Made by a program: the position numbers and the translations under genes. A DNA stretch of 64,000 nucleotides from Gallionella sp. (GTDB lineage Bacteria; Pseudomonadota; Gammaproteobacteria; Burkholderiales; Gallionellaceae): the NCBI GenBank assembly GCA_028710525.1, contig JAQTTY010000001.1:371143-435142 (forward strand). Reading direction: 5' to 3'. The notes under the pieces were generated by a model. That model ran no database searches. It saw nothing but the letters and a program-made list of their open reading frames with translations, and had not been told where the DNA came from. Shown in pieces: positions 1 to 64,000 of the stretch (the first letter of the stretch is position 1; each line of letters begins with the position of its first letter).

Positions 1-2
1 GC

Positions 3-206
3 GCTGACGAGCAGGCTCAGCAGGATATCCGTGACGACGTGGATCGTATGCTGGTGGGACTGAGCAAGTTACTCGCCCGCAACGTACTCCATGTAGAAGG
101 GGCGTTCAGTCATGTGGTGCATCACGGCAACATCAGTGGTGGAGACACGGCGGGAAGCGGATGGCGTAAGTTGTTCGCTGAGGCGATGCTCAAATATGAT
201 AAGTGA
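3..206 (+). CDS. C-terminal fragment of an unidentified protein (truncated by window edge)
   Basis: Open frame from the window start reading ADEQAQQDIRDDVDRMLVGLSKLLARNVLHVEGAFSHVVHHGNISGGDTAGSGWRKLFAEAMLKYDK then TGA at 204-206. Confidence 0.5.
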   Translation, partial: ADEQAQQDIRDDVDRMLVGLSKLLARNVLHVEGAFSHVVHHGNISGGDTAGSGWRKLFAEAMLKYDK

Positions 207-1212
207 GCCGTGCAGAAGTAGGTGCCGCACTTTCATCCTGGGGATAATCTAAATAGGCCACCGTGTTGCGGCCCTGATGTTTTGCTTGATAGAGCGCTTT
301 GTCGGCCATTTGCAATAGTGTCTCCACGTTCAATTCGCGGGTGGGGTAGACGCTAGAGACCCCGCAACTCACGCTGACGAACTGATGTTTGGAACCGCTG
401 TGAGGTAATTGCAGCATGGAGACACGCTGGCGTATGCGCTCTGCCACCCAACGTGCGCCATCCTCGTCGGTTTCGCCCAGTATCATGATGAACTCCTCGC
501 CGCCATAGCGCGCCACCAGATCGGCAGGGCGCGGAGCAGACTTGGAGAGCTTTTTGCCTATGGCTTTGAGGCAGTCATCGCCTTTCTGGTGACCGTAGAG
601 GTCGTTGTACTGTTTGAAGTGATCCACGTCCAGCATCACTAGCGACATTGGCTTCTTGAGACGAATACAGCGGCGCCATTCACGTTGTAGGGTCTCGTCG
701 AACATACGACGATTGGCGATGCCGGTCAGCCCGTCGGTCATAGATAAACGTTGCAGCTCTTGATTAGCGTCATGCAGTTGTTCGGCCAACTTGACCAGTG
801 CACGTTGCATCTTTACCAACCTATACATGGCACGCACCTTGGCCTGCACCACCACATTGCCCACCGGCTTCATGATGTAGTCGTCGCCACCGGCTTCGAT
901 GCCGCGCACTAAGTCTTCATCTTTGGACATCACGCTCAAGAAGATGATAGCGGTCCAGTCGTCTTTACCCTGCAACATGCGTATCTCTTTGGCGACCTCG
1001 TAACCGTTGGTGTCCGGCAGGATGATATCCAGCAGCACGATATCGGGATGTTCCTGCTTGTACAGTTCGATCGCGCGCGCGCCGGTCTCTGCCAGCAGCG
1101 GCTGCACACCCATCTCTTCAATATAGCTCGAGATGGCTTTGAGTGAGACCTTGCTGTCCTCTACGATCAGGACTTTTAATTTTGCTAACTGTTGCATCTT
1201 TGCGGGTTCCAA
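190..1212 (-). CDS. Response regulator with REC and GGDEF (diguanylate cyclase) domains
   Basis: N-terminal receiver (VLIVEDS, DIVLLDIILPDTNG, KP) and C-terminal GGDEF domain with RYGGEEF signature. Confidence 0.93.
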   Translation of the reverse strand: MEPAKMQQLAKLKVLIVEDSKVSLKAISSYIEEMGVQPLLAETGARAIELYKQEHPDIVLLDIILPDTNGYEVAKEIRMLQGKDDWTAIIFLSVMSKDEDLVRGIEAGGDDYIMKPVGNVVVQAKVRAMYRLVKMQRALVKLAEQLHDANQELQRLSMTDGLTGIANRRMFDETLQREWRRCIRLKKPMSLVMLDVDHFKQYNDLYGHQKGDDCLKAIGKKLSKSAPRPADLVARYGGEEFIMILGETDEDGARWVAERIRQRVSMLQLPHSGSKHQFVSVSCGVSSVYPTRELNVETLLQMADKALYQAKHQGRNTVAYLDYPQDESAAPTSARLTYHI

Positions 1213-1392
1213 GACTCGCGCTTGAGGCGGTCTATTTACTGGAGTGGATGGACTAGTGACGGATTGTGCCAGATAAAGTCCCGCTGGGCGTACTGTCTAA
1301 GGCTAGAGCAGCGAGGTAAACCTGCCTTAATTTAGAGCCTAAGGCGGCGGGGTTTGGTAATATCCGCGCCTATCCACTCAGTTGCCAACGTG

Positions 1393-2178
1393 ATGAATCC
1401 CACTTTAGTCTTCGATATAGAAACCATACCCGACATCGCTGGACTGCGCGTCCTGCATGGTTTGGACGCACGTGTGAGCGATGCTGAAGTCGCCGAGATG
1501 GCTTTCCAGCAGCGCCGCCAGAAGACTGGCAGCGACTTCATTCAGCATCATCTGCAGCGCATCGTGGCGATCTCCTGTGTGTTGCGGGAGGGTGACAACT
1601 TCAAGGTGTGGTCACTGGGCGGTTTGGACGAGGACGAGGGCAGTATCATCCAGCGTTTCTTCGACGGCATCGATAAATACACGCCGCAGATCGTGTCATG
1701 GAATGGCAGCGGTTTCGATCTGCCGGTGTTGCATTACCGTGGTCTGATTCACGGTGTGCAGTGCGCGCGCTACTGGGACATGGGTGAGGATGACAAAGAG
1801 TTCAAGTGGAATAACTACATCAGTCGCTACCACATGCGCCATCTCGATCTGATGGATCTGTTGGCGATGTATGGCGGACGCGCCAATGCGCCGCTAGATG
1901 ACTTGGCCAAGCTGATCGGTTTTCCCGGCAAACTGGGCATGGATGGCAGCAAGGTGTGGGAGGCGTATCAAGCCGGACAACTGGCGGATATCCGCAACTA
2001 TTGCGAGACCGATGTGGTGAACACCTATCTGGTCTTTGCACGCTTCCAGATGATGCGCGGCAACCTGAGTCGGGATGGTTTTAAACGTGAATGTGATCTG
2101 GTGCGTGCCGAATTGGCCAAGCTCGATGTGCCGCATTGGCGTGAGTATCTGGCCGCTTGGCCCGAGATGCGGAACTGA
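1393..2178 (+). CDS. 3'-5' exonuclease / PolB-type predicted exonuclease (DEDD superfamily)
   Basis: VFDIETIPD exo I motif, SWNGSGFDLPVL exo II motif, YCETDVVNTYLVF exo III motif; ATG at 1393 preferred over 1354. Confidence 0.85.
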   Translation: MNPTLVFDIETIPDIAGLRVLHGLDARVSDAEVAEMAFQQRRQKTGSDFIQHHLQRIVAISCVLREGDNFKVWSLGGLDEDEGSIIQRFFDGIDKYTPQIVSWNGSGFDLPVLHYRGLIHGVQCARYWDMGEDDKEFKWNNYISRYHMRHLDLMDLLAMYGGRANAPLDDLAKLIGFPGKLGMDGSKVWEAYQAGQLADIRNYCETDVVNTYLVFARFQMMRGNLSRDGFKRECDLVRAELAKLDVPHWREYLAAWPEMRN

Positions 2179-2552
2179 TGTTGCGCTATCGCAAGGCGTG
2201 GTTGGCGGGTGGATGGGGACTGGTCGCATTGGTGGCCTATCTGTCGCTGATGCCGAATCCGCCCGAGCCGTTTGAATTCCATATGGTGGACAAAGTAGAA
2301 CATGGCCTCGCCTATGCGGCGATGTCTTGGTGGTTCTGCCAGATATATCAGTCGGTGAGAATACGCGTCTCGGTGTGCGCGGCACTGGTGGCTTACGGCG
2401 TGCTGATCGAGATATTGCAGGGCATGACGGGTTACCGTTATTTTGAATATGCCGACATGTTGGCAGACAGCATCGGCGTACTACTGGGTTGGTTGTTGGC
2501 GCGTACCGCATTGGGGCGCGCTTTTGTTTTGATAGAAAAAATATGGCGGTAA
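2178..2552 (+). CDS. VanZ-like membrane protein
   Basis: Small multi-TM protein with [11 protein letters not shown] and [27 protein letters not shown], typical of VanZ-like family; start overlaps the upstream stop (TGATG). Confidence 0.75.
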
Positions 2553-3865
2553 GCACTATGGCAACAGAGAATAAAGTCACCATCGAGTCATTAGATCAAG
2601 AAGGTCGTGGCGTCGCACATTTCGACGGCAAAGTGATCTTCATCGAGGGCGCCTTGCCCGGTGAGATCGTCAGTTACGCCTCGTACCGCAAGAAGCCCGC
2701 CTTCGAACAGGCGCAGGTCACGACTATCTTCAAGTCCGCGCCGATGCGCGTCACGCCTAAGTGCAAACACTTTGGTGTATGCGGTGGTTGCTCCATGCAA
2801 CATCTTGATGCGCGTGCGCAGGTCGCGGTGAAGCAGCGCATTCTTGAAGATGGTTTGTGGCATATCGGCAAGGTCAAGGCGGAGAACATCATGCCCGCCA
2901 TCTATGGACAGACTTGGGGCTATCGCGAACGCGCGCGCATCTCAGTCAAGCATGTCATCAAAAAGGGCAAGACCTTGGTCGGCTTCCACGAGAAGCGCAG
3001 CAGCTACGTCGCCGACATGCAAAGCTGCGAGATCCTCGCCCCCAAGATCGCCAAGCTGTTACCTCTTTTAGCCGAGATGGTGAGTCAGATGTCGATACGC
3101 GACCAGTTGCCGCAGATCGAAGTCGCTGTGGGTGAACATGTGGACGCATTGGTGTTGCGTATCATGGCGCCACTCAGTCATGCGGATGAGGCGCTGCTGC
3201 GGAAATTTGCCGATCAGCATGAGGTGCAGTTCTGGTTACAGACCAAAGGCCCCGAGACCATCGTCCCGTTCTACCCATTGGACGCGCCGGCTTTGTCCTA
3301 CAGCCTGCCGGAGTTCAACGTCACCATGCCGTTCGCACCTAGTGAATTCACCCAAGTGAACAGCGCGCTGAATCGCGTGATGATAGGCCGTGCCATGCGT
3401 TTGCTCGACCCTCAGCCGGGCGAGCGCATCGCCGACCTGTTCTGCGGTCTGGGTAACTTCACCTTGCCTATCGCGCGCAGCGGTGCGCAGGTGTTAGGTA
3501 TAGAAGGTAGCGATGCATTGGTGAAACGCGCGCAGCAGAACGCCGCAAGCAACGGACTGTCTGATAACACCTCCTTTATGGCGATGAACCTGTTCGAGAT
3601 GACCGAAGAAGGTTTCGCCAAACTCGGCCATTTCGACAAGCTGCTCATCGATCCACCGCGCGATGGTGCATTCGAGTTGGTCAAATCATTGGGGGGCGAC
3701 AACGCGCCCAAGCGCATCGTCTATGTGAGTTGCAACCCCGCCACACTGGCACGCGATGCTGCCGAGTTGGTCAAGCGCGGTTACGTGCTACAAGCCGCCG
3801 GCGTGATGAATATGTTCCCGCACACTTCGCACGTCGAATCCATCGCGGTGTTCGTCAAGGAATGA
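2543..3865 (+). CDS. rlmD: 23S rRNA (uracil-5-)-methyltransferase RlmD
   Basis: TRAM-like N-terminus, Fe-S cysteines [17 protein letters not shown] motif [22 protein letters not shown] and [12 protein letters not shown]. Confidence 0.92.
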
Positions 3866-3903
3866 TGAGTTGATATAGTCACACACCGATAGGAAGGGCC
3901 GCC

Positions 3904-5142
3904 ATGTTCGATAGTTTTATGCATCTGCTGCAAGCACAACTCGATAACCAATTGTTTGTGGGTGGCATGGTGCTGGGACTGGTCGGCCTGCTAGGCATGT
4001 GGTTACGCAAGGTGCCGGGATTGTTGTGGTCTTATGGTAATAGATTGTTCATCGTCACCGCCGTCATCGACAGCCGCAACGATCTGTTTGGTGCGCTAAT
4101 CACTTGGCTCAATGATTTGCCGTTTGGGCGTAACAGCCGTTTGTTCACCGTCATACAAGAGAACGCCGATCCTGATGACGAGGCTAGCGCTAACGGCCTG
4201 CCGCGCTTGCTCTACAGTCCCGCACCTGGTGTGCATGTGTTCTGGTTCCAAGGGCGATTGATGTGGATACAGCGCGATGTGAGCATGAATCTGCAAGTGG
4301 TGGACACACTGCGCATCCATGTCTTGTTCGGTTCGCGCAGCTTCCTTGAGAATCTGCTGGAAGATGTGCTCAAGCGTACCTATGCGCGACTCATCGATCA
4401 CACCCTGATGTTCACCGTGGATAGTTGGGCTGAAAGTTGGCGCAAAGCCGATGCTCGTCCGCGTCGTGCCATAGATTCGGTGGTACTGGAGGGTGACATC
4501 CGCCAACGACTGCTTGATGATGCCCAAGGCTTCTTCGAGAAGCGTAACTGGTATGCCTCTATGGGCATCCCTTGGCGCAGAGGCTATCTGCTATATGGTC
4601 CGCCGGGTACGGGCAAGACCAGCGTAGCGTTCGCACTGGCAGGCGAGCTCAGACTCAATCTGTGTTGGTTGTCGCTCACCAATCCCAAGCTCAACGACCA
4701 GACCATCTCTACCCTGCTGCAGAAGACACCAGCACGTTCGCTGATCCTGATAGAAGACGTGGATGCCTTTTTCGCTGCGCGGCAAAAACAGGATGATAGG
4801 ATCGCGGTGAGTTTCAGCGGACTGCTTAATGCATTGGATGGGGTGGCCGCACAAGAAGGACGCATCATCTTCCTCACCACCAATCATCGCGAACAACTCG
4901 ATCCAGCGCTAATACGTCCAGGTCGTATCGATGTGGAATTCAAACTCGACCTCGCCTCCCGCGCACAAATTGCCACTATGTTGCAACGCTTCCATCCCGA
5001 TGCCGAAGCACAGATCGCAACTTTGGTTGCCGAACTGCCAGAACGAAAACTCAGCCCAGCGCAGATACAGCAAGCGTTGTTGGCGCATGGTGATTTGCAA
5101 CAGGCTGTTGCAACACTTGTAAGCGCCACCGAGAGGAATTAA
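3904..5142 (+). CDS. BCS1-like AAA+ ATPase
   Basis: N-terminal TM helix, Walker A YGPPGTGKTS, Walker B LILIEDVDAFF, sensor/arginine region LTTNHREQLDPALIRPGRIDVEF, as in BCS1-type AAA proteins. Confidence 0.82.
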   Translation: MFDSFMHLLQAQLDNQLFVGGMVLGLVGLLGMWLRKVPGLLWSYGNRLFIVTAVIDSRNDLFGALITWLNDLPFGRNSRLFTVIQENADPDDEASANGLPRLLYSPAPGVHVFWFQGRLMWIQRDVSMNLQVVDTLRIHVLFGSRSFLENLLEDVLKRTYARLIDHTLMFTVDSWAESWRKADARPRRAIDSVVLEGDIRQRLLDDAQGFFEKRNWYASMGIPWRRGYLLYGPPGTGKTSVAFALAGELRLNLCWLSLTNPKLNDQTISTLLQKTPARSLILIEDVDAFFAARQKQDDRIAVSFSGLLNALDGVAAQEGRIIFLTTNHREQLDPALIRPGRIDVEFKLDLASRAQIATMLQRFHPDAEAQIATLVAELPERKLSPAQIQQALLAHGDLQQAVATLVSATERN

Positions 5143-5401
5143 CTCTCGCTGACTTGGGGAGCGAGTTCATCTGCAATCAATAAGCAAGGAGATTCCTAGT
5201 CGATCTAAGGATATCCTTAGTGTGACATCATGAATATAGTAGTAAATTTTCAATAAATGGCGTTGCTATTCCAGTTTCCATTACGTAATATCACGCTCGA
5301 GTAAATAGCGTGTTTGGGTAAGTCTCATGAATCATTAATCGGACTTTCTGAATTCTCCAAGCTACTTCAACAATGAGAATTACGTAAACTGGGAGCTAAA
5401 A

Positions 5402-7519
5402 TTGATAAAATTATTCGGCAGCAAATTGGCTAAATCTTTGCTATTCGGGCTGATCGCCACATCCATGCTAGTAGCTTGTACGGGCGGTGGTGGAACGCCA
5501 GCGGCCGGAACCCCAGCTGCTGCCCCAGCAGCTGCAACACCTGTAGCTGCGCCAACGATTATATTGAGTCTGACTAATGCAGCGGGTGCGCCTGTGACCT
5601 CAATCTCCAGCGCCGGACCAACAGTCGTAAAGGCTGTAGTCAAAGACGCAGCGGGCGTCGCTGTCCCTAATGCAGTGGTCACATTCACGACCACTGCCGC
5701 TTTGGTTACGATGAGCCCTGCGAATGGCACGGCGCTGACCGATGCCGCTGGATTGGCATCGATACAGATATCACCAGCGAATATCGGGGCGGCAGGCGCG
5801 ACAACGATTACTGCAAGTGCTCAAGTTGCTGCAACAGCAGTAACAGCTACTACCGGTTTCGCTATCGGTGCTACGGCAGTGACTATCACAATGCCAACAT
5901 TTGGCACGGGTGCGGCCGCACTGTCTGCGAACGGCACGACCAGTGTCAGTGTCACCGTGTCTATCGCCGGTGTTCCGGCTACTACGCCTCAAACGGTTAA
6001 TTTTTCCTCACCTTGCGCGAGCAGTGGAAAAGCTACGTTAAGTACTGGTATCGCGACGGTTAATGGAATTGCCACAGCTTCTTATCAAGATAAGGGATGT
6101 GCTGGTACAGATACGGTCACTGCAACTGTAGGGACAGGCTTGGCGACTTCTTCGGCAGTTTTGACTGTAACTGCACCTGCTGTTGGCGCGTTGCAATATG
6201 TCTCTGCTGTTCCAACCAATATCGCTTTGAAGGGTAGTGGCGGGGCGCCGACTTCGGCAGTCACTTTTAAAGTGGTCGATGCGGGCAATAATCCTATCAG
6301 CGGTAAGACAGTGACTTTCGGTTTGAGTACCACAGTCGGCGGTCTTTCATTGGCAGCACCAAATGGTATCTCGGATGCGCTCGGTTTGGTTGTGGCAACT
6401 GTTAATTCTGGAACAGTAAGTACACCAGTACGTGTGACCGCTTCTACACCAGGCGCAGTTGCTGGCGTTACACTAACAACTCAATCCAGTCAATTATCTA
6501 TTACTACAGGTATACCCGATAACACGGGCTTCACGATTGCTGTAGCCAAACACGCTACTGAAAGTTGGTCGATTGATGGTGTAGTGTCTGCAATCACAGC
6601 ACGTTTATCTGACCACTATAAGAACCCCGCACCCGATGGAACGACAGTTAACTTTACCACTGAGGCAGGCTCGGTCGTTGCTACATGCAATACACTCGGA
6701 GGTATATGTTCATCGGTTTGGACTTCTCAGGGGCTACGTCCATCCAATGGTCGCGTGACTCTTTTGGCATATGCAGTAGGTGAAGAAACCTTTACAGATT
6801 TGAATGGTAATGGTTTGGCAGACAGGTTGCCTGTAGATGAAATGATCGATGGAAACCTAATGCCAACTGATCTTGGGGAGGCCTTTGTAGATTACAACGA
6901 GAATGGTACTCGTGATGCTGCAACTGAACCCTTTGTAGACTTTAATCAGGATGCGGTATTCCAAGCGACGGGTGATGGAGGGTACAACGGCGTGTTGTGT
7001 GATAACACGGTAGCTCCCCCGGTGGGTAGTTCTGCGGGTACTTGTGGCGTAGCAAAGACAGTGCACGTTCGTAATTCGAATCTGATTATCATGTCCAGTT
7101 CGCAACCTAGTATAAACGTGCCGGTCGCACCAGCTGTGCCTGCGCTGATTGCGTTGCCTACATGCGTCGGAGGTGTCGTTGGTGCAGCGACACCTGTGAC
7201 TATCACTATAGTGGATATCCATGGCAATAGCATGCCAGCTGGTACGACATTGGATGTCACGACAACGAATGGAACGATGTTGATTGGCGCCTCAAATATT
7301 ATTCTCCCAGACTCCACAGGATGCCGCAGTGGTTTTGCTGGATGCCCGGCAAGCGTGGGTACAGCCACCTATGGTGATTGGACACTTTTAATGCAAAGTG
7401 ATGTCACAGCGACTGCAGGTGTATGTAACGCAAACACAAACGCTACAGGCGTATTGAAGGTAACGGTTACTTCCCCCGGTGGACTGAAAACATTTATTTA
7501 CTCAACAGTTACTGACTAA
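5402..7519 (+). CDS. Putative lipoprotein with bacterial Ig-like (Big/invasin-type) repeats
   Basis: TTG start, lipobox-like LVACTGGG, Ala/Pro linker, repeated Ig-like segments (VKAVVKDAAGVAVPNAVVTFTT, VTFKVVDAGNNPISGKTVTFGL), Asp-rich DxNxNG loops. Confidence 0.7.
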   Translation: MIKLFGSKLAKSLLFGLIATSMLVACTGGGGTPAAGTPAAAPAAATPVAAPTIILSLTNAAGAPVTSISSAGPTVVKAVVKDAAGVAVPNAVVTFTTTAALVTMSPANGTALTDAAGLASIQISPANIGAAGATTITASAQVAATAVTATTGFAIGATAVTITMPTFGTGAAALSANGTTSVSVTVSIAGVPATTPQTVNFSSPCASSGKATLSTGIATVNGIATASYQDKGCAGTDTVTATVGTGLATSSAVLTVTAPAVGALQYVSAVPTNIALKGSGGAPTSAVTFKVVDAGNNPISGKTVTFGLSTTVGGLSLAAPNGISDALGLVVATVNSGTVSTPVRVTASTPGAVAGVTLTTQSSQLSITTGIPDNTGFTIAVAKHATESWSIDGVVSAITARLSDHYKNPAPDGTTVNFTTEAGSVVATCNTLGGICSSVWTSQGLRPSNGRVTLLAYAVGEETFTDLNGNGLADRLPVDEMIDGNLMPTDLGEAFVDYNENGTRDAATEPFVDFNQDAVFQATGDGGYNGVLCDNTVAPPVGSSAGTCGVAKTVHVRNSNLIIMSSSQPSINVPVAPAVPALIALPTCVGGVVGAATPVTITIVDIHGNSMPAGTTLDVTTTNGTMLIGASNIILPDSTGCRSGFAGCPASVGTATYGDWTLLMQSDVTATAGVCNANTNATGVLKVTVTSPGGLKTFIYSTVTD

Positions 7520-7534
7520 AGAAACTTGAAAGCA

Positions 7535-7569
7535 CGAACAATGGCCCGGTTAGTCCGGGCCTTTGTTCG
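7535..7569 (+). terminator. Rho-independent terminator downstream of Ig-like lipoprotein gene
   Basis: CGAACAATGGCCCGG-TTAGT-CCGGGCCTTTGTTCG inverted repeat 16 bp after the stop codon. Confidence 0.75.
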
Positions 7570-7731
7570 TTTGGTGAACGAAATTGCCGAAAAGCCGAAT
7601 ATTGGTGTTTGAGGGCTAGCTATTCTTCGGGATAACGCAGGGAATATCATGCTTACTTGGCGAATAGCAGGGGAGCTCTGTATCAATTGCCTTAAACCGT
7701 ACCCACACAAATCTAATTTGGACCAGCCACC

Positions 7732-9036
7732 ATGGCTACAGACACAAAATTCACGGCAGAATCGACTAATATCCTCACGCCCTTTTGGCACCGCCTGCCG
7801 AAGTTTTTCCTATACCCGCTGCAACTAGGTGCCATGTTGCGTATCGCTGGATATTCGATGGTCGCGGGATTTTCCTTGTTTCTGCCCAATCCTTTCGGCG
7901 GCGTGTTGCGCCTGATACTTTGGATCGTCTTTTTGAAGTATGCCTTCGTGGTGATGGAGCGCACCACTAACGGGCGATTCGATGAACCGAACGCTATGGA
8001 TAGCAACGAGGAGGGGGATGCCGCGCAGGTGATGCGTCAGTTCGGCCTGTTCATTATTTTGGGCTTGCTCGTAGCGCTCTGCACCCTGCTGATGGGCGAG
8101 GTAGGATTGGCAATCGGGGTGTTGCTGAGCAGTGTGCTAGCTCCGGCCGGCATTATGATCATCGCGGTCGAGCGCAGCTTAGCGCGGGCTTTGAATCCGT
8201 TTCAGATTTTGTTTTATATGAGCACGATACGTTCGCCCTATCTAGCCCTATGTTTTTTTATCTTCAGTCTTTCCAGTAGTAGTGAATGGTTGCAAGGGTT
8301 TCTGTACGAACACTTGAACTCATGGCTGGTGCTGCCATTGCTGGGATTCGTGGACTTCTATTTCACGCTCATCATCTATCACATGATGGGTTATGCGGTG
8401 TATCAGTACCACGAGAAACTGGGTTTGCACGCCTCTGTGAGCTTCGAGGATGCGCAGGCCAAACAGGCCACAGGAAAAGCCGCTGATCCTATCTATGCCA
8501 AGCTGGGTGCTTTGATGGCGGACGGTTATCACGATGCCGCTATCGATCTACTCAAAGAGGAGTTGCGCACGCGTTGGGAGAACAACGAGTTACACGAGCG
8601 CTATCAAAAGTTATTGGTTGCGACGGGAAAGCAAGTGCCAGCCATGCATCATGCGCGCGAGTTCATCAATAAATTGGTGAATGAGAAACGCATGTTCCAA
8701 GCCTTGGATCTGTGCGAGAAATGGCTAAAACTGGATACGGAGTTCACGCTAATGGACTCCTATCATGTGCATACCTTGGCAACCGCTGCCCGCATGGGTG
8801 GACGGCACAAGTTAGCACTCGATCTGATGCGTGGTTTTGATAAACGCTATCTACAGCATGCCGATATTCCAGCTGTTTATTACCTGGCCGCCCAGATACT
8901 CAGTGAGAACTTTCAGCGTAATCAGGAAGCGACACTGATACTGCGTACCCTGATCGAGAAGTTTCCCGATCATGCGCTGGCGAATGATGCCGGCCGCTAT
9001 CTGGAGGTATTAGATAAATTGGCCGCGCTATCCTAG
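7732..9036 (+). CDS. Multi-TM membrane protein with C-terminal TPR-like region
   Basis: Several hydrophobic helices in the N-terminal half followed by helical repeats (LGALMADGYHDAAIDLLKEELRTRWENNELHERYQKLL). Confidence 0.7.
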   Translation: MATDTKFTAESTNILTPFWHRLPKFFLYPLQLGAMLRIAGYSMVAGFSLFLPNPFGGVLRLILWIVFLKYAFVVMERTTNGRFDEPNAMDSNEEGDAAQVMRQFGLFIILGLLVALCTLLMGEVGLAIGVLLSSVLAPAGIMIIAVERSLARALNPFQILFYMSTIRSPYLALCFFIFSLSSSSEWLQGFLYEHLNSWLVLPLLGFVDFYFTLIIYHMMGYAVYQYHEKLGLHASVSFEDAQAKQATGKAADPIYAKLGALMADGYHDAAIDLLKEELRTRWENNELHERYQKLLVATGKQVPAMHHAREFINKLVNEKRMFQALDLCEKWLKLDTEFTLMDSYHVHTLATAARMGGRHKLALDLMRGFDKRYLQHADIPAVYYLAAQILSENFQRNQEATLILRTLIEKFPDHALANDAGRYLEVLDKLAALS

Positions 9037-10493
9037 GCTACGCGCAACATATCGGCGGCGGTAGCGGCCTCTTTCGATTCTGGATAGGTCGCTATCACAG
9101 CTTCTAGTGTCTCTTTGAAACTCTCCTTGCGTTCCGCACGATAATGGCCGCGCGCCATCGCCAACAATACTGCTGGTAATTCTGCATGTTGCGGCGCTGT
9201 GCGCTGCAACAGTTTGAGCAATTTTTCCGCATCATCGAACTGGCCGTTCACCGCAAAGCGCTGCGCCAATTTGGCCACGAGATCGGGTGCCAAGCGAGGA
9301 GCAGGTTTCGCAATATTCAGATACTCATGGAATATCTCGTGCGTCTGTTGAGAGGTGGTCGCATCCGTCCCCGGCAGAGACAACATGCGCAAGGCGGCAC
9401 GATGATAATCCGCACCCGCAGGGTCGTGTTTTGCGGTGCGATAGCACAGTCGTGCCAGATTCATATCCTGAGGATGCTTTTCGTATAGTGCGTTGAAGAT
9501 GGAGTGTGCCTTTTGGAACTCCATCGCACCTAGTAGAGCCATACCTTGCTGGAAGGATTGGTCTTCTTGCTCGTTCGCATCGCGCTCCTGATAGCGTTGT
9601 TCAATCATGGCGGGTTTGCGCCAACGGTATATGCCGCCCATCGCCGCGCCACAGAGCAAGCCGCCAAAGTGAGCCATGTAGGCGACATTCGATCCGTGGT
9701 TGTTGAAGAACTGGTAGGCCTCATTGCCCAACCATAGCGGCAGCAGCGCGATGGCAGGAGCCCGCACGTAGTCGAAATAGAAGCCTAGAGAATAGAAAAA
9801 ATCAATCTTACGCAAACCGAAGATTACGGTGTACAAGCCCATCACGCCTGCGATGGCGCCGGATGCACCCAACAGGCTGCCCCCATGTGCGGATAGGCTG
9901 AACATGAAGATCGCTGCGTAGGCCGACACTAGATACGCGAGCAGGAAGAGCCTCTTGCCGACCACCGATTCCACCATGAAGCCGACCAAGAACAGCACCA
10001 CCATATTGCCAAATAAATGATCGAAGCCACCATGCATGAACGCCGATGTGAATGCGGTAAGAATGCTGGGTTCATCCACACGATACACATAGCGCTCAGT
10101 GAAGCTCGCCATGGCTTCGTATTGTGTGCGTTGTGCAGACCAGTCGGCGGACTCGGAGTCTTGTGCGGTGATGATGCGTCCTGCGCGTAACTCATACATG
10201 AACTTTGTGTCATGTTCCATGACGGGTAGCGCGTAGCTATCTTTTTTATCTAGCAGTTGGCGGAAGTCTCGCGCGTCTTCCGCATGGCCGTTCTGCTCTA
10301 GATAATTCGCGTAGCGCGGCAGTTCCCAGTCTGGCAACTCGCTGCTGAAGTAATAGTTGGCTGCCTTCTCTGCACTACGCTGGTCGCCGCCTTGCAGTGC
10401 GAAGAAGACGAAGCAGTTGATGAGTATGAGTAGCACCGTGACGACGGGAGGCCGCTTCCAATCTACTCGATTACCTACCGGTATGATGAACAT
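9033..10493 (-). CDS. Rhomboid family intramembrane serine protease with C-terminal TPR-like extension
   Basis: Rhomboid catalytic GASGAIAGVMGLY, HGGFDHLFGNMVVLFLVG, and YMAHFGGLLCG histidine motif; C-terminal helical repeats. Confidence 0.88.
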   Translation of the reverse strand: MFIIPVGNRVDWKRPPVVTVLLILINCFVFFALQGGDQRSAEKAANYYFSSELPDWELPRYANYLEQNGHAEDARDFRQLLDKKDSYALPVMEHDTKFMYELRAGRIITAQDSESADWSAQRTQYEAMASFTERYVYRVDEPSILTAFTSAFMHGGFDHLFGNMVVLFLVGFMVESVVGKRLFLLAYLVSAYAAIFMFSLSAHGGSLLGASGAIAGVMGLYTVIFGLRKIDFFYSLGFYFDYVRAPAIALLPLWLGNEAYQFFNNHGSNVAYMAHFGGLLCGAAMGGIYRWRKPAMIEQRYQERDANEQEDQSFQQGMALLGAMEFQKAHSIFNALYEKHPQDMNLARLCYRTAKHDPAGADYHRAALRMLSLPGTDATTSQQTHEIFHEYLNIAKPAPRLAPDLVAKLAQRFAVNGQFDDAEKLLKLLQRTAPQHAELPAVLLAMARGHYRAERKESFKETLEAVIATYPESKEAATAADMLRVA

Positions 10494-10551
10494 GGGCGCT
10501 ACTCCTTATCCTGTCGATTGCACATCACTGCAAGAAATATCAGCTAACGGC

Positions 10552-10911
10552 TCAGTTCTTTTTGGGAGGTGCCGAAAACAGCGGGTTCTTGGCAATCAGA
10601 TTCATACGCTCACCGAACTCCTGTGCGAAGTAACGCATCGCCTTGGCGGCTTCCTTCTCGTTAGTGGCGCGTTCCAGCGTGTCGGCCATGGACAGCAGGT
10701 TCTGGTGATAGAACAGCTTCATCTCGTCGACTAACATCTCTTTGGTCCATAGATCGATGCGCAATGTGTTCTTCGCTTCTGCATCCCATACCGACAGCAT
10801 GATTGCTTTGCTGTTGCTCTCCACGCCGCCGTCCGAGGCGCTCCAGTCGATGTTGATAGGCAGGCTCTTCTCGTCCAGCGTGACGGTGAATTTGATTTCG
10901 GATTTCTTCAT
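10552..10911 (-). CDS. GldC-like protein (gliding motility protein GldC family)
   Basis: MKKSEIKFTVTLDEKSLPINIDWSASDGG...KAIMLSVWDAEAKNTLRIDLWTKEMLVDEMKLFYHQNLLSMADTLERAT resembles the GldC family by memory. Confidence 0.7.
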   Translation of the reverse strand: MKKSEIKFTVTLDEKSLPINIDWSASDGGVESNSKAIMLSVWDAEAKNTLRIDLWTKEMLVDEMKLFYHQNLLSMADTLERATNEKEAAKAMRYFAQEFGERMNLIAKNPLFSAPPKKN

Positions 10912-10973
10912 TTTTGCTCCCTTAGTTTTCGTGATTATGTTGTCATAACTACATATAGTTCATTGCAGAAAAT

Positions 10974-11131
10974 CTCCCCTCCTCCTTGCAGGGGGATAAC
11001 CAGCGACTTGCCGGCTTGCTGGCTTAGTCGAATGGCTAGTTGTTTTTTCAGGGCTAGGGAGGGGGTGGACTTTGCATTTTCATGACTACACCCCCATCCC
11101 AACCTTCCCCCTTTAATGGGGAAGGGGCAGT
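10974..11131. repeat. REP-like G/C-run inverted-repeat element (copy A)
   Basis: Nested stem-loops; AGGGCTAGGGAGGGGGTGGA pairs imperfectly with CTACACCCCCATCCCAACCTT; flanked by short C-run/G-run hairpins. Confidence 0.6.
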
Positions 11132-11140
11132 TCACTCAAC

Positions 11141-13474
11141 TTACCCTTTTAACTTAGCAAACGCAGAGGCCATCGCACTGTTCACGGCGGGTTGTGGTGG
11201 TGTCGTCATGCGGGGCTTGTGCGCAGGGCGGGTGTCGCGTGGCGCATCACGATTGCTAGATGCGGCAGTGTCGGTGAGGCGCATGGTCAGCGCGATGCGC
11301 TTACGCTTGGCATCCACCTCTAGCACTTTTACTTTGACAATCTGTCCGGCTTTTACAACGGTGTGTGGGTCTTTGACAAAGGTATTGGACAATGCCGAGA
11401 TATGCACTAAGCCATCCTGATGCACGCCTATGTCGACGAAGGCGCCGAAGGCCGCTACGTTGGTGACTACACCTTCTAGAATCATGTCCGGTTTCAAGTC
11501 GCTGATTTCTTCCACGCCTTCGCGGAAGGTCGCGGTGGTGAATTCGGGACGGGGATCACGGCCCGGCTTTTCCAGCTCTTTGAGGATGTCGGTGATAGTT
11601 GGGATGCCGAACTTCTCGTCGCTGTATTTCGCCGGATTCAAGGCTTTGAGCAAGCTGCTATTGCCGATGACAGTTTTAATATCCTGCTTGATGTCAGCCA
11701 AGATGCGCTGCACCAGAGGATAGGATTCGGGATGCACGGTCGAGCCATCGAGCGGATCTGCGCCGCCCATGATGCGCAAGAATCCCGCAGCCTGTTCGAA
11801 GGTCTTGTCGCCCAGACGCGGCACGTTGCGCAACTCGGCGCGTGAGGCGAACTTACCCTTACTGTCGCGATAGTTGACGATACCTGCTGCCACCGTGCTG
11901 CTCAAGCCTGAGACACGCGCCAGCAAAGGTGCGGAAGCGGTGTTCACATCCACGCCCACGGCGTTCACACAATCTTCTACCACCGCATCCAGCGAGCGCG
12001 CTAACTGCGTTTGGCTCACGTCATGCTGGTATTGGCCAACACCTATGGACTTGGGATCGATCTTCACCAGTTCAGCCAGCGGGTCTTGCAAGCGGCGTGC
12101 GATGGACACCGCACCGCGCAAGCTCACATCCATATCGGGCAATTCTTTGGAAGCGAATTCCGAGGCTGAGTACACCGACGCGCCTGCCTCCGAGACCACC
12201 ACGCTGGTGAGCTTGAGTTCAGGGCGCAGCTTGATCAGGTCGTGAGCAAGCTTGTCGGTCTCGCGTGAGGCCGTGCCGTTGCCGATGGAGATGATGCTGA
12301 CGTGATGCTTCTCTGCCAGTTTGGCCAGCGTGTGCAATGAGCCGTCCCAATCGTTGCGAGGTTGGTGCGGATAGATCACGGCGGTGTCCACCACCTTGCC
12401 GGTCTCGTCAACCACTGCGACTTTCACGCCGGTGCGTATGCCAGGGTCGAGCCCCATGGTCGCACGCGGGCCGGCGGGAGCAGCGAGCAGCAAGTCTTTG
12501 AGGTTGCGCGCGAAAACGTTGATGGCTTCGGTCTCGGCGCGGCTACGCAATGCGCCCATCAGTTCCGATTCCAGATGCAGGAAACTCTTCACGCGCCAAG
12601 TCCAGCGCACCGTGTCTGCCAACCAGGCATCGGCAGGACGACCTTGATTTCTGATGCCAAAATGATTGGCGATACGCATCTCGCAAGGATTGTGCGGTGC
12701 GCTCCAGGTGGGCTTCTCCGCTTCGCTATCGAGACGCAGTTGTACTGACAACAAGTCTTCACGACGGCCACGGAACAAGGCCAGCGCCCGATGCGAAGGG
12801 ATGGTGCTCAATGTCTCGGAGTAGTCGAAATAGTCGGCATATTTTTCCGCCGCCTCGTTCTTGCCTTCGATTACTTTGGATTCGACCACACCATGATCGA
12901 GTAGATATTCGCGCAGCTTTTGCAACAGTGCGGCATCTTCTGCAAAGCGTTCCAGCAAGATTTGTCGTGCGCCATCCAGCGCTGCCTTGGCGTCGGCCAC
13001 ACCGGGATTGTCGCCGTTCTCGGTGGTGAAGGCTGGGCGCAGGAATTTTGCCGCCTCTACTTCAGGAGACAACATCGGGTCGACCATCAAAGATTCAGCC
13101 AATGGCGCGAGTCCCGCTTCTAGGGCGATCTGCGCCTTGGTGCGGCGCTTAAGTTTGTAGGGCAGATACAAGTCTTCCAGCAGCGTCTTGTCAGTCGCGT
13201 GCGCGATGGCATCCAGCAAAGTTGGTGTCATCTTGTTCTGCTCGGTGATGCTGGTGATGATGGAAGCGCGACGGTCTTCCAGTTCGCGCATATAGCGCAA
13301 GCGTTCTTCCAGCAAGCGCAGCTGTGTGTCATCTAATCCACCCGTCGCTTCTTTACGATAGCGGGAGATAAAGGGCACGGTCGCACCCTCATCGAGCATG
13401 GCAACGGCGGCAACGATCTGTGCGGGCTTTGCGGCGAGTTCTAAGGCGAGGCGTTGTTCTATGGAAGGCAGCAT
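11141..13474 (-). CDS. tex: RNA-binding transcriptional accessory protein Tex (S1 domain)
   Basis: Tex hallmark segments ([70 protein letters not shown]) and C-terminal S1 domain. Confidence 0.95.
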
Positions 13475-13642
13475 ATTCAGAATGTACAGATTAGATAGAC
13501 TTTGCAGATGCAAGGTCTATAGATGTTTTTAAGAGGGCCGGATTATGCCAAGACGAGGCTGAGACTTGAAGCAAAAAAGATACGCAAACCATGCTTGCGT
13601 CATCAGCAAGCCAACATCAAGCGGAGGTCTGAGGTCCTGCTG

Positions 13643-13768
13643 CTATTTAGATTGATTGCGCGCTGGTTTGAGCAAGCGACTGATCGCGAGATGTAGGCCG
13701 AATATTAAGGCCAGACTGGCAAAAGCGGCTAACCAGAAGTGATCCATGAACCAGTGTCCTAAACCCAT
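13643..13768 (-). CDS. Putative 41-aa small single-TM protein
   Basis: Reverse-strand ORF MGLGHWFMDHFWLAAFASLALIFGLHLAISRLLKPARNQSK* with GGAGG Shine-Dalgarno (CTCGGAGGCATCATCATG); below the ORF-track length cutoff. Confidence 0.55.
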   Translation of the reverse strand: MGLGHWFMDHFWLAAFASLALIFGLHLAISRLLKPARNQSK

Positions 13769-13860
13769 GATGATGCCTCCGAGAAAATTGTATCGGCATT
13801 TTACCCCAAGCTAGGTCAGGCGCCCTCGGTAGTATGGGAATCAGCTCATCTTGCGAAATA

Positions 13861-13890
13861 AAAAAGGCGACCAAACGGTCGCCTTTTCTT
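13861..13890 (-). terminator. Rho-independent terminator downstream of yccA-like gene
   Basis: AAAAAGGCGACC-AAAC-GGTCGCCTTTTCTT; U-tract in the minus-strand orientation. Confidence 0.8.
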
Positions 13891-13907
13891 AGATGCGCAA
13901 CTTATTT

Positions 13908-14591
13908 TTAGTCTTTTTCGCCGGTGAAAGCCATGAGTAGACTCAACAGATTGACGAAGATGTTGTAGATGTCCAAATACAGCGTCAGGGTAGCCATCAC
14001 ATAGTTAGTCTCACCGCCGTGGATGATTTGGCTGATGTCGAACAGGATGTAGGCCGAGAAAATCAGGATTGCGACAGCGGATATAACCAGCGACATCACC
14101 GGCACTTGGAAAAAGGCGTTAGCCAGCGACGCGATGACCAACATGATCAGGCCGATGAACAAAAATTTGCCCATGAAGCTAAAATCTTTTTTGCTCACCG
14201 TGGCGTAGCTTGCCAAGCTCAGAAAAATGATGCCGGTGCCGCCTGCTGCCATGCCGATTAGTTGTGCGCCATTCTTAAGGTGCAGCGCAACTTGCAGGAT
14301 AGGGCCGAGGAACACGCCGGCGACGAGGGTGAAGCCTAACAGAGCGACAATGCCCCATACGCTGTTGCGCAGCTTAGAGACGGTGAACAATAGACCCATC
14401 ATCACTGCGAACATGGCAAGTGCGCCCATGAAGGGGTGTTGTGCCATAAAGGAAAAGTTTATGGACATGCCGATGAACGCGCCGATGACAGTGGGGATCA
14501 TGGTCAGACCCAGCATCATGTAGGTGTTACGCAGGACTTTGTTCTGTTCTGTTGCGAGTGTGCCGATAGTGGCTTGAGTAGGGTATTGCAT
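13908..14591 (-). CDS. Bax inhibitor-1/YccA family membrane protein
   Basis: Seven-TM BI-1 pattern with LNTYMMLGLTM-like N-terminus and ILFDISQIIHGGETNYVMATLTLYLDIYNIFVNLL signature. Confidence 0.92.
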   Translation of the reverse strand: MQYPTQATIGTLATEQNKVLRNTYMMLGLTMIPTVIGAFIGMSINFSFMAQHPFMGALAMFAVMMGLLFTVSKLRNSVWGIVALLGFTLVAGVFLGPILQVALHLKNGAQLIGMAAGGTGIIFLSLASYATVSKKDFSFMGKFLFIGLIMLVIASLANAFFQVPVMSLVISAVAILIFSAYILFDISQIIHGGETNYVMATLTLYLDIYNIFVNLLSLLMAFTGEKD

Positions 14592-14670
14592 GGATGACCT
14601 CCGGATTGGTTTTGTTACACGACGGGCGTGAGACTACTGATACAGGCAAAAAGTTGCAATCTCTATCGTA

Positions 14671-14706
14671 GAAAAGAGAAAGGGCACAACCGTTAAGTTG
14701 TGCCCT
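14671..14706 (-). terminator. Terminator downstream of tRNA-Asp
   Basis: GGGCACAAC-CGTTAA-GTTGTGCCC hairpin (14682-14705) followed on the minus strand by TTTCTCTTTTC. Confidence 0.75.
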
Positions 14707-14715
14707 ACTCAGTGT

Positions 14716-14792
14716 TGGCGGAGTGGACGGGACTCGAACCCGCGACCCCCGGCGTGACAGGCCGGTATTCTAACCAACTGAACTACCACTCC
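14716..14792 (-). tRNA. tRNA-Asp (anticodon GTC)
   Basis: Minus strand GGAGTGGTAGTTCAGTTGGTTAGAATACCGGCCTGTCACGCCGGGGGTCGCGGGTTCGAGTCCCGTCCACTCCGCCA; full cloverleaf, encoded CCA. Confidence 0.95.
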
Positions 14793-14812
14793 AGTTTGTT
14801 AGGTGCATTGTT

Positions 14813-14900
14813 TGGCGGAAGCTGTGAGATTCGAACTCACGGACGATTTCTCGTCGGCAGTTTTCAAGACTGCTGGTTTAAACCACTCACCCAAACTTCC
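14813..14900 (-). tRNA. tRNA-Ser (anticodon TGA)
   Basis: Minus strand GGAAGTTTGGGTGAGTGGTTTAAACCAGCAGTCTTGAAAACTGCCGACGAGAAATCGTCCGTGAGTTCGAATCTCACAGCTTCCGCCA; class II with long variable arm. Confidence 0.95.
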
Positions 14901-14994
14901 ATATGCGTTTACTTCGTAAGCTAGGCGGCAGTTTTGGCTACGACATAACCTAAAGGTTAGTCTGCGCCGCCATAAGCCGCTACGCGACGTATGG

Positions 14995-15038
14995 TCAAGA
15001 CTGCTGGTTTAAACCACTCACCCAAACTTCCATATGCG
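14995..15038 (-). repeat. Partial duplicate of the tRNA-Ser 5' half plus 7 bp upstream flank
   Basis: TCAAGACTGCTGGTTTAAACCACTCACCCAAACTTCCATATGCG identical to 14864-14907 (44/44 bp). Confidence 0.9.
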
Positions 15039-15119
15039 ACGTCTTAAAGCCGTTACCGACTTTTGGAAGGCGCGCATTCTGAACGATGCGCGACAATATG
15101 TCCAGAGAATAAACGATAT

Positions 15120-15563
15120 TTATTTACGGGTGCAATCGGCCCAGTTATTCGGGGTCTCGTACAGGCGCACTTGCTCTAAGCGTAGATGGTTGCCGTAGGT
15201 GTCTTGGTAGGCTGGGTCCAATAGAGCAAAGGCAAGCTGGGCAAGGTTCTCGGCGGTCGGAATGACGTCCAGTGTGACGGTCTTGTGGCCGGGCAAGGTG
15301 GCGAGAAAGTCACCGACTACTTTGTCGCCACGGTATACCAAGAAGGCGTGATCCCACAGATCGACCAATTTTTCTTTGGCGATACGTTTCACATCGCTGA
15401 AGTCCATCACCATGCCCTGCTCGGATTGACCTTCTGTGGCAATGACTTCACCGGACAGGCTGATCTCTATGGCATAGCGATGCCCATGCAGATGTTTGCA
15501 CTGGCTGGTGTGATTGGGGATGCGATGCCCTGCATCGAATTCTAAACGGCGTGTGATGAGCAT
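15120..15563 (-). CDS. queD: 6-carboxy-5,6,7,8-tetrahydropterin synthase QueD
   Basis: FDAGHRIPNHTSQCKHLHGHRYAIEI (zinc His motif), MVMDFSDVK, LDHAF-like WDHAFLV, PTAENLA, VRLYETPNNWA. Confidence 0.93.
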   Translation of the reverse strand: MLITRRLEFDAGHRIPNHTSQCKHLHGHRYAIEISLSGEVIATEGQSEQGMVMDFSDVKRIAKEKLVDLWDHAFLVYRGDKVVGDFLATLPGHKTVTLDVIPTAENLAQLAFALLDPAYQDTYGNHLRLEQVRLYETPNNWADCTRK

Positions 15564-15731
15564 GGTGAAGACGTGTGGATCGAAACTGGGCGCGGATTAT
15601 AGCATCGGCAACTAATCTGCTTGGGCGGGTGCGAGTATCACGGTAAATAGTCCACTTGCACTTATAATCACCGACTTTGGTCTGGGCCAACTCGGGCAAG
15701 ACTTATTTGAAAGATATTAGGACGCAGGAAC

Positions 15732-16184
15732 ATGGCTATCGTTTGGACTCAGGACTTGAATACCGGTATCGAGGTGATCGATATCCAGCATCGCATGATT
15801 GTCGATTACATCAATCAGTTGGAAGCAGCAGTTAAGCAACGAGACCGTGTCGCGGTAGGCGGGGTGCTGGTGGATCTGACGGATTACACGCTGTCGCACT
15901 TCGCTTTTGAGGAAAGCCTGCAGGAAGATGCTGGCTATATGTTTGCCAAGCCGCATAAATCCGTGCACGAGGTGTTCGCCAAACGTATCGCGCGTTATCA
16001 GGAACGCCACAACGGTGGCGATAATATCGCCGAAGAATTACACGCGATGCTGGTGAGTTGGCTGATCGACCATATCAAGCGCGACGATATGGCTTATGTA
16101 TCAGCAGTCAAAGGCAGCATGCTCAAAGTCATCGCCGAGAAGGATAAGAGCGGGACCGGCTGGATCAAGCGTTTCTTCAAATAA
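15732..16184 (+). CDS. Bacteriohemerythrin
   Basis: VWTQDLNTGIEVIDIQHRMIVDYIN, LSHFAFEESLQ, HKSVHEVF, LVSWLIDHIKRDD: hemerythrin metal ligands. Confidence 0.92.
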   Translation: MAIVWTQDLNTGIEVIDIQHRMIVDYINQLEAAVKQRDRVAVGGVLVDLTDYTLSHFAFEESLQEDAGYMFAKPHKSVHEVFAKRIARYQERHNGGDNIAEELHAMLVSWLIDHIKRDDMAYVSAVKGSMLKVIAEKDKSGTGWIKRFFK

Positions 16185-16187
16185 GAT

Positions 16188-18131
16188 TTATCGCGCCTTG
16201 CGAGCTTTAAAGCGGGCGACGCTGCGTATGAAGGCCTGCACACTTTGCTTATCGCCGGGCACCACACCGTAGCGCAGTTGCACATAACGTTGCGCGATGT
16301 CTTGTAACTCGGATGCCAGCGCTGGACGTAGTGAGCCCACGCGTTGGGCATAGTCCAACGCACCTTCATGCGCCGCGCGCGGCAGTCCGACTTTGGTCAT
16401 GCGTTTACATAGTCTTAGCCATGCGGCGTGGACGCGGTCTGGGTCGCGCTTAAATAAATGGCGGAACATCAACGCAGCTAGCACGGCGAGTATCACGGCC
16501 AATCCCAACATGAGATTACGAGCCATTCTCTGCCAGCTTACGTCCTCCATGCCCAATCGTGTCAGTAGGGCGAACTGGCGCTCTGGGTCATAGCCCAGTA
16601 CCCACATGTTCCAAGAGTTAGATAGTGCATCGATATTGAGGCGCAGCTTGCTTAGCCAAGCTGGAGGATTGCGTGCCATAAACGACAGGGCAGTGTTGTC
16701 TTTCAATGCCGATGCCAGATTCCGCTCCACTCGTTCTGGGGCGATAGCTGCAGTGGGGTCCACTCTCACCCAGCCAAGGCCAGCTATCCAAACCTCGGCC
16801 CAAGCATGTGCATCGGATTGACGCACGATGTAGTAGTTGCCAAAGGCATTGAATTCACCACCTTGGTAACCGGTCACCACCCTTGATGGGACACCAGCTG
16901 CGCGCATCAGATAGACGAAAGCCGAAGCATAGTGTTCGCAGAAGCCTTGGCGAGTGTCGAACAAGAACTCATCTACCCCATCTCGCCCCAACAGCGGTGG
17001 CTCGAGCGTGTAGCTGAATTTCTCCTGATTGAAATAGCGCAATGCGTTCTTGACCAGTTCAGCGGGATCACTTTGTTGCACGCGCCACATCTGGGCCAGT
17101 GCCAGAGTGCGAGGGTTGAGACGTGGAGGTAATTGCAGACCACGCTGCAATTGCGCGGGTGTCTCTTCGGCATTGGCGTGATAGCGCAAGGTGGAGCTCA
17201 TCTGGTAACGCATCCGTGCGTTTACAGGTGCGTTGTTGAGCAGCTGAAAATCAGTGTTAAGCCGAGTGTTGGCGGGCAAGGTCGCGGGCATGTCCAAGGC
17301 ATAGAGCCAGCGTTTGTTATGCGGCTCCAGCACCACGCTGTACTCAAAGGGAACTGAGGCCTCGGTGAACTGCGGTGCATATTGGTAGCCAGCGGTCCCG
17401 CGTGTCCAGGTGCGCCCGTCGTATTGCCACAACACTGGGCCGCGCCAATACATCTGATCGCGCGCGGGGGCGGAGGTCGCATAAGTGACGCGGAACGCCA
17501 CGGCTTCTGAGAGCGACAGCTTGCTCAAGCTGCCTGGTGACATCTCGTCACTCAGCCCACTGCTGTTGTAGGCATCCTGCGGCATTCCCCACAAGGGGCC
17601 TTGCACGCGTGGAAACAACACGAACAACACCAGCATCAGGGGCACGGATTGAATGAGCATAATAGAGGCGAGGCGCAGCTGGGAGCGCAAGCGTATGTTG
17701 GGGGCTTGGATACGCAACCAACTCGCGACGATCACGATCAGCGACAACAGCATCAGCAGCGCGGTGGGGATGCTTTGCGAGTAGAAAAAATTGGTGATGA
17801 TGATGAAGCAGGACAGATAGATGATCGCCATCGCATCACGCGAGCTGCGTAGCTCCAGCAATTTCAGCGTGGCCAGCATCATCAGTAAAGTCACACCTAC
17901 TTCACGTCCGAACAATGTGTGGTAGCTCTTGCCGATGACGGCCACGCCAACCAGTGTGATCAGCAGCAGCAACCAGCGTGGAGGCAGTGGGAGTGCACGA
18001 TAGTTGAGCAGGGTGCGCCAAGCCAACAACGCTGTGCACATGATACTTACCCACAATGGCAAGTGTTCCATGTGTGGCGCAAGTACCAGCAGGATACTAA
18101 GAATCAAGCTGTAGATGAGTGACTTATCCAT
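16188..18131 (-). CDS. TgpA-like transglutaminase (DUF3488 / transglutaminase-like domain)
   Basis: N-terminal TM block, then DTRQGFCEHYASAFVYLMRAAGVPSRVVTGYQGGEFN and DAHAWAEVWIAGLGWVRVDPTAAIAPERV (Cys-His-Asp triad). Confidence 0.92.
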   Translation of the reverse strand: MDKSLIYSLILSILLVLAPHMEHLPLWVSIMCTALLAWRTLLNYRALPLPPRWLLLLITLVGVAVIGKSYHTLFGREVGVTLLMMLATLKLLELRSSRDAMAIIYLSCFIIITNFFYSQSIPTALLMLLSLIVIVASWLRIQAPNIRLRSQLRLASIMLIQSVPLMLVLFVLFPRVQGPLWGMPQDAYNSSGLSDEMSPGSLSKLSLSEAVAFRVTYATSAPARDQMYWRGPVLWQYDGRTWTRGTAGYQYAPQFTEASVPFEYSVVLEPHNKRWLYALDMPATLPANTRLNTDFQLLNNAPVNARMRYQMSSTLRYHANAEETPAQLQRGLQLPPRLNPRTLALAQMWRVQQSDPAELVKNALRYFNQEKFSYTLEPPLLGRDGVDEFLFDTRQGFCEHYASAFVYLMRAAGVPSRVVTGYQGGEFNAFGNYYIVRQSDAHAWAEVWIAGLGWVRVDPTAAIAPERVERNLASALKDNTALSFMARNPPAWLSKLRLNIDALSNSWNMWVLGYDPERQFALLTRLGMEDVSWQRMARNLMLGLAVILAVLAALMFRHLFKRDPDRVHAAWLRLCKRMTKVGLPRAAHEGALDYAQRVGSLRPALASELQDIAQRYVQLRYGVVPGDKQSVQAFIRSVARFKARKAR

Positions 18132-18218
18132 GTGCAAGGCCAAGATTTATGCCCACGAAAAACAGGAAAGATACGAACGAATATTTCGTATCTTTCGCGA
18201 ATAAAAAGGTTCTTTGTT

Positions 18219-19184
18219 TCATGCCTTAATCAAACCATATAAGGCCAAGCGGCGTAGGCATTCGGCTTTATGAGCTGTGCTGTTTTGCGGTGCAAGTTCA
18301 CCGTCAGGTAGACGCAAGCCGTAGCGCATCCCCTGTGCATCGGCATCCAGTACCCAACGTGTCAACACTTCCAATTTAGCTTCCATGCCTTGCTCGCCTA
18401 TCGCTGCCCAGTCCAGCCACAGATCTTGGCCCATTGGGGTGGAGAATTGCTTGACCTGCAAGCCTTGTTCGCGCGCCAGCGCTTTCCAAGCAATGCGGGG
18501 TAAGGCATCGCCAGCAACATAGTTGCGCAGCCCAGCAAAATCGTCGTCCCCTGATGCTGAGAGTTTGCCTGAGCCATCTGGAGATACTGATAAAGGTAAA
18601 GGTTGAGTAGGGGCGGGACGCGGATAGACCAGTGCGAGTACGTCGAAGTGGATATAGGTCCACGCGTGGAACATACCCAGTGGGAACTCGCTGTAAATCG
18701 TAAGACGATCGCTATCCAACCAGCCGCGACGAGTGGCTGGGATATCTAAATGCACCGGTGTCGCACTCTGTGCGGCGAGGTCGAATACGGTGCGATGGCC
18801 GGCATCGTCATGCAGATGGATCTGATACCGAGCCAGCGCGCTGGGATTGTCAAAATGGAATACGAAGCGTGCAGATTCTCCGGCGAACACCGGTGCGACA
18901 TGGCCCGCATGTATCTGCAAATGCGCTAGATTGCGGAAGGCATAAAGCAAAGACAGAAGCGCCATCATCGCAAGCAGAAAGGTCAGCACATAACCCAAAC
19001 TGAGGTTGTAATTGATGTCGCCTAATAGCATCACTACCAGCACGACTGCGAACATCAAGCCCTGTCGTGAGGGCAGGATGTAGACGCGGCGCTGGTTGAG
19101 CACCACCGTCCCCGTTTCTACGGTGCGGCGAAACGCCCAGTTACGGAAGGCTTGATGTGGTCTGGAGATCGATTTGGCGGCCAT
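18219..19184 (-). CDS. DUF58 domain-containing protein
   Basis: Two N-terminal TMs, YPRPAP, GDDDFAGLRNYVAGDALPRIAWKALAREQGLQVKQF typical of DUF58. Confidence 0.9.
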   Translation of the reverse strand: MAAKSISRPHQAFRNWAFRRTVETGTVVLNQRRVYILPSRQGLMFAVVLVVMLLGDINYNLSLGYVLTFLLAMMALLSLLYAFRNLAHLQIHAGHVAPVFAGESARFVFHFDNPSALARYQIHLHDDAGHRTVFDLAAQSATPVHLDIPATRRGWLDSDRLTIYSEFPLGMFHAWTYIHFDVLALVYPRPAPTQPLPLSVSPDGSGKLSASGDDDFAGLRNYVAGDALPRIAWKALAREQGLQVKQFSTPMGQDLWLDWAAIGEQGMEAKLEVLTRWVLDADAQGMRYGLRLPDGELAPQNSTAHKAECLRRLALYGLIKA

Positions 19185-19329
19185 GTTCTATGTTAAACCA
19201 CACACAGTGTAAGTCAGTCGGACTAGTTCAGACTTTTTTATAGAAGCTCTGCAAGATTGTGCAGTGTAGCCATACATGCACAGTCTTCATTAAGTTTCCG
19301 TTGGCAAACGAAGTGACGGGAGCAAGGTG

Positions 19330-20247
19330 TTAGGGGATGGCTACGGCTGTGATTAACTCACGTGCAAGTGTGTCGTCATGGGAAGGTTGGCTGTCTTGGG
19401 TCTTCTGCAATCTGTGGCTAGCGACGCCGGGCAACACCGCCTGCACGTCTTCAGGAATGACTGCGTCGCGACCGTCTAATAAAGCCCAAGCACGAGCTGC
19501 GGCGAGTAGGGCAAGTCCGGCGCGTGGTGAGAGACCGTGCTCATAGTTGGCCGACTCACGAGTATGTTTGAGTATGGCTTGTACGTAATCGAGCAGAGGC
19601 TCAGAGACATAGACTTCCTGTACGCGCTTTTGCAATGCCAGCAACTCTGAGAGTTCCATCTGTGGGCGGAGTCGCGCCACCAGTTCGCGTCTATCTACAC
19701 CAGACAAAAGTCCGCGTTCCGCCTGAGCATCGGGATAGCCAAGTTGGATGCGCATCAAAAAGCGATCCAGCTGCGATTCGGGCAAAGGGAAGGTGCCGAT
19801 CTGGTGCGAGGGATTCTGCGTGGCGATGACGAAGAACGGCACGGGTAGGGCGCGCGTTACACCCTCTATGGTCACCTGTTGCTCTTCCATCGCTTCTAGT
19901 AAGGCGCTCTGTGCTTTCGGTGTGGCGCGGTTCACTTCGTCGGCAAGGATCATCTGCGCGAAGATGGGGCCGGGGTGGAACTTGAAATCCGCCGTGTCAC
20001 GTTGGTAGACCGACACGCCCAGTATGTCGGCGGGCAAGAGGTCGCTGGTGAATTGGATACGCTGGAACTGCAACCCTAAGCTACGCGCCAGCACATGCGC
20101 CAGCGTGGTTTTGCCCACGCCAGGCAGATCTTCGATGAGCAGATGCCCGCGCGCCAGCAGGCAAGCCAAGGCATAACGTATCTGCATGGGCTTGCCGACG
20201 ATGACTTGTTCGGTCTGCTGGATGACTCTGTGGAGTGGTTGGCTCAT
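19330..20247 (-). CDS. MoxR family AAA+ ATPase
   Basis: LIEDLPGVGKTTLA, LLPADILGVSVY, GPIFAQMILADEVNRATPKAQSALLEAMEEQQVT, FVIATQNP; starts at MSQPLHRVIQQ. Confidence 0.94.
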   Translation of the reverse strand: MSQPLHRVIQQTEQVIVGKPMQIRYALACLLARGHLLIEDLPGVGKTTLAHVLARSLGLQFQRIQFTSDLLPADILGVSVYQRDTADFKFHPGPIFAQMILADEVNRATPKAQSALLEAMEEQQVTIEGVTRALPVPFFVIATQNPSHQIGTFPLPESQLDRFLMRIQLGYPDAQAERGLLSGVDRRELVARLRPQMELSELLALQKRVQEVYVSEPLLDYVQAILKHTRESANYEHGLSPRAGLALLAAARAWALLDGRDAVIPEDVQAVLPGVASHRLQKTQDSQPSHDDTLARELITAVAIP

Positions 20248-20330
20248 GGTTTGGAAATGGTGAGTGGGTAGTGGGAATGGTGAGTCGGAGTGCGGTGGTT
20301 TTCCCATTTACCACTCACCACTTTGTGTTG

Positions 20331-20699
20331 TTACAGCATGATGGCCGCGACCACCTTGCGATCTTCGGCGACTAGGATGTTGTAGGTGCGGCAGGCTGCT
20401 GGCGTGTCCATGAACTCTACACCTATTCCCAGATCGGTCAGGGCGCGATACAGGCGCGGATGAGCGAAACGCTGTTGGGTACCTGTGCCTATCAGTACTA
20501 CATCGGGCTTGAAGGGCAGAAAATACTTGAAATGGCTCTCGTCCAGTGCGTCGAAATCCGCTACCAGCCAGTCTTCGCGTACTTCTTGAGCATCCACCAC
20601 GATGTTGTGGTCATAGGGAACACGATTGACCATCACATGGTCTGCGTCGTGCGCGGTAAACATCTTGGTTTCACCCAGATTGGCTTGGTGTAGTTTCAA
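20331..20699 (-). CDS. Mth938-like (DUF498) domain protein
   Basis: LPFKPDVVLIGTGTQQRFAHPRLYRALTDLGIGVEFMDTPAACRTYNILVAEDRKVVAAIML. Confidence 0.85.
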   Translation of the reverse strand: MKLHQANLGETKMFTAHDADHVMVNRVPYDHNIVVDAQEVREDWLVADFDALDESHFKYFLPFKPDVVLIGTGTQQRFAHPRLYRALTDLGIGVEFMDTPAACRTYNILVAEDRKVVAAIML

Positions 20700-20838
20700 A
20701 ACAGTGTCTCCATTTGCTGTGTCACGGTTGCACAGGTAAAATCGCGCCCTTTCGCATGAAACAAGAAGAAGTGTAGCAACTATGTTTCATGGGAAGGCCC
20801 ATTGCGGGCTCACTAAATTCAAATCGGATTCTAACATC

Positions 20839-22068
20839 GTGAAACCCATACTGAAATCGACCAAGCTTTCCAACGTGTGCTACGACATTCGCGGCCCAGT
20901 GATGGAGCGCGCCAAGCAGATGGAAGAAGAAGGCCAGCGCATCATCAAGCTGAACATCGGTAACCTTGCCCCGTTCGGCTTCGAAGCACCCGAAGAAGTG
21001 CAGCAGGACGTGATCCTGAATCTGCCCAATTCCTCCGGCTATTCCGACTCCAAGGGCATGTTCGCGGCGCGTAAAGCCATCATGCATTACTGCCAGTCTA
21101 AGAAGATCATGGGCGTGGGGCTGGATGATATCTATATCGGTAACGGCGCGTCCGAGCTGATCGTGATGGCGATGCAGGGTTTGCTCAACACTGGCGACGA
21201 AGTGCTGGTGCCCGCACCGGACTATCCGTTGTGGACGGCTGCAGTGACGTTGGCGGGCGGTACGCCCAAGCATTACTTGTGCGACGAGGATAACGGGTGG
21301 AATCCGAATCTGGCGGATATGAGAGCCAAAATCACGCCGAATACGCGCGCCATCGTGGTCATCAACCCGAACAATCCAACTGGCGCTTTGTATTCCAACG
21401 AAGTGTTGTTGGAGATTATCCAGATCGCTCGTGAGCACCAACTCATCATCTTCGCTGACGAGATCTACGACAAAGTGTTGTACGACGGTGCGGTGCACAC
21501 TTCTATGGCGGCGCTGGCAGATGATGTGCTGTTCGTGACTATGAACGGCTTGTCTAAGAACTATAGGGCATGCGGTTATCGCGCTGGTTGGATGGTGGTG
21601 TCCGGCCTGAAGAAACATGCGCAGGATTACATCAACGGTCTGACCATCTTGGCTTCGATGCGCTTGTGCTCGAATGTGCCAGGACAGTTCGCCATCCAGA
21701 CCGCACTGGGTGGTTACCAGAGCATCAATGATCTGGTCGCACCCGGTGGCCGTCTCTGTCGTCAACGTGACCTTGCTTACGATTTGCTCACCGCGATACC
21801 CGGTGTGACGTGTGTAAAGCCTAAGGCAGCGCTCTATCTGTTCCCGCGCTTGGACCCGAAGGTATACCCAATCGAGAATGATCAGCAGTTCATCTTGGAA
21901 TTACTGGAAGCCGAAAAGGTATTGGTGGTGCAGGGCAGCGGTTTCAATTGGAAGTCACCAGACCATATCCGTGTGGTGTTCCTGCCCAACACGGACGATC
22001 TGATCGACGCTATCGGACGTATTGCGCGTTTCCTAGAGCATTACCGCAAGAAGTTCGGCACGAATTAA
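20839..22068 (+). CDS. Pyridoxal phosphate-dependent aminotransferase (AlaA-like)
   Basis: IKLNIGNLAPFGFEAPEE, VVINPNNPTGALYSNEVL, FADEIYDKVLYDGA, NGLSKNYRACGYRAGWMV; probable GTG start at 20839. Confidence 0.9.
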   Translation: MKPILKSTKLSNVCYDIRGPVMERAKQMEEEGQRIIKLNIGNLAPFGFEAPEEVQQDVILNLPNSSGYSDSKGMFAARKAIMHYCQSKKIMGVGLDDIYIGNGASELIVMAMQGLLNTGDEVLVPAPDYPLWTAAVTLAGGTPKHYLCDEDNGWNPNLADMRAKITPNTRAIVVINPNNPTGALYSNEVLLEIIQIAREHQLIIFADEIYDKVLYDGAVHTSMAALADDVLFVTMNGLSKNYRACGYRAGWMVVSGLKKHAQDYINGLTILASMRLCSNVPGQFAIQTALGGYQSINDLVAPGGRLCRQRDLAYDLLTAIPGVTCVKPKAALYLFPRLDPKVYPIENDQQFILELLEAEKVLVVQGSGFNWKSPDHIRVVFLPNTDDLIDAIGRIARFLEHYRKKFGTN

Positions 22069-22150
22069 TCGCGTGAGCAGGGATGGGTAAATACTTAAGC
22101 TCATCCCATCGCTGCATTGCACCTTACATCTTTAACCTTGAACAGAAGAA

Positions 22151-23476
22151 ATGACTATGAACGCTAAGCCCATCAACGTAGGACTCCTCGGTATCGGCAC
22201 AGTCGGCGGCGGCACATTCACCGTATTGCAGCGTAACGCTGAAGAGATCGCGCGCCGCGCCGGCCGTCCCATACGCATCACCGTGGTGGCGGATCGCAAC
22301 GTCGAGTTGGCGAAAAAGGTCACGGGTGGTACTTGTCGTGTGACCGACGATGCGTTTGCCGTTGTCGCAGATCCTGAAGTGGATATCGTCGTCGAACTGA
22401 TCGGCGGCTACGGCGTGGCCAAAGAGCTGGTGCTCAAAGCGATTGCCAATGGCAAGCATGTGGTCACCGCAAACAAAGCGTTGTTGGCCACACATGGCAA
22501 CGAGATCTTCAAAGCCGCGCAGGACAAGGGCGTGATGGTCGCGTTCGAAGCGGCGGTGGCGGGCGGTATCCCCATCATCAAGGCGGTACGTGAAGGCCTG
22601 ACCGCCAACCGTATCGAGTGGATCGCCGGCATCATCAATGGCACCACCAACTTCATCTTGTCCGAGATGCGCGACAAGGGCTTGAGTTTCGACACCGTAC
22701 TCAAAGAAGCGCAGCGTCTGGGTTACGCAGAAGCTGATCCAACCTTCGATATCGAAGGCGTGGACGCGGCACACAAAATCACCTTGCTCGCCTCGCTGGC
22801 GTTCGGCATTCCTGTGCAGTTCGACAAAGCGCATATCGAAGGCATCTCCAAGCTCGACGCCATCGACATCAAATATGCCGAGCAATTGGGCTACCGCATC
22901 AAACTGTTGGGCATCGCCAAGCGCACAGCCGAAGGTGTGGAGCTGCGCGTGCATCCGACTTTGATTCCGAGCAAACGTCTGATCGCCAATGTGGAAGGTG
23001 CGATGAATGCGGTGCTGGTGCAGGGCGACGCAGTGGGGGCGACCTTGTATTACGGCAAGGGCGCTGGTGCTGAGCCGACTGCCAGCGCGGTGATCGCCGA
23101 CTTGGTGGACGTGACGCGCATGCACACTGCCGACCCGCTCAATCGCGTGCCGCATCTGGCCTTCCAACCAAACGCCATGGCCGACCTGAAGATGCTGCCT
23201 ATCAGTGAGGTGCAGACCAGCTACTACCTGCGTCTGCGCGTGCAAGACAAACCCGGTGTGCTGGCCGACATCACGCGTATCCTGGCGGATGAACAAATCT
23301 CTATCGATGCCGTCATCCAGAAAGAACCGGGCGAAGGTGAAGACCAAGCCGATCTGATTATGCTCACCCACCTGACCCGTGAGAAACGCATCGATGCCGC
23401 GATTGCGAAAATTGAAGCATTGGGCGTGGTGGCGGGTAAGGTCACCAAGCTGCGGATGGAAGAGCTTGGGAAATAA
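22151..23476 (+). CDS. hom: Homoserine dehydrogenase
   Basis: NVGLLGIGTVGGGTF, NKALLATHGNEI, GGIPIIKAVREGLTANRIEWIAGIINGTTNFILSEM, C-terminal ACT domain. Confidence 0.96.
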   Translation: MTMNAKPINVGLLGIGTVGGGTFTVLQRNAEEIARRAGRPIRITVVADRNVELAKKVTGGTCRVTDDAFAVVADPEVDIVVELIGGYGVAKELVLKAIANGKHVVTANKALLATHGNEIFKAAQDKGVMVAFEAAVAGGIPIIKAVREGLTANRIEWIAGIINGTTNFILSEMRDKGLSFDTVLKEAQRLGYAEADPTFDIEGVDAAHKITLLASLAFGIPVQFDKAHIEGISKLDAIDIKYAEQLGYRIKLLGIAKRTAEGVELRVHPTLIPSKRLIANVEGAMNAVLVQGDAVGATLYYGKGAGAEPTASAVIADLVDVTRMHTADPLNRVPHLAFQPNAMADLKMLPISEVQTSYYLRLRVQDKPGVLADITRILADEQISIDAVIQKEPGEGEDQADLIMLTHLTREKRIDAAIAKIEALGVVAGKVTKLRMEELGK

Positions 23477-23477
23477 A

Positions 23478-23591
23478 TTGATAATCTGCGAAGTGGTTGA
23501 ATACGGAACAAATAGTCAGCGTACTGCTAGAAACAGGCGTAATTTTAAGTGGCGCATTGAAGATGTTTACTACACAGGTATCCGTCAATGA
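23478..23591 (+). CDS. Possible small 37-aa ORF overlapping the ATPase start
   Basis: TTG-initiated frame LIICEVVEYGTNSQRTARNRRNFKWRIEDVYYTGIRQ*, whose stop overlaps the ATPase ATG (ATGA). Confidence 0.25.
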   Translation: MIICEVVEYGTNSQRTARNRRNFKWRIEDVYYTGIRQ

Positions 23592-24688
23592 TTAAGAAAG
23601 TTTCCGATTGGAATCAGCTCTCCAGATTTGTGTTGCGAGGCTATAAATCTATAGCCGAGTGTGATATTGAACTTGGAAAACTGAACGTTCTGATTGGAGC
23701 TAACGGTGCAGGAAAATCCAATTTCATCGGTTTCTTTCGCTTGATTAATCGCATTCTGGATAATCAGCTTCAAGCATCTGTTGGAGATGCGGGCGGGCCG
23801 GATGCGCTACTGCATTTTGGCCGAAAAAAAACCGAAGAACTGCATGCGGAGATGTATTTCGGGCATAACGGCTACCAGTTTACGCTCAAGCCAACGCAAG
23901 ACAATCGCATGATGTTTGCGCATGAGGCTCTCTGGTGGGAGCAGCATGGGGATTGGCGTCCACATTCCGGTCATTTCGAGACCTACGTGGAAGAACAAAA
24001 AAAGAAAACCAAAATTTACGAATATGTAGTCCCCGCCATGCGTCGCTGGCGACTCTATCATTTCCATGACACAGGCCGTAGTGCTCTGGTCAAGCAGGTT
24101 CATGGCATCAATGACAATGAATATCTGCGCGATGATGCGCGTAACCTCGCGGCCTTCCTGTATCGCCTGAAGAATCATCACGAGGCTCATTACAAGCGCA
24201 TTGTCAAAGCCATTCAGTTAGTGGCGCCGTTCTTCGGCGACTTCCATCTGCGCCCCACTCTGGATAATTTGGAAAAAATCCAGCTTGAATGGACCGAGGC
24301 GGGGCAAGACATTCCGTTTACTGCTAGCGCTTTATCAGATGGGACTTTGCGTTTTATTTGCCTCGCTACGGTGTTGTTGCAACCTAATGAGTTTATGCCC
24401 GCCACCATTCTTATCGATGAGCCGGAATTGGGACTGCATCCCTTTGCAATTGCTGCTCTGGGTGGATTGATGAAATCTGCAGCTGGTAATCATCAGCTTA
24501 TCGTTTCTACCCAGTCTGTCGAGCTGGTCAATGAATTTGATGCTGACAATCTCGTTGTGGTCGACAAGCAAGGTGGTGCTTCAACCTTTAAACGCCTGAA
24601 TGGTGAGGAGTTGGCTGAATGGCTGGGCGACTACAGTCTAGGTGAATTGTGGAAGAAGAATCTGCTGGGCGGGAGGCCGACGCGATGA
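23588..24688 (+). CDS. AAA family ATPase (SMC/RecF-like, AAA_21-type), candidate defence ATPase
   Basis: LRGYKSIAECDIELGKLNVLIGANGAGKSNFIGFF (Walker A), ALSDGTLRFICLATVLLQP signature, TILIDEPELGLHPFAI (Walker B/D-loop), LIVSTQSVELVNEF. Confidence 0.9.
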   Translation: MIKKVSDWNQLSRFVLRGYKSIAECDIELGKLNVLIGANGAGKSNFIGFFRLINRILDNQLQASVGDAGGPDALLHFGRKKTEELHAEMYFGHNGYQFTLKPTQDNRMMFAHEALWWEQHGDWRPHSGHFETYVEEQKKKTKIYEYVVPAMRRWRLYHFHDTGRSALVKQVHGINDNEYLRDDARNLAAFLYRLKNHHEAHYKRIVKAIQLVAPFFGDFHLRPTLDNLEKIQLEWTEAGQDIPFTASALSDGTLRFICLATVLLQPNEFMPATILIDEPELGLHPFAIAALGGLMKSAAGNHQLIVSTQSVELVNEFDADNLVVVDKQGGASTFKRLNGEELAEWLGDYSLGELWKKNLLGGRPTR

Positions 24689-25356
24689 CCCGCGTTTACC
24701 TGCTGGTCGAAGGACAGACCGAGGAAGCATTTGTGCGCGAGTTGCTTGAGCCACATTACGCGCGTTTGGGTTTGTATCTCACCCCCATCATCGTTAGCAC
24801 TAGTCCGGGTTACAAAGGCGGCGTGGTGAGCTATGCCAAGATCAAACCTCAACTCCTGCGCTTGTGCAGACAGGATGCTGCCGCTCATGTCACCACGCTA
24901 TTCGACTTGTATGCCCTGCCGCAAGACTTTCCCGGCAAAGCCGATGCAGCATATCCATCAGCTGGCACGGGGCATATGAAAGCCTCATTTCTGGAGGCAC
25001 AACTGACGCAAGACATCGCTCAATCTAATTTCATCCCTAACTTGGTGGTGCATGAGTTTGAGGCATTATTATTCGTGGATACAAGAAAGTTTTCCGAGTG
25101 GGTTGATAACTACAAAATCGTGATTTCTTTGGGCGACCAGGCGCAGGATTATGAAACCCCAGAAGACATTAACGATAGCCCGAAAACGGCTCCCTCCAAG
25201 CGCATTCTGGCTGTCATGCCGAACTATCAAAAAACGTTCCATGGCCCTTTGATTGCTTGCGAAATCGGGCTGGATGCTATGCGAGGTGCTTGCCCACACT
25301 TTAATGAATGGTTGAAAAAACTGGATGCACTGTTGCCGTCTATGACAACGGCTTGA
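24685..25356 (+). CDS. DUF4276 family protein (Toprim-like)
   Basis: RVYLLVEGQTEEAFVRELLEPHY, VVSYAKIKPQLLRL, VTTLFDLYALPQDFPG, NLVVHEFEALLFVD; ATGA overlap with the upstream ATPase. Confidence 0.87.
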   Translation: MTRVYLLVEGQTEEAFVRELLEPHYARLGLYLTPIIVSTSPGYKGGVVSYAKIKPQLLRLCRQDAAAHVTTLFDLYALPQDFPGKADAAYPSAGTGHMKASFLEAQLTQDIAQSNFIPNLVVHEFEALLFVDTRKFSEWVDNYKIVISLGDQAQDYETPEDINDSPKTAPSKRILAVMPNYQKTFHGPLIACEIGLDAMRGACPHFNEWLKKLDALLPSMTTA

Positions 25357-25401
25357 GTTGGTGGCTTCCAGCTCGAAATACTTTTCGGATAAGGAATTTT
25401 A

Positions 25402-26853
25402 ATGAAATACATCTCCACACGCGGCAACGCGCCGGCCAAGACATTTACTGAAATCCTGTTGGGCGGTCTCGCACCCGATGGCGGGCTGTATCTGCCGGAA
25501 GAATATCCGCAGGTGACGCGTGCCGAGTTGGATGCTTGGCGCAAGCTGTCGTATGCCGATCTAGCGTTCGCGGTGTTGTCCAAGTTTGCGACCGATATTC
25601 CAGCCGCTGACCTGCAGGCCATTATCAGCAAGACTTACACCGCCGAGGTGTACAACAAGGGACGCGCGGATTCGGATTTCGAACAGATCACGCCGTTGCG
25701 CACACTTGAACCGGGCGTGCATATTCTAGAGTTGTCCAATGGACCGACGCTGGCCTTCAAGGACATGGCGATGCAGTTGCTGGGCAATCTGTTCGAGTAT
25801 GCGTTGGCTAAACAGCACGACGAGTTGAACATCCTCGGTGCGACTTCCGGTGACACCGGTTCGGCGGCGGAATATGCGATGCGCGGCAAGCGTGGCATCC
25901 GTGTATTTATGTTGTCACCTAACGGCAAGATGTCGGCCTTCCAGCGCGCGCAGATGTATTCGCTACAAGACCCCAACATCCACAACATCGCCGTCAACGG
26001 CATGTTCGATGACGCGCAAGACTTGGTGAAAGCCGTGTCCAACGACCACGCTTACAAGGCCGCGCACAAGATAGGCACGGTCAACTCCATCAACTGGGGC
26101 CGCGTGTCGGCGCAGATCGTGTATTACTTCAAAGGCTATTTCGCTGCCACACAATCGAATGACGAGCAGGTCGCGTTCTCGGTACCGTCAGGTAACTTTG
26201 GCAATATCTGCGCAGGCCACATCGCACGCATGATGGGTTTGCCTATCGGCCAACTGATCTTGGCGACTAACGAGAACGACGTGTTGGACGAGTTCTTTAC
26301 CACTGGTCAATACAAGCCGCGCGGTACGGCGCATACCTATGAGACCAGCAGCCCATCCATGGACATCAGCAAAGCGTCCAACTTTGAGCGCTTCGTGTTC
26401 GATCTGGTTGGACGCGATGGCGCCAAGGTGCGTGAGTTTTGGAGCAAGGTGGAAGCGGGCAGCGGGACGGCCGACAGCGTGGCTTTCGATATCCACCATA
26501 CCCCGTATTGGGATGCGTTGCAGCAGTTCCATTTCGCATCGGGCAAGAGCTCACATTACGACAGACTCAAGACCATACGTGGCATCTATGAAGAATATGG
26601 CGTGATGGTCGATCCTCACACTGCCGATGGCATCAAGGTCGGTATGGAGCAGCGTCGTCCTAATCTGCCGCTGATCTGTTTGGAGACTGCGTTGCCCGCA
26701 AAATTCGAAGAGACCATCGTCGAGGCGCTGTCATGCAAACCTGAACGCCCCGCAGCGTTGGAAGGCATAGAAGACTTACCACAACGCTGTGTGGTGATGG
26801 ATGCGGATGTGGTTAAACTTAAGGCCTACGTCAGCGCAAATATCACCCATTAG
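25402..26853 (+). CDS. thrC: Threonine synthase
   Basis: MKYISTRGNAPAKTFTEILLGGLAPDGGLYLPEEYP, LSNGPTLAFKDMAMQLLGNLFEY, LGATSGDTGSAAEYAMRGK. Confidence 0.97.
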   Translation: MKYISTRGNAPAKTFTEILLGGLAPDGGLYLPEEYPQVTRAELDAWRKLSYADLAFAVLSKFATDIPAADLQAIISKTYTAEVYNKGRADSDFEQITPLRTLEPGVHILELSNGPTLAFKDMAMQLLGNLFEYALAKQHDELNILGATSGDTGSAAEYAMRGKRGIRVFMLSPNGKMSAFQRAQMYSLQDPNIHNIAVNGMFDDAQDLVKAVSNDHAYKAAHKIGTVNSINWGRVSAQIVYYFKGYFAATQSNDEQVAFSVPSGNFGNICAGHIARMMGLPIGQLILATNENDVLDEFFTTGQYKPRGTAHTYETSSPSMDISKASNFERFVFDLVGRDGAKVREFWSKVEAGSGTADSVAFDIHHTPYWDALQQFHFASGKSSHYDRLKTIRGIYEEYGVMVDPHTADGIKVGMEQRRPNLPLICLETALPAKFEETIVEALSCKPERPAALEGIEDLPQRCVVMDADVVKLKAYVSANITH

Positions 26854-26878
26854 TTGTAGCTCATCTTAGGGCAGGAAT

Positions 26879-27784
26879 ATGAATAACCTTATCTTGCTCA
26901 TCTTATGTTTTATTGCTGGCATGCTGTTGCGTTGGGGCAAGCGTATGCCGGACAACGCTTCGGCTACGCTCAACAGTTTCATCATCCATGTGTCGCTACC
27001 CGCGCTGACGCTGCTGTATATCCATCAGCTCAAGCTCTCGGCGGATGTGGCTTTGATCGGTCTGATGGCTTGGTTGTTGTTCGCGCTCTCGGCAGGATTT
27101 TTCTGGGTGGTGGGTCGTTGGCTTAACTTGCCGCGTGGGACGACAGGCGCACTTATATTGGTCGGTGGTTTGGGCAACACCTCGTTCTTTGGTTTGCCCA
27201 TGGTCGAGGCTTTCTATGGCAAGGCGGGTTTGACCACGGCCATCATCGCAGACCAGTTGGGTTCCTTCTTCGTGCTGTCCATACTGGGTATCACCGTGGC
27301 GGGTTTGTATTCCTCGGGTAGGCCTTCGGCGACGCAGATACTCAAACGCATCGCCTTATTCCCACCCTTCATCTCGCTGCTGATCGCGCTGATGCTGATC
27401 CCCATAGAGTACGCGGAATGGTTCACGGTATTGCTCAAGCGCTTGGGTGATACCTTGGCGCCTATGGCCTTGCTCTCGGTCGGGCTGCAACTGCGCCCAC
27501 GTCAGGTGTTGAGTAACGCGCGTAATTTGGCCTTAGGGTTAGGCTTCAAATTGGTATTGGCCCCGCTGGTGATCTATATCATCTATGTAGAGTTGCTGGG
27601 GGCGCACGGCCCGACCATGCAAGTGGTGCTGTTCGAGGCGGCTATGCCCCCCATGATCACCGCCGCTATCGTCGCTACCGAGCACGACCTCGATCCGCAA
27701 TTCGCCACGCTGATGGTGGCGGTAGGCTTGGTGATCTCTTTTGTGACGCTCACCGGATGGTGGTGGGTACTGCAAGGTGTTTGA
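26879..27784 (+). CDS. AEC family (auxin efflux carrier-like) transporter
   Basis: Ten-TM pattern, NSFIIHVSLPALTLLYIHQL, GNTSFFGLPMVEAFYG, FEAAMPPMITAAIVA. Confidence 0.87.
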   Translation: MNNLILLILCFIAGMLLRWGKRMPDNASATLNSFIIHVSLPALTLLYIHQLKLSADVALIGLMAWLLFALSAGFFWVVGRWLNLPRGTTGALILVGGLGNTSFFGLPMVEAFYGKAGLTTAIIADQLGSFFVLSILGITVAGLYSSGRPSATQILKRIALFPPFISLLIALMLIPIEYAEWFTVLLKRLGDTLAPMALLSVGLQLRPRQVLSNARNLALGLGFKLVLAPLVIYIIYVELLGAHGPTMQVVLFEAAMPPMITAAIVATEHDLDPQFATLMVAVGLVISFVTLTGWWWVLQGV

Positions 27785-27800
27785 AGTTCCGCAGTCCGAA

Positions 27801-28328
27801 CTAGGATACAAGCTTGAGGGATAAGGTGAGCGTATAGCTGGCGACCGGTTCTGTACCGAGGCTGGGTACGTGGGCGATGACCTGTATCGCTTTATCCACT
27901 CGTTCACCTGTAGCGATCGCTTGTTCGATCAGCGCGGCGATCTCATCGCCCTGTTCGCAGGTGAAGTCCACTGCACCCATCGCGCGCTTGTGGAATTGGG
28001 CATGGCAATCTTTGAAGATCAGCGAGATATTTTGTCCGCGTTGCGCAATCAACTCCATCACCAACAATCCTATCGCGCAATCCGCGCCCACGCTCAGCGC
28101 CCCGAAATACATAGAGCCCCAATGGTTGCGATTCCTGCGATTCAGCGGCAACCTGACTACGATGCGCTGTGGACTGAGCGCAATGACGCTGGGCCTTACG
28201 TACAGCATCATGGGGATATTGCGCCAGCCGAACAGGCGCAAGCCCAGCGTAGCGCGTGTCGTAGTTGATAGCAGCTTGTCTATCCAAGTAGTGATGGCAA
28301 TCTCGCTAGGTGCTAAGCAGGCACTCAT
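27801..28328 (-). CDS. DUF4442 / hotdog-fold thioesterase-like protein
   Basis: PLNRRNRNHWGSMYFGALSVGADCAIGLLVMELI, typical hot-dog DUF4442. Confidence 0.75.
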   Translation of the reverse strand: MSACLAPSEIAITTWIDKLLSTTTRATLGLRLFGWRNIPMMLYVRPSVIALSPQRIVVRLPLNRRNRNHWGSMYFGALSVGADCAIGLLVMELIAQRGQNISLIFKDCHAQFHKRAMGAVDFTCEQGDEIAALIEQAIATGERVDKAIQVIAHVPSLGTEPVASYTLTLSLKLVS

Positions 28329-28351
28329 CCTGTGACGAATCAGGGCGAATA

Positions 28352-30601
28352 TCAAGCGTTGTTGTTGGTGTGGCGTTGCACACACTGTTCGAACTCGACC
28401 AGTATCACCGGTTTGCCGTACAGATGACCTTGGAAGGACAGGCATCCCTGACTGAGCAAGACCTGTTCTTGAGCTTCGTTCTCCACGCCTTCCGCCAAGA
28501 TATTGATACGCATGCTGGCGGCCATATCTATCATGGAACGTACGATGGCCATGTCGTACTCGTCCGTGGCGATTTCTTTAACAAAGGACTGGTCGATCTT
28601 GATCTGATCGAGCGGCATACGCTTGAGGTGGGTGAGTGATGAGTGTCCGGTACCGAAATCGTCCATGGACAGACTCACGCCGAGCGCCTTGAGTTGTTGT
28701 AACACGCTGATGGTGTGCTCCATATCTAGCAGTGCCATGCTCTCGGTGATCTCCAGCTTCAAGCGTGAAGGGTCTATGCCGCTAGCATTGAGTGCTTGCT
28801 GCAGATGCTCGATAAAGTCTGGACGATACAAGGATGCGGTGCTGGCAATGTTGCGTCCGTTCTTGGTCACATGTTTGGACTTGCGCAGTTGCGCGGCACT
28901 GACATTGATGGAGAGCACCAGGTCGCGGGTGAGCGGTGAGGCTTCCCAACGTTTAATTTGCGCGCAAGCAGTGTTGAGTACCCAGTTGCCTATAGAAAGA
29001 ATCAGGTCACTCTCTTCAGCCAAACTAATGAATTGGGAAGGATGTAGCAAACCCAACTCAGGATGGTGCCAGCGTAACAAGGCTTCTGCACCGATTGCCT
29101 TCCTGTGCTGATCGACCTGTATCTGGTAATACAACTCGAACTGGTCGTCCTGCAAAGCTGCGTATAAGTGATGCTCCAACTCGCTGCGAGCTTCCAATGC
29201 GTTCTGGGTGTTCTGGTCATAGAAGCGCACCGTGTTGCGTCCCGCTCTTTTGGCTTGATACATGGCAGTGTCGGCACGTTTCAGTAACTCTTCGGCGTCG
29301 ATGTCGCCGCGACTGAACAATGCCACGCCTAGACTGGCACCCCCGTGATGGGTATAGCTCGTGAGGTGATAAGGCTGGTTCAAAGCTACGCAGATCTTCT
29401 CGGCGATAGTGCCTGCCATCTCATTGGCAGACTCGGCATCACCACGCAAGGCATCCAGCAACACAACGAATTCGTCTCCACCTAGGCGCGCCACTACATC
29501 GCTGTTACGCACGCAGGCTTTGATGCGATGCCCCACCTCGACCAGCAACTGGTCGCCCAAAGCATGACCCTTGGTGTCGTTGAGGGTTTTGAAATTATCT
29601 AGGTCGAGGAAAATCAACCCGCCCATAGAGCCGAGATTGCGCGACAGCGCGATGGCATGGTCGAGTTGGTCTAGGAAGCGGCGACGGTTGGGCAGTCCGG
29701 TGAGCGCATCGCTATAAGCCAGTTCGTAGATAGTGGCATCTGAGCGTTTGGTGATGTTCTCTACTTCTTGTTCCGAGCGGCGCAGGCGTTCGATGATCAG
29801 GCCTAGATTGATCAGCATGATGATGATGACCGCACCGCTGGTACGTTGTATGTTCAGTCGCAACACATGGATGTCTTGTTGCTGGCGTGCAATCGCATCC
29901 GCGATGACCTTGTTCTGATCATCCATGCTTTCGCGATGCAATACGGCAAGTTGTTCGCTCATCCATCGGTCTATTCCGCGTACACCTTGATCGATGACGA
30001 AGGTGTTGTTGACCGATTTAGACAATGGATAGCGCGCGAGGAAGTTGCGATAGATATAACCGATCTGTATATGTCCCTCTATAAGGACATTGAACCTATC
30101 TACGAAGTGCATTTCATTGAGAGAGCGTTGCTGCAGTTTTTTCAATTGCTCACGCGAGGTTAGCGGAAAAGCAGAGTTGCTCAGTTGTGTTATCGGCTGG
30201 TCTCTCTCGATATTCTCCAGCGCTAACAGTTCGTCACGCAGTTCTTCCAGTTCTTTACGTACCTTGCGTTCGCTCTGCTCATACTGTTCCCAGTATTGTT
30301 GGTAAAGCACAGGGTCACGACCGCGCAGCAACACGTCCTTCCATTCCTGTACTTGGTTCTTGAATTCGATCTGTATCGCGGCAAGGTCATCTGACTGTTC
30401 ACGTTGCCAAAGCAACTGACTGTTGTAATCTTGTTCAGCTTGGCCGAGTTTGCCGACCTGTTGGATGATGTTCACCAGACCGAGGATGGTAAAGATGGAG
30501 AGCAAGGCAATGACTGCCAGTAGCAAGTATCTCTTGCGCTGGGCTAGGCTGAAGAAGGAGTTGATGGCTTTGATGCTTCGTCGGAGTTTCATGATCGCCA
30601 T
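28352..30601 (-). CDS. Membrane-anchored GGDEF-EAL protein (c-di-GMP turnover)
   Basis: Two TMs flanking a periplasmic helical region, GGDEF motif VARLGGDEFVVLLD, EAL motif GAEALLRWHHPELG, DDFGTGHSSL. Confidence 0.95.
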   Translation of the reverse strand: MAIMKLRRSIKAINSFFSLAQRKRYLLLAVIALLSIFTILGLVNIIQQVGKLGQAEQDYNSQLLWQREQSDDLAAIQIEFKNQVQEWKDVLLRGRDPVLYQQYWEQYEQSERKVRKELEELRDELLALENIERDQPITQLSNSAFPLTSREQLKKLQQRSLNEMHFVDRFNVLIEGHIQIGYIYRNFLARYPLSKSVNNTFVIDQGVRGIDRWMSEQLAVLHRESMDDQNKVIADAIARQQQDIHVLRLNIQRTSGAVIIIMLINLGLIIERLRRSEQEVENITKRSDATIYELAYSDALTGLPNRRRFLDQLDHAIALSRNLGSMGGLIFLDLDNFKTLNDTKGHALGDQLLVEVGHRIKACVRNSDVVARLGGDEFVVLLDALRGDAESANEMAGTIAEKICVALNQPYHLTSYTHHGGASLGVALFSRGDIDAEELLKRADTAMYQAKRAGRNTVRFYDQNTQNALEARSELEHHLYAALQDDQFELYYQIQVDQHRKAIGAEALLRWHHPELGLLHPSQFISLAEESDLILSIGNWVLNTACAQIKRWEASPLTRDLVLSINVSAAQLRKSKHVTKNGRNIASTASLYRPDFIEHLQQALNASGIDPSRLKLEITESMALLDMEHTISVLQQLKALGVSLSMDDFGTGHSSLTHLKRMPLDQIKIDQSFVKEIATDEYDMAIVRSMIDMAASMRINILAEGVENEAQEQVLLSQGCLSFQGHLYGKPVILVEFEQCVQRHTNNNA

Positions 30602-30643
30602 AGGTTAGAGTCTGCGCGCATTATACCGTCGCCAATCGCACTA

Positions 30644-31069
30644 TCATTGTGCACTCAAGCAGTTCAGATAGATGGCCGCATCCGGTTGGGTGCGGTTACG
30701 TTGTGCCTGCCAGATCATTTCACTCAAGCACTCCATCATCTGGTGTTGCGCATCGTGTTCGGATTCCAACTTGTGCGTCAGGCGTACAAAATGCGCACGT
30801 ATGCCGTGCGGCTGGTCTATGGAGATCTGCTCCTCTATGGTTAGATGCATCATCAAGTGCAAAAAAGGATTGGTCGCGCCGCTCTCAGGTGAATAGTCCT
30901 TGTCCAGATGGGCATCCGGTTGCGCCAGTAGGTCGTGATATTCCGGATGCTTTTCTATCAACTGCGCAGTCAGGTCTTCCAAGGGCGTGAGCAACTCACT
31001 GGCGCGGCGTTTGCGCCAGGTCTCAAATAAGAAGTTACGTGCTTCGTCGCGGCTGGGATTGAATAACAA
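30644..31069 (-). CDS. DUF1841 family protein
   Basis: LLFNPSRDEARNFLFETWRKRRA...LIEKHPEYHDLL...NPFLHLMMHLTIEEQISIDQPHGIR; TTG start at 31069 with GGAG upstream preferred over the ORF-track start. Confidence 0.8.
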   Translation of the reverse strand: MLFNPSRDEARNFLFETWRKRRASELLTPLEDLTAQLIEKHPEYHDLLAQPDAHLDKDYSPESGATNPFLHLMMHLTIEEQISIDQPHGIRAHFVRLTHKLESEHDAQHQMMECLSEMIWQAQRNRTQPDAAIYLNCLSAQ

Positions 31070-31086
31070 AATAATCTCCAAATTAT

Positions 31087-31185
31087 TCCCTCCCCCGTGC
31101 ATGGGGCGGGTAGGTGGGGGTAGAAACGTGATATCCCAAAAGAGACACCGCCATCCCAACCTAGCCTCTACGAGAGGGGGAAGGC
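31087..31185. repeat. REP-like G/C-run inverted-repeat element (copy B)
   Basis: CCCTCCCCCGTGCATGGGGCGGGTAGGTGGGGGT ... ACCGCCATCCCAACCTAGCCTCTACGAGAGGGGGAAGG; same architecture as copy A. Confidence 0.6.
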
Positions 31186-31192
31186 GTTGTGG

Positions 31193-31825
31193 TTAGTCGG
31201 TCTTATTCGGGTACTCGCACAAATCATAAATCAGGCACTCTCTACATTTGGGTTTGCGTGCTTGGCAGATATAACGCCCGTGCAGAATCAGCCAGTGATG
31301 GGCATCCAACAAGAACTCCTTGGGGATGACCTTGAGTAGTTTGTGTTCAACTTCCAGCACGTTCTTGCCCGGTGCCAGCTTGATGCGGTTGGCGAGGCGG
31401 AAGATATGCGTGTCCACCGCCAAAGTCGGCTGGCCGAAGGCGGTATTGAGTATCACGTTGGCGGTCTTGCGTCCCACGCCCGGCAAGGCTTCCAGCGCCT
31501 CGCGTTGTTGTGGCACTTCACCGTTATGCAGCGTTAACAGTAACTTGCAAGTCTGTATGACATGTTTGGCCTTGGTCTTGTATAGGCCGATGCGCTGTAT
31601 GTACCCGCGCAGTCCCTCCTCGCCCAGTGCGAGTATCGATTGCGGGGTATTGGCGACCGGGTAGAGCTGGCGTGTGGCGAGGTTAACGCTGACATCGGTG
31701 GCCTGTGCCGACAGCATCACCGCCACCAGCAACTCGAAGGGCGTGTGGTATTCCAGTTCGGTAGTGGGATGCGGATCTGCGTCGCGCAGGCGCTCGAAGA
31801 TGGCGCGGCGTTTAGCTGCGTTCAT
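31193..31825 (-). CDS. nth: Endonuclease III
   Basis: HhH LEALPGVGRKTANVILN, VDTHIFRLANRI, Fe-S CxxxxxxCxxCxxxxxC (CQARKPKCRECLIYDLC). Confidence 0.96.
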   Translation of the reverse strand: MNAAKRRAIFERLRDADPHPTTELEYHTPFELLVAVMLSAQATDVSVNLATRQLYPVANTPQSILALGEEGLRGYIQRIGLYKTKAKHVIQTCKLLLTLHNGEVPQQREALEALPGVGRKTANVILNTAFGQPTLAVDTHIFRLANRIKLAPGKNVLEVEHKLLKVIPKEFLLDAHHWLILHGRYICQARKPKCRECLIYDLCEYPNKTD

Positions 31826-31830
31826 GCCCG

Positions 31831-32514
31831 CTAGGCTGTTGCAGTGACAGGGATGACGCGCTTCTTCTCGTTCTCGGTGGCGCGTAGCGTCATGTAGTTC
31901 TTGGCTGCAATCAATAATCCCAGTGTGATGAAGGCGCCGGGCGGCAAGATGGCGAGCAGGAAGCCGTGGTAGTCAGGCACGACGGTGATGACTAAAGACT
32001 TCGCGCTAGCACCGAATATGAGATCAAGTCCAGACAACAGCGTGCCGTGGCCGAAGATCTCGCGGAAACCGCCCAACACCGCTAGCACCGCAGTCAGACC
32101 CAAGCCCATCGCTAGGCCGTCTACGGCGGATTGCAGCGGTGGTTGTTTGGAGGCGAAGGCCTCGATGCGCGCCAAGATGATGCAGTTGGTCGTGATGAGC
32201 GGAATGAAGATGCCCAGCACTAGATACAAGGGGTGCACATAGGCGTTCATAGCGAACTGGATGATAGTCACTAATACCGCGATGATAAGTATAAACACGG
32301 GGATGCGTGCCTCGTTGGGCACTGCCGAGCGTATCGGCGAGATAGTCGCGCTGGAGATGGTCATCACCAAGGTAGTGGCCAGACCTAGACTTACTGAATT
32401 CACTACAGTACTGCTTACCGCAAGGATGGGGCACAGCCCCAGCAGTTGCACCACGCCGGTGTTCTGTTTCCACAAACCGTTATAGAAGATGTCCTTCAGT
32501 TCTTGGCTAGTCAT
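31831..32514 (-). CDS. rnfE: Electron transport complex subunit RnfE/RsxE
   Basis: NTGVVQLLGLCPILAVSSTVVNSVSLGLATTLVM, conserved in RnfE. Confidence 0.94.
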   Translation of the reverse strand: MTSQELKDIFYNGLWKQNTGVVQLLGLCPILAVSSTVVNSVSLGLATTLVMTISSATISPIRSAVPNEARIPVFILIIAVLVTIIQFAMNAYVHPLYLVLGIFIPLITTNCIILARIEAFASKQPPLQSAVDGLAMGLGLTAVLAVLGGFREIFGHGTLLSGLDLIFGASAKSLVITVVPDYHGFLLAILPPGAFITLGLLIAAKNYMTLRATENEKKRVIPVTATA

Positions 32515-33170
32515 TTCTTTTCCTCCTGCGCTAGCTTTGCGACCACGGGATTTGCGTAGAGTTCGTCATGGTGCAGGTTGTAATACTGCATCGCTTTGTG
32601 TACCGCTTTAATCACGGCGCGCGGCGAGATGGTCGCACCCGCCATGTAGTCGAACTGGCCGCCGTCCTTTTTCACCTGCCACTCGTCATCCTTGCCGTCA
32701 TTCAAACGCTTGCCACCGAAGATTGATATCCAGTCATTTTTGGCAATGTCGATGTAGTCGCCCAGTCCTGGAGTCTCTTTGTGCGTGACCACACGTACTC
32801 CAGCCACTGAGCCATCCGCCTTGACAGCAACCAGCAGATCGATGCGGCCACTATAGCCGTCGGGCGCGATCACTTCCATCGCCACGCCCACCGGTTGTCC
32901 AGCCAAACGCGCGCGGTAAGCTTTACTCGGCGCACGTGTACCCAGCAGAGTATCGGCTGGCAGCTTCACGGTATCGGACACGATATCGTTGTCGAAGCTG
33001 CTACGCGGTAGCAGTTGCGAAATGAGTTTGAGCTTTTCCTCCTGCTCACTCTTGGCGATGCCGTCCTTGGTCTCAAGATAAGTGATAGCCAGCAGGGACG
33101 TACCGATCAGCGTGAAGAACAACACGTTCAGCGCGGTGTGTGCGGCTGCCTTGACTAGGGTACGCCTCAC
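32511..33170 (-). CDS. rnfG: Electron transport complex subunit RnfG/RsxG
   Basis: VVTHKETPGLGDYIDIAKNDWI and GGQFDYMAGATISPRAVIKAVHKAM (flavinylation-type motif). Confidence 0.93.
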   Translation of the reverse strand: MRRTLVKAAAHTALNVLFFTLIGTSLLAITYLETKDGIAKSEQEEKLKLISQLLPRSSFDNDIVSDTVKLPADTLLGTRAPSKAYRARLAGQPVGVAMEVIAPDGYSGRIDLLVAVKADGSVAGVRVVTHKETPGLGDYIDIAKNDWISIFGGKRLNDGKDDEWQVKKDGGQFDYMAGATISPRAVIKAVHKAMQYYNLHHDELYANPVVAKLAQEEKK

Positions 33171-34201
33171 GACTTGCCCTCCTTCTTGCCAAACACTTTA
33201 GGCTGGGTATATGCGTCTATCAACGGTACGCAGATATTCATCAACAGGGTGGCGAAGGCCATGCCGTCGGGGAAGGCGCCGTACACACGGATCAGATAGG
33301 TGATCAGCCCTGCACCCGCGGCGAAGATGAGTTTGCCCTTGTGGGTTGTGGGGCTGCTGATCGGATCGGTCAGGATAAAGAACGCACCCAGCATGGCCGC
33401 ACCGGAGAACCAGTGGAATAAAGGCTCGACGTAATGGGTGGGGTCGACCAGATGGAAGATGCCGGCGATCGCGAACAGCGTGCCCAGATAAGCCACCGGT
33501 AGATGCCAAGAGATGATGCGAGTCGCCAATAGATACAAGCCACCGATGAGGAAGCCGACTGCGACCATCTCACTGCCATGTCCAGCGAGACGGCCGAAGA
33601 TAGGTTGGGTAAGGATTTCACTAACCGGTAATGCCAAGTGCAGCTGGGTCTTGAGCGTGTCCAGCGGCGTCGCCATGGTCACCGCGTCGAACTTGATGCC
33701 TTCAGGTAGTACGCTGGAGAAGATGTATTGCAGTTGCTGTAGAAAACTCAGTTCCACTTCGCCCAGTCCGTGTGGGCCGATCCAGTGCGTCATCTGCACG
33801 GGGAAAGAAACGATGAGGACCGCATAACCTATCATTGCTGGGTTGAATGGGTTGTTACCCAAGCCACCATAAAGATGCTTGGCGATCGCGATACTGAATG
33901 CCGTACCCACCACCACCAGCCACCAAGGGGCGAGTGGAGGGATAGACAGGGCCAGCAGCCAGCCGGTGAGCAGGGCACTGTTGTCTTTGAGGAAGGGGGC
34001 GATAGGACGGTTGCGCAACTTGAGCATGGCCGCTTCGGTAGCCACGGCGGTGATACTGGCCAGTGAGATCGACACCAAGATTGCAGGGCCGAAATACCAA
34101 ACATACAAAGCGATACCCGGCAGCAAGGCGAGTAGCACCTTGAGCATGATGGCCGACACGCTGTCTGGCTTGCTGATGAAAGGGGAGAAGAACGCGCTCA
34201 T
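33167..34201 (-). CDS. rnfD: Electron transport complex subunit RnfD/RsxD
   Basis: NRPIAPFLKDNSALLTGWLLALSIPPLAPWW, KHLYGGLGNNPFNPAMIGYAVL, GAFFILTDPISSPTTHKGK. Confidence 0.94.
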   Translation of the reverse strand: MSAFFSPFISKPDSVSAIMLKVLLALLPGIALYVWYFGPAILVSISLASITAVATEAAMLKLRNRPIAPFLKDNSALLTGWLLALSIPPLAPWWLVVVGTAFSIAIAKHLYGGLGNNPFNPAMIGYAVLIVSFPVQMTHWIGPHGLGEVELSFLQQLQYIFSSVLPEGIKFDAVTMATPLDTLKTQLHLALPVSEILTQPIFGRLAGHGSEMVAVGFLIGGLYLLATRIISWHLPVAYLGTLFAIAGIFHLVDPTHYVEPLFHWFSGAAMLGAFFILTDPISSPTTHKGKLIFAAGAGLITYLIRVYGAFPDGMAFATLLMNICVPLIDAYTQPKVFGKKEGKS

Positions 34202-34239
34202 ATTATTCCTTGAGATACAAACTCGCGCAGCGATGCGTT

Positions 34240-34290
34240 TGCCCCCTCGCCCGCTTGCGGGAGAGGGTTGGGGAGAGGGAAACGGGCATG
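34240..34290. repeat. REP-like palindromic element between rnfC and rnfD
   Basis: CCCTCGCCCGC-TT-GCGGGAGAGGG hairpin followed by TTGGGGAGAGGG. Confidence 0.6.
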
Positions 34291-34294
34291 GCGA

Positions 34295-35989
34295 TTATTG
34301 ATTTTTATCATGGCCGTTGGGTGGCTCGGTATCGGTCGATGCCAGTTCGTGGATGTGTGCACGGCGTGCTTCGATCTCGGCGATTTCGGCTAGCTGTTGC
34401 GGTGTGAGCTGTTCGGTGTTTTTGGGTTTCACTGCTGCAGCTTGCAGCTTGGCCTGCTCGATGGCCGCCTGTATCTTGGCTTGTGCCTCGGTCATGGGCG
34501 GCGGGGTGACACTGGTAGCAGCTTGTGCCTCGGCGAGTTTGGCAGCGGCGAGCTTGGCTTCTGCTGCAGCCTTTTCTTTTGCAGCGAGTTTCTCAGCCTT
34601 TTCTTGCTTCTCTCGCTCGATACGATATTCGCGGAACTCAAAACGGTCACGAGCTGCATCGGCGGAGTTCTTCTCAGACTCGCGTGACCAGATCTCGCTC
34701 TTGGCAAAACGGTAGTACTGCACCAGCGGGATATGGCTAGGGCAGACATAGCTGCATGCACCGCATTCTATGCAGTCGAATAGACTGAATTCCTGCGCCT
34801 TACCGAACTCCTTGGACTTAGCAAACCAATACAGGTCTTGCGGTTGCAACTCAGCCGGACATACCTCCGCGCAACGAGTGCAGCGTATGCAAGGCATGGC
34901 GGGCGGAGGTGCCGGGAATATCTTGGGTGAGGAGGCGATGATACAGTTGGCTGCCTTGACGATGGACACCGTCGCACCCGGCAAAGGCAGACCCATCATA
35001 GGTCCACCCATGATGTAGCCATCGGTGTCGGGCAAGCTGCCGGCGTAGTCCACTACATCTTGCACCGTGGTGCCTATCAATACTTCCAGATTTTGCGGTT
35101 CGCGCACATTGCCGGTGATGGTGACGATGCGCGATACCAGCGGCTCGCCGAACTGCACTGCGCGATAGATGGCTTGTGCAGTAGCGACGTTGAAACATTG
35201 CACACCTTTTTCAGTGGAGCGCACCCCTGCTGCAACTTCGATACCGGTGAGCACGCGTATCAGTTGCTTAGCACCACCACCCGGATAGAGCGTGGGGACG
35301 GCGACGACCTTGATGTCATCTGTGCTGGCCAATGCTGCTTGTTCCATCGCGGCGATAGCTTGTGGTTTGTTGTCTTCTATGCCGACCAATACTTGTTCGG
35401 CTTCCAGCGCCCAACGCATGATCTCGGCACCTTTGATGATCTCGTCGGCGCGCTCGCGCATCAGCATGTCATCACAGGTGATATAGGGTTCGCATTCCGC
35501 GCCGTTGAGCACCAAGGTCTTGACCTTGTGTTTGCCGGCACGCAGCTTTAGGTCGCTGGGGAACACTGCCCCACCCAAGCCGACCACGCCGGCCAGTCGC
35601 AACACTTGGCGCACATCGGCGGCAGCGGCACTGCGGAAATCCATGCCGGTCTTGGGTATCCACTCGTCCTTGCCATCTGGTAGCAGCGTGGCACACAGGT
35701 CGGGCAGGCCAGAGGCGTGTGCCACGACTTGCATGCCGATCTCGCTGATGGTGCCGGAGGTGCTGGCGTGTATCGCGCTGGAGATGCCGTCTTCTGGCAT
35801 ACCGATGAGTTGGCCCTTGAGCACATAGTCGCCGACCTGCACGAGTGGTTTGGCAATATTGCCCACGTGCTGATGGAAGGGTATGACCAACTTTGCCGGT
35901 ATGGGCAAGGTGGCAATCGCAGTACGGGTGGACTGTTCTTTGTGCGTGGGCGGATGCACGCCGCCGTGGAATTTGTGCAGCATACTCAT
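34295..35989 (-). CDS. rnfC: Electron transport complex subunit RnfC/RsxC
   Basis: [25 protein letters not shown], two 4Fe-4S motifs [12 protein letters not shown] and [12 protein letters not shown]; start chosen at [10 protein letters not shown] overlapping rnfB stop. Confidence 0.94.
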
Positions 35990-36537
35990 TTGGCGACCTT
36001 TAACGCATAGACCGGATATTTCCATTTCCAGTTGCTGATGTTCTCTTCTATCAGTTCCATGCTGATGCAATCCACCGGGCAAGGTGCTAGGCACAGTTCG
36101 CAACCGGTGCACTCTTGCGAGATGATGGTATGCATCTGCTTGGCTGCTCCGGTGATGGCGTCAACTGGGCAAGCTTGTATGCACAGCGTGCAGCCTATGC
36201 AGGTGTTCTCATCTATGAAGGCGACCGACTTGGGTTTGGGCGCATTGGTCTCGCCGCCGAAAGGTTTGAACTCCACACCCAATAGGTCGGCGAGTTTCTG
36301 TATGCCTTCTTCGCCACCGGGTGGGCAGCGATTGATGTCAGCTTCACCTGCGGCGATGGCGGTGGCATAGGGTTTGCAGCCGGGATAGTTACATTGTCCG
36401 CATTGTGTCTGTGGCAAGATGGCATCGATCTTCTCGACCAAGGGGTTGCCTTCGACGCGGAACTTGATGGCGGCAAAACCCAACACCGCACCAAGTACGA
36501 TGGCTATGCCAGACATTACTAACAACGCGCTTAACAT
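35986..36537 (-). CDS. rnfB: Electron transport complex subunit RnfB/RsxB
   Basis: [45 protein letters not shown]. Confidence 0.95.
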
Positions 36538-37121
36538 TACTTAGTCAACCCTGCAAATCCCATAAACGCCAAACTCATCAATCCTGCGGTAATCATCGCG
36601 ATAGCTGAACCTTTGAAGATGGCTGGCACATCTGCACCTTCCAAGCGCTCGCGTATGCCAGCGAACAAAACCATCACTAGGGTAAATCCTGCGGCACTGC
36701 CAAAACCGAACCACAGTGCCTTAAGCAAGGTGTATTCCATCTGGTTCTGTGCGATCAGCAGCGGTACGCCTAACACTGCACAGTTGGTGGTGATAAGCGG
36801 CAGGTAGATACCCAAGACCTGATACAGCACAGGGCTGGTCTTCTTGATATACATCTCGGTGAATTGCACGATGCCGGCGATGACCACGATGAAACTCAGG
36901 GTGGAAAGATAGGGCAGATCGAAAGGGACCAGCAAATAGTGGTCGATCAGATAACTCGCACCTGAGGCCAGTGTCAGCACGAACGCGGTCGCAGCGCCCA
37001 TACCGATGGCGGCTTCCAGTTTCTTGGACACGCCCATGAAGGGGCACAAGCCAAGAATTTTAACCAACACGATGTTGTTAACAAACACCGCGCCGATCAA
37101 GATCATCAGATATTCGGACAT
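36537..37121 (-). CDS. rnfA: Electron transport complex subunit RnfA/RsxA
   Basis: [28 protein letters not shown] and [13 protein letters not shown]. Confidence 0.95.
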
Positions 37122-37227
37122 CGTCGCGCCTTAGCAAAATAGTCGCGGATTATCCACCGATTCAATGTTCTCTTCAATGAATGCATAGATATATTGATAT
37201 AACCACAAGTTGCGATAGGCATATTTC

Positions 37228-38130
37228 TTAGCGTGGAATGGCATAGACCTTGTCAGGAAGATGGTCGCATAGGCTCGTACCTAAACGCGTGTAAGTTTCG
37301 AGTAAAGGCGCGCGCTTGCGCCACACCAGTGCGATGCGCCGGTAAGGTGCGGGAGACTTGAAGGGGATGATCTTGAGATTGGCCTGCTCGCTATTGCTGT
37401 GTGTAGCCAGTGCCGGCAGCAGGGTGATGCCTATGCCTATGCCCACCATCTGACGCAAGGTCTCTAAGCTGGTGGCGCGCACTTCTTCCATCTGTCGCTG
37501 CGTACCGCACACGGCCAAGGCTTGATCGCGCAGACAGTGTCCTTCTTCTAGAAGCAACAAGGTGTCGTTGCTTAATTCAGCCAGCGTTACTTGCTTACGT
37601 GCGGCCAGTTTATGTTGGGCAGGCAATGCAGCAAGAAAAGGTTCATCGAACAAGGGCAGCACTTCGAGGCGCTCGTCATTCACAGGCAAGGCCAATAGCG
37701 CCGCATCCAGTTGTCCGCTGGCAAGGTCGGCGAGTATCTGCGGGGTCATTTGCTCACGCAATAACAAGCGCAGTTGTGGAAAGGCGGCGCTGGCGACTGA
37801 GAGCGCATGCGGCAGATAGTAAGGCCCTAGTGTGGGGATGATGCCTAACCGCAAGGTACGCGCCATAGGCTCATGCGCATGGCGGGTCAGCTCCTCGATA
37901 TGCGTAGCCTCGGCCAAAATGAGGCGCGCCGAATGCAGCACTTCCTCGCCCATGGTGGTGGGCGCGATGGGGCTAAGGCTGCGGTCGAAAAGACTCACGC
38001 CCAGATGTTCTTCCAGTTTTTTCACCTGTATGGAGAGTGTCGATTGGCTGATAAAGCAGGCATTGGCGGCTTTGCCAAAATGTCCGTAATCGGCCAACGC
38101 GACCAGATAGCGTAGTTCCTGCAATGTCAT
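37228..38130 (-). CDS. oxyR: LysR family regulator, OxyR-like
   Basis: MTLQELRYLVALADYGHFGKAANACFISQSTLSIQVKKLEEHLGV; redox-type cysteines in LLLEEGHCLRDQALAVCG; divergent from catalase. Confidence 0.9.
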   Translation of the reverse strand: MTLQELRYLVALADYGHFGKAANACFISQSTLSIQVKKLEEHLGVSLFDRSLSPIAPTTMGEEVLHSARLILAEATHIEELTRHAHEPMARTLRLGIIPTLGPYYLPHALSVASAAFPQLRLLLREQMTPQILADLASGQLDAALLALPVNDERLEVLPLFDEPFLAALPAQHKLAARKQVTLAELSNDTLLLLEEGHCLRDQALAVCGTQRQMEEVRATSLETLRQMVGIGIGITLLPALATHSNSEQANLKIIPFKSPAPYRRIALVWRKRAPLLETYTRLGTSLCDHLPDKVYAIPR

Positions 38131-38144
38131 GTGATCCTCCTGGT

Positions 38145-38163
38145 CGATTGATATATTCAATCG
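38145..38163. promoter_or_regulatory. Putative OxyR/LysR-type operator in the oxyR-catalase intergenic region
   Basis: Perfect inverted repeat CGATTGA-TATAT-TCAATCG located 14 bp upstream of the oxyR start. Confidence 0.5.
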
Positions 38164-38270
38164 AAATAATATAAACAATCTGTTGGATAAATCATAACGC
38201 ATGCCGTGTAATGGCGTCACCCCGAAACACCCATGTAGCGGGACCGACTTAACCCTATCAGGAGAACATC

Positions 38271-39725
38271 ATGAGCAAAGCGACAACCATGACCACCGCC
38301 GCCGGTAACGGTATAGGTGATAACCAGAATAGTCTCACCGCAGGCCCGCGCGGCCCAGTGTTGATGGCCGATTATCAATTGATGGAGAAGATGGCGCACT
38401 TCAATCGCGAGCGTGTGCCTGAGCGTGTGGTACATGCCAAGGGTGCGGGGGCTTACGGTAAGTTCACTGTGACGCATGACATCTCGAAATACACTTGTGC
38501 TCAGATATTTTCCAAAGTAGGTAACAGTTGCGAGACTTTCGCACGCTTCTCCACCGTGGCTGGTGAGTTGGGTTCGCCCGATACGGCACGCGATCCGCGC
38601 GGCTTCGCGGTGAAGTTCTATACCGCTGACGGTAACTGGGACATGGTGGGTAACAACACACCGGTGTTCTTTATCCGCGATGCGCTGAAATTCTCCGACT
38701 TCATCCACTCGCAGAAGCGCGACCCGCGCAGCGGCATGCGTGACGCCACCATGCAATGGGACTTCTGGAGTTTATCGCCGGAGTCCTTGCATCAGATCAC
38801 TACGCTGTTTTCCGACCGTGGTATCCCCAAGACCTTACGTCATATGAACGGTTATGGCTCGCATACCTTCAGTCTGTGGAACGCCAAGGGTGAGCGTTAC
38901 TGGGTGAAATGGCACTTCAAGACTATGCAGGGCAACAAGACGCTGACTCAGGCCGAAGCCAACAAGATCGCCGGCGAAGACTTGGATCATCATCGCCGTG
39001 ATTTATTTACTGCGATAGAGAACGGCGATTTTCCGAAGTGGACGGTGATGGTGCAGATCATGCCCGAGCGTGATGCCGAGACCTATGCCATCCATCCCTT
39101 CGATGTCACCAAGGTGTGGCCGCATGCGGACTATCCTTTGCAAGAAGTCGGCGTGCTGGAGTTGAATCGCAATCCGCAGAACTACTTCGCTGAAGTCGAA
39201 CAAGCCGCTTTCGAACCCGGCAATCTGCCACGCGGCATGGGCGCTTCGCCGGACAAGATGTTGCAGGCACGCATCCTGTCCTACCCCGATGCGCATCGTT
39301 ATCGCATCGGTGTGAACTACGCCGCACTGGAGGTGAACAAGCCGCGTATCCCAGTGCAGCACTATCACCGTGATGGCGCGACTCGCTTTGATGGCAATAG
39401 TGGTAGCGCGGTGAACTATCAGCCCAACAGCTTTGGCGGGCCGGTCGATGTTGCGGCTTACAAGGAGCCCCCCTTGCGTATCTCGGGCGATGCTGATCGT
39501 TATGACCATAGAGCCGGTAACGACGACTATCAACAGGCCGGCGCTTTGTACCGCTTGATGAGTGCCGAGCAAAAACGCCAGTTGATCGCTAACTTAGTCG
39601 GTGCGCTGCAAGGCGTGCCCGAGTTCATCCAGGTGCGTCAGCTCAAACACTTCTATCAGGCTGACCCGGCTTATGGTCAGGGGGTAGCAGAGGGCTTGGG
39701 CATTGCGCTGAACAAAGTGATCTAA
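38271..39725 (+). CDS. Catalase (monofunctional, heme-dependent)
   Basis: [76 protein letters not shown]. Confidence 0.96.
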
Positions 39726-39795
39726 AGCTGTCAGCTTGTGCGTGGGGCGAACTTACGCACAAGCGGCAATCAAATATTCAGGATAGGAGTACACC

Positions 39796-39939
39796 ATGCA
39801 TACCCTCAATCAACTCACCCAGCAATTCACTCCGTATCTACATGCTTTTTCCCATGCGCTCGCCTGTCTGGGCTTAGGCATGGAAGGAGCGGTCGCATAC
39901 GACGATGATGCGTTCTCCGAGCACACTCAGTCATCTTAA
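39796..39939 (+). CDS. Putative 47-aa small protein downstream of catalase
   Basis: MHTLNQLTQQFTPYLHAFSHALACLGLGMEGAVAYDDDAFSEHTQSS* with AGGAG Shine-Dalgarno (GATAGGAGTACACCATG); below the ORF-track cutoff. Confidence 0.5.
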   Translation: MHTLNQLTQQFTPYLHAFSHALACLGLGMEGAVAYDDDAFSEHTQSS

Positions 39940-40111
39940 AGATAGGATGAGATTAAGTTATATGATTGAATAAAAGGAAACATTTCCTCAAAGCTTTAAA
40001 GAGGTGGCAACTTCGGTCTGTTCTCGAAGCTTTGCCAAGATTCTGAGTGGGATAGGGTAGTCGCTACTCGGCAGCAAAGTAGCTATCGCGTATTTCACGA
40101 GGAGTCCAAAT

Positions 40112-41746
40112 GTGAGCATCCAGAGCAGAACCATCACGATAAAAACCAAGCTATCACTCGTCATATTGATCGTGATGCTGGGTCTATTGGCCATTTCGGC
40201 CTTTGCCTTGTACAACGAAAGAGCTAACTTACTTAAAGACAGGCAGACTAAGACGCGCCACGTGGTTGATACGGCTTATGGTGTGCTTACTTATCAGTAC
40301 AGCTTGCAGAGCAAGGGACTGTTGAGTGAAGAACAGGCCAAGATCATCGCATTAGATGCCATCAAAGCGCTGCGCTATGACGACAAAGAATATTTTTGGA
40401 TCAACGATCTCACGCCCACGGTGTTGATGCACCCCATCAAGCCAGCCTTAGATGGCAAAGATGTGACAGACCTCAAAGATCCGAATGGCAAACATCTTTT
40501 CGTCGAGTTTGCCAACATAGTCAAGAAAGACGGTGCGGGTTTTGTCAGTTATCTGTGGCCCAAGCCGAGCTTTGATCAACCAGTGGAAAAGATATCGTAT
40601 GTGAAAGGTTTTGCCCCTTGGGGATGGGTGATAGGTTCGGGCATCTATCTCGATGACATAGATGCGATCTTTTGGAATTCGACTAAATGGATGATGGGCA
40701 TCATCGCCGCACTGATGGTTGTGATCTACATCTTGTTGCAGATGGTCATACGCAGCGTCACCAATCCGCTATCGGATATTCAACACGCTATCCAGCGTAT
40801 TCAGTCCACCAAAGACCTTTCACAACGTGTGCAACTGACTCGTAACGACGAGATCGGACATATCGCCAACTCCTTCAATCAGATGGTGGAAAGTTTCCAG
40901 CAGATCATCCATCAGGTCATCAGTGGCGCGCATGAAGTGCAAAAGAGCTCAGAACATCTGAATGAAGTGTCGGGACGCGTATTGCTCAGCTCGAATACTC
41001 AGAGTGCCGAGGCTACTTCTGTCGCATCGGTGACCGAAAAGATGTTGAACAGCATAGGCCAAGTCTCCAATAACACTCGGCAGACCTACAGCATCGCTCA
41101 AGAGTCAGGCGCGCTCTCCATACAAGGCGAACAGACTGTGAATGATGCCGCCGAGGAGATGAGCAAGATTGCTGATGCAGTGAACCAATCTTCGGGATCC
41201 ATCAATCAACTGGGCGAAGAATCGAAACAGATCTCTGCCATCGTCCAGACTATCAAAGAGATCGCCGATCAAACCAATCTGTTGGCATTGAATGCTGCCA
41301 TCGAAGCCGCTCGTGCGGGAGAACAAGGCCGTGGTTTCGCCGTGGTGGCCGATGAGGTGCGCAAGCTGGCAGAGCGTACCAGTAAGGCTACGGTTGAGAT
41401 TTCGAGCATGATAGATCGCATCCAGAGCGAGACTCGCGAGGCTGTCGATGGAATGCGGGAAGGTTCAGAGCGTGTCAGCGGAGGCGTCGAAAAAGCCCAT
41501 CAAGCCGGAAAATCCATGGTGACGATACGTCAAGGAGCGCAGCAGGTATTGGATTCGGTCAATGAGATCACTGCGGCACTTCAGGAGCAAAGTGATGCTG
41601 GCGGTCAAGTTGCTCAAGGCGTGGAAAGTATCGCAAGAATGGCAGATGAGAACTGTTCTGCGGTCTCCGAGATCGCCGCGACTGCCGAGCGGCTGGCGCA
41701 GATGGCAAATACACTGCAAGAGTCGGTGAATCAATTCAAGGCTTGA
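40112..41746 (+). CDS. Methyl-accepting chemotaxis protein with single Cache domain
   Basis: Cache-type [48 protein letters not shown] signalling tip [50 protein letters not shown] start. Confidence 0.94.
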
Positions 41747-41817
41747 AAAGTTGCTCGGCTGATATTCTCAGGTAAAGGCCCGTTTCAGCTTAGCTAATTT
41801 TTGTAGGTACCAAGACA

Positions 41818-41847
41818 AAGGCCTCCCCATTACTGGAGAGGCCTTTA
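41818..41847. terminator. Bidirectional terminator between MCP and yceI operon
   Basis: AAAGGCCTC...GAGGCCTTT inverted repeat with flanking A/T tracts. Confidence 0.75.
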
Positions 41848-41870
41848 TCTTTGGTGCTTTAGCTATTGAC

Positions 41871-42437
41871 TTACTCTTTGATCGCTTCGACTGGAATGGT
41901 CAGGACTACATCATCACTTACATAGGGTGCGTATTTTCCAGCGTTGAATTCGGTACGCTTGATAGTAGTTGTGGCAGTCACACCGCATGCATCCTTTTTC
42001 AGCATCGGATGAGGCATGCATAGATAAGAGTTGACGGTAAGAGTGACCGGCTTGGTGATGCCCTTGATGGTCAGGTCGCCATTCACAGCCACCAGTTTGT
42101 CTCCGTCGAACTTGAAGTCATTCGATTTGAAGGTGATGGTGGGGAACTTGGCGGTGTCGAGCAGGCCTTCACCTTGGATATGGCCGTTGAACAGGGTAGA
42201 GCCGGTATTGACCGAAGTCGCATCGATGGTGATGTCTGCCGAGCCGGTATGAGCAGCGCGGTCCAGCACGATCTTGCCCGTGGTCTTGTCGAAACGGCTC
42301 AGCTGCATGGAGTAACCCAAGTGGCTGTACTCGAAACGCGGCAGGGTGTGGTTAGGTTCGAGGTTGTAGGTCTCGGGTGCAGCATAAGCGGTAGAAGCAA
42401 AAGCGGCAGCGAGGGTGAAGGCGACGAGTCTTTTCAT
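41871..42437 (-). CDS. YceI family periplasmic protein
   Basis: Signal peptide, YNLEPNHTLPRFEYSHLG, FPTITFKSNDFKFDGDKLVAVNGDLTIKGITKPVTL. Confidence 0.93.
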   Translation of the reverse strand: MKRLVAFTLAAAFASTAYAAPETYNLEPNHTLPRFEYSHLGYSMQLSRFDKTTGKIVLDRAAHTGSADITIDATSVNTGSTLFNGHIQGEGLLDTAKFPTITFKSNDFKFDGDKLVAVNGDLTIKGITKPVTLTVNSYLCMPHPMLKKDACGVTATTTIKRTEFNAGKYAPYVSDDVVLTIPVEAIKE

Positions 42438-42473
42438 GGTGATACTCCTGTTGATAAGGTTGGTGGGGGAGGA

Positions 42474-43031
42474 CTACTTGCTGCTTGCTACGAAATGAAA
42501 CGTGATGCTGACTTCATTGGCGACCGTGCCGAGGTCGGCCCATAGGCCTGTCCCGATGGCGTAATCGAGGCGGTTCAGTGTCAATGCGCCATCGAAAGTT
42601 GCGGTATTGCCTTGTTGTTTGACGGTGAACGGGGCGGTTACATCTAATGTTTTGCCCTTGATGGTGAGTTTACCCACCGCCTGATAGCGGTCACCGCCCA
42701 GTGCTTTGATGCTACTAGCGACGAAATGTGCCTGCGGAAACTGCTGGGTGTCGAACCATAGTTTGCCCAACACTTCTTCGTCGGCATCACTGTTGCCGGT
42801 ATCTATGCTGGACAGGTCTATGTCTATCTTGGCTAGTGCTGTTGATGGTTTTGCTGGGTCGAAGCGCGCCGTGATGTTGAACTTGGCGAACGAGCCATCG
42901 AGAGGCACGTTCATCTGTTTGTAGCCGAATATCATGCTGCTTTTGGCCAATTGCACATCACTGAATTCAATTGCTTGCGTGGTCGCGCAAGTCAGCAAGG
43001 CGGCTAGTCCCAGAAATTTTGCGATATTCAT
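42474..43031 (-). CDS. YceI family periplasmic protein (second copy)
   Basis: Signal peptide, AKIDIDLSSIDTGNSDADEEVLGKLWFDTQQFPQAHFVASSIKALGGDRYQAVGKLTIKGKTLDVTAPF. Confidence 0.92.
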   Translation of the reverse strand: MNIAKFLGLAALLTCATTQAIEFSDVQLAKSSMIFGYKQMNVPLDGSFAKFNITARFDPAKPSTALAKIDIDLSSIDTGNSDADEEVLGKLWFDTQQFPQAHFVASSIKALGGDRYQAVGKLTIKGKTLDVTAPFTVKQQGNTATFDGALTLNRLDYAIGTGLWADLGTVANEVSITFHFVASSK

Positions 43032-43573
43032 AAGGCTTTCCTTTTCAGCAGGGGCAACATGCGCGACAGAGTGTCGTCACGGTCTATAAAGTGATGCTTG
43101 ATAACGGCGGCCAGATGCAGGGCCAAGAGCAACATCAAGGTATAGCTCAGCAATTCATGGGTGGTCTCCAGTACCTTGCCCAAGGCTTTGTCTTTTTCGA
43201 CCAGATCAGGCAGTTGGAGTAAGCCCAGATAGACCACCGGCACACCTTTGGCGGAACTCATCAACCAGCCACTCACTGGGATGCAGATCATCAATAGATA
43301 GAGCAGATGATGTACGCCGTGCGCGGCGCGCTGCTGCCACAGTGGCAGATTGGCCTGCAGTGCAGGGGGCTTGTGACTTATACGCCAAGCGAGTCGCGCC
43401 ACTACCAGCAACAGCACCGTCACGCCTATCCACTTGTGATAGCTGTACAACTGCAGTTTCAACGGCGACAACTTCAGGTCCGTCATATACATGGCCAAAG
43501 GGATAGTGCTCAGTATCAGCAGGGCGGTCAGCCAATGCAAAACGATAGCGGTGCGAGTGTACTGGGGACTCAT
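43028..43573 (-). CDS. Cytochrome b561
   Basis: TRTAIVLHWLTALLILSTIPLA, YSYHKWIGVTVLLLVVARLAWR, AAHGVHHLLYLLM, LLALHLAAVIKHHFIDRDDTLSRML. Confidence 0.93.
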   Translation of the reverse strand: MSPQYTRTAIVLHWLTALLILSTIPLAMYMTDLKLSPLKLQLYSYHKWIGVTVLLLVVARLAWRISHKPPALQANLPLWQQRAAHGVHHLLYLLMICIPVSGWLMSSAKGVPVVYLGLLQLPDLVEKDKALGKVLETTHELLSYTLMLLLALHLAAVIKHHFIDRDDTLSRMLPLLKRKAL

Positions 43574-43579
43574 GCTGGT

Positions 43580-44032
43580 TTACTCCTGTAGGGCACGGAC
43601 TTGGTCGAAGGCGTTGCGCAATATGCCGAGATTCGAGGTCAAGGCATCGATCTCCGCTTCGCTGAGGCGCTCGAATACCGGTCTTAGGTGATCTAGATGT
43701 TCGGGGAAGATGCGGCCGAATAGTTGCTCGCCTTGGGGGGTGAGTTGGATATGTTGGCAGCGACCGTCTGTGGCCGAGGCGGTTCGCGACACCAGCCCTT
43801 TATCGATCAATCTGTCCATCACGCCGGTCAGCGTACCTTTGGTGATGAGCGTCTTCTCTCCTAACTCCTTGGGTGACATACCTTGTGTGTTGCCCAGTGT
43901 GGCGATGATGTCGAATTGCGGTGGCGTCAGTCCTATGGCGCGGATATGGCTGGCGGAATAAATCTCGAACGCCTGAAAGGTGTCGGAGAGTTCGCGTAGC
44001 AGCGGTAGGAATTTCTTACTCAACATGATCAC
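43580..44032 (-). CDS. MarR family transcriptional regulator
   Basis: wHTH LTPPQFDIIATLGNTQGMSPKELGEKTLITKGTLTGVMDRLIDKGLVSRTASATDGRCQHIQLTPQGEQLF. Confidence 0.92.
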   Translation of the reverse strand: MIMLSKKFLPLLRELSDTFQAFEIYSASHIRAIGLTPPQFDIIATLGNTQGMSPKELGEKTLITKGTLTGVMDRLIDKGLVSRTASATDGRCQHIQLTPQGEQLFGRIFPEHLDHLRPVFERLSEAEIDALTSNLGILRNAFDQVRALQE

Positions 44033-44041
44033 GGGTTTTTA

Positions 44042-44076
44042 GTTCTAGTTAGAACGAATGTTGTTCTAGCTAGAAC
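44042..44076. promoter_or_regulatory. Tandem palindromic operator sites upstream of marR gene
   Basis: GTTCTAGTTAGAAC (44042-44055) and perfect palindrome GTTCTAGCTAGAAC (44063-44076), centres 21 bp apart; TTGACA-like -35 (minus strand) at 44081-44086. Confidence 0.75.
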
Positions 44077-44137
44077 TATGTGTCAAGTAGAGTTTGAAGA
44101 AAAAGTTTTCACCACTTCACGCTCAGGCAAGCAGTGC

Positions 44138-46006
44138 TTATATCTCTATCCTAGTTCCCATTTCGATGACACGGTTCGCCGGTATGCGGAAGAAGTCGGC
44201 GGCATGCATCGCGTTCTTAGATAAACCCAAAAACAATCGACCGCGCCAATGTGTCATATGGGACTTGTTGCCGAGCACGATCATGGCGCGCGAGATAAAA
44301 AAGGAGGTCTCCATCATGTCGAAAGTGAGCCCATCCTCGCGACATAGCGCCAAGGCAGCAGGTATGTCTGGTGTCTCCATAAAGCCGTAGAACAATTTGA
44401 TGCGGTAGAAACCGTGGCCCAGCTCTTTGGTCAGGAAACGGTTGCCGGTGGTGACATAGGGTTTGTCTTCGACGACCACGGTGAGCAGGATATTGCGTTC
44501 GTGCAACACTTGATTGTGTTTGAGGTTATGCATCAAGGCCGAGGGCGCGCCTTCTAGTTCGCTCACCATAAAGATCGCAGTGCCACTCACCCTAGGCGTA
44601 GAGGTCGTCCCTTCTATGACGACTTCTACGGGTATGCTCATACGTTTAACTTCGGCCAACAGCAGGCGGCGTCCACGCCGCCAAGTTGTGAGTACAGTGA
44701 AGGAAATCACAGCCACACCCAGCGGGAACCAGCCTCCCTGCGGGATCTTCAAAGTGTTAGAGGCGAAATAGGCAAGGTCCACACAGAAAATGGCAGCTAT
44801 CAGCGGGATCACCAGAAAGGGTGACCAGCGCCAAGCTACGAGTACAAAGGCAATCAATATGGTGTCGATGAGCATGGTGCCGGTGACTGCTATGCCATAG
44901 GCTGCGGCTAGATTGGTGGAACTCTGGAAGGTGAACACCAGATAGACCACGGCGAGATACAAGGTCCAGTTGGTGAGTGGTACATAGATCTGGCCCTGTG
45001 CCCGGAAGGAAGTCTGCAATATCGGCATGCGCGGTAAAAAGCCCATCTGTACCGATTGGTGCGCAACAGAGAATGCACCCGAAATCACCGCTTGCGACGC
45101 GATGATGGTGGCCGCAGTGGCGAGCAGTACCAAGGGGAACTGTGCCCAAGCGGGCGCGAGCAGATAGAAGGGGCTTGCGATGGCGGTTGGGTCTTGCAAG
45201 AGCAAAGCGCCTTGACCGAAATAGTTCAGCACTAGGGCGGGTAGTACGAAACCGAACCAAGTGAGACGGATGGGGAAACGGCCAAAATGTCCCATATCGG
45301 TATACAGCGCCTCCCCACCGGTCACTGCCAAGACGATGCTGCCCAAGGATAAAAAGGCTAACCAAGGATCGTTGCTGAAGTATTGGTAGGCGTAGTAAGG
45401 ATTAAGTGCCAGCATCACATGCGGGCTATGCAAGATGGCGCGCAGTCCAAATGTGGCTAGACAGATGAACCACAATATCATGATGGGGCCAAACGCCATC
45501 CCCACCGCGCCGGTACCGCGCTTCTGCACCATGAATAATATGGTCAGCACCAGCAGCGTTAGCGGGATGACATAAGTACCGAGATGCGGGGCGACAACAT
45601 GTAGACCTTCTATCGCTGAAAGGACTGAGATGGCCGGAGTGATCATGCTGTCGCCGTAGAATAGCGCCGCTGCAAAGATGCCCAGTGCGCCGATCAGCCA
45701 GCGATATCGAGAAGTTGGTGAGGTGAGGGTGTTTACCAGCGCTAGTAGGGCCAGCGAGCCGCCTTCGCCGCGGTTGTCAGCTCGCATGATGATGGTCACA
45801 TACTTGAGCGACACCAACAGCATGATGGTCCAGAACATCAGCGACAACACACCAAGGATGTTGGCCTCGACCACCGGTAGCGGATGAGGGCCAGCAAAGG
45901 TCTCCTTGAGCGCGTATAGAGGGCTAGTGCCGATGTCGCCATACACCACGCCGATCGCGCCTAGCATCAAAGCGGACAAGCGATGTTTGTGAGTGGTAGC
46001 AGACAT
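44138..46006 (-). CDS. kup: Potassium transporter Kup
   Basis: [47 protein letters not shown], Kup C-terminus with FFISRAMI. Confidence 0.95.
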
Positions 46007-46073
46007 GGGCTAGGTCGAAAAAAGTTGCCGCACTCTACGCCCTAAAAACATCTGCCGCAATGCAATGGCCATG

Positions 46074-47363
46074 CTAAGGCAGGTTCATATAACGGCAGTT
46101 GGTCTCGCGTATGAATAGTACTGCGATCCATCCCATCAGGGAGAATCCCAACATGATGGCGATGCCAGACTGATAGTCGGCGAGGTTGCGTACACCCGTG
46201 GTATGCGCACTTTGGTCTATCGCCCAACCTACTAGCGGCTGCATGATGGCGGTACCGAGGAAGCCGCCGGTATTGACCACGCTGGTGGCCATGCCGGACA
46301 GCGCGTGACGGTTCACTTCCTTGGCGCATGACCAAGTCAGGGTGAAGCCGGATGCGCCCAGTCCCATGATGAAAAATAGTGAATAACTTACGCTGTTGCT
46401 CATGGCGATGCCGAACAACCATGGCAACCAGCACAGACTATAGGTGGCCGCTGCGGCGATCATCACGGGTTTGCGCTTGCCTAAGCGGTCAGACAAAGTG
46501 CCGATGAAAAATGCGCCGAGTGCAAAGCCGGCCATCAAGATGGAAGTGTGACTGGTGGCGCTGCCTCTATCCATGCCATAGACATCCTGCAGAAAAGGCA
46601 CGGCCCACAGGCCGCCGAAGGCGAACAGTGAGCCTGCTATACCGGTGTTGACCCACAGCCCTGGCCAAGTGGCGCGGTTCTTTAAGACTTCCAGCAGGCC
46701 GTCATACCAATGACCCTCGCGCGCTGGATGTGCAGCTAGGCCATCCAATTCACGCAAGCTAGGCAGGCCCACGCTGGTAGGGTTGTCACGTACAAATAGC
46801 CAAGCCAAAGTGGCAAGCAGCAAAGAGAACACGCCGATGTCTATAAACACGCTGCGCCAAGTCATCACCGCAAGCGCGGCGCTGAGGGGCGAGGTGGCGA
46901 GGATGGAGCCTACGTTACCCATCAGTATGGTCATGCCGGTCATGGTGGCGAAATGGCGGTCATGGAACCAAGCTGCGTTGAGTTTGAGCATGGAGATGAA
47001 CATCACCGAAACGCCTAGTCCCACTAGCAAACGTCCCGTCGAAGCTGCGGCTAAGGTCTCGGCGCTACCGAATAGGATGGCTCCAATCCCAGCTAACACA
47101 CCGCCTATGGTCACGATGCGGCGCGGGCCCCAGGTGTCGGCCAGCACGCCAGTGGGAATCTGCATCACGGTATACACATAAAAGTAGGTCGCGGCCAAAC
47201 TGCCCAATGCGGCGCTGCTGGCATGGAAGGTCTGTTGTAGGTCGGAGGCGATGGCGCCCGGCGCGAAGCGGTGGAAGAAGGACAGGATATAGGCCATGCC
47301 AACGATGATGAAGGCACTCCAGCGCAGGCGGACGAGACGTTGAGACTGTGTGGGTGTGAGCAT
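46074..47363 (-). CDS. Major facilitator superfamily transporter
   Basis: 12-TM pattern; YVYTVMQIPTGVLADTWGPRRIVTIGG MFS loop motif. Confidence 0.92.
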   Translation of the reverse strand: MLTPTQSQRLVRLRWSAFIIVGMAYILSFFHRFAPGAIASDLQQTFHASSAALGSLAATYFYVYTVMQIPTGVLADTWGPRRIVTIGGVLAGIGAILFGSAETLAAASTGRLLVGLGVSVMFISMLKLNAAWFHDRHFATMTGMTILMGNVGSILATSPLSAALAVMTWRSVFIDIGVFSLLLATLAWLFVRDNPTSVGLPSLRELDGLAAHPAREGHWYDGLLEVLKNRATWPGLWVNTGIAGSLFAFGGLWAVPFLQDVYGMDRGSATSHTSILMAGFALGAFFIGTLSDRLGKRKPVMIAAAATYSLCWLPWLFGIAMSNSVSYSLFFIMGLGASGFTLTWSCAKEVNRHALSGMATSVVNTGGFLGTAIMQPLVGWAIDQSAHTTGVRNLADYQSGIAIMLGFSLMGWIAVLFIRETNCRYMNLP

Positions 47364-47377
47364 TGATAGGGTACGGG

Positions 47378-48109
47378 TCAGTGTTGTTGGTGTTGTCTAT
47401 ACAGTATGAGCGCTGCCCAGCCTATCGCGAGCAGCATGAGTAGGCCACCCAAGGTGTGGGCGAACGCGCCCCAACCTTGGGAGTGGCTCAGTTGTCCGAT
47501 GCTCGAAAGCAGGTAGATCCAGTCATGCGGCCCGTCTTCGCCGGTGTGTCCGCCCAGCAGGATAAGTTGTGGATGCAGTGCGTCATAGATGTAGGGTGCG
47601 AGGTCGACCAAACTGACACTAGTCCACCATAGACACAGCGCAGCCGCGTAGTTGTCATGGTTCTTGTACACAAAGGCGATGCCTATGGCAAAGGGTAAGG
47701 CCAATTGGAACAAGCTACCACCCAGTATGGTCATGAACTCACCGAACGGCATAAGCAGCACGTGGCCTGCTTCGTGTATCGGTAACAAAATGAGGTGCAT
47801 AAAGGACGTGCCAAACTCACCGTCCTGGTAGTCGTAACCGAATAAGGTATAGCTCCAAAGGGTTAGCAACACTAAGGTGGCGCAGCGTGCGTAGAAGGAA
47901 ACTGAATCTTGTGTGGGCAGCGGGGCGAGTAGATAGTCCAGCCAGCCGGCCTTGGCTGTTTCCTCTTCTGCTACGCAAGAAGCAATCACTTCAGGATTCG
48001 GCAAGTACTTGAAGAAGTAGATGCCGCATGTTGGACACGCTGCGCTGTCCGGCAACGCTTGCGGCAGCTTATGCCCGCACTTGGGGCAGTATGTGTAGGT
48101 GCGGGACAT
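47378..48109 (-). CDS. Zinc-ribbon membrane protein with HEAGH motif (M50-like)
   Basis: N-terminal CPKCGHKLPQ...CPTCGIYFFKY, TMs, LPIHEAGHVLLMPFGEF. Confidence 0.75.
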   Translation of the reverse strand: MSRTYTYCPKCGHKLPQALPDSAACPTCGIYFFKYLPNPEVIASCVAEEETAKAGWLDYLLAPLPTQDSVSFYARCATLVLLTLWSYTLFGYDYQDGEFGTSFMHLILLPIHEAGHVLLMPFGEFMTILGGSLFQLALPFAIGIAFVYKNHDNYAAALCLWWTSVSLVDLAPYIYDALHPQLILLGGHTGEDGPHDWIYLLSSIGQLSHSQGWGAFAHTLGGLLMLLAIGWAALILYRQHQQH

Positions 48110-48117
48110 ATAAGGCC

Positions 48118-49137
48118 TCAGCCAAGTTCGCGCACGGACTTGCAACATTCCGCGATCAGCGCCGGACCACGGTAGATCAGGCCGCTATATATCTGTACAA
48201 GAGTGGCACCTGCTTGCATCTTCTCGGCCGCGTCCGCGCCGCTCAGTATGCCGCCCACACCTATGATGGGCAGTGCGCCTTGCAGATGACTGGCTAGCGC
48301 CCTTATCACCACAGTGGATTTATCACGCACCGGCGCGCCGCTCAGGCCACCGGTCTCTGAGCCGTGCGGCAGATGAGCGACTGCATCGCGTGCCAGTGTG
48401 GTGTTGGTGGCGATCACGCCGTCTATCTGATGTTGCATCAGCAAACGTGCGATCTGCTCGATCTGATCTGCTTCCATATCTGGCGCGATCTTGAGCGCGA
48501 TAGGTACATAGCGCCCATGCTGATCAGCTAGCTTGGTCTGTTCGGCCTTGAGTAGCGAGAGCAGGCTATCCAAGGCCGCGTCGGTCTGTAACTGGCGCAA
48601 ATTCTTGGTGTTGGGCGAAGAGATGTTGACTGTGATATAGCTGGCATGGGCATACACCTTGCGCATGCAGATCAGATAATCGTCGGCCGCGTTCTCTATG
48701 GGCGTGACGGCGTTCTTGCCGATGTTGATGCCCAAGATGCCCTTGAATTTGGCGGCTTGCACATTGGCGATTAGTGCATCCACACCTTCATTGTTGAAGC
48801 CCATGCGGTTGATGATGGCGTGCGCAGCAGGCAGACGGAATAAGCGCGGCTGTGGATTACCGGGCTGAGCCAGCGGGGTGATGGTGCCGATCTCTATACT
48901 GCCGAAACCCAATGCGGCCAAGCCGTTTATGCAATCTCCGTTCTTGTCCAATCCAGCGGCTAAGCCGACTGGGTTAGGGAACTCCAGCCCCATCACGGTA
49001 CGCGGGTCGGCTGGGATGCGAGGCGCGAGCAGACCGCTCAAGCCCAGCTTGTAAGCAGCGTTCAGGCCGCTCAAAGTGGCATGGTGGGCAGCCTCGGGGC
49101 TGAGTTGGAACAGGGCGGGGCGCAGTAATGGATACAT
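48118..49137 (-). CDS. pyrD: Dihydroorotate dehydrogenase (quinone)
   Basis: [84 protein letters not shown]. Confidence 0.96.
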
Positions 49138-49178
49138 GGATGTTCTTTCGACAGGCCGGACGCACCGGCGGGTGTACT

Positions 49179-50072
49179 TCAGTTCTTTTTGACTACCACA
49201 GGGATGGGGAATTTCTTCTTGGGATATAGCTCACTGCGTTTTTTACCGCGCCAGTTTTCTGCCAGTACATCGGCCAGTTGCATGCAAAGCAGGCCGAACA
49301 TCAGCAAGCCCAGTTGGGTAACCCAGCCCGATTCCAACAGGGTCAGGCCGCCGTTACTGTGATAGGCGAACAGGGCAAAATTGCCGACCACCAGACCAGC
49401 CAGCGCAGCACAGATCATGCGTCCGTTATCGCCGGTCTTGAGGCCAGAGAAGACCGTGCTCTCGTTCCACAACAACTGTAGTCCCATCAGCAATAACAGC
49501 GGTGCAGACCAGATCGCCAAGGCAAACGAAACCGGTAAGGCAGCAGCGCCGAAGAGAGCTAGGGTGCCGAGTGCAAGCATGAGGTAGGCGAGCTTATCTG
49601 CTGCTGGCGGGGTAAAGGTGTGGCGGCTGCTAGTCAACTTTAAGACATTGGGTAGGGCGGCGATAAAGGCGCGTGTGAATAGCACAGCAGGAGCGAGCAT
49701 GGCGAACAGTGGTGTGTACAACAGACCTTGCATCACTGGATTGCCTGACTGAGAGGCCCAACTGGCGACATAAATATTGAGATAGACCAACATCCAGCAC
49801 AACAGGGCGCCCGCACCACCAACCCATAGCAGGTAGTTCAACTGTCCTTTGAAGGGCTGGACACCGTTCACCAGCTTGTTTATATGATTGATGAACACGA
49901 TGTAGCCAGCCATCATCAAAGTGGTCAGTAATGTCGCTGGGGGATTGACGATGTTCGCATCACCCTGCAGCACACGCATCTCCAGCTCGCTCCATTCGAT
50001 GCCGGTCAGATATAGGCCAATCAAGGGAAAGGCCAATAGCAGAAATGTGTAGATGCCCAAACGTGTCTTCAT
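49179..50072 (-). CDS. Uncharacterised multi-TM membrane protein
   Basis: Continuous hydrophobic helices; no recognised family motif. Confidence 0.6.
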
Positions 50073-50815
50073 CGTGATGTGCTTTCAGTGTCAGTTTTGA
50101 GTGCTTGCCAAGTGCCATCTATCAGGCCTTGGGCGGGTTGGTACTTGGTCTTGTATGACATCTTGGCGCTGTCGGCTATCCAGTAGCCCAGATACACATG
50201 GTCCAGTCCGAGTTGGCGGCACAGGTCTATCTGCCATAACACGTTATAGACACCGTAGCCGCAGTGCGGAAGGTCCGGTTCGAAGAAGGTGTATACCGAG
50301 GAGAGCCCGTCAGCCAGCACGTCGATGACGCTGACCATGCGCAAGATGTCTTGCTCCCTGAATTCTACCAGTAGTGTGTCTACCTGGCTTTGTAGTAAGA
50401 AATTACGATAGGACTCCCTATCGTCGTTGTCCATCCCGCCATCCCTATGTCTTGCCTTTTGGTAGCGCTGATAGAGTTCAAAGTATTCGGGCTTGTCCTG
50501 CAGTTCGTGTAAAGACGATTGCAGATAGCCAAGCTTGTTCCAAGTGCGGCGCTGCGAGCGTGTAGGGCTGAATTCCTTGGCCAACACCCGCAAGGGCACA
50601 CAGGCCTGGCAGGTGTCGCAGCGTGGTCGGTAGGTATAGGTACCGCTGCGGCGAAAGCCGTGCTGTATCAATTCGGAATAGACATTAGGAGTGACCAGCC
50701 CGCTGGGCGCGGCGACCTGCGAACGTGCCTGCAGATCAGGCAGATAGCTGCATGGGTAAGGTGCTGTCAGATAAAAATGCAGCGTGGCTAATGGGATGTC
50801 GTTGAGTTGGCTCAT
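50069..50815 (-). CDS. bpt: Aspartate/glutamate leucyltransferase (arginyltransferase-like, Bpt)
   Basis: PCSYLPDLQARSQV, YSELIQHGFRRSGTYTYRPRCDTCQACVPLRV, LDHVYLGYWIADSAKMSYKTKYQPAQ. Confidence 0.93.
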   Translation of the reverse strand: MSQLNDIPLATLHFYLTAPYPCSYLPDLQARSQVAAPSGLVTPNVYSELIQHGFRRSGTYTYRPRCDTCQACVPLRVLAKEFSPTRSQRRTWNKLGYLQSSLHELQDKPEYFELYQRYQKARHRDGGMDNDDRESYRNFLLQSQVDTLLVEFREQDILRMVSVIDVLADGLSSVYTFFEPDLPHCGYGVYNVLWQIDLCRQLGLDHVYLGYWIADSAKMSYKTKYQPAQGLIDGTWQALKTDTESTSR

Positions 50816-51507
50816 GGGTAAAGATCGGGGTCGAAGTGCCAGTGCGTGACTGGTGCACAGTTTACCAACTCTTTCAGACCGGAAACGAACTTGTCACGCG
50901 GGATGAGTTCAGCGCCCAAGCTGGCTAAGTGTGTGGTGTGCATCTGACAGTCGATCATACCGAACTGCCAACGTGCCAGTTGCTTGCTCAGATGGGCAAG
51001 TGCGATCTTGGAACCATCGGCGACCACACTGAACATCGATTCGCCGTAATACATGCGCCCCAAGGCGACGCCGTATAGTCCGCCCACCAGCGTATCTCCA
51101 TCCCAAACTTCTACGGAATGTGCATAACCCAGTTTGTGTAAGTGTGTATAGGCGGCGATCATATCGCTACTGATCCAGGTGCCGCTGTGACCCGCACGAG
51201 GTGCGGCACAGGACTGCATCACCTGCGTGAAGGCGGTATCGAATCTCACTTCGTAGCGTTTCTTGCGCAAGGTCTTTGCTAGGGAACGGGAGACTTTGAA
51301 GTGTTCTGGGTAAAGGACCATGCGCGGGTCAGGACTCCACCAAAGTATGGGCTCGCCGGGGTTGTACCAAGGGAATATGCCCTGCTGGTAAGCATGCAAA
51401 AGTCGCTCAGGACTCAGCTCGCCACCTGCAGCCAAAAGGCCGTTAGGATCGCGCATCGCTTGATCCAAACTGGGGAAGGGGGTATGTTTTTCTAACCAGG
51501 GCAGCAA
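50812..51507 (-). CDS. aat: Leucyl/phenylalanyl-tRNA--protein transferase
   Basis: FPSLDQAMRDPNGLLAAGGELSPERLLHAYQQGIFPWYNPGEPILWWSPDPRMVLYPEHFKVSRSL. Confidence 0.96.
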   Translation of the reverse strand: MLPWLEKHTPFPSLDQAMRDPNGLLAAGGELSPERLLHAYQQGIFPWYNPGEPILWWSPDPRMVLYPEHFKVSRSLAKTLRKKRYEVRFDTAFTQVMQSCAAPRAGHSGTWISSDMIAAYTHLHKLGYAHSVEVWDGDTLVGGLYGVALGRMYYGESMFSVVADGSKIALAHLSKQLARWQFGMIDCQMHTTHLASLGAELIPRDKFVSGLKELVNCAPVTHWHFDPDLYP

Positions 51508-51547
51508 TTAACTAGACCTTTGTAAGGGTGTTCATGAGTATGATTTT

Positions 51548-53134
51548 GTGGTTAGATTCGCGCACAACAATAAATTCATTCATGCAACTCATCTGGGGCG
51601 GCTCATGTTAGCAAGATTTCTGGGTAAAAAACCCGATCATCCCATGGCGGACCTTAAGTCCGCACAGGCGTTGCTGAACGACTTGCCCAAGCACGACCCT
51701 ATCAAGGCATTAATGGAGCTGACCGACTGGATGGAATCGGTTAGCTCCAATGCAGAATTCAAACTGGACTACAAGTTCACTCTGATGCGCCTGCTGGATG
51801 AAACGGCCTACAGTTATACGCGCAAGTTGTCGCAGGATTACTTTGCAGCGCATGAGCTCCCTAGTTTTCAAGAGCATAGGCTATGGCTGGTGCTAGGTAC
51901 TTGGTATCGCCATCTATTTACCGGTTATTTCATGTTGTTTAGCCGCTACCAGGAAGGCGACAAAGGCAGCTCCGCAATCAAAGCATCCATACCTTTACTG
52001 ATTGGACGTATCGTTGCCGCGATGAACGCCAGTCTAAAGTTTGCTTGTGTGCATTACGGCCCTATCGACTGCAAGGTATGGAGCTCTCTAGCACAGTTGG
52101 TCAAATTTTCGGAGCGTCAAGAGTTCTACACGACCCCCTTTATTCTTTACCCTGCGCAGACTCGCACGACTACGGTGAAATCTGAGATTGGGCATCTGCT
52201 CGCTTGGTACGGTTGCGGAGTGACTTCGCTGAGTCCTTTGGCGATGCATCTCACCGACCGCATCATTGATCAATATCTAGGCTGCGTCGATATACAGTCA
52301 CAACCTAGTGAGAAGAGTTTGTTCGGCTTCGACCTCAACGAGCCCAATCTACCACGCCGTGTCAATGTTGATGCAACTGTGCATCCCTATATGCGTTTTG
52401 TCTGTATGCCGGGTATGGCGGTAAAGCTGGAGAGTCTGATTGTCGTCTTGAGCAAAGATATTGTTCCTGACGATTTGCTGTTGGGTGGTGAGTATGAGCC
52501 TGAGTTGGTCAAAGAGGCGGCGAACTATCTATTTAAGTATGTGACATCCTTGCCGCAACGTAAGGCTGCTAGACGCGAGATTGTCATCGATGCCGAAGTA
52601 GCATTGGGCTATGAGCAAGTATTGGCTTGTACCGGCACCGGCCTAGATTTCAAAAATGAACCTCCGCTGGCGTGGCAGTTGGAAGACATCAGTACCTCGG
52701 GGTTTCACACGCGATTGCCGCAGCGTGGAAATGAAAATGTGCGTATTGGCCAGTTACTGGCGATGCGCCCCAAGGGAGTGTCGAGTTGGGGGGTGGCGGT
52801 GATACGTCGCTTGCTACGCGATGACAATAACCATCTGCATGTCGGTGCCGAGATCATCAGCAATCAGATCGCTGCTGTTTCACTGTTGCAAAGCGGGGGA
52901 GGAAGTACCGCCTTCGAAACCGGACAACCCGCGCTATGGATGTACGCAAAAGCAGGCGAGGAAGTGGACGGTAAGGTCGAGTTGCTGATGAACAACTTTG
53001 CGCCTAACTGCAGCCTGCTGACTGAATTTAACGGCAAGAAGTATCTGCTGATTCCCAATACACTGAAAAATAAGAATCTAGACTGTGACTTGGTCGAATT
53101 CCGCGTCATCGAACGTGAAGAGGGTGAAGATTAG
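51548..53134 (+). CDS. Large uncharacterised protein with PilZ-like C-terminal motif
   Basis: C-terminal RKAARREIVID...WQLEDISTSGFHTRLP resembles R-xxx-R / (D/N)xSxxG pattern; N-terminal half helical, unassigned. Confidence 0.55.
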   Translation: MVRFAHNNKFIHATHLGRLMLARFLGKKPDHPMADLKSAQALLNDLPKHDPIKALMELTDWMESVSSNAEFKLDYKFTLMRLLDETAYSYTRKLSQDYFAAHELPSFQEHRLWLVLGTWYRHLFTGYFMLFSRYQEGDKGSSAIKASIPLLIGRIVAAMNASLKFACVHYGPIDCKVWSSLAQLVKFSERQEFYTTPFILYPAQTRTTTVKSEIGHLLAWYGCGVTSLSPLAMHLTDRIIDQYLGCVDIQSQPSEKSLFGFDLNEPNLPRRVNVDATVHPYMRFVCMPGMAVKLESLIVVLSKDIVPDDLLLGGEYEPELVKEAANYLFKYVTSLPQRKAARREIVIDAEVALGYEQVLACTGTGLDFKNEPPLAWQLEDISTSGFHTRLPQRGNENVRIGQLLAMRPKGVSSWGVAVIRRLLRDDNNHLHVGAEIISNQIAAVSLLQSGGGSTAFETGQPALWMYAKAGEEVDGKVELLMNNFAPNCSLLTEFNGKKYLLIPNTLKNKNLDCDLVEFRVIEREEGED

Positions 53135-53165
53135 CAGGCAGCAGTAGGCAAGCTTAGTGCGTTAC

Positions 53166-53813
53166 TTACACCCGCTGCGCCAACCAAACTTGTATATCCA
53201 GTATCTCTTGTGCACACACGCTATGTTGCATGCTGTACTCATGCCAATCCACAGCATATCCCAGTGCTAATAAATTATCTTTCGATGCCAGTCCCAATGC
53301 ATGAGGTACAACGGGGTCGTTGCGACCATGCGCCATAAATATAGGGGTGCCGTTCTGCGTGTCTTCGGCTGCTGCCAGTTCTGCCAGCGGCAAATAGGTC
53401 GATAAGGCCAATACCCCAGCCAGAGGTTCTGTCATGCGCAAGGCTGCGTGCAGTGCTATCGCGCCACCTTGAGAAAAGCCCGCCAAGAAAATTTTACTGT
53501 TGGGTATGCCACGTGCATTTTCCTGTGCAATCAGCGCCAGCACCGCCTCGTGCGAGCGCCTTATGCCTGCTTCATCCTGTAGTGCAGCGATATCAGCCTC
53601 AGCAATGTCATACCAAGCACGCATCACGAAGCCACCGTTGATAGTCACCGGAATCTTGGGGGCATGCGGGAAGATGTAGTGCATGGGCACGGGCAGCTTG
53701 AGCTCGTTGACCATAGGCACAAAATCGTGTCCGTCGGCACCCAAGCCATGCAGCCAAATGATGCTGTACTGTGGGTTCTTGCCCTCATCTAAGGCGATGT
53801 ACTGCAACGTCAT
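53166..53813 (-). CDS. Alpha/beta hydrolase, carboxylesterase/phospholipase family
   Basis: IIWLHGLGADGHDFVP, IFLAGFSQGGAIALHAAL (GxSxG), MAHGRNDPVVPH. Confidence 0.93.
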   Translation of the reverse strand: MTLQYIALDEGKNPQYSIIWLHGLGADGHDFVPMVNELKLPVPMHYIFPHAPKIPVTINGGFVMRAWYDIAEADIAALQDEAGIRRSHEAVLALIAQENARGIPNSKIFLAGFSQGGAIALHAALRMTEPLAGVLALSTYLPLAELAAAEDTQNGTPIFMAHGRNDPVVPHALGLASKDNLLALGYAVDWHEYSMQHSVCAQEILDIQVWLAQRV

Positions 53814-53815
53814 AC

Positions 53816-54538
53816 TTAGACCTGCTCAGGGATGATGTCGCGCAACACCTGAAATATCTCACGATAGTTCTTAGGTGGTTTTTGCAGTTCCAATTCTTTG
53901 TGCGCGTTGCGTATCAGTGTGCGCAGACGCTGCGCATCTGCCTCTGGATGGGCTGCGAGTAGCTCGGTCAAAGCCGCGCTATTTTCCATCAGACGATCGC
54001 GCCAGCGTTCTAATAAGTGCATATAGGCGGTGTGGTTCTGCGATTTGCCTTTCCATGCATCCAACTTGGCGATGATGGGAGCGGGATCCACGTTGCGCAT
54101 CAACTTGCCTATGTACTGTATCTGGCGACGTTGAGCACCAAAGGAGTTGATGTTTCTCATCTCGCGTATCGCGTCGTGCAGGCTCTCAGGCAGATCCAGT
54201 TGCGCCACTTGGTCTTTGCTCAACTCGGTGAGTTCTTTACCTAGATCGCGCAGTTCGTGCATCTGTTTCTTGATCTTGGTCTTGCTCGGGCCGGTGTCCT
54301 CTTCTTCATCTTCATCGAGGTCGGTAGTCACTTGGCTGCGCAGACCGCGTCCACGCGTATTAGGCGCGGCAGGGCGTGCAGGTGCAGCAGGGCGTGCCGG
54401 CGCATTGCCGTGTACTTGGATGACGATGGGGCCGTCGTCGTCCTCATCTTCCTCGTCATAGCTGTCCAGTGACTCGTCGAAGTCCTCGTCTGGTTCGTCT
54501 TGGTGTTCGGGTTTATTGCTGGGATTGTGCGGATTCAT
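53816..54538 (-). CDS. darP: Ribosome-associated protein YjgA/DarP (DUF615) with acidic N-terminal extension
   Basis: SKTKIKKQMHELRDLGKELTELSKDQVAQLDLPESLHDAIREMRNINSFGAQRRQIQYIGKLMRNVD. Confidence 0.93.
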   Translation of the reverse strand: MNPHNPSNKPEHQDEPDEDFDESLDSYDEEDEDDDGPIVIQVHGNAPARPAAPARPAAPNTRGRGLRSQVTTDLDEDEEEDTGPSKTKIKKQMHELRDLGKELTELSKDQVAQLDLPESLHDAIREMRNINSFGAQRRQIQYIGKLMRNVDPAPIIAKLDAWKGKSQNHTAYMHLLERWRDRLMENSAALTELLAAHPEADAQRLRTLIRNAHKELELQKPPKNYREIFQVLRDIIPEQV

Positions 54539-54602
54539 TTTGAAGTTTGTAACGGAACGATGCTGCTATGATAACGCCTTTCACAATCTTGTCGGTCAAT
54601 AC

Positions 54603-55982
54603 ATGAATGCAATAGCCACCACTGCGCCCCGTTCCTTCGTCTTGGCTCAGGACAGGTTTTCACACAGTTACGAGCAGTTGAGTGACATCGCCCAGGAAAT
54701 GCTGACTTATGCCCAGCAGCGTGGTGCGACAGCCTCATCGGTGGATGTTTCGGTGGGATTTGGCCAAGCGGTGACGGTCCGTCAGGGCGAAGTCGAGACC
54801 ATAGAGTACAACCGCGACAAAGGTCTGGGGATCACGGTCTATCTTGGTCAACAACGTGGTAATGCCAGCACTTCTGATTTTGGCAAACAAGCTATACGCG
54901 ATACGGTGGATGCGGCTTTGTCTATTGCGCGCTATACCGCCAAGGATGAATGTTCTGGGCTGCCCGATGAGGATATGTTGGCGCGCGGCAATGTTGACCT
55001 CGATCTTTATTATCCTTGGGAATTGCCGGTGGAAGATGCCATCACGCTAGCGCAGCAGTGTGAACGCGCTGCGCTAGACGCCGACAAGCGCATCAGCAAT
55101 TCCGAAGGGGCGACCGTTAATCTGCACGAGGCCTTGTTCGTGTCCGCCAATAGTCTGGGCTTCATGGGCGGTTTCCCAACCTCGCGCCATAGTCTGAGTT
55201 GCGCTGTAATTGCCGGTAAGGACGACATGATGGAGCGCGATTATTGGTACACGGTGGCCCGTGATGCGCGCGATCTGATCGCAGCTGAGCAGGTGGGCCG
55301 TATCGCCGCCGAGCGCAGTGTGCGCAGACTGAATGCTAGGCAGATACCGACCATGCAAGTGCCAGTGCTGTTCGAAGCACCTATCGCTGCGGGCCTGTTG
55401 GGTCATTTTGTCGGCGCGGTGAGCGGCGGCAGCCTGTATCGAAAATCATCTTTCTTGCTGGATAAGAAAGGGCAGCAGATCTTCGCGCCGCATATCAACA
55501 TCCGCGATGTGCCAGACATACGTAAAGGTTTAGCCTCCAGTCCTTTTGATGATGAGGGTGTGCAGACGCGCAGTCGCGACATCGTCACGGATGGAGTGTT
55601 GCAGGACTACTTCTTAGGTAGCTATTCGGCGCGCAAGCTGGGCCTACGTTCCACAGGCAATGCGGGCGGTAACCATAATCTGATCTTGCAATCCGGCGAA
55701 CAGGACTTCGCTAGCCTATTGCGCACCATGTCGCGCGGCCTGCTGGTCACCGAGTTGCTGGGTAGCGGAGTGAATAACGTGACGGGAGATTATTCACGTG
55801 GCGCGGCGGGCTTCTGGGTTGAGAACGGTGAGATACAATATCCCGTGGAAGAGATCACAATCGCGGGCAATCTGAAAGATATGTACCGCAACATTGTAGC
55901 GGTGGGTAACGATGTACTGGTGCAGGGCTCGCGGCAATGCGGCTCTATACTGGTAGAGGGTATGACGGTGGCGGGAAGTTAG
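54603..55982 (+). CDS. pmbA: PmbA/TldE metalloprotease family
   Basis: VSVGFGQAVTVRQGEVETIEYNRDKGLGITVY, STGNAGGNHNL, GSGVNNVTGDYSRGAAGFWVENGEIQYPVEEITIAGNLKDM. Confidence 0.95.
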   Translation: MNAIATTAPRSFVLAQDRFSHSYEQLSDIAQEMLTYAQQRGATASSVDVSVGFGQAVTVRQGEVETIEYNRDKGLGITVYLGQQRGNASTSDFGKQAIRDTVDAALSIARYTAKDECSGLPDEDMLARGNVDLDLYYPWELPVEDAITLAQQCERAALDADKRISNSEGATVNLHEALFVSANSLGFMGGFPTSRHSLSCAVIAGKDDMMERDYWYTVARDARDLIAAEQVGRIAAERSVRRLNARQIPTMQVPVLFEAPIAAGLLGHFVGAVSGGSLYRKSSFLLDKKGQQIFAPHINIRDVPDIRKGLASSPFDDEGVQTRSRDIVTDGVLQDYFLGSYSARKLGLRSTGNAGGNHNLILQSGEQDFASLLRTMSRGLLVTELLGSGVNNVTGDYSRGAAGFWVENGEIQYPVEEITIAGNLKDMYRNIVAVGNDVLVQGSRQCGSILVEGMTVAGS

Positions 55983-56049
55983 CGAAACGCTAAACCGCAA
56001 CCACATACCCCTCTGGCAACTAAAGAAAAATAACGACAGGAGTGGAAGT

Positions 56050-57345
56050 ATGAAAAAGCAATCTCTAGGCTATTTATTGGCCCTGTGCCTATTAAGCTCC
56101 CCGCTATATGCGGAAGTAGCGGCGCAAACTGAATATCTCTATACGGTACAGCCGGGAGATAATCTCAGCACCTTCTCGCAAAACATCCTAGATACCACCA
56201 AACGCTGGCCGGAAGTGGCCAGATACAACAAACTCAGAGATCCGCAAGTCATTAAGCCAGGCCAGGTGCTGCGCATACAACTGCCTTGGCTGAAGAACTA
56301 TCCTGCCGAGGCGCGCATAGAATCTTTGTCGGGTGCGGTAACCCTCAATGACCAACCCGCCAAGGTGGGCGACATGGTGGCTGCGGGTGCGCGGCTAGAG
56401 ACGGCCGAAGGTGCCAGTGTGCGGCTAAGTTTGCCGGATGGCTCTACGCTGAACGCCTTGGATCAAACCCGGCTGGAAGCTAAAGAATTGTCAAAGAAGC
56501 AGCAGGAGGGCTACTTCAGTGCAGTATTCCGTCTGGTGACCGGCCGCGTAGATGCAATCAAAAAGAAATATCCAGAAGGGCAAGCTCCGCTGAGTATCGA
56601 AGCAATGCACGGCACCATAGGTGTGCGTGGTACGCATTTTCGTATGGGGCAAGAAAATGGCAATACCTTGGCAGAGATAGAGAATGGACTAGTCTCGTTC
56701 GGTGATGCTGCCCTTGCTCCGCCCATCGCTCTGGCGGCTGCGCAGGGAGCAGTGGGGGATGGTGTGCATGCGCCGGTGATGATTCCTTTGTTGCCTGCAC
56801 CGCAGTTCCCAGATATGAGTCTAGACTTTCCCCCCGCTGCAATTCAATTCAGCATGCTGGCACTGCAAGGCGCCAAGGGCTATCGCGGCGAATTATCGGC
56901 CGATGCGGGGTTCGCGCAGTTGCTGGGACCGGTCAGTGCAGAGGGTGATCTGATCAAGATAAGTGGTTTGGCGGAAGGAGAGTATTGGCTGCGTCTGCGC
57001 GCGGTGGACGAGCATGGCTTGCAGGGTATGACTGCGACAACTCGGTTTATCGTCAAGCAGCATGTGGCCGCGCCCGCGATGAAAATCGCGCTCAAGCCCA
57101 CCTCGCTGAGTTTTGTAGGAAATCGATTGCTTATCGATTGGCAGGGCGAGTCTGGGCTGAAGTATCAATGTCAGATGTCTGCCAGCCATAGTTATGATTT
57201 CCCATTAGTGGATATCGTCGTGAAGAACACTGAGTTGAGCATTCCCACGCCTATGCAAGGGCGTTACTACGTGCGTGTACGGGGTATCAATGCCGAGGGT
57301 GTCAAAGGCGACTGGAGCGAAGAGCTTGCATTCGATGTGAGATGA
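56050..57345 (+). CDS. Secreted LysM + FecR-domain protein (copy 1)
   Basis: Signal peptide, LysM YTVQPGDNLSTFSQNILDTTKRWPEVARYN, FecR core LETAEGASVRLSLPDGSTL...MHGTIGVRGTHFRMGQ. Confidence 0.88.
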   Translation: MKKQSLGYLLALCLLSSPLYAEVAAQTEYLYTVQPGDNLSTFSQNILDTTKRWPEVARYNKLRDPQVIKPGQVLRIQLPWLKNYPAEARIESLSGAVTLNDQPAKVGDMVAAGARLETAEGASVRLSLPDGSTLNALDQTRLEAKELSKKQQEGYFSAVFRLVTGRVDAIKKKYPEGQAPLSIEAMHGTIGVRGTHFRMGQENGNTLAEIENGLVSFGDAALAPPIALAAAQGAVGDGVHAPVMIPLLPAPQFPDMSLDFPPAAIQFSMLALQGAKGYRGELSADAGFAQLLGPVSAEGDLIKISGLAEGEYWLRLRAVDEHGLQGMTATTRFIVKQHVAAPAMKIALKPTSLSFVGNRLLIDWQGESGLKYQCQMSASHSYDFPLVDIVVKNTELSIPTPMQGRYYVRVRGINAEGVKGDWSEELAFDVR

Positions 57346-57380
57346 CGGCAATGGAATACATGATGAGTAAGGAGTCGAAT

Positions 57381-58691
57381 ATGAACAGTATCGTGAAATT
57401 ATCCCTAGGTCTGGCCTTGAGCTTGGGCATAAATGGTGCCTATGCCGAAGAAGCCGCGGCGAATACGGATTTCGTCTATCAAGTACAAGCGGGAGACAAT
57501 CTGGGGGTTCTTTCAGCCCAATTGTTGGATAGCCCTGCACGATGGTCCGATGTGGCGAAATACAACCACTTAAAGAACCCCAATCTGGTGTTTCCTAAAC
57601 AGACACTCAATATCCCATTGGCTTGGATGAAGAATCAGCCTGCACAGGCGAGGATAGAAGCGCTGACTGGTGACGTGAAGTTGAACGGTAAGCCAGCGCA
57701 GATAGGCGATATGGTGAATGCCGGCGACAAACTAGAGACAGCGAACGGCGCCTCCACCCGCATGCATCTGCCGGATGGCTCAACTTTGAATCTGTTGGAG
57801 AAGTCTGAGTTGCAAACTAAAGAGTTGCAGAAGAAAGACAAGGGCGACTTCTTCAGCGCGGTGTTCCGTCTGGTCACTGGCCGTATCGATGCCATTAAGA
57901 AAAAGTATCCCGATGGTCAATCGCCCCTGCGTATACAGGCCATGCACGGCACTATAGGGGTACGCGGCACCCATTTTCGTGTCGGTCAGGAAGGCGAGAA
58001 TACACTGGCAGAGATCGAGAGCGGCCTAGTCGGATTCGATGCTGGTAAAGCCAGCTTGGCTTTGGCTGGCGGTCAGGGTTCCGTAGCCGATGGCGTACAT
58101 GCACCTAGCGTGGTGACTTTGCTGGCTGCACCGCAATTCCCTAAATTGCCGGAGTCTTTCGCGCCGGACGCAGTGAGTTTCGATATGCCTGCTATGGCAG
58201 GCGCACTTGCTTATCGTGGCGAAGTTGCCAAGGACGAGGCTTTCGCTGAGTTGCTTGCCCCAGTGCTTGCTGATGGCTCGCACATCGCCATAGCTGGATT
58301 GCAGGAAGGTTCGTATTGGCTGCGTATACGTGCGGTGGACGAGCATGGTCTGCAAGGTTTGTCGTCACAGCTCGCTCTAACTGTCAAAGTGCCCCCCGTG
58401 GTGATACCGCCGCCCCCTCCAGCAGATTTTCCGATTGTTACGCCCTATAAGCCCATTACCAATGGTGAGTCTTTGCTCACAGGCTGGAAGGACATTAAGG
58501 GTTACCAATACCATTTGCAAATCGCGTCTACTCAGGATTTTGCTAGCACAGTGTATGAAGTGAAATTGAAGACAGACTATCTGACGCTGCCTACCCTGCC
58601 GACTGGGGACTATTTCGTCCGCTTGCGCCTATACGATGAAGCTGGCCGTTATGGCGCATGGTGCGAACCTGTAGCCTTCACGACCTGGTAG
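57381..58691 (+). CDS. Secreted LysM + FecR-domain protein (copy 2, tandem paralog)
   Basis: LysM YQVQAGDNLGVLSAQLLDSPARWSDVAKYNHLKNPNLV; FecR MHGTIGVRGTHFRVGQ; aligns along its whole length with copy 1. Confidence 0.88.
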   Translation: MNSIVKLSLGLALSLGINGAYAEEAAANTDFVYQVQAGDNLGVLSAQLLDSPARWSDVAKYNHLKNPNLVFPKQTLNIPLAWMKNQPAQARIEALTGDVKLNGKPAQIGDMVNAGDKLETANGASTRMHLPDGSTLNLLEKSELQTKELQKKDKGDFFSAVFRLVTGRIDAIKKKYPDGQSPLRIQAMHGTIGVRGTHFRVGQEGENTLAEIESGLVGFDAGKASLALAGGQGSVADGVHAPSVVTLLAAPQFPKLPESFAPDAVSFDMPAMAGALAYRGEVAKDEAFAELLAPVLADGSHIAIAGLQEGSYWLRIRAVDEHGLQGLSSQLALTVKVPPVVIPPPPPADFPIVTPYKPITNGESLLTGWKDIKGYQYHLQIASTQDFASTVYEVKLKTDYLTLPTLPTGDYFVRLRLYDEAGRYGAWCEPVAFTTW

Positions 58692-58717
58692 TCACAGCTA
58701 GGTCGTTAGCCCATCAG

Positions 58718-58753
58718 GCCCCCGCCCGCAGACGATGCGGCGGGGGTTTTTTG
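58718..58753 (+). terminator. Rho-independent terminator after tandem LysM-FecR genes
   Basis: CCCCCGCCCGC-AGACGAT-GCGGCGGGGGTTTTTT. Confidence 0.85.
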
Positions 58754-58814
58754 TGGGTCGGCTCGTGATAGAATCCGCGCCTTTCACGCTTTCAATACTT
58801 TAGGAATCTTCGCC

Positions 58815-60062
58815 ATGTTCTCCAGTAAAAACACCATCGCCCATACCGACCCCGAACTGTGGGCAGCTATCGAAAACGAGAATCGCCGTCAGGAAGAGCA
58901 TATCGAACTGATCGCATCGGAAAACTACACCAGCCCGGCGGTGATGGAGGCGCAGGGTAGCAAGCTGACCAATAAGTATGCGGAAGGTTATCCTGCCAAG
59001 CGTTACTACGGCGGCTGCGAATACGTCGACGTGGCTGAGCAACTGGCTATCGATCGTGCCAAGGCATTGTTCGGCGCAGAATATGCCAACGTACAGCCAC
59101 ATTCCGGCTCCCAAGCTAACCAAGCGGTCTATGTCTCGGTGCTGAAGCCCGGTGACACTATCTTGGGTATGTCCTTGGCGCACGGCGGTCACCTGACTCA
59201 CGGTGCAACGGTCAACATCAGCGGCAAGTTGTACAACGCTATCCAGTACGGTTTGAACGACAAAGAAGAGATCGACTACGACCAAGTGCAAGCGTTGGCT
59301 AACGAGCACAAGCCCAAGATGATCGTCGCGGGCGCTTCGGCCTATGCGCTGGTGATCGATTGGAAACGTTTCCGCGCTATTGCTGACAGCGTTGGGGCTT
59401 ATCTGTTCGTGGACATGGCGCATTACGCCGGTCTGATCGCGGCAGGTGTCTATCCTTCCCCAGTCGGTATCGCCGACTTCGTCACCACCACGACTCACAA
59501 GACTTTGCGCGGCCCACGTGGCGGCTTGATCTTGGCTAAGGCCGAGCACGAGAAGGCGCTGAATTCCGCGATCTTCCCGCAACTGCAAGGCGGTCCGCTG
59601 ATGCACGTCATCGCAGCTAAGGCTGTGGCGTTCAAGGAAGCGGGCAGCAAAGAATTCAAGGCTTACCAGAAGCAAGTGGTAGACAACGCACGTGTGATGA
59701 CCAAGGTTCTGACAGAGCGTGGTATGCGCATCGTATCTGGTCGCACCGACAGCCACGTGTTCTTGGTCGATCTGCAAGCTAAGAGCCTGACCGGTAAAGA
59801 TGCCGAAGCCGCTCTGGGTCGCGCTCATATCACCGTTAATAAGAACGCCATCCCTAATGATCCGCAAAAGCCTTTCGTGACTTCTGGTATCCGTATCGGT
59901 ACACCTGCAATGACTACGCGTGGCTTTAAGGAATTGGAAGCTGAAAAGTTGGCTCACCTGATTGCCGATGTACTGGATGCGCCTAACGATGAGGCGGTTA
60001 CAGCTCGCGTAGTTGCTGAAGTGAAGTTGCTGACGACTAAGTTCCCCGTATACGGTGCTTAA
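58815..60062 (+). CDS. glyA: Serine hydroxymethyltransferase
   Basis: [61 protein letters not shown]. Confidence 0.97.
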
Positions 60063-60143
60063 AGCGAATAGTAGGAATTAAGGAGTGGTCAGTGCGAGCG
60101 TGCTTGCGACTGACCACTTTTACTTCCAACTTTCCAATAATCT

Positions 60144-60629
60144 ATGAAGTGTCCATTCTGTAAAGGTCACGAGACCCAAGTCGTCGACACCCGCGAGAGC
60201 GAGGAGGGCGATAGCATCCGTCGTCGCCGTCGTTGCGTGTCTTGCGAGAAACGCTTCACCACCTACGAAACCGTAGAGTTGCGCATGCCGCAAGTTGTCA
60301 AACACAACGGTACGCGTAGCGAGTTCGATGCCGATAAGTTGCGCACCAGCTTCAAGCGCGCCTTACATAAACGTCCGGTGCCGACCGAGTTGGTGGATGC
60401 CGCGATCGATCACGTATCGCAAAAGATTTTCGCGCTCGGTGAGCGCGAGATCGGCTCGCGTCAGGTCGGCGAGATGGTGATGAAGGAATTGCTCAAACTC
60501 GACAAGGTCGCCTATATACGCTTCGCCTCGGTGTACAAGAGCTTCCAAGATGTCGGCGATTTTGCCGATGCGGTGGATGCGGTGAGTGACGCACCTGCAC
60601 GCAAGGGTGCGGACAAGCGCAAGAGCTGA
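60144..60629 (+). CDS. nrdR: Transcriptional repressor NrdR
   Basis: [42 protein letters not shown]. Confidence 0.97.
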
Positions 60630-61729
60630 TGTACACCTCGGCCGACAGCGAACACATGGCACAGGCGCTGCGCTTAGCAGAGCAGGGTATGTATAGCACC
60701 AGTCCCAATCCTCGTGTCGGATGTGTCTTAGTAAATGAAGGGCGTGTGGTCGGTACGGGTTGGCATCAAAGAGCGGGTGAGCCGCATGCAGAGGTCTACG
60801 CGCTGAGTGAGGCGGGAGAGGCGGCACAAGGTGCCACGGCTTATGTCACGCTGGAACCTTGCTCCCACCATGGTCGTACTCCGCCCTGTGCGGATGGCTT
60901 GATCGCCGCCGGTGTAAGCCGAGTGGTGGTGGCGATGCAAGATCCCAATCCGCTAGTTGCCGGTAAAGGTATTGCAAAGTTGCAAGCCGCCGGTATCGCA
61001 GTGGAATGTGGTCTGATGGAAGCGCAGGCGCGCGAGCTAAATATAGGTTTTGTGTCGCGAATGATGCATGGTATGCCCTATGTGCGCAGCAAGGTGGGCA
61101 TGAGTCTGGATGGTCGTACCGCGCTGAAGAATGGCGTGAGCCAGTGGATCACTGGGCCGCAAGCGCGGCGTGATGTACAACACTGGCGTGCGCGTTCCTG
61201 TGCCGTGTTGACTGGTATAGAGACGGTGTTGGCCGATGATGCGCAACTCAATGTGCGTGATATAGCAATGCTGCGGCAACCCTTGCGCGTGGTGCTGGAT
61301 AGCCAGTTACGCATGCCGCTGAGTGCAAAGATGCTGATTGGTGGTGGCGTGTTGGTCTATACCATCACGTCCGATGCGCAGAAGAGCGCACGGCTGGAAG
61401 CACTAGGCGCGACAGTCTGCGTATTGGATGCAGTAAGTGGGCGAGTCGATCTGGTCGCGATGCTCAAGGACTTAGCGCAACGTGGTATCAACGAGGTGCT
61501 GGTGGAAGCAGGTAGCGTACTTAATGGCGCGCTACTGCAAGCGGGATTGGTAGATGAGTTGGTGTTCTATATCGCGCCGCAGCTACTAGGTGACATGGCG
61601 CGAGGCATGGCGGGACTGGGCGAGCTGACCGGATTGGAGCAGCGTATCGAATTGCAATGGCAGGATGTGCGCCAAGTCGGACCCGACTTGCGCGTGTCGG
61701 CAAAAGTGAAAAGGAAGTCTCATGTTTAG
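60629..61729 (+). CDS. ribD: Bifunctional riboflavin biosynthesis protein RibD
   Basis: Deaminase GEPHAEVYAL...LEPCSHHGRTPPCADGLI; reductase SLDGRTALKNGVSQWITG, VLVEAGSVLNGALL. Confidence 0.96.
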   Translation: MYTSADSEHMAQALRLAEQGMYSTSPNPRVGCVLVNEGRVVGTGWHQRAGEPHAEVYALSEAGEAAQGATAYVTLEPCSHHGRTPPCADGLIAAGVSRVVVAMQDPNPLVAGKGIAKLQAAGIAVECGLMEAQARELNIGFVSRMMHGMPYVRSKVGMSLDGRTALKNGVSQWITGPQARRDVQHWRARSCAVLTGIETVLADDAQLNVRDIAMLRQPLRVVLDSQLRMPLSAKMLIGGGVLVYTITSDAQKSARLEALGATVCVLDAVSGRVDLVAMLKDLAQRGINEVLVEAGSVLNGALLQAGLVDELVFYIAPQLLGDMARGMAGLGELTGLEQRIELQWQDVRQVGPDLRVSAKVKRKSHV

Positions 61730-62312
61730 TGGCATCATCGCCGACGTTGGGCGCATCACCAATACTGCAGACCGTGAAGGCGGACTGCGTCTCACTATAG
61801 ATACCAACGCATTGGGTTTGGACGATGTGTTGCTGGGCGATAGCATTGCAGTGAACGGGGTGTGCCTCACCGTCATCGCATTGGACGGCTATGCCTTTAC
61901 CGTGGACGTGTCGCGCGAAACCTTAGATTGCACGGTTGGCCTAGATACTTTGGGTGCGGCGGTTAATCTGGAGAAAGCGCTGCGTCTGTCTGACCGTTTG
62001 GGTGGACATCTGGTAAGTGGTCATGTGGATGGCGTGGGAGATGTAATCGCTTTCGATGATCTCGGCGAGAGTTGGAAGTTGACGATACGCGCACCTCAGG
62101 CGCTGGCTAAATTCATTGCACCCAAGGGCTCGGTCACAGTCAATGGCGTGAGTCTGACCACCAATCGTGTCGAGGGTAGCGAATTCGACTTAAACCTTAT
62201 TCCGCATACCCTGCAGATGACCAATCTCAAAAACTTGGTGGCAGGCGCACAGGTCAATTTAGAAGTCGATCTGATCGCACGTTACGTCGAGCGGATGCTG
62301 GGTAAAGAGTAG
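61722..62312 (+). CDS. ribE: Riboflavin synthase alpha subunit
   Basis: MFSGIIADVGRI, GDSIAVNGVCLTV, HLVSGHVDGVG, GSVTVNGVSLT. Confidence 0.96.
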   Translation: MFSGIIADVGRITNTADREGGLRLTIDTNALGLDDVLLGDSIAVNGVCLTVIALDGYAFTVDVSRETLDCTVGLDTLGAAVNLEKALRLSDRLGGHLVSGHVDGVGDVIAFDDLGESWKLTIRAPQALAKFIAPKGSVTVNGVSLTTNRVEGSEFDLNLIPHTLQMTNLKNLVAGAQVNLEVDLIARYVERMLGKE

Positions 62313-62366
62313 GGATGAAGCTCAAGCAATCGTTGTGTTTTTGACAAAGTAAGTTGAGATACTGGA

Positions 62367-63866
62367 ATGCTTTTTAACTCCTACGGATTTATCTTTATCT
62401 ACCTACCGATAGTGCTGCTGGGGTTTTTCTGGCTTGCAAGAGTCGGTGAAAATTTATCGGCAGCATGGCTAGCATGTGCGTCATTGTTTTTTTATGGTTA
62501 TTGGAATCCCAACTACGTTTTACTTCTACTGCTTTCAATAATTAGCAATTACGCATTTGGTCTCTGGATCGCGCGAACAGATCTAATAATCAAGAATCGT
62601 AGCTTAAATAAAAAGCAAGTTCTGATAGGTGCAATCACCGCCAACCTATTGCTGCTTGCCTACTATAAGTACGCCAATTTTTTTGTCGATAGTATTAACG
62701 GAGTTGCAGATGTAAATTGGCAGATAGCGGAAATCATTTTGCCACTTGGCATCTCGTTTTTTACATTCACCCAAATTGCGTTTCTAGTCGATACTTATCA
62801 AGGTAAGGTCAAGGAATTCAATTTCATTCATTACACTTTGTTTGTCACCTACTTCCCGCATTTAATTGCCGGCCCAGTGTTGCACCACAAAGAGATGATG
62901 CCGCAATTTTCGCTAACCTCAACCTATCGTTTCAAGTACGAGAATATGGTTGTTGGATGCGCTATCTTCTTTATAGGTTTATTCAAAAAAGTAGTGTTAG
63001 CAGATGGCCTTTCAATGTTTGTCGGTCCGGTATTTAACGCACCCGGCATCGGAGTACATCTAACTTTTATCGAGGCTTGGGGCGGCGCTCTGTGTTACAC
63101 GCTGCAATTGTATTTTGACTTTTCTGGGTATTCGGATATGGCAATAGGACTTTCGCGCATGTTCGGCGTGGTATTGCCCCTGAATTTCCACTCGCCCTAT
63201 AAGTCTGTAAATATTATTGAGTTCTGGCGTCGATGGCACATGACGCTTTCACGCTTTTTACGTGACTATTTGTACTTTGCTTTGGGCGGCAACCGCAAGG
63301 GCACTTCACGTCGTTATATTAATTTGATGGCAACGATGCTTTTAGGAGGACTTTGGCACGGTGCAGGTTGGACATTTGTTATTTGGGGCGGATTGCATGG
63401 AGTATTTCTAAGTCTTAACCATGCTTGGCATGTTCTGCGTCGAAGATTGGGACAAGATCCGGAGCAACCACTTTCTAAGCCTGCGCATCTGATGTCTGTT
63501 CTTTTTACTTTTTTAGTGGTGTCTTTTGCTTGGGTATTTTTCAGAGCCGACGATTTGCATCATGCGATGACCATAGTCCAAGCTATGCTTGGGCAAAATG
63601 GATTTGATCTGCACGCAGCCAACTCCTTAGTAAGTCACACTACACGTAACTATCTGCTGATTGCTATGTCGATAGTTTGGCTGGCACCCAACACGCAACA
63701 AATTATGCAAAATTTCCGTCCCGCACTTGATACGCCCATTCGTATGACTGTCACTCGCTTAGTTTGGAAGCCAAGTTATAAGTGGGCGCTCATACATGCC
63801 TTCGCTGCGATGATAAGTTTGATGTCCCTTTCTGAATTGAGTGAATTTATCTATTTCCAATTCTAA
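62367..63866 (+). CDS. MBOAT family O-acyltransferase (AlgI-like)
   Basis: FGLWIARTD, FDFSGYSDMAIGLSRMFGV, FWRRWHMTLSRFLRDYLYFALGGNRKG, LGGLWHGAGWTFVIWGGLHG. Confidence 0.93.
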   Translation: MLFNSYGFIFIYLPIVLLGFFWLARVGENLSAAWLACASLFFYGYWNPNYVLLLLLSIISNYAFGLWIARTDLIIKNRSLNKKQVLIGAITANLLLLAYYKYANFFVDSINGVADVNWQIAEIILPLGISFFTFTQIAFLVDTYQGKVKEFNFIHYTLFVTYFPHLIAGPVLHHKEMMPQFSLTSTYRFKYENMVVGCAIFFIGLFKKVVLADGLSMFVGPVFNAPGIGVHLTFIEAWGGALCYTLQLYFDFSGYSDMAIGLSRMFGVVLPLNFHSPYKSVNIIEFWRRWHMTLSRFLRDYLYFALGGNRKGTSRRYINLMATMLLGGLWHGAGWTFVIWGGLHGVFLSLNHAWHVLRRRLGQDPEQPLSKPAHLMSVLFTFLVVSFAWVFFRADDLHHAMTIVQAMLGQNGFDLHAANSLVSHTTRNYLLIAMSIVWLAPNTQQIMQNFRPALDTPIRMTVTRLVWKPSYKWALIHAFAAMISLMSLSELSEFIYFQF

Positions 63867-63878
63867 ATGACCACTCAC

Positions 63879-64000
63879 TAGTGTCCGGTTAAGAATCGAA
63901 TAGATTCAGTTGGTTGCTGAAATCGGTGTTTGTTGCCTCGCCACGGATGCCCTGCAAGGCTTGTTGTATGGGCATTTTCTCGAACAGAGTGACCGACAGA
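63879..64000 (-). mobile_element. Right-edge end of an insertion sequence with transposase C-terminus (IS4-like; family tentative)
   Basis: Minus-strand frame LSVTLFEKMPIQQALQGIRGEATNTDFSNQLNLFDS* (stop 63889-63891) immediately inside a candidate end TAGTGTCCGGTTAAG. Confidence 0.6.

Follow-up and report, generated by a model that had tools for sequence, protein, structure and literature searches.

An ATPase–DUF4276 gene pair of the candidate HEC-01 type, with a predicted OLD-like Toprim subunit, in a variable hom–thrC slot of Gallionella

Within a 64,000-nucleotide stretch of Gallionella DNA (the window), two overlapping genes lie between hom and thrC. We think it likely that they encode an anti-phage module of the HEC-01 type, OLD/PARIS-like and made of two subunits, that was acquired horizontally into an integrase-free slot at this junction. 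The argument draws on features computed here: the two-gene module itself, the predicted folds of both proteins, a set of catalytic-like residues, horizontal transfer, the variable slot and purifying selection.

A coupled gene pair between hom and thrC

The initial annotation described an ATPase ORF (Walker A GANGAGKSN, signature LSDGT, Walker B TILIDEPELGLHP) that overlaps a DUF4276 ORF by ATGA and is flanked by homoserine dehydrogenase and threonine synthase genes, all of which we found in the sequence as described (Table 1). It placed the start at 23,478, which is just past the hom stop codon, whereas the first gene actually begins at 23,588. Both ORFs are intact, and Pfam assigns them to AAA_21 (E = 4e-30) and DUF4276 (E = 2.3e-57). 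In PADLOC-DB 2.0.0 the ATPase matches HEC-01A (PDLC04175, E = 2.7e-155, residues 9–364 of 366) and its partner matches HEC-01B (PDLC04188, E = 1.2e-84, near full length). Judging by these profile matches, the pair that had been proposed as a candidate anti-phage system is already catalogued as one, the candidate defence system HEC-01, for which an antiviral role is putative.

Table 1. Features of the gene pair and its surroundings in the window, and coding cargo at the hom–thrC junction of Gallionella genomes
Feature	Position or genome	Strand	Basis
hom (homoserine dehydrogenase), left border of variable slot	22151..23476	+	
hom-to-ATPase spacer, 111 bp	23477..23587	+	
ATPase gene (HEC-01A-like; AAA_21/OLD-type ABC ATPase; OLD/SMC-type), 366 aa	23588..24688	+	ORF, Pfam, PADLOC, AF2, fold search
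ATGA stop/start overlap of the ATPase and DUF4276 genes, 4 bases (translational coupling)	24685..24688	+	sequence
DUF4276 gene (HEC-01B-like; predicted Toprim nuclease), 223 aa, ATG start	24685..25356	+	ORF, Pfam, PADLOC, AF2, invariance
DUF4276-to-thrC spacer, one weak terminator-like hairpin at 25353-25376	25357..25401	+	
thrC (threonine synthase), right border of variable slot	25402..26853	+	
Cargo: HEC-01 pair	window		
Cargo: EcoRV-like endonuclease (2.2e-106) + D12 methyltransferase	G024; same pair by identity in G020		
Cargo: DndB-like + GIY-YIG	G026		
Cargo: PIN protein	G001		
Cargo: DUF433 + DUF5615	G016		
Cargo: small cupin-like ORF	five genomes; in G019 with a DUF4260 gene		

A scan with one genome per species returned 245 relatives, the best 80 of which were kept for locus analysis. 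The ATPase gene is directly upstream of the DUF4276 gene in 79 of those 80 (the remaining one sits at a contig end), and the −4 overlap is exact in all 34 close relatives for which both ends were readable, which argues that the arrangement is not due to chance.

The pair probably uses the transcription of the threonine operon, as had been suggested, and no promoter-like site above chance level precedes it. We dropped the idea of a dedicated promoter, as promoter-like sites numbered 2, vs 2.6 expected, and neither lay on the plus strand. Terminator-like hairpins in the region (3 found vs 1.8 expected, including the one in Table 1) were not significant. The 111-bp spacer contains a 37-codon open stretch whose TGA end lies across the ATPase start. 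It had no convincing match in relatives' loci, plasmids or Pfam and does not resemble the C-termini of helicases found upstream of the pair elsewhere; we rejected it as a remnant gene.

The DUF4276 subunit is predicted to adopt an OLD-type Toprim fold

AlphaFold2 gave a confident model of the DUF4276 protein from an 82-homologue alignment (pLDDT 94.9, pTM 0.90). Compared with PDB folds, its top three matches were crystal entries for the C-terminal Toprim region of Xanthomonas OLD (6njv, 6njx and 6njw; E = 3.6e-05 to 1.8e-04, probability 1.00), at modest TM-scores of 0.38–0.41 by query length, and no other fold reached E ≤ 0.001. The protein is therefore predicted to have the class 2 OLD Toprim fold, and the Toprim core that had been anticipated for it is present in the model. 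In Pfam, at E ≤ 1, the window protein matched DUF4276 and, weakly, OLD-like_TOPRIM, and not DUF4435; 21 of the 82 homologues also matched OLD-like_TOPRIM weakly (best 0.0037). Since a profile search against PDB sequences gave unconvincing matches only, the link to OLD rests on the predicted fold and the invariant residues.

Class 2 OLD proteins hold two metals with E400, E404, D455, D457, T506 and E508, and K562 is nearby (PMC6755086). Six DUF4276 residues, E9, E13, D74, E124, E126 and K183, are invariant in 82/82 homologues, and together with (Y76) they are our candidate catalytic residues. The spacings of E9/E13 (i,i+4) and E124/E126 (i,i+2) and the order of the residues are as in class 2 OLD, and so is the kind of position that they take: in the model, E9 follows strand 1, D74 is at a strand end and E124/E126 are at a helix start. 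With the correspondence judged from residue order, spacing and secondary structure, and not from superposed coordinates, the invariant DUF4276 residues match 5 of the 6 class 2 metal-ligand positions plus the catalytic lysine, with a glutamate (E124) where the OLD TxE motif has threonine. The initial annotation looked to VEGQTEE and FDLYALP for a conserved E/DxD; the latter segment supplies D74-L75-Y76, a D-x-Y rather than a DxD. At position 76, 78 homologues have Tyr, 3 have Phe, 1 has Gln and none has Asp.

Because the second DxD aspartate is absent, activity is not assured. Since 81 of the 82 homologues have Tyr or Phe in its place, the protein could be a relic that has decayed or lacks catalysis, its dead Toprim serving only to bind nucleic acid or as a scaffold. 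We consider this very unlikely. The six other active-site-like positions are invariant throughout, neither window ORF is broken, and purifying selection acts on the ATPase (see below). Moreover, D457 of Bp OLD touches metal A only via waters, and single mutants still cleave (PMC6755086), so that by analogy the missing aspartate need not abolish catalysis by DUF4276.

The ATPase subunit

The AlphaFold2 model of the window ATPase (pLDDT 94.3) found its best fold matches among the heads of SMC, Rad50 and RecN, the PtuA proteins of Septu and retron systems, and an OLD nuclease. Across all 60 aligned sequences there is no variation in the Walker A core, the D-G signature or Walker B, and a T-Q-S segment that follows Walker B has an invariant Gln. 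The predicted folds of the two proteins agree with the earlier proposal of an ATPase–Toprim pair like those of OLD and PARIS.

Distribution and acquisition of the pair

Relatives of the pair occur in Pseudomonadota, Acidobacteriota, Bacteroidota, Bacillota, Chloroflexota, Myxococcota, an archaeon and others. Its distribution is sporadic: DUF4276 matches were found in 6 of 37 genus genomes and 32 of 274 genomes of the class, and ATPase matches in 6 of 41 genus genomes. Twelve plasmid records carry DUF4276, and none of the 50,697 phage records searched does. In the ATPase tree, the window copy and that of a betaproteobacterial metagenome-assembled genome (DeMMO1_2; L074) cluster with Pseudomonas and Acidovorax copies (SH-aLRT 96), those of G005, G011 and G019, from the same genus as the window, with Burkholderia and Trinickia (97), and those of G010 and G062, again from this genus, with a Myxococcota row (98). 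This placement of same-genus copies in different groups implies several separate acquisitions, and the pair is one that has been acquired horizontally. The picture of a module dropped into a metabolic operon is in keeping with this: the pair is mobile and not universal at hom–thrC, being sporadic in the genus, absent from most readable junctions and acquired several times.

DeMMO1_2 has the pair at the same hom–thrC junction. Its identities to the window (hom 93, thrC 89, aminotransferase 85, ATPase 91 and DUF4276 79 per cent) are as expected if pair and flanks were inherited together. Between these two copies the ATPase dN/dS is 0.03, with dS near-saturated, which indicates that the ATPase has been kept by selection; DUF4276 evolves faster (pN 0.129 vs 0.055 for the ATPase).

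The hom–thrC junction is a variable cargo slot

The junction was readable in 34 genus genomes (33 plus the window). Coding cargo is present in 11 of them (Table 1), and in the other 23 the gap is at most 234 bp and is often filled with palindromic repeats. The neighbouring aminotransferase–hom junction served as a control: of 18 loci examined, 16 have a gap there of ≤96 bp and two have one of 415 bp. The hom–thrC gap is thus a variable cargo slot in the genus, a feature that the initial annotation missed. No integrase was found in the flanks of the window insert, and we rejected the idea of transposon ends around it after finding no terminal repeats beyond chance-like matches.

The repeats in the short gaps are palindromic and of REP/MITE type (G008, G009, G010, G012, G013, G015, G021, G025, G029, G033, G063 and G064). 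They differ from one another, for example GTCATTCCCGCG...CGGGAATGAC and GGATGGGT...ACCCATC, and none of the repeat motifs tried was present in the 64-kb window. In about 13 genus genomes (L032–L039, L056, L057 and others), thrC is 66–68% identical to that of the window and hom ~85–91%. This suggests, from sequence identities, that thrC was replaced by a foreign copy beside the same junction; with thrC divergent while hom is conserved, hom–thrC may be a recombination breakpoint. The cargo of G026 (L063:3388–5261) has the hom–thrC gap to itself and consists of a DndB-like protein (Pfam DndB 1.3e-15; PADLOC DpdB 1.7e-12) coupled to a GIY-YIG nuclease of 112 aa; the two are possibly a separate two-gene system.

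Contexts of relatives at other loci

Among the best 80 of the 245 relatives, 13 loci have a DrmD/HmaA-like helicase, AbiU-like or type III methyltransferase gene within 8 kb (helicase/methylase examples are L081, L089 and L102), and the majority, 67, have no Hma-like gene within that distance, which counts against the reading that we favour. An Aeromonas plasmid has the order WYL, SNF2, ATPase, DUF4276, methyltransferase. On Acinetobacter and Piscirickettsia plasmids the pair is solitary, one such copy being directly beside vapBC.

Some of these features would also suit a toxin–antitoxin or addiction-like pair, in which a toxic DUF4276 nuclease is restrained by the ATPase and the two are retained since their loss is costly, not for any effect on phage. 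The strict gene order and overlap, the solitary plasmid copies with one adjoining vapBC, and the PIN and DUF433/DUF5615 genes, of domain types frequent in toxin–antitoxin pairs, that fill the same slot in related genomes could all be read in this way. We regard it as unlikely, given that the related PARIS is not a toxin–antitoxin system, deletion of either gene being non-toxic and both being required for defence (PMC9122126), and that siting within defence loci fits a defence function better.

Other copies of the pair are found at core-gene junctions (gene names here, namely prmB, hpnC, mnmE, mnmG, metH, efp and rsgA, were read from translated sequences and are not profile hits). In four loci mnmE is just upstream of the pair, and in one mnmG comes after it. 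In Burkholderia and Trinickia the pair lies between two metH pieces (metH1–metH2), and in Thiomicrorhabdus it has metH on one side and an RsgA-like gene on the other (L147, L152 and L103). In three genus genomes (L067, L068 and L069) it has the same place between prmB-like and hpnC-like genes, tightly packed to both neighbours with overlaps or gaps of ~0–30 bases. About 8 kb from the pair in one of these (G011, L068:13779–14722) is a CRISPR-like repeat array, with FNPRPPRRAGAT repeating in translation. A broken HEC-01 copy in G033 (L071:9333–10449), where efp-like and rsgA-like genes flank an ATPase piece of 132 aa and a DUF4276 ORF, indicates that the pair can decay in place.

The range of core junctions (hom–thrC, prmB–hpnC, mnmE–mnmG, metH1–metH2), along with the strong purifying selection, might point instead to a housekeeping or stress function that core operons have recruited, either in the repair of nucleic acids or in the processing of RNA, with the nuclease acting on the host's damaged DNA or RNA. 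That such a function would be so sporadic (6/37 genus genomes and 32/274 in the class, by DUF4276 matches), acquired several times, carried on plasmids and found in defence-locus contexts seems quite improbable to us.

Proposed mechanism and implications

For the anti-phage module that we favour, PARIS provides a guide: when its ATPase has sensed a phage protein, it lets go a dimer of the Toprim tRNase AriB, which cuts tRNA (PMC12409363, PMC12839542). By analogy, we infer that the ATPase of the HEC-01 pair would act as sensor and lock, binding ATP, dimerising and keeping its Toprim partner, DUF4276, inactive. A cue from infection, either a phage protein or abnormal nucleic acid, would alter the ATPase, and the altered ATPase would free or activate the nuclease. 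DUF4276, using two-metal catalysis, might then cut nucleic acid (tRNA, other RNA or DNA), and this cleavage would stop the phage from growing, probably to the detriment of the cell. The pair would have lodged in a hom–thrC slot that takes other defence cargo as well.

What is likely to be new here is the assignment of DUF4276 to Toprim, with its D-x-Y motif, and the variable hom–thrC slot. A catalogued but uncharacterised candidate gains a concrete proposed mechanism with named candidate catalytic residues. In an E. coli survey, defence systems were almost always on mobile elements (PMC10121019); here a small defence slot is within a core amino-acid operon, and the insert in the window has no visible mobility gene, which raises the question of how defence cassettes enter and move between operon junctions. 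We offer a broader idea only tentatively, as possible but somewhat doubtful: DUF4276 would be a distinct class of Toprim nuclease that has a D-x-Y active site and a target of its own. HEC-01 pairs would often be solitary passengers in core biosynthetic operons (hom–thrC, metH1–metH2, prmB–hpnC, mnmE–mnmG), in integrase-free slots where recombination between the conserved flanking genes would swap in different defence genes.

Comparison with known systems

In the passage of PMC12988326 that cites the preprint of Payne et al. (2024), HEC stands for Hma-embedded candidate, found via "guilt-by-embedding", and several HECs including HEC-06 are stated to have antiviral activity. The literature that we searched contained no report of HEC-01 tested for defence, no experiment on the family and no mention of DUF4276; HEC-01 appeared as a defence system in one genome survey only. 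Both window proteins match their HEC-01 counterparts over the full length, their genes share the ATGA overlap, and some relatives lie inside helicase and methylase loci, as the name implies. In contrast, the window copy is alone between hom and thrC and not in an Hma or any other defence locus, although embedding is how the family was discovered and is not required of every member.

The window ATPase shares its fold with PtuA of Septu and retron systems, but the partner nuclease there is the HNH protein PtuB rather than a Toprim protein. It is also homologous to the MAD3 ATPase of MADS (PADLOC mad3 9.8e-29; NCBIfam antiphage_MADS3 3.3e-27), yet falls far under the NCBIfam cut-off (95.7 vs 420 bits); a literature search on MADS returned unrelated papers only. 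With class 2 OLD (Xcc OLD and Bp OLD), the DUF4276 protein shares the predicted Toprim plus helical C-terminal fold and, in part, the conserved two-metal ligand pattern. It differs in having Tyr for the second DxD aspartate, and class 2 OLD is a single chain, whereas ATPase and Toprim are two proteins in the window and are separate in the relatives checked.

PARIS, which pairs the OLD-ABC ATPase AriA with the DUF4435 Toprim protein AriB, has the same two-gene layout and a Toprim effector. The window ATPase matches the AriA profile (6.1e-29), but HEC-01A far better (2.7e-155), and its effector is a DUF4276 protein with no DUF4435 match. OLD-ABC/TOPRIM dyads in the loci of a BREX survey have been described as backup suicidal effectors (PMC12839542), a description that, by analogy, fits the helicase–methylase contexts of HEC-01 relatives.
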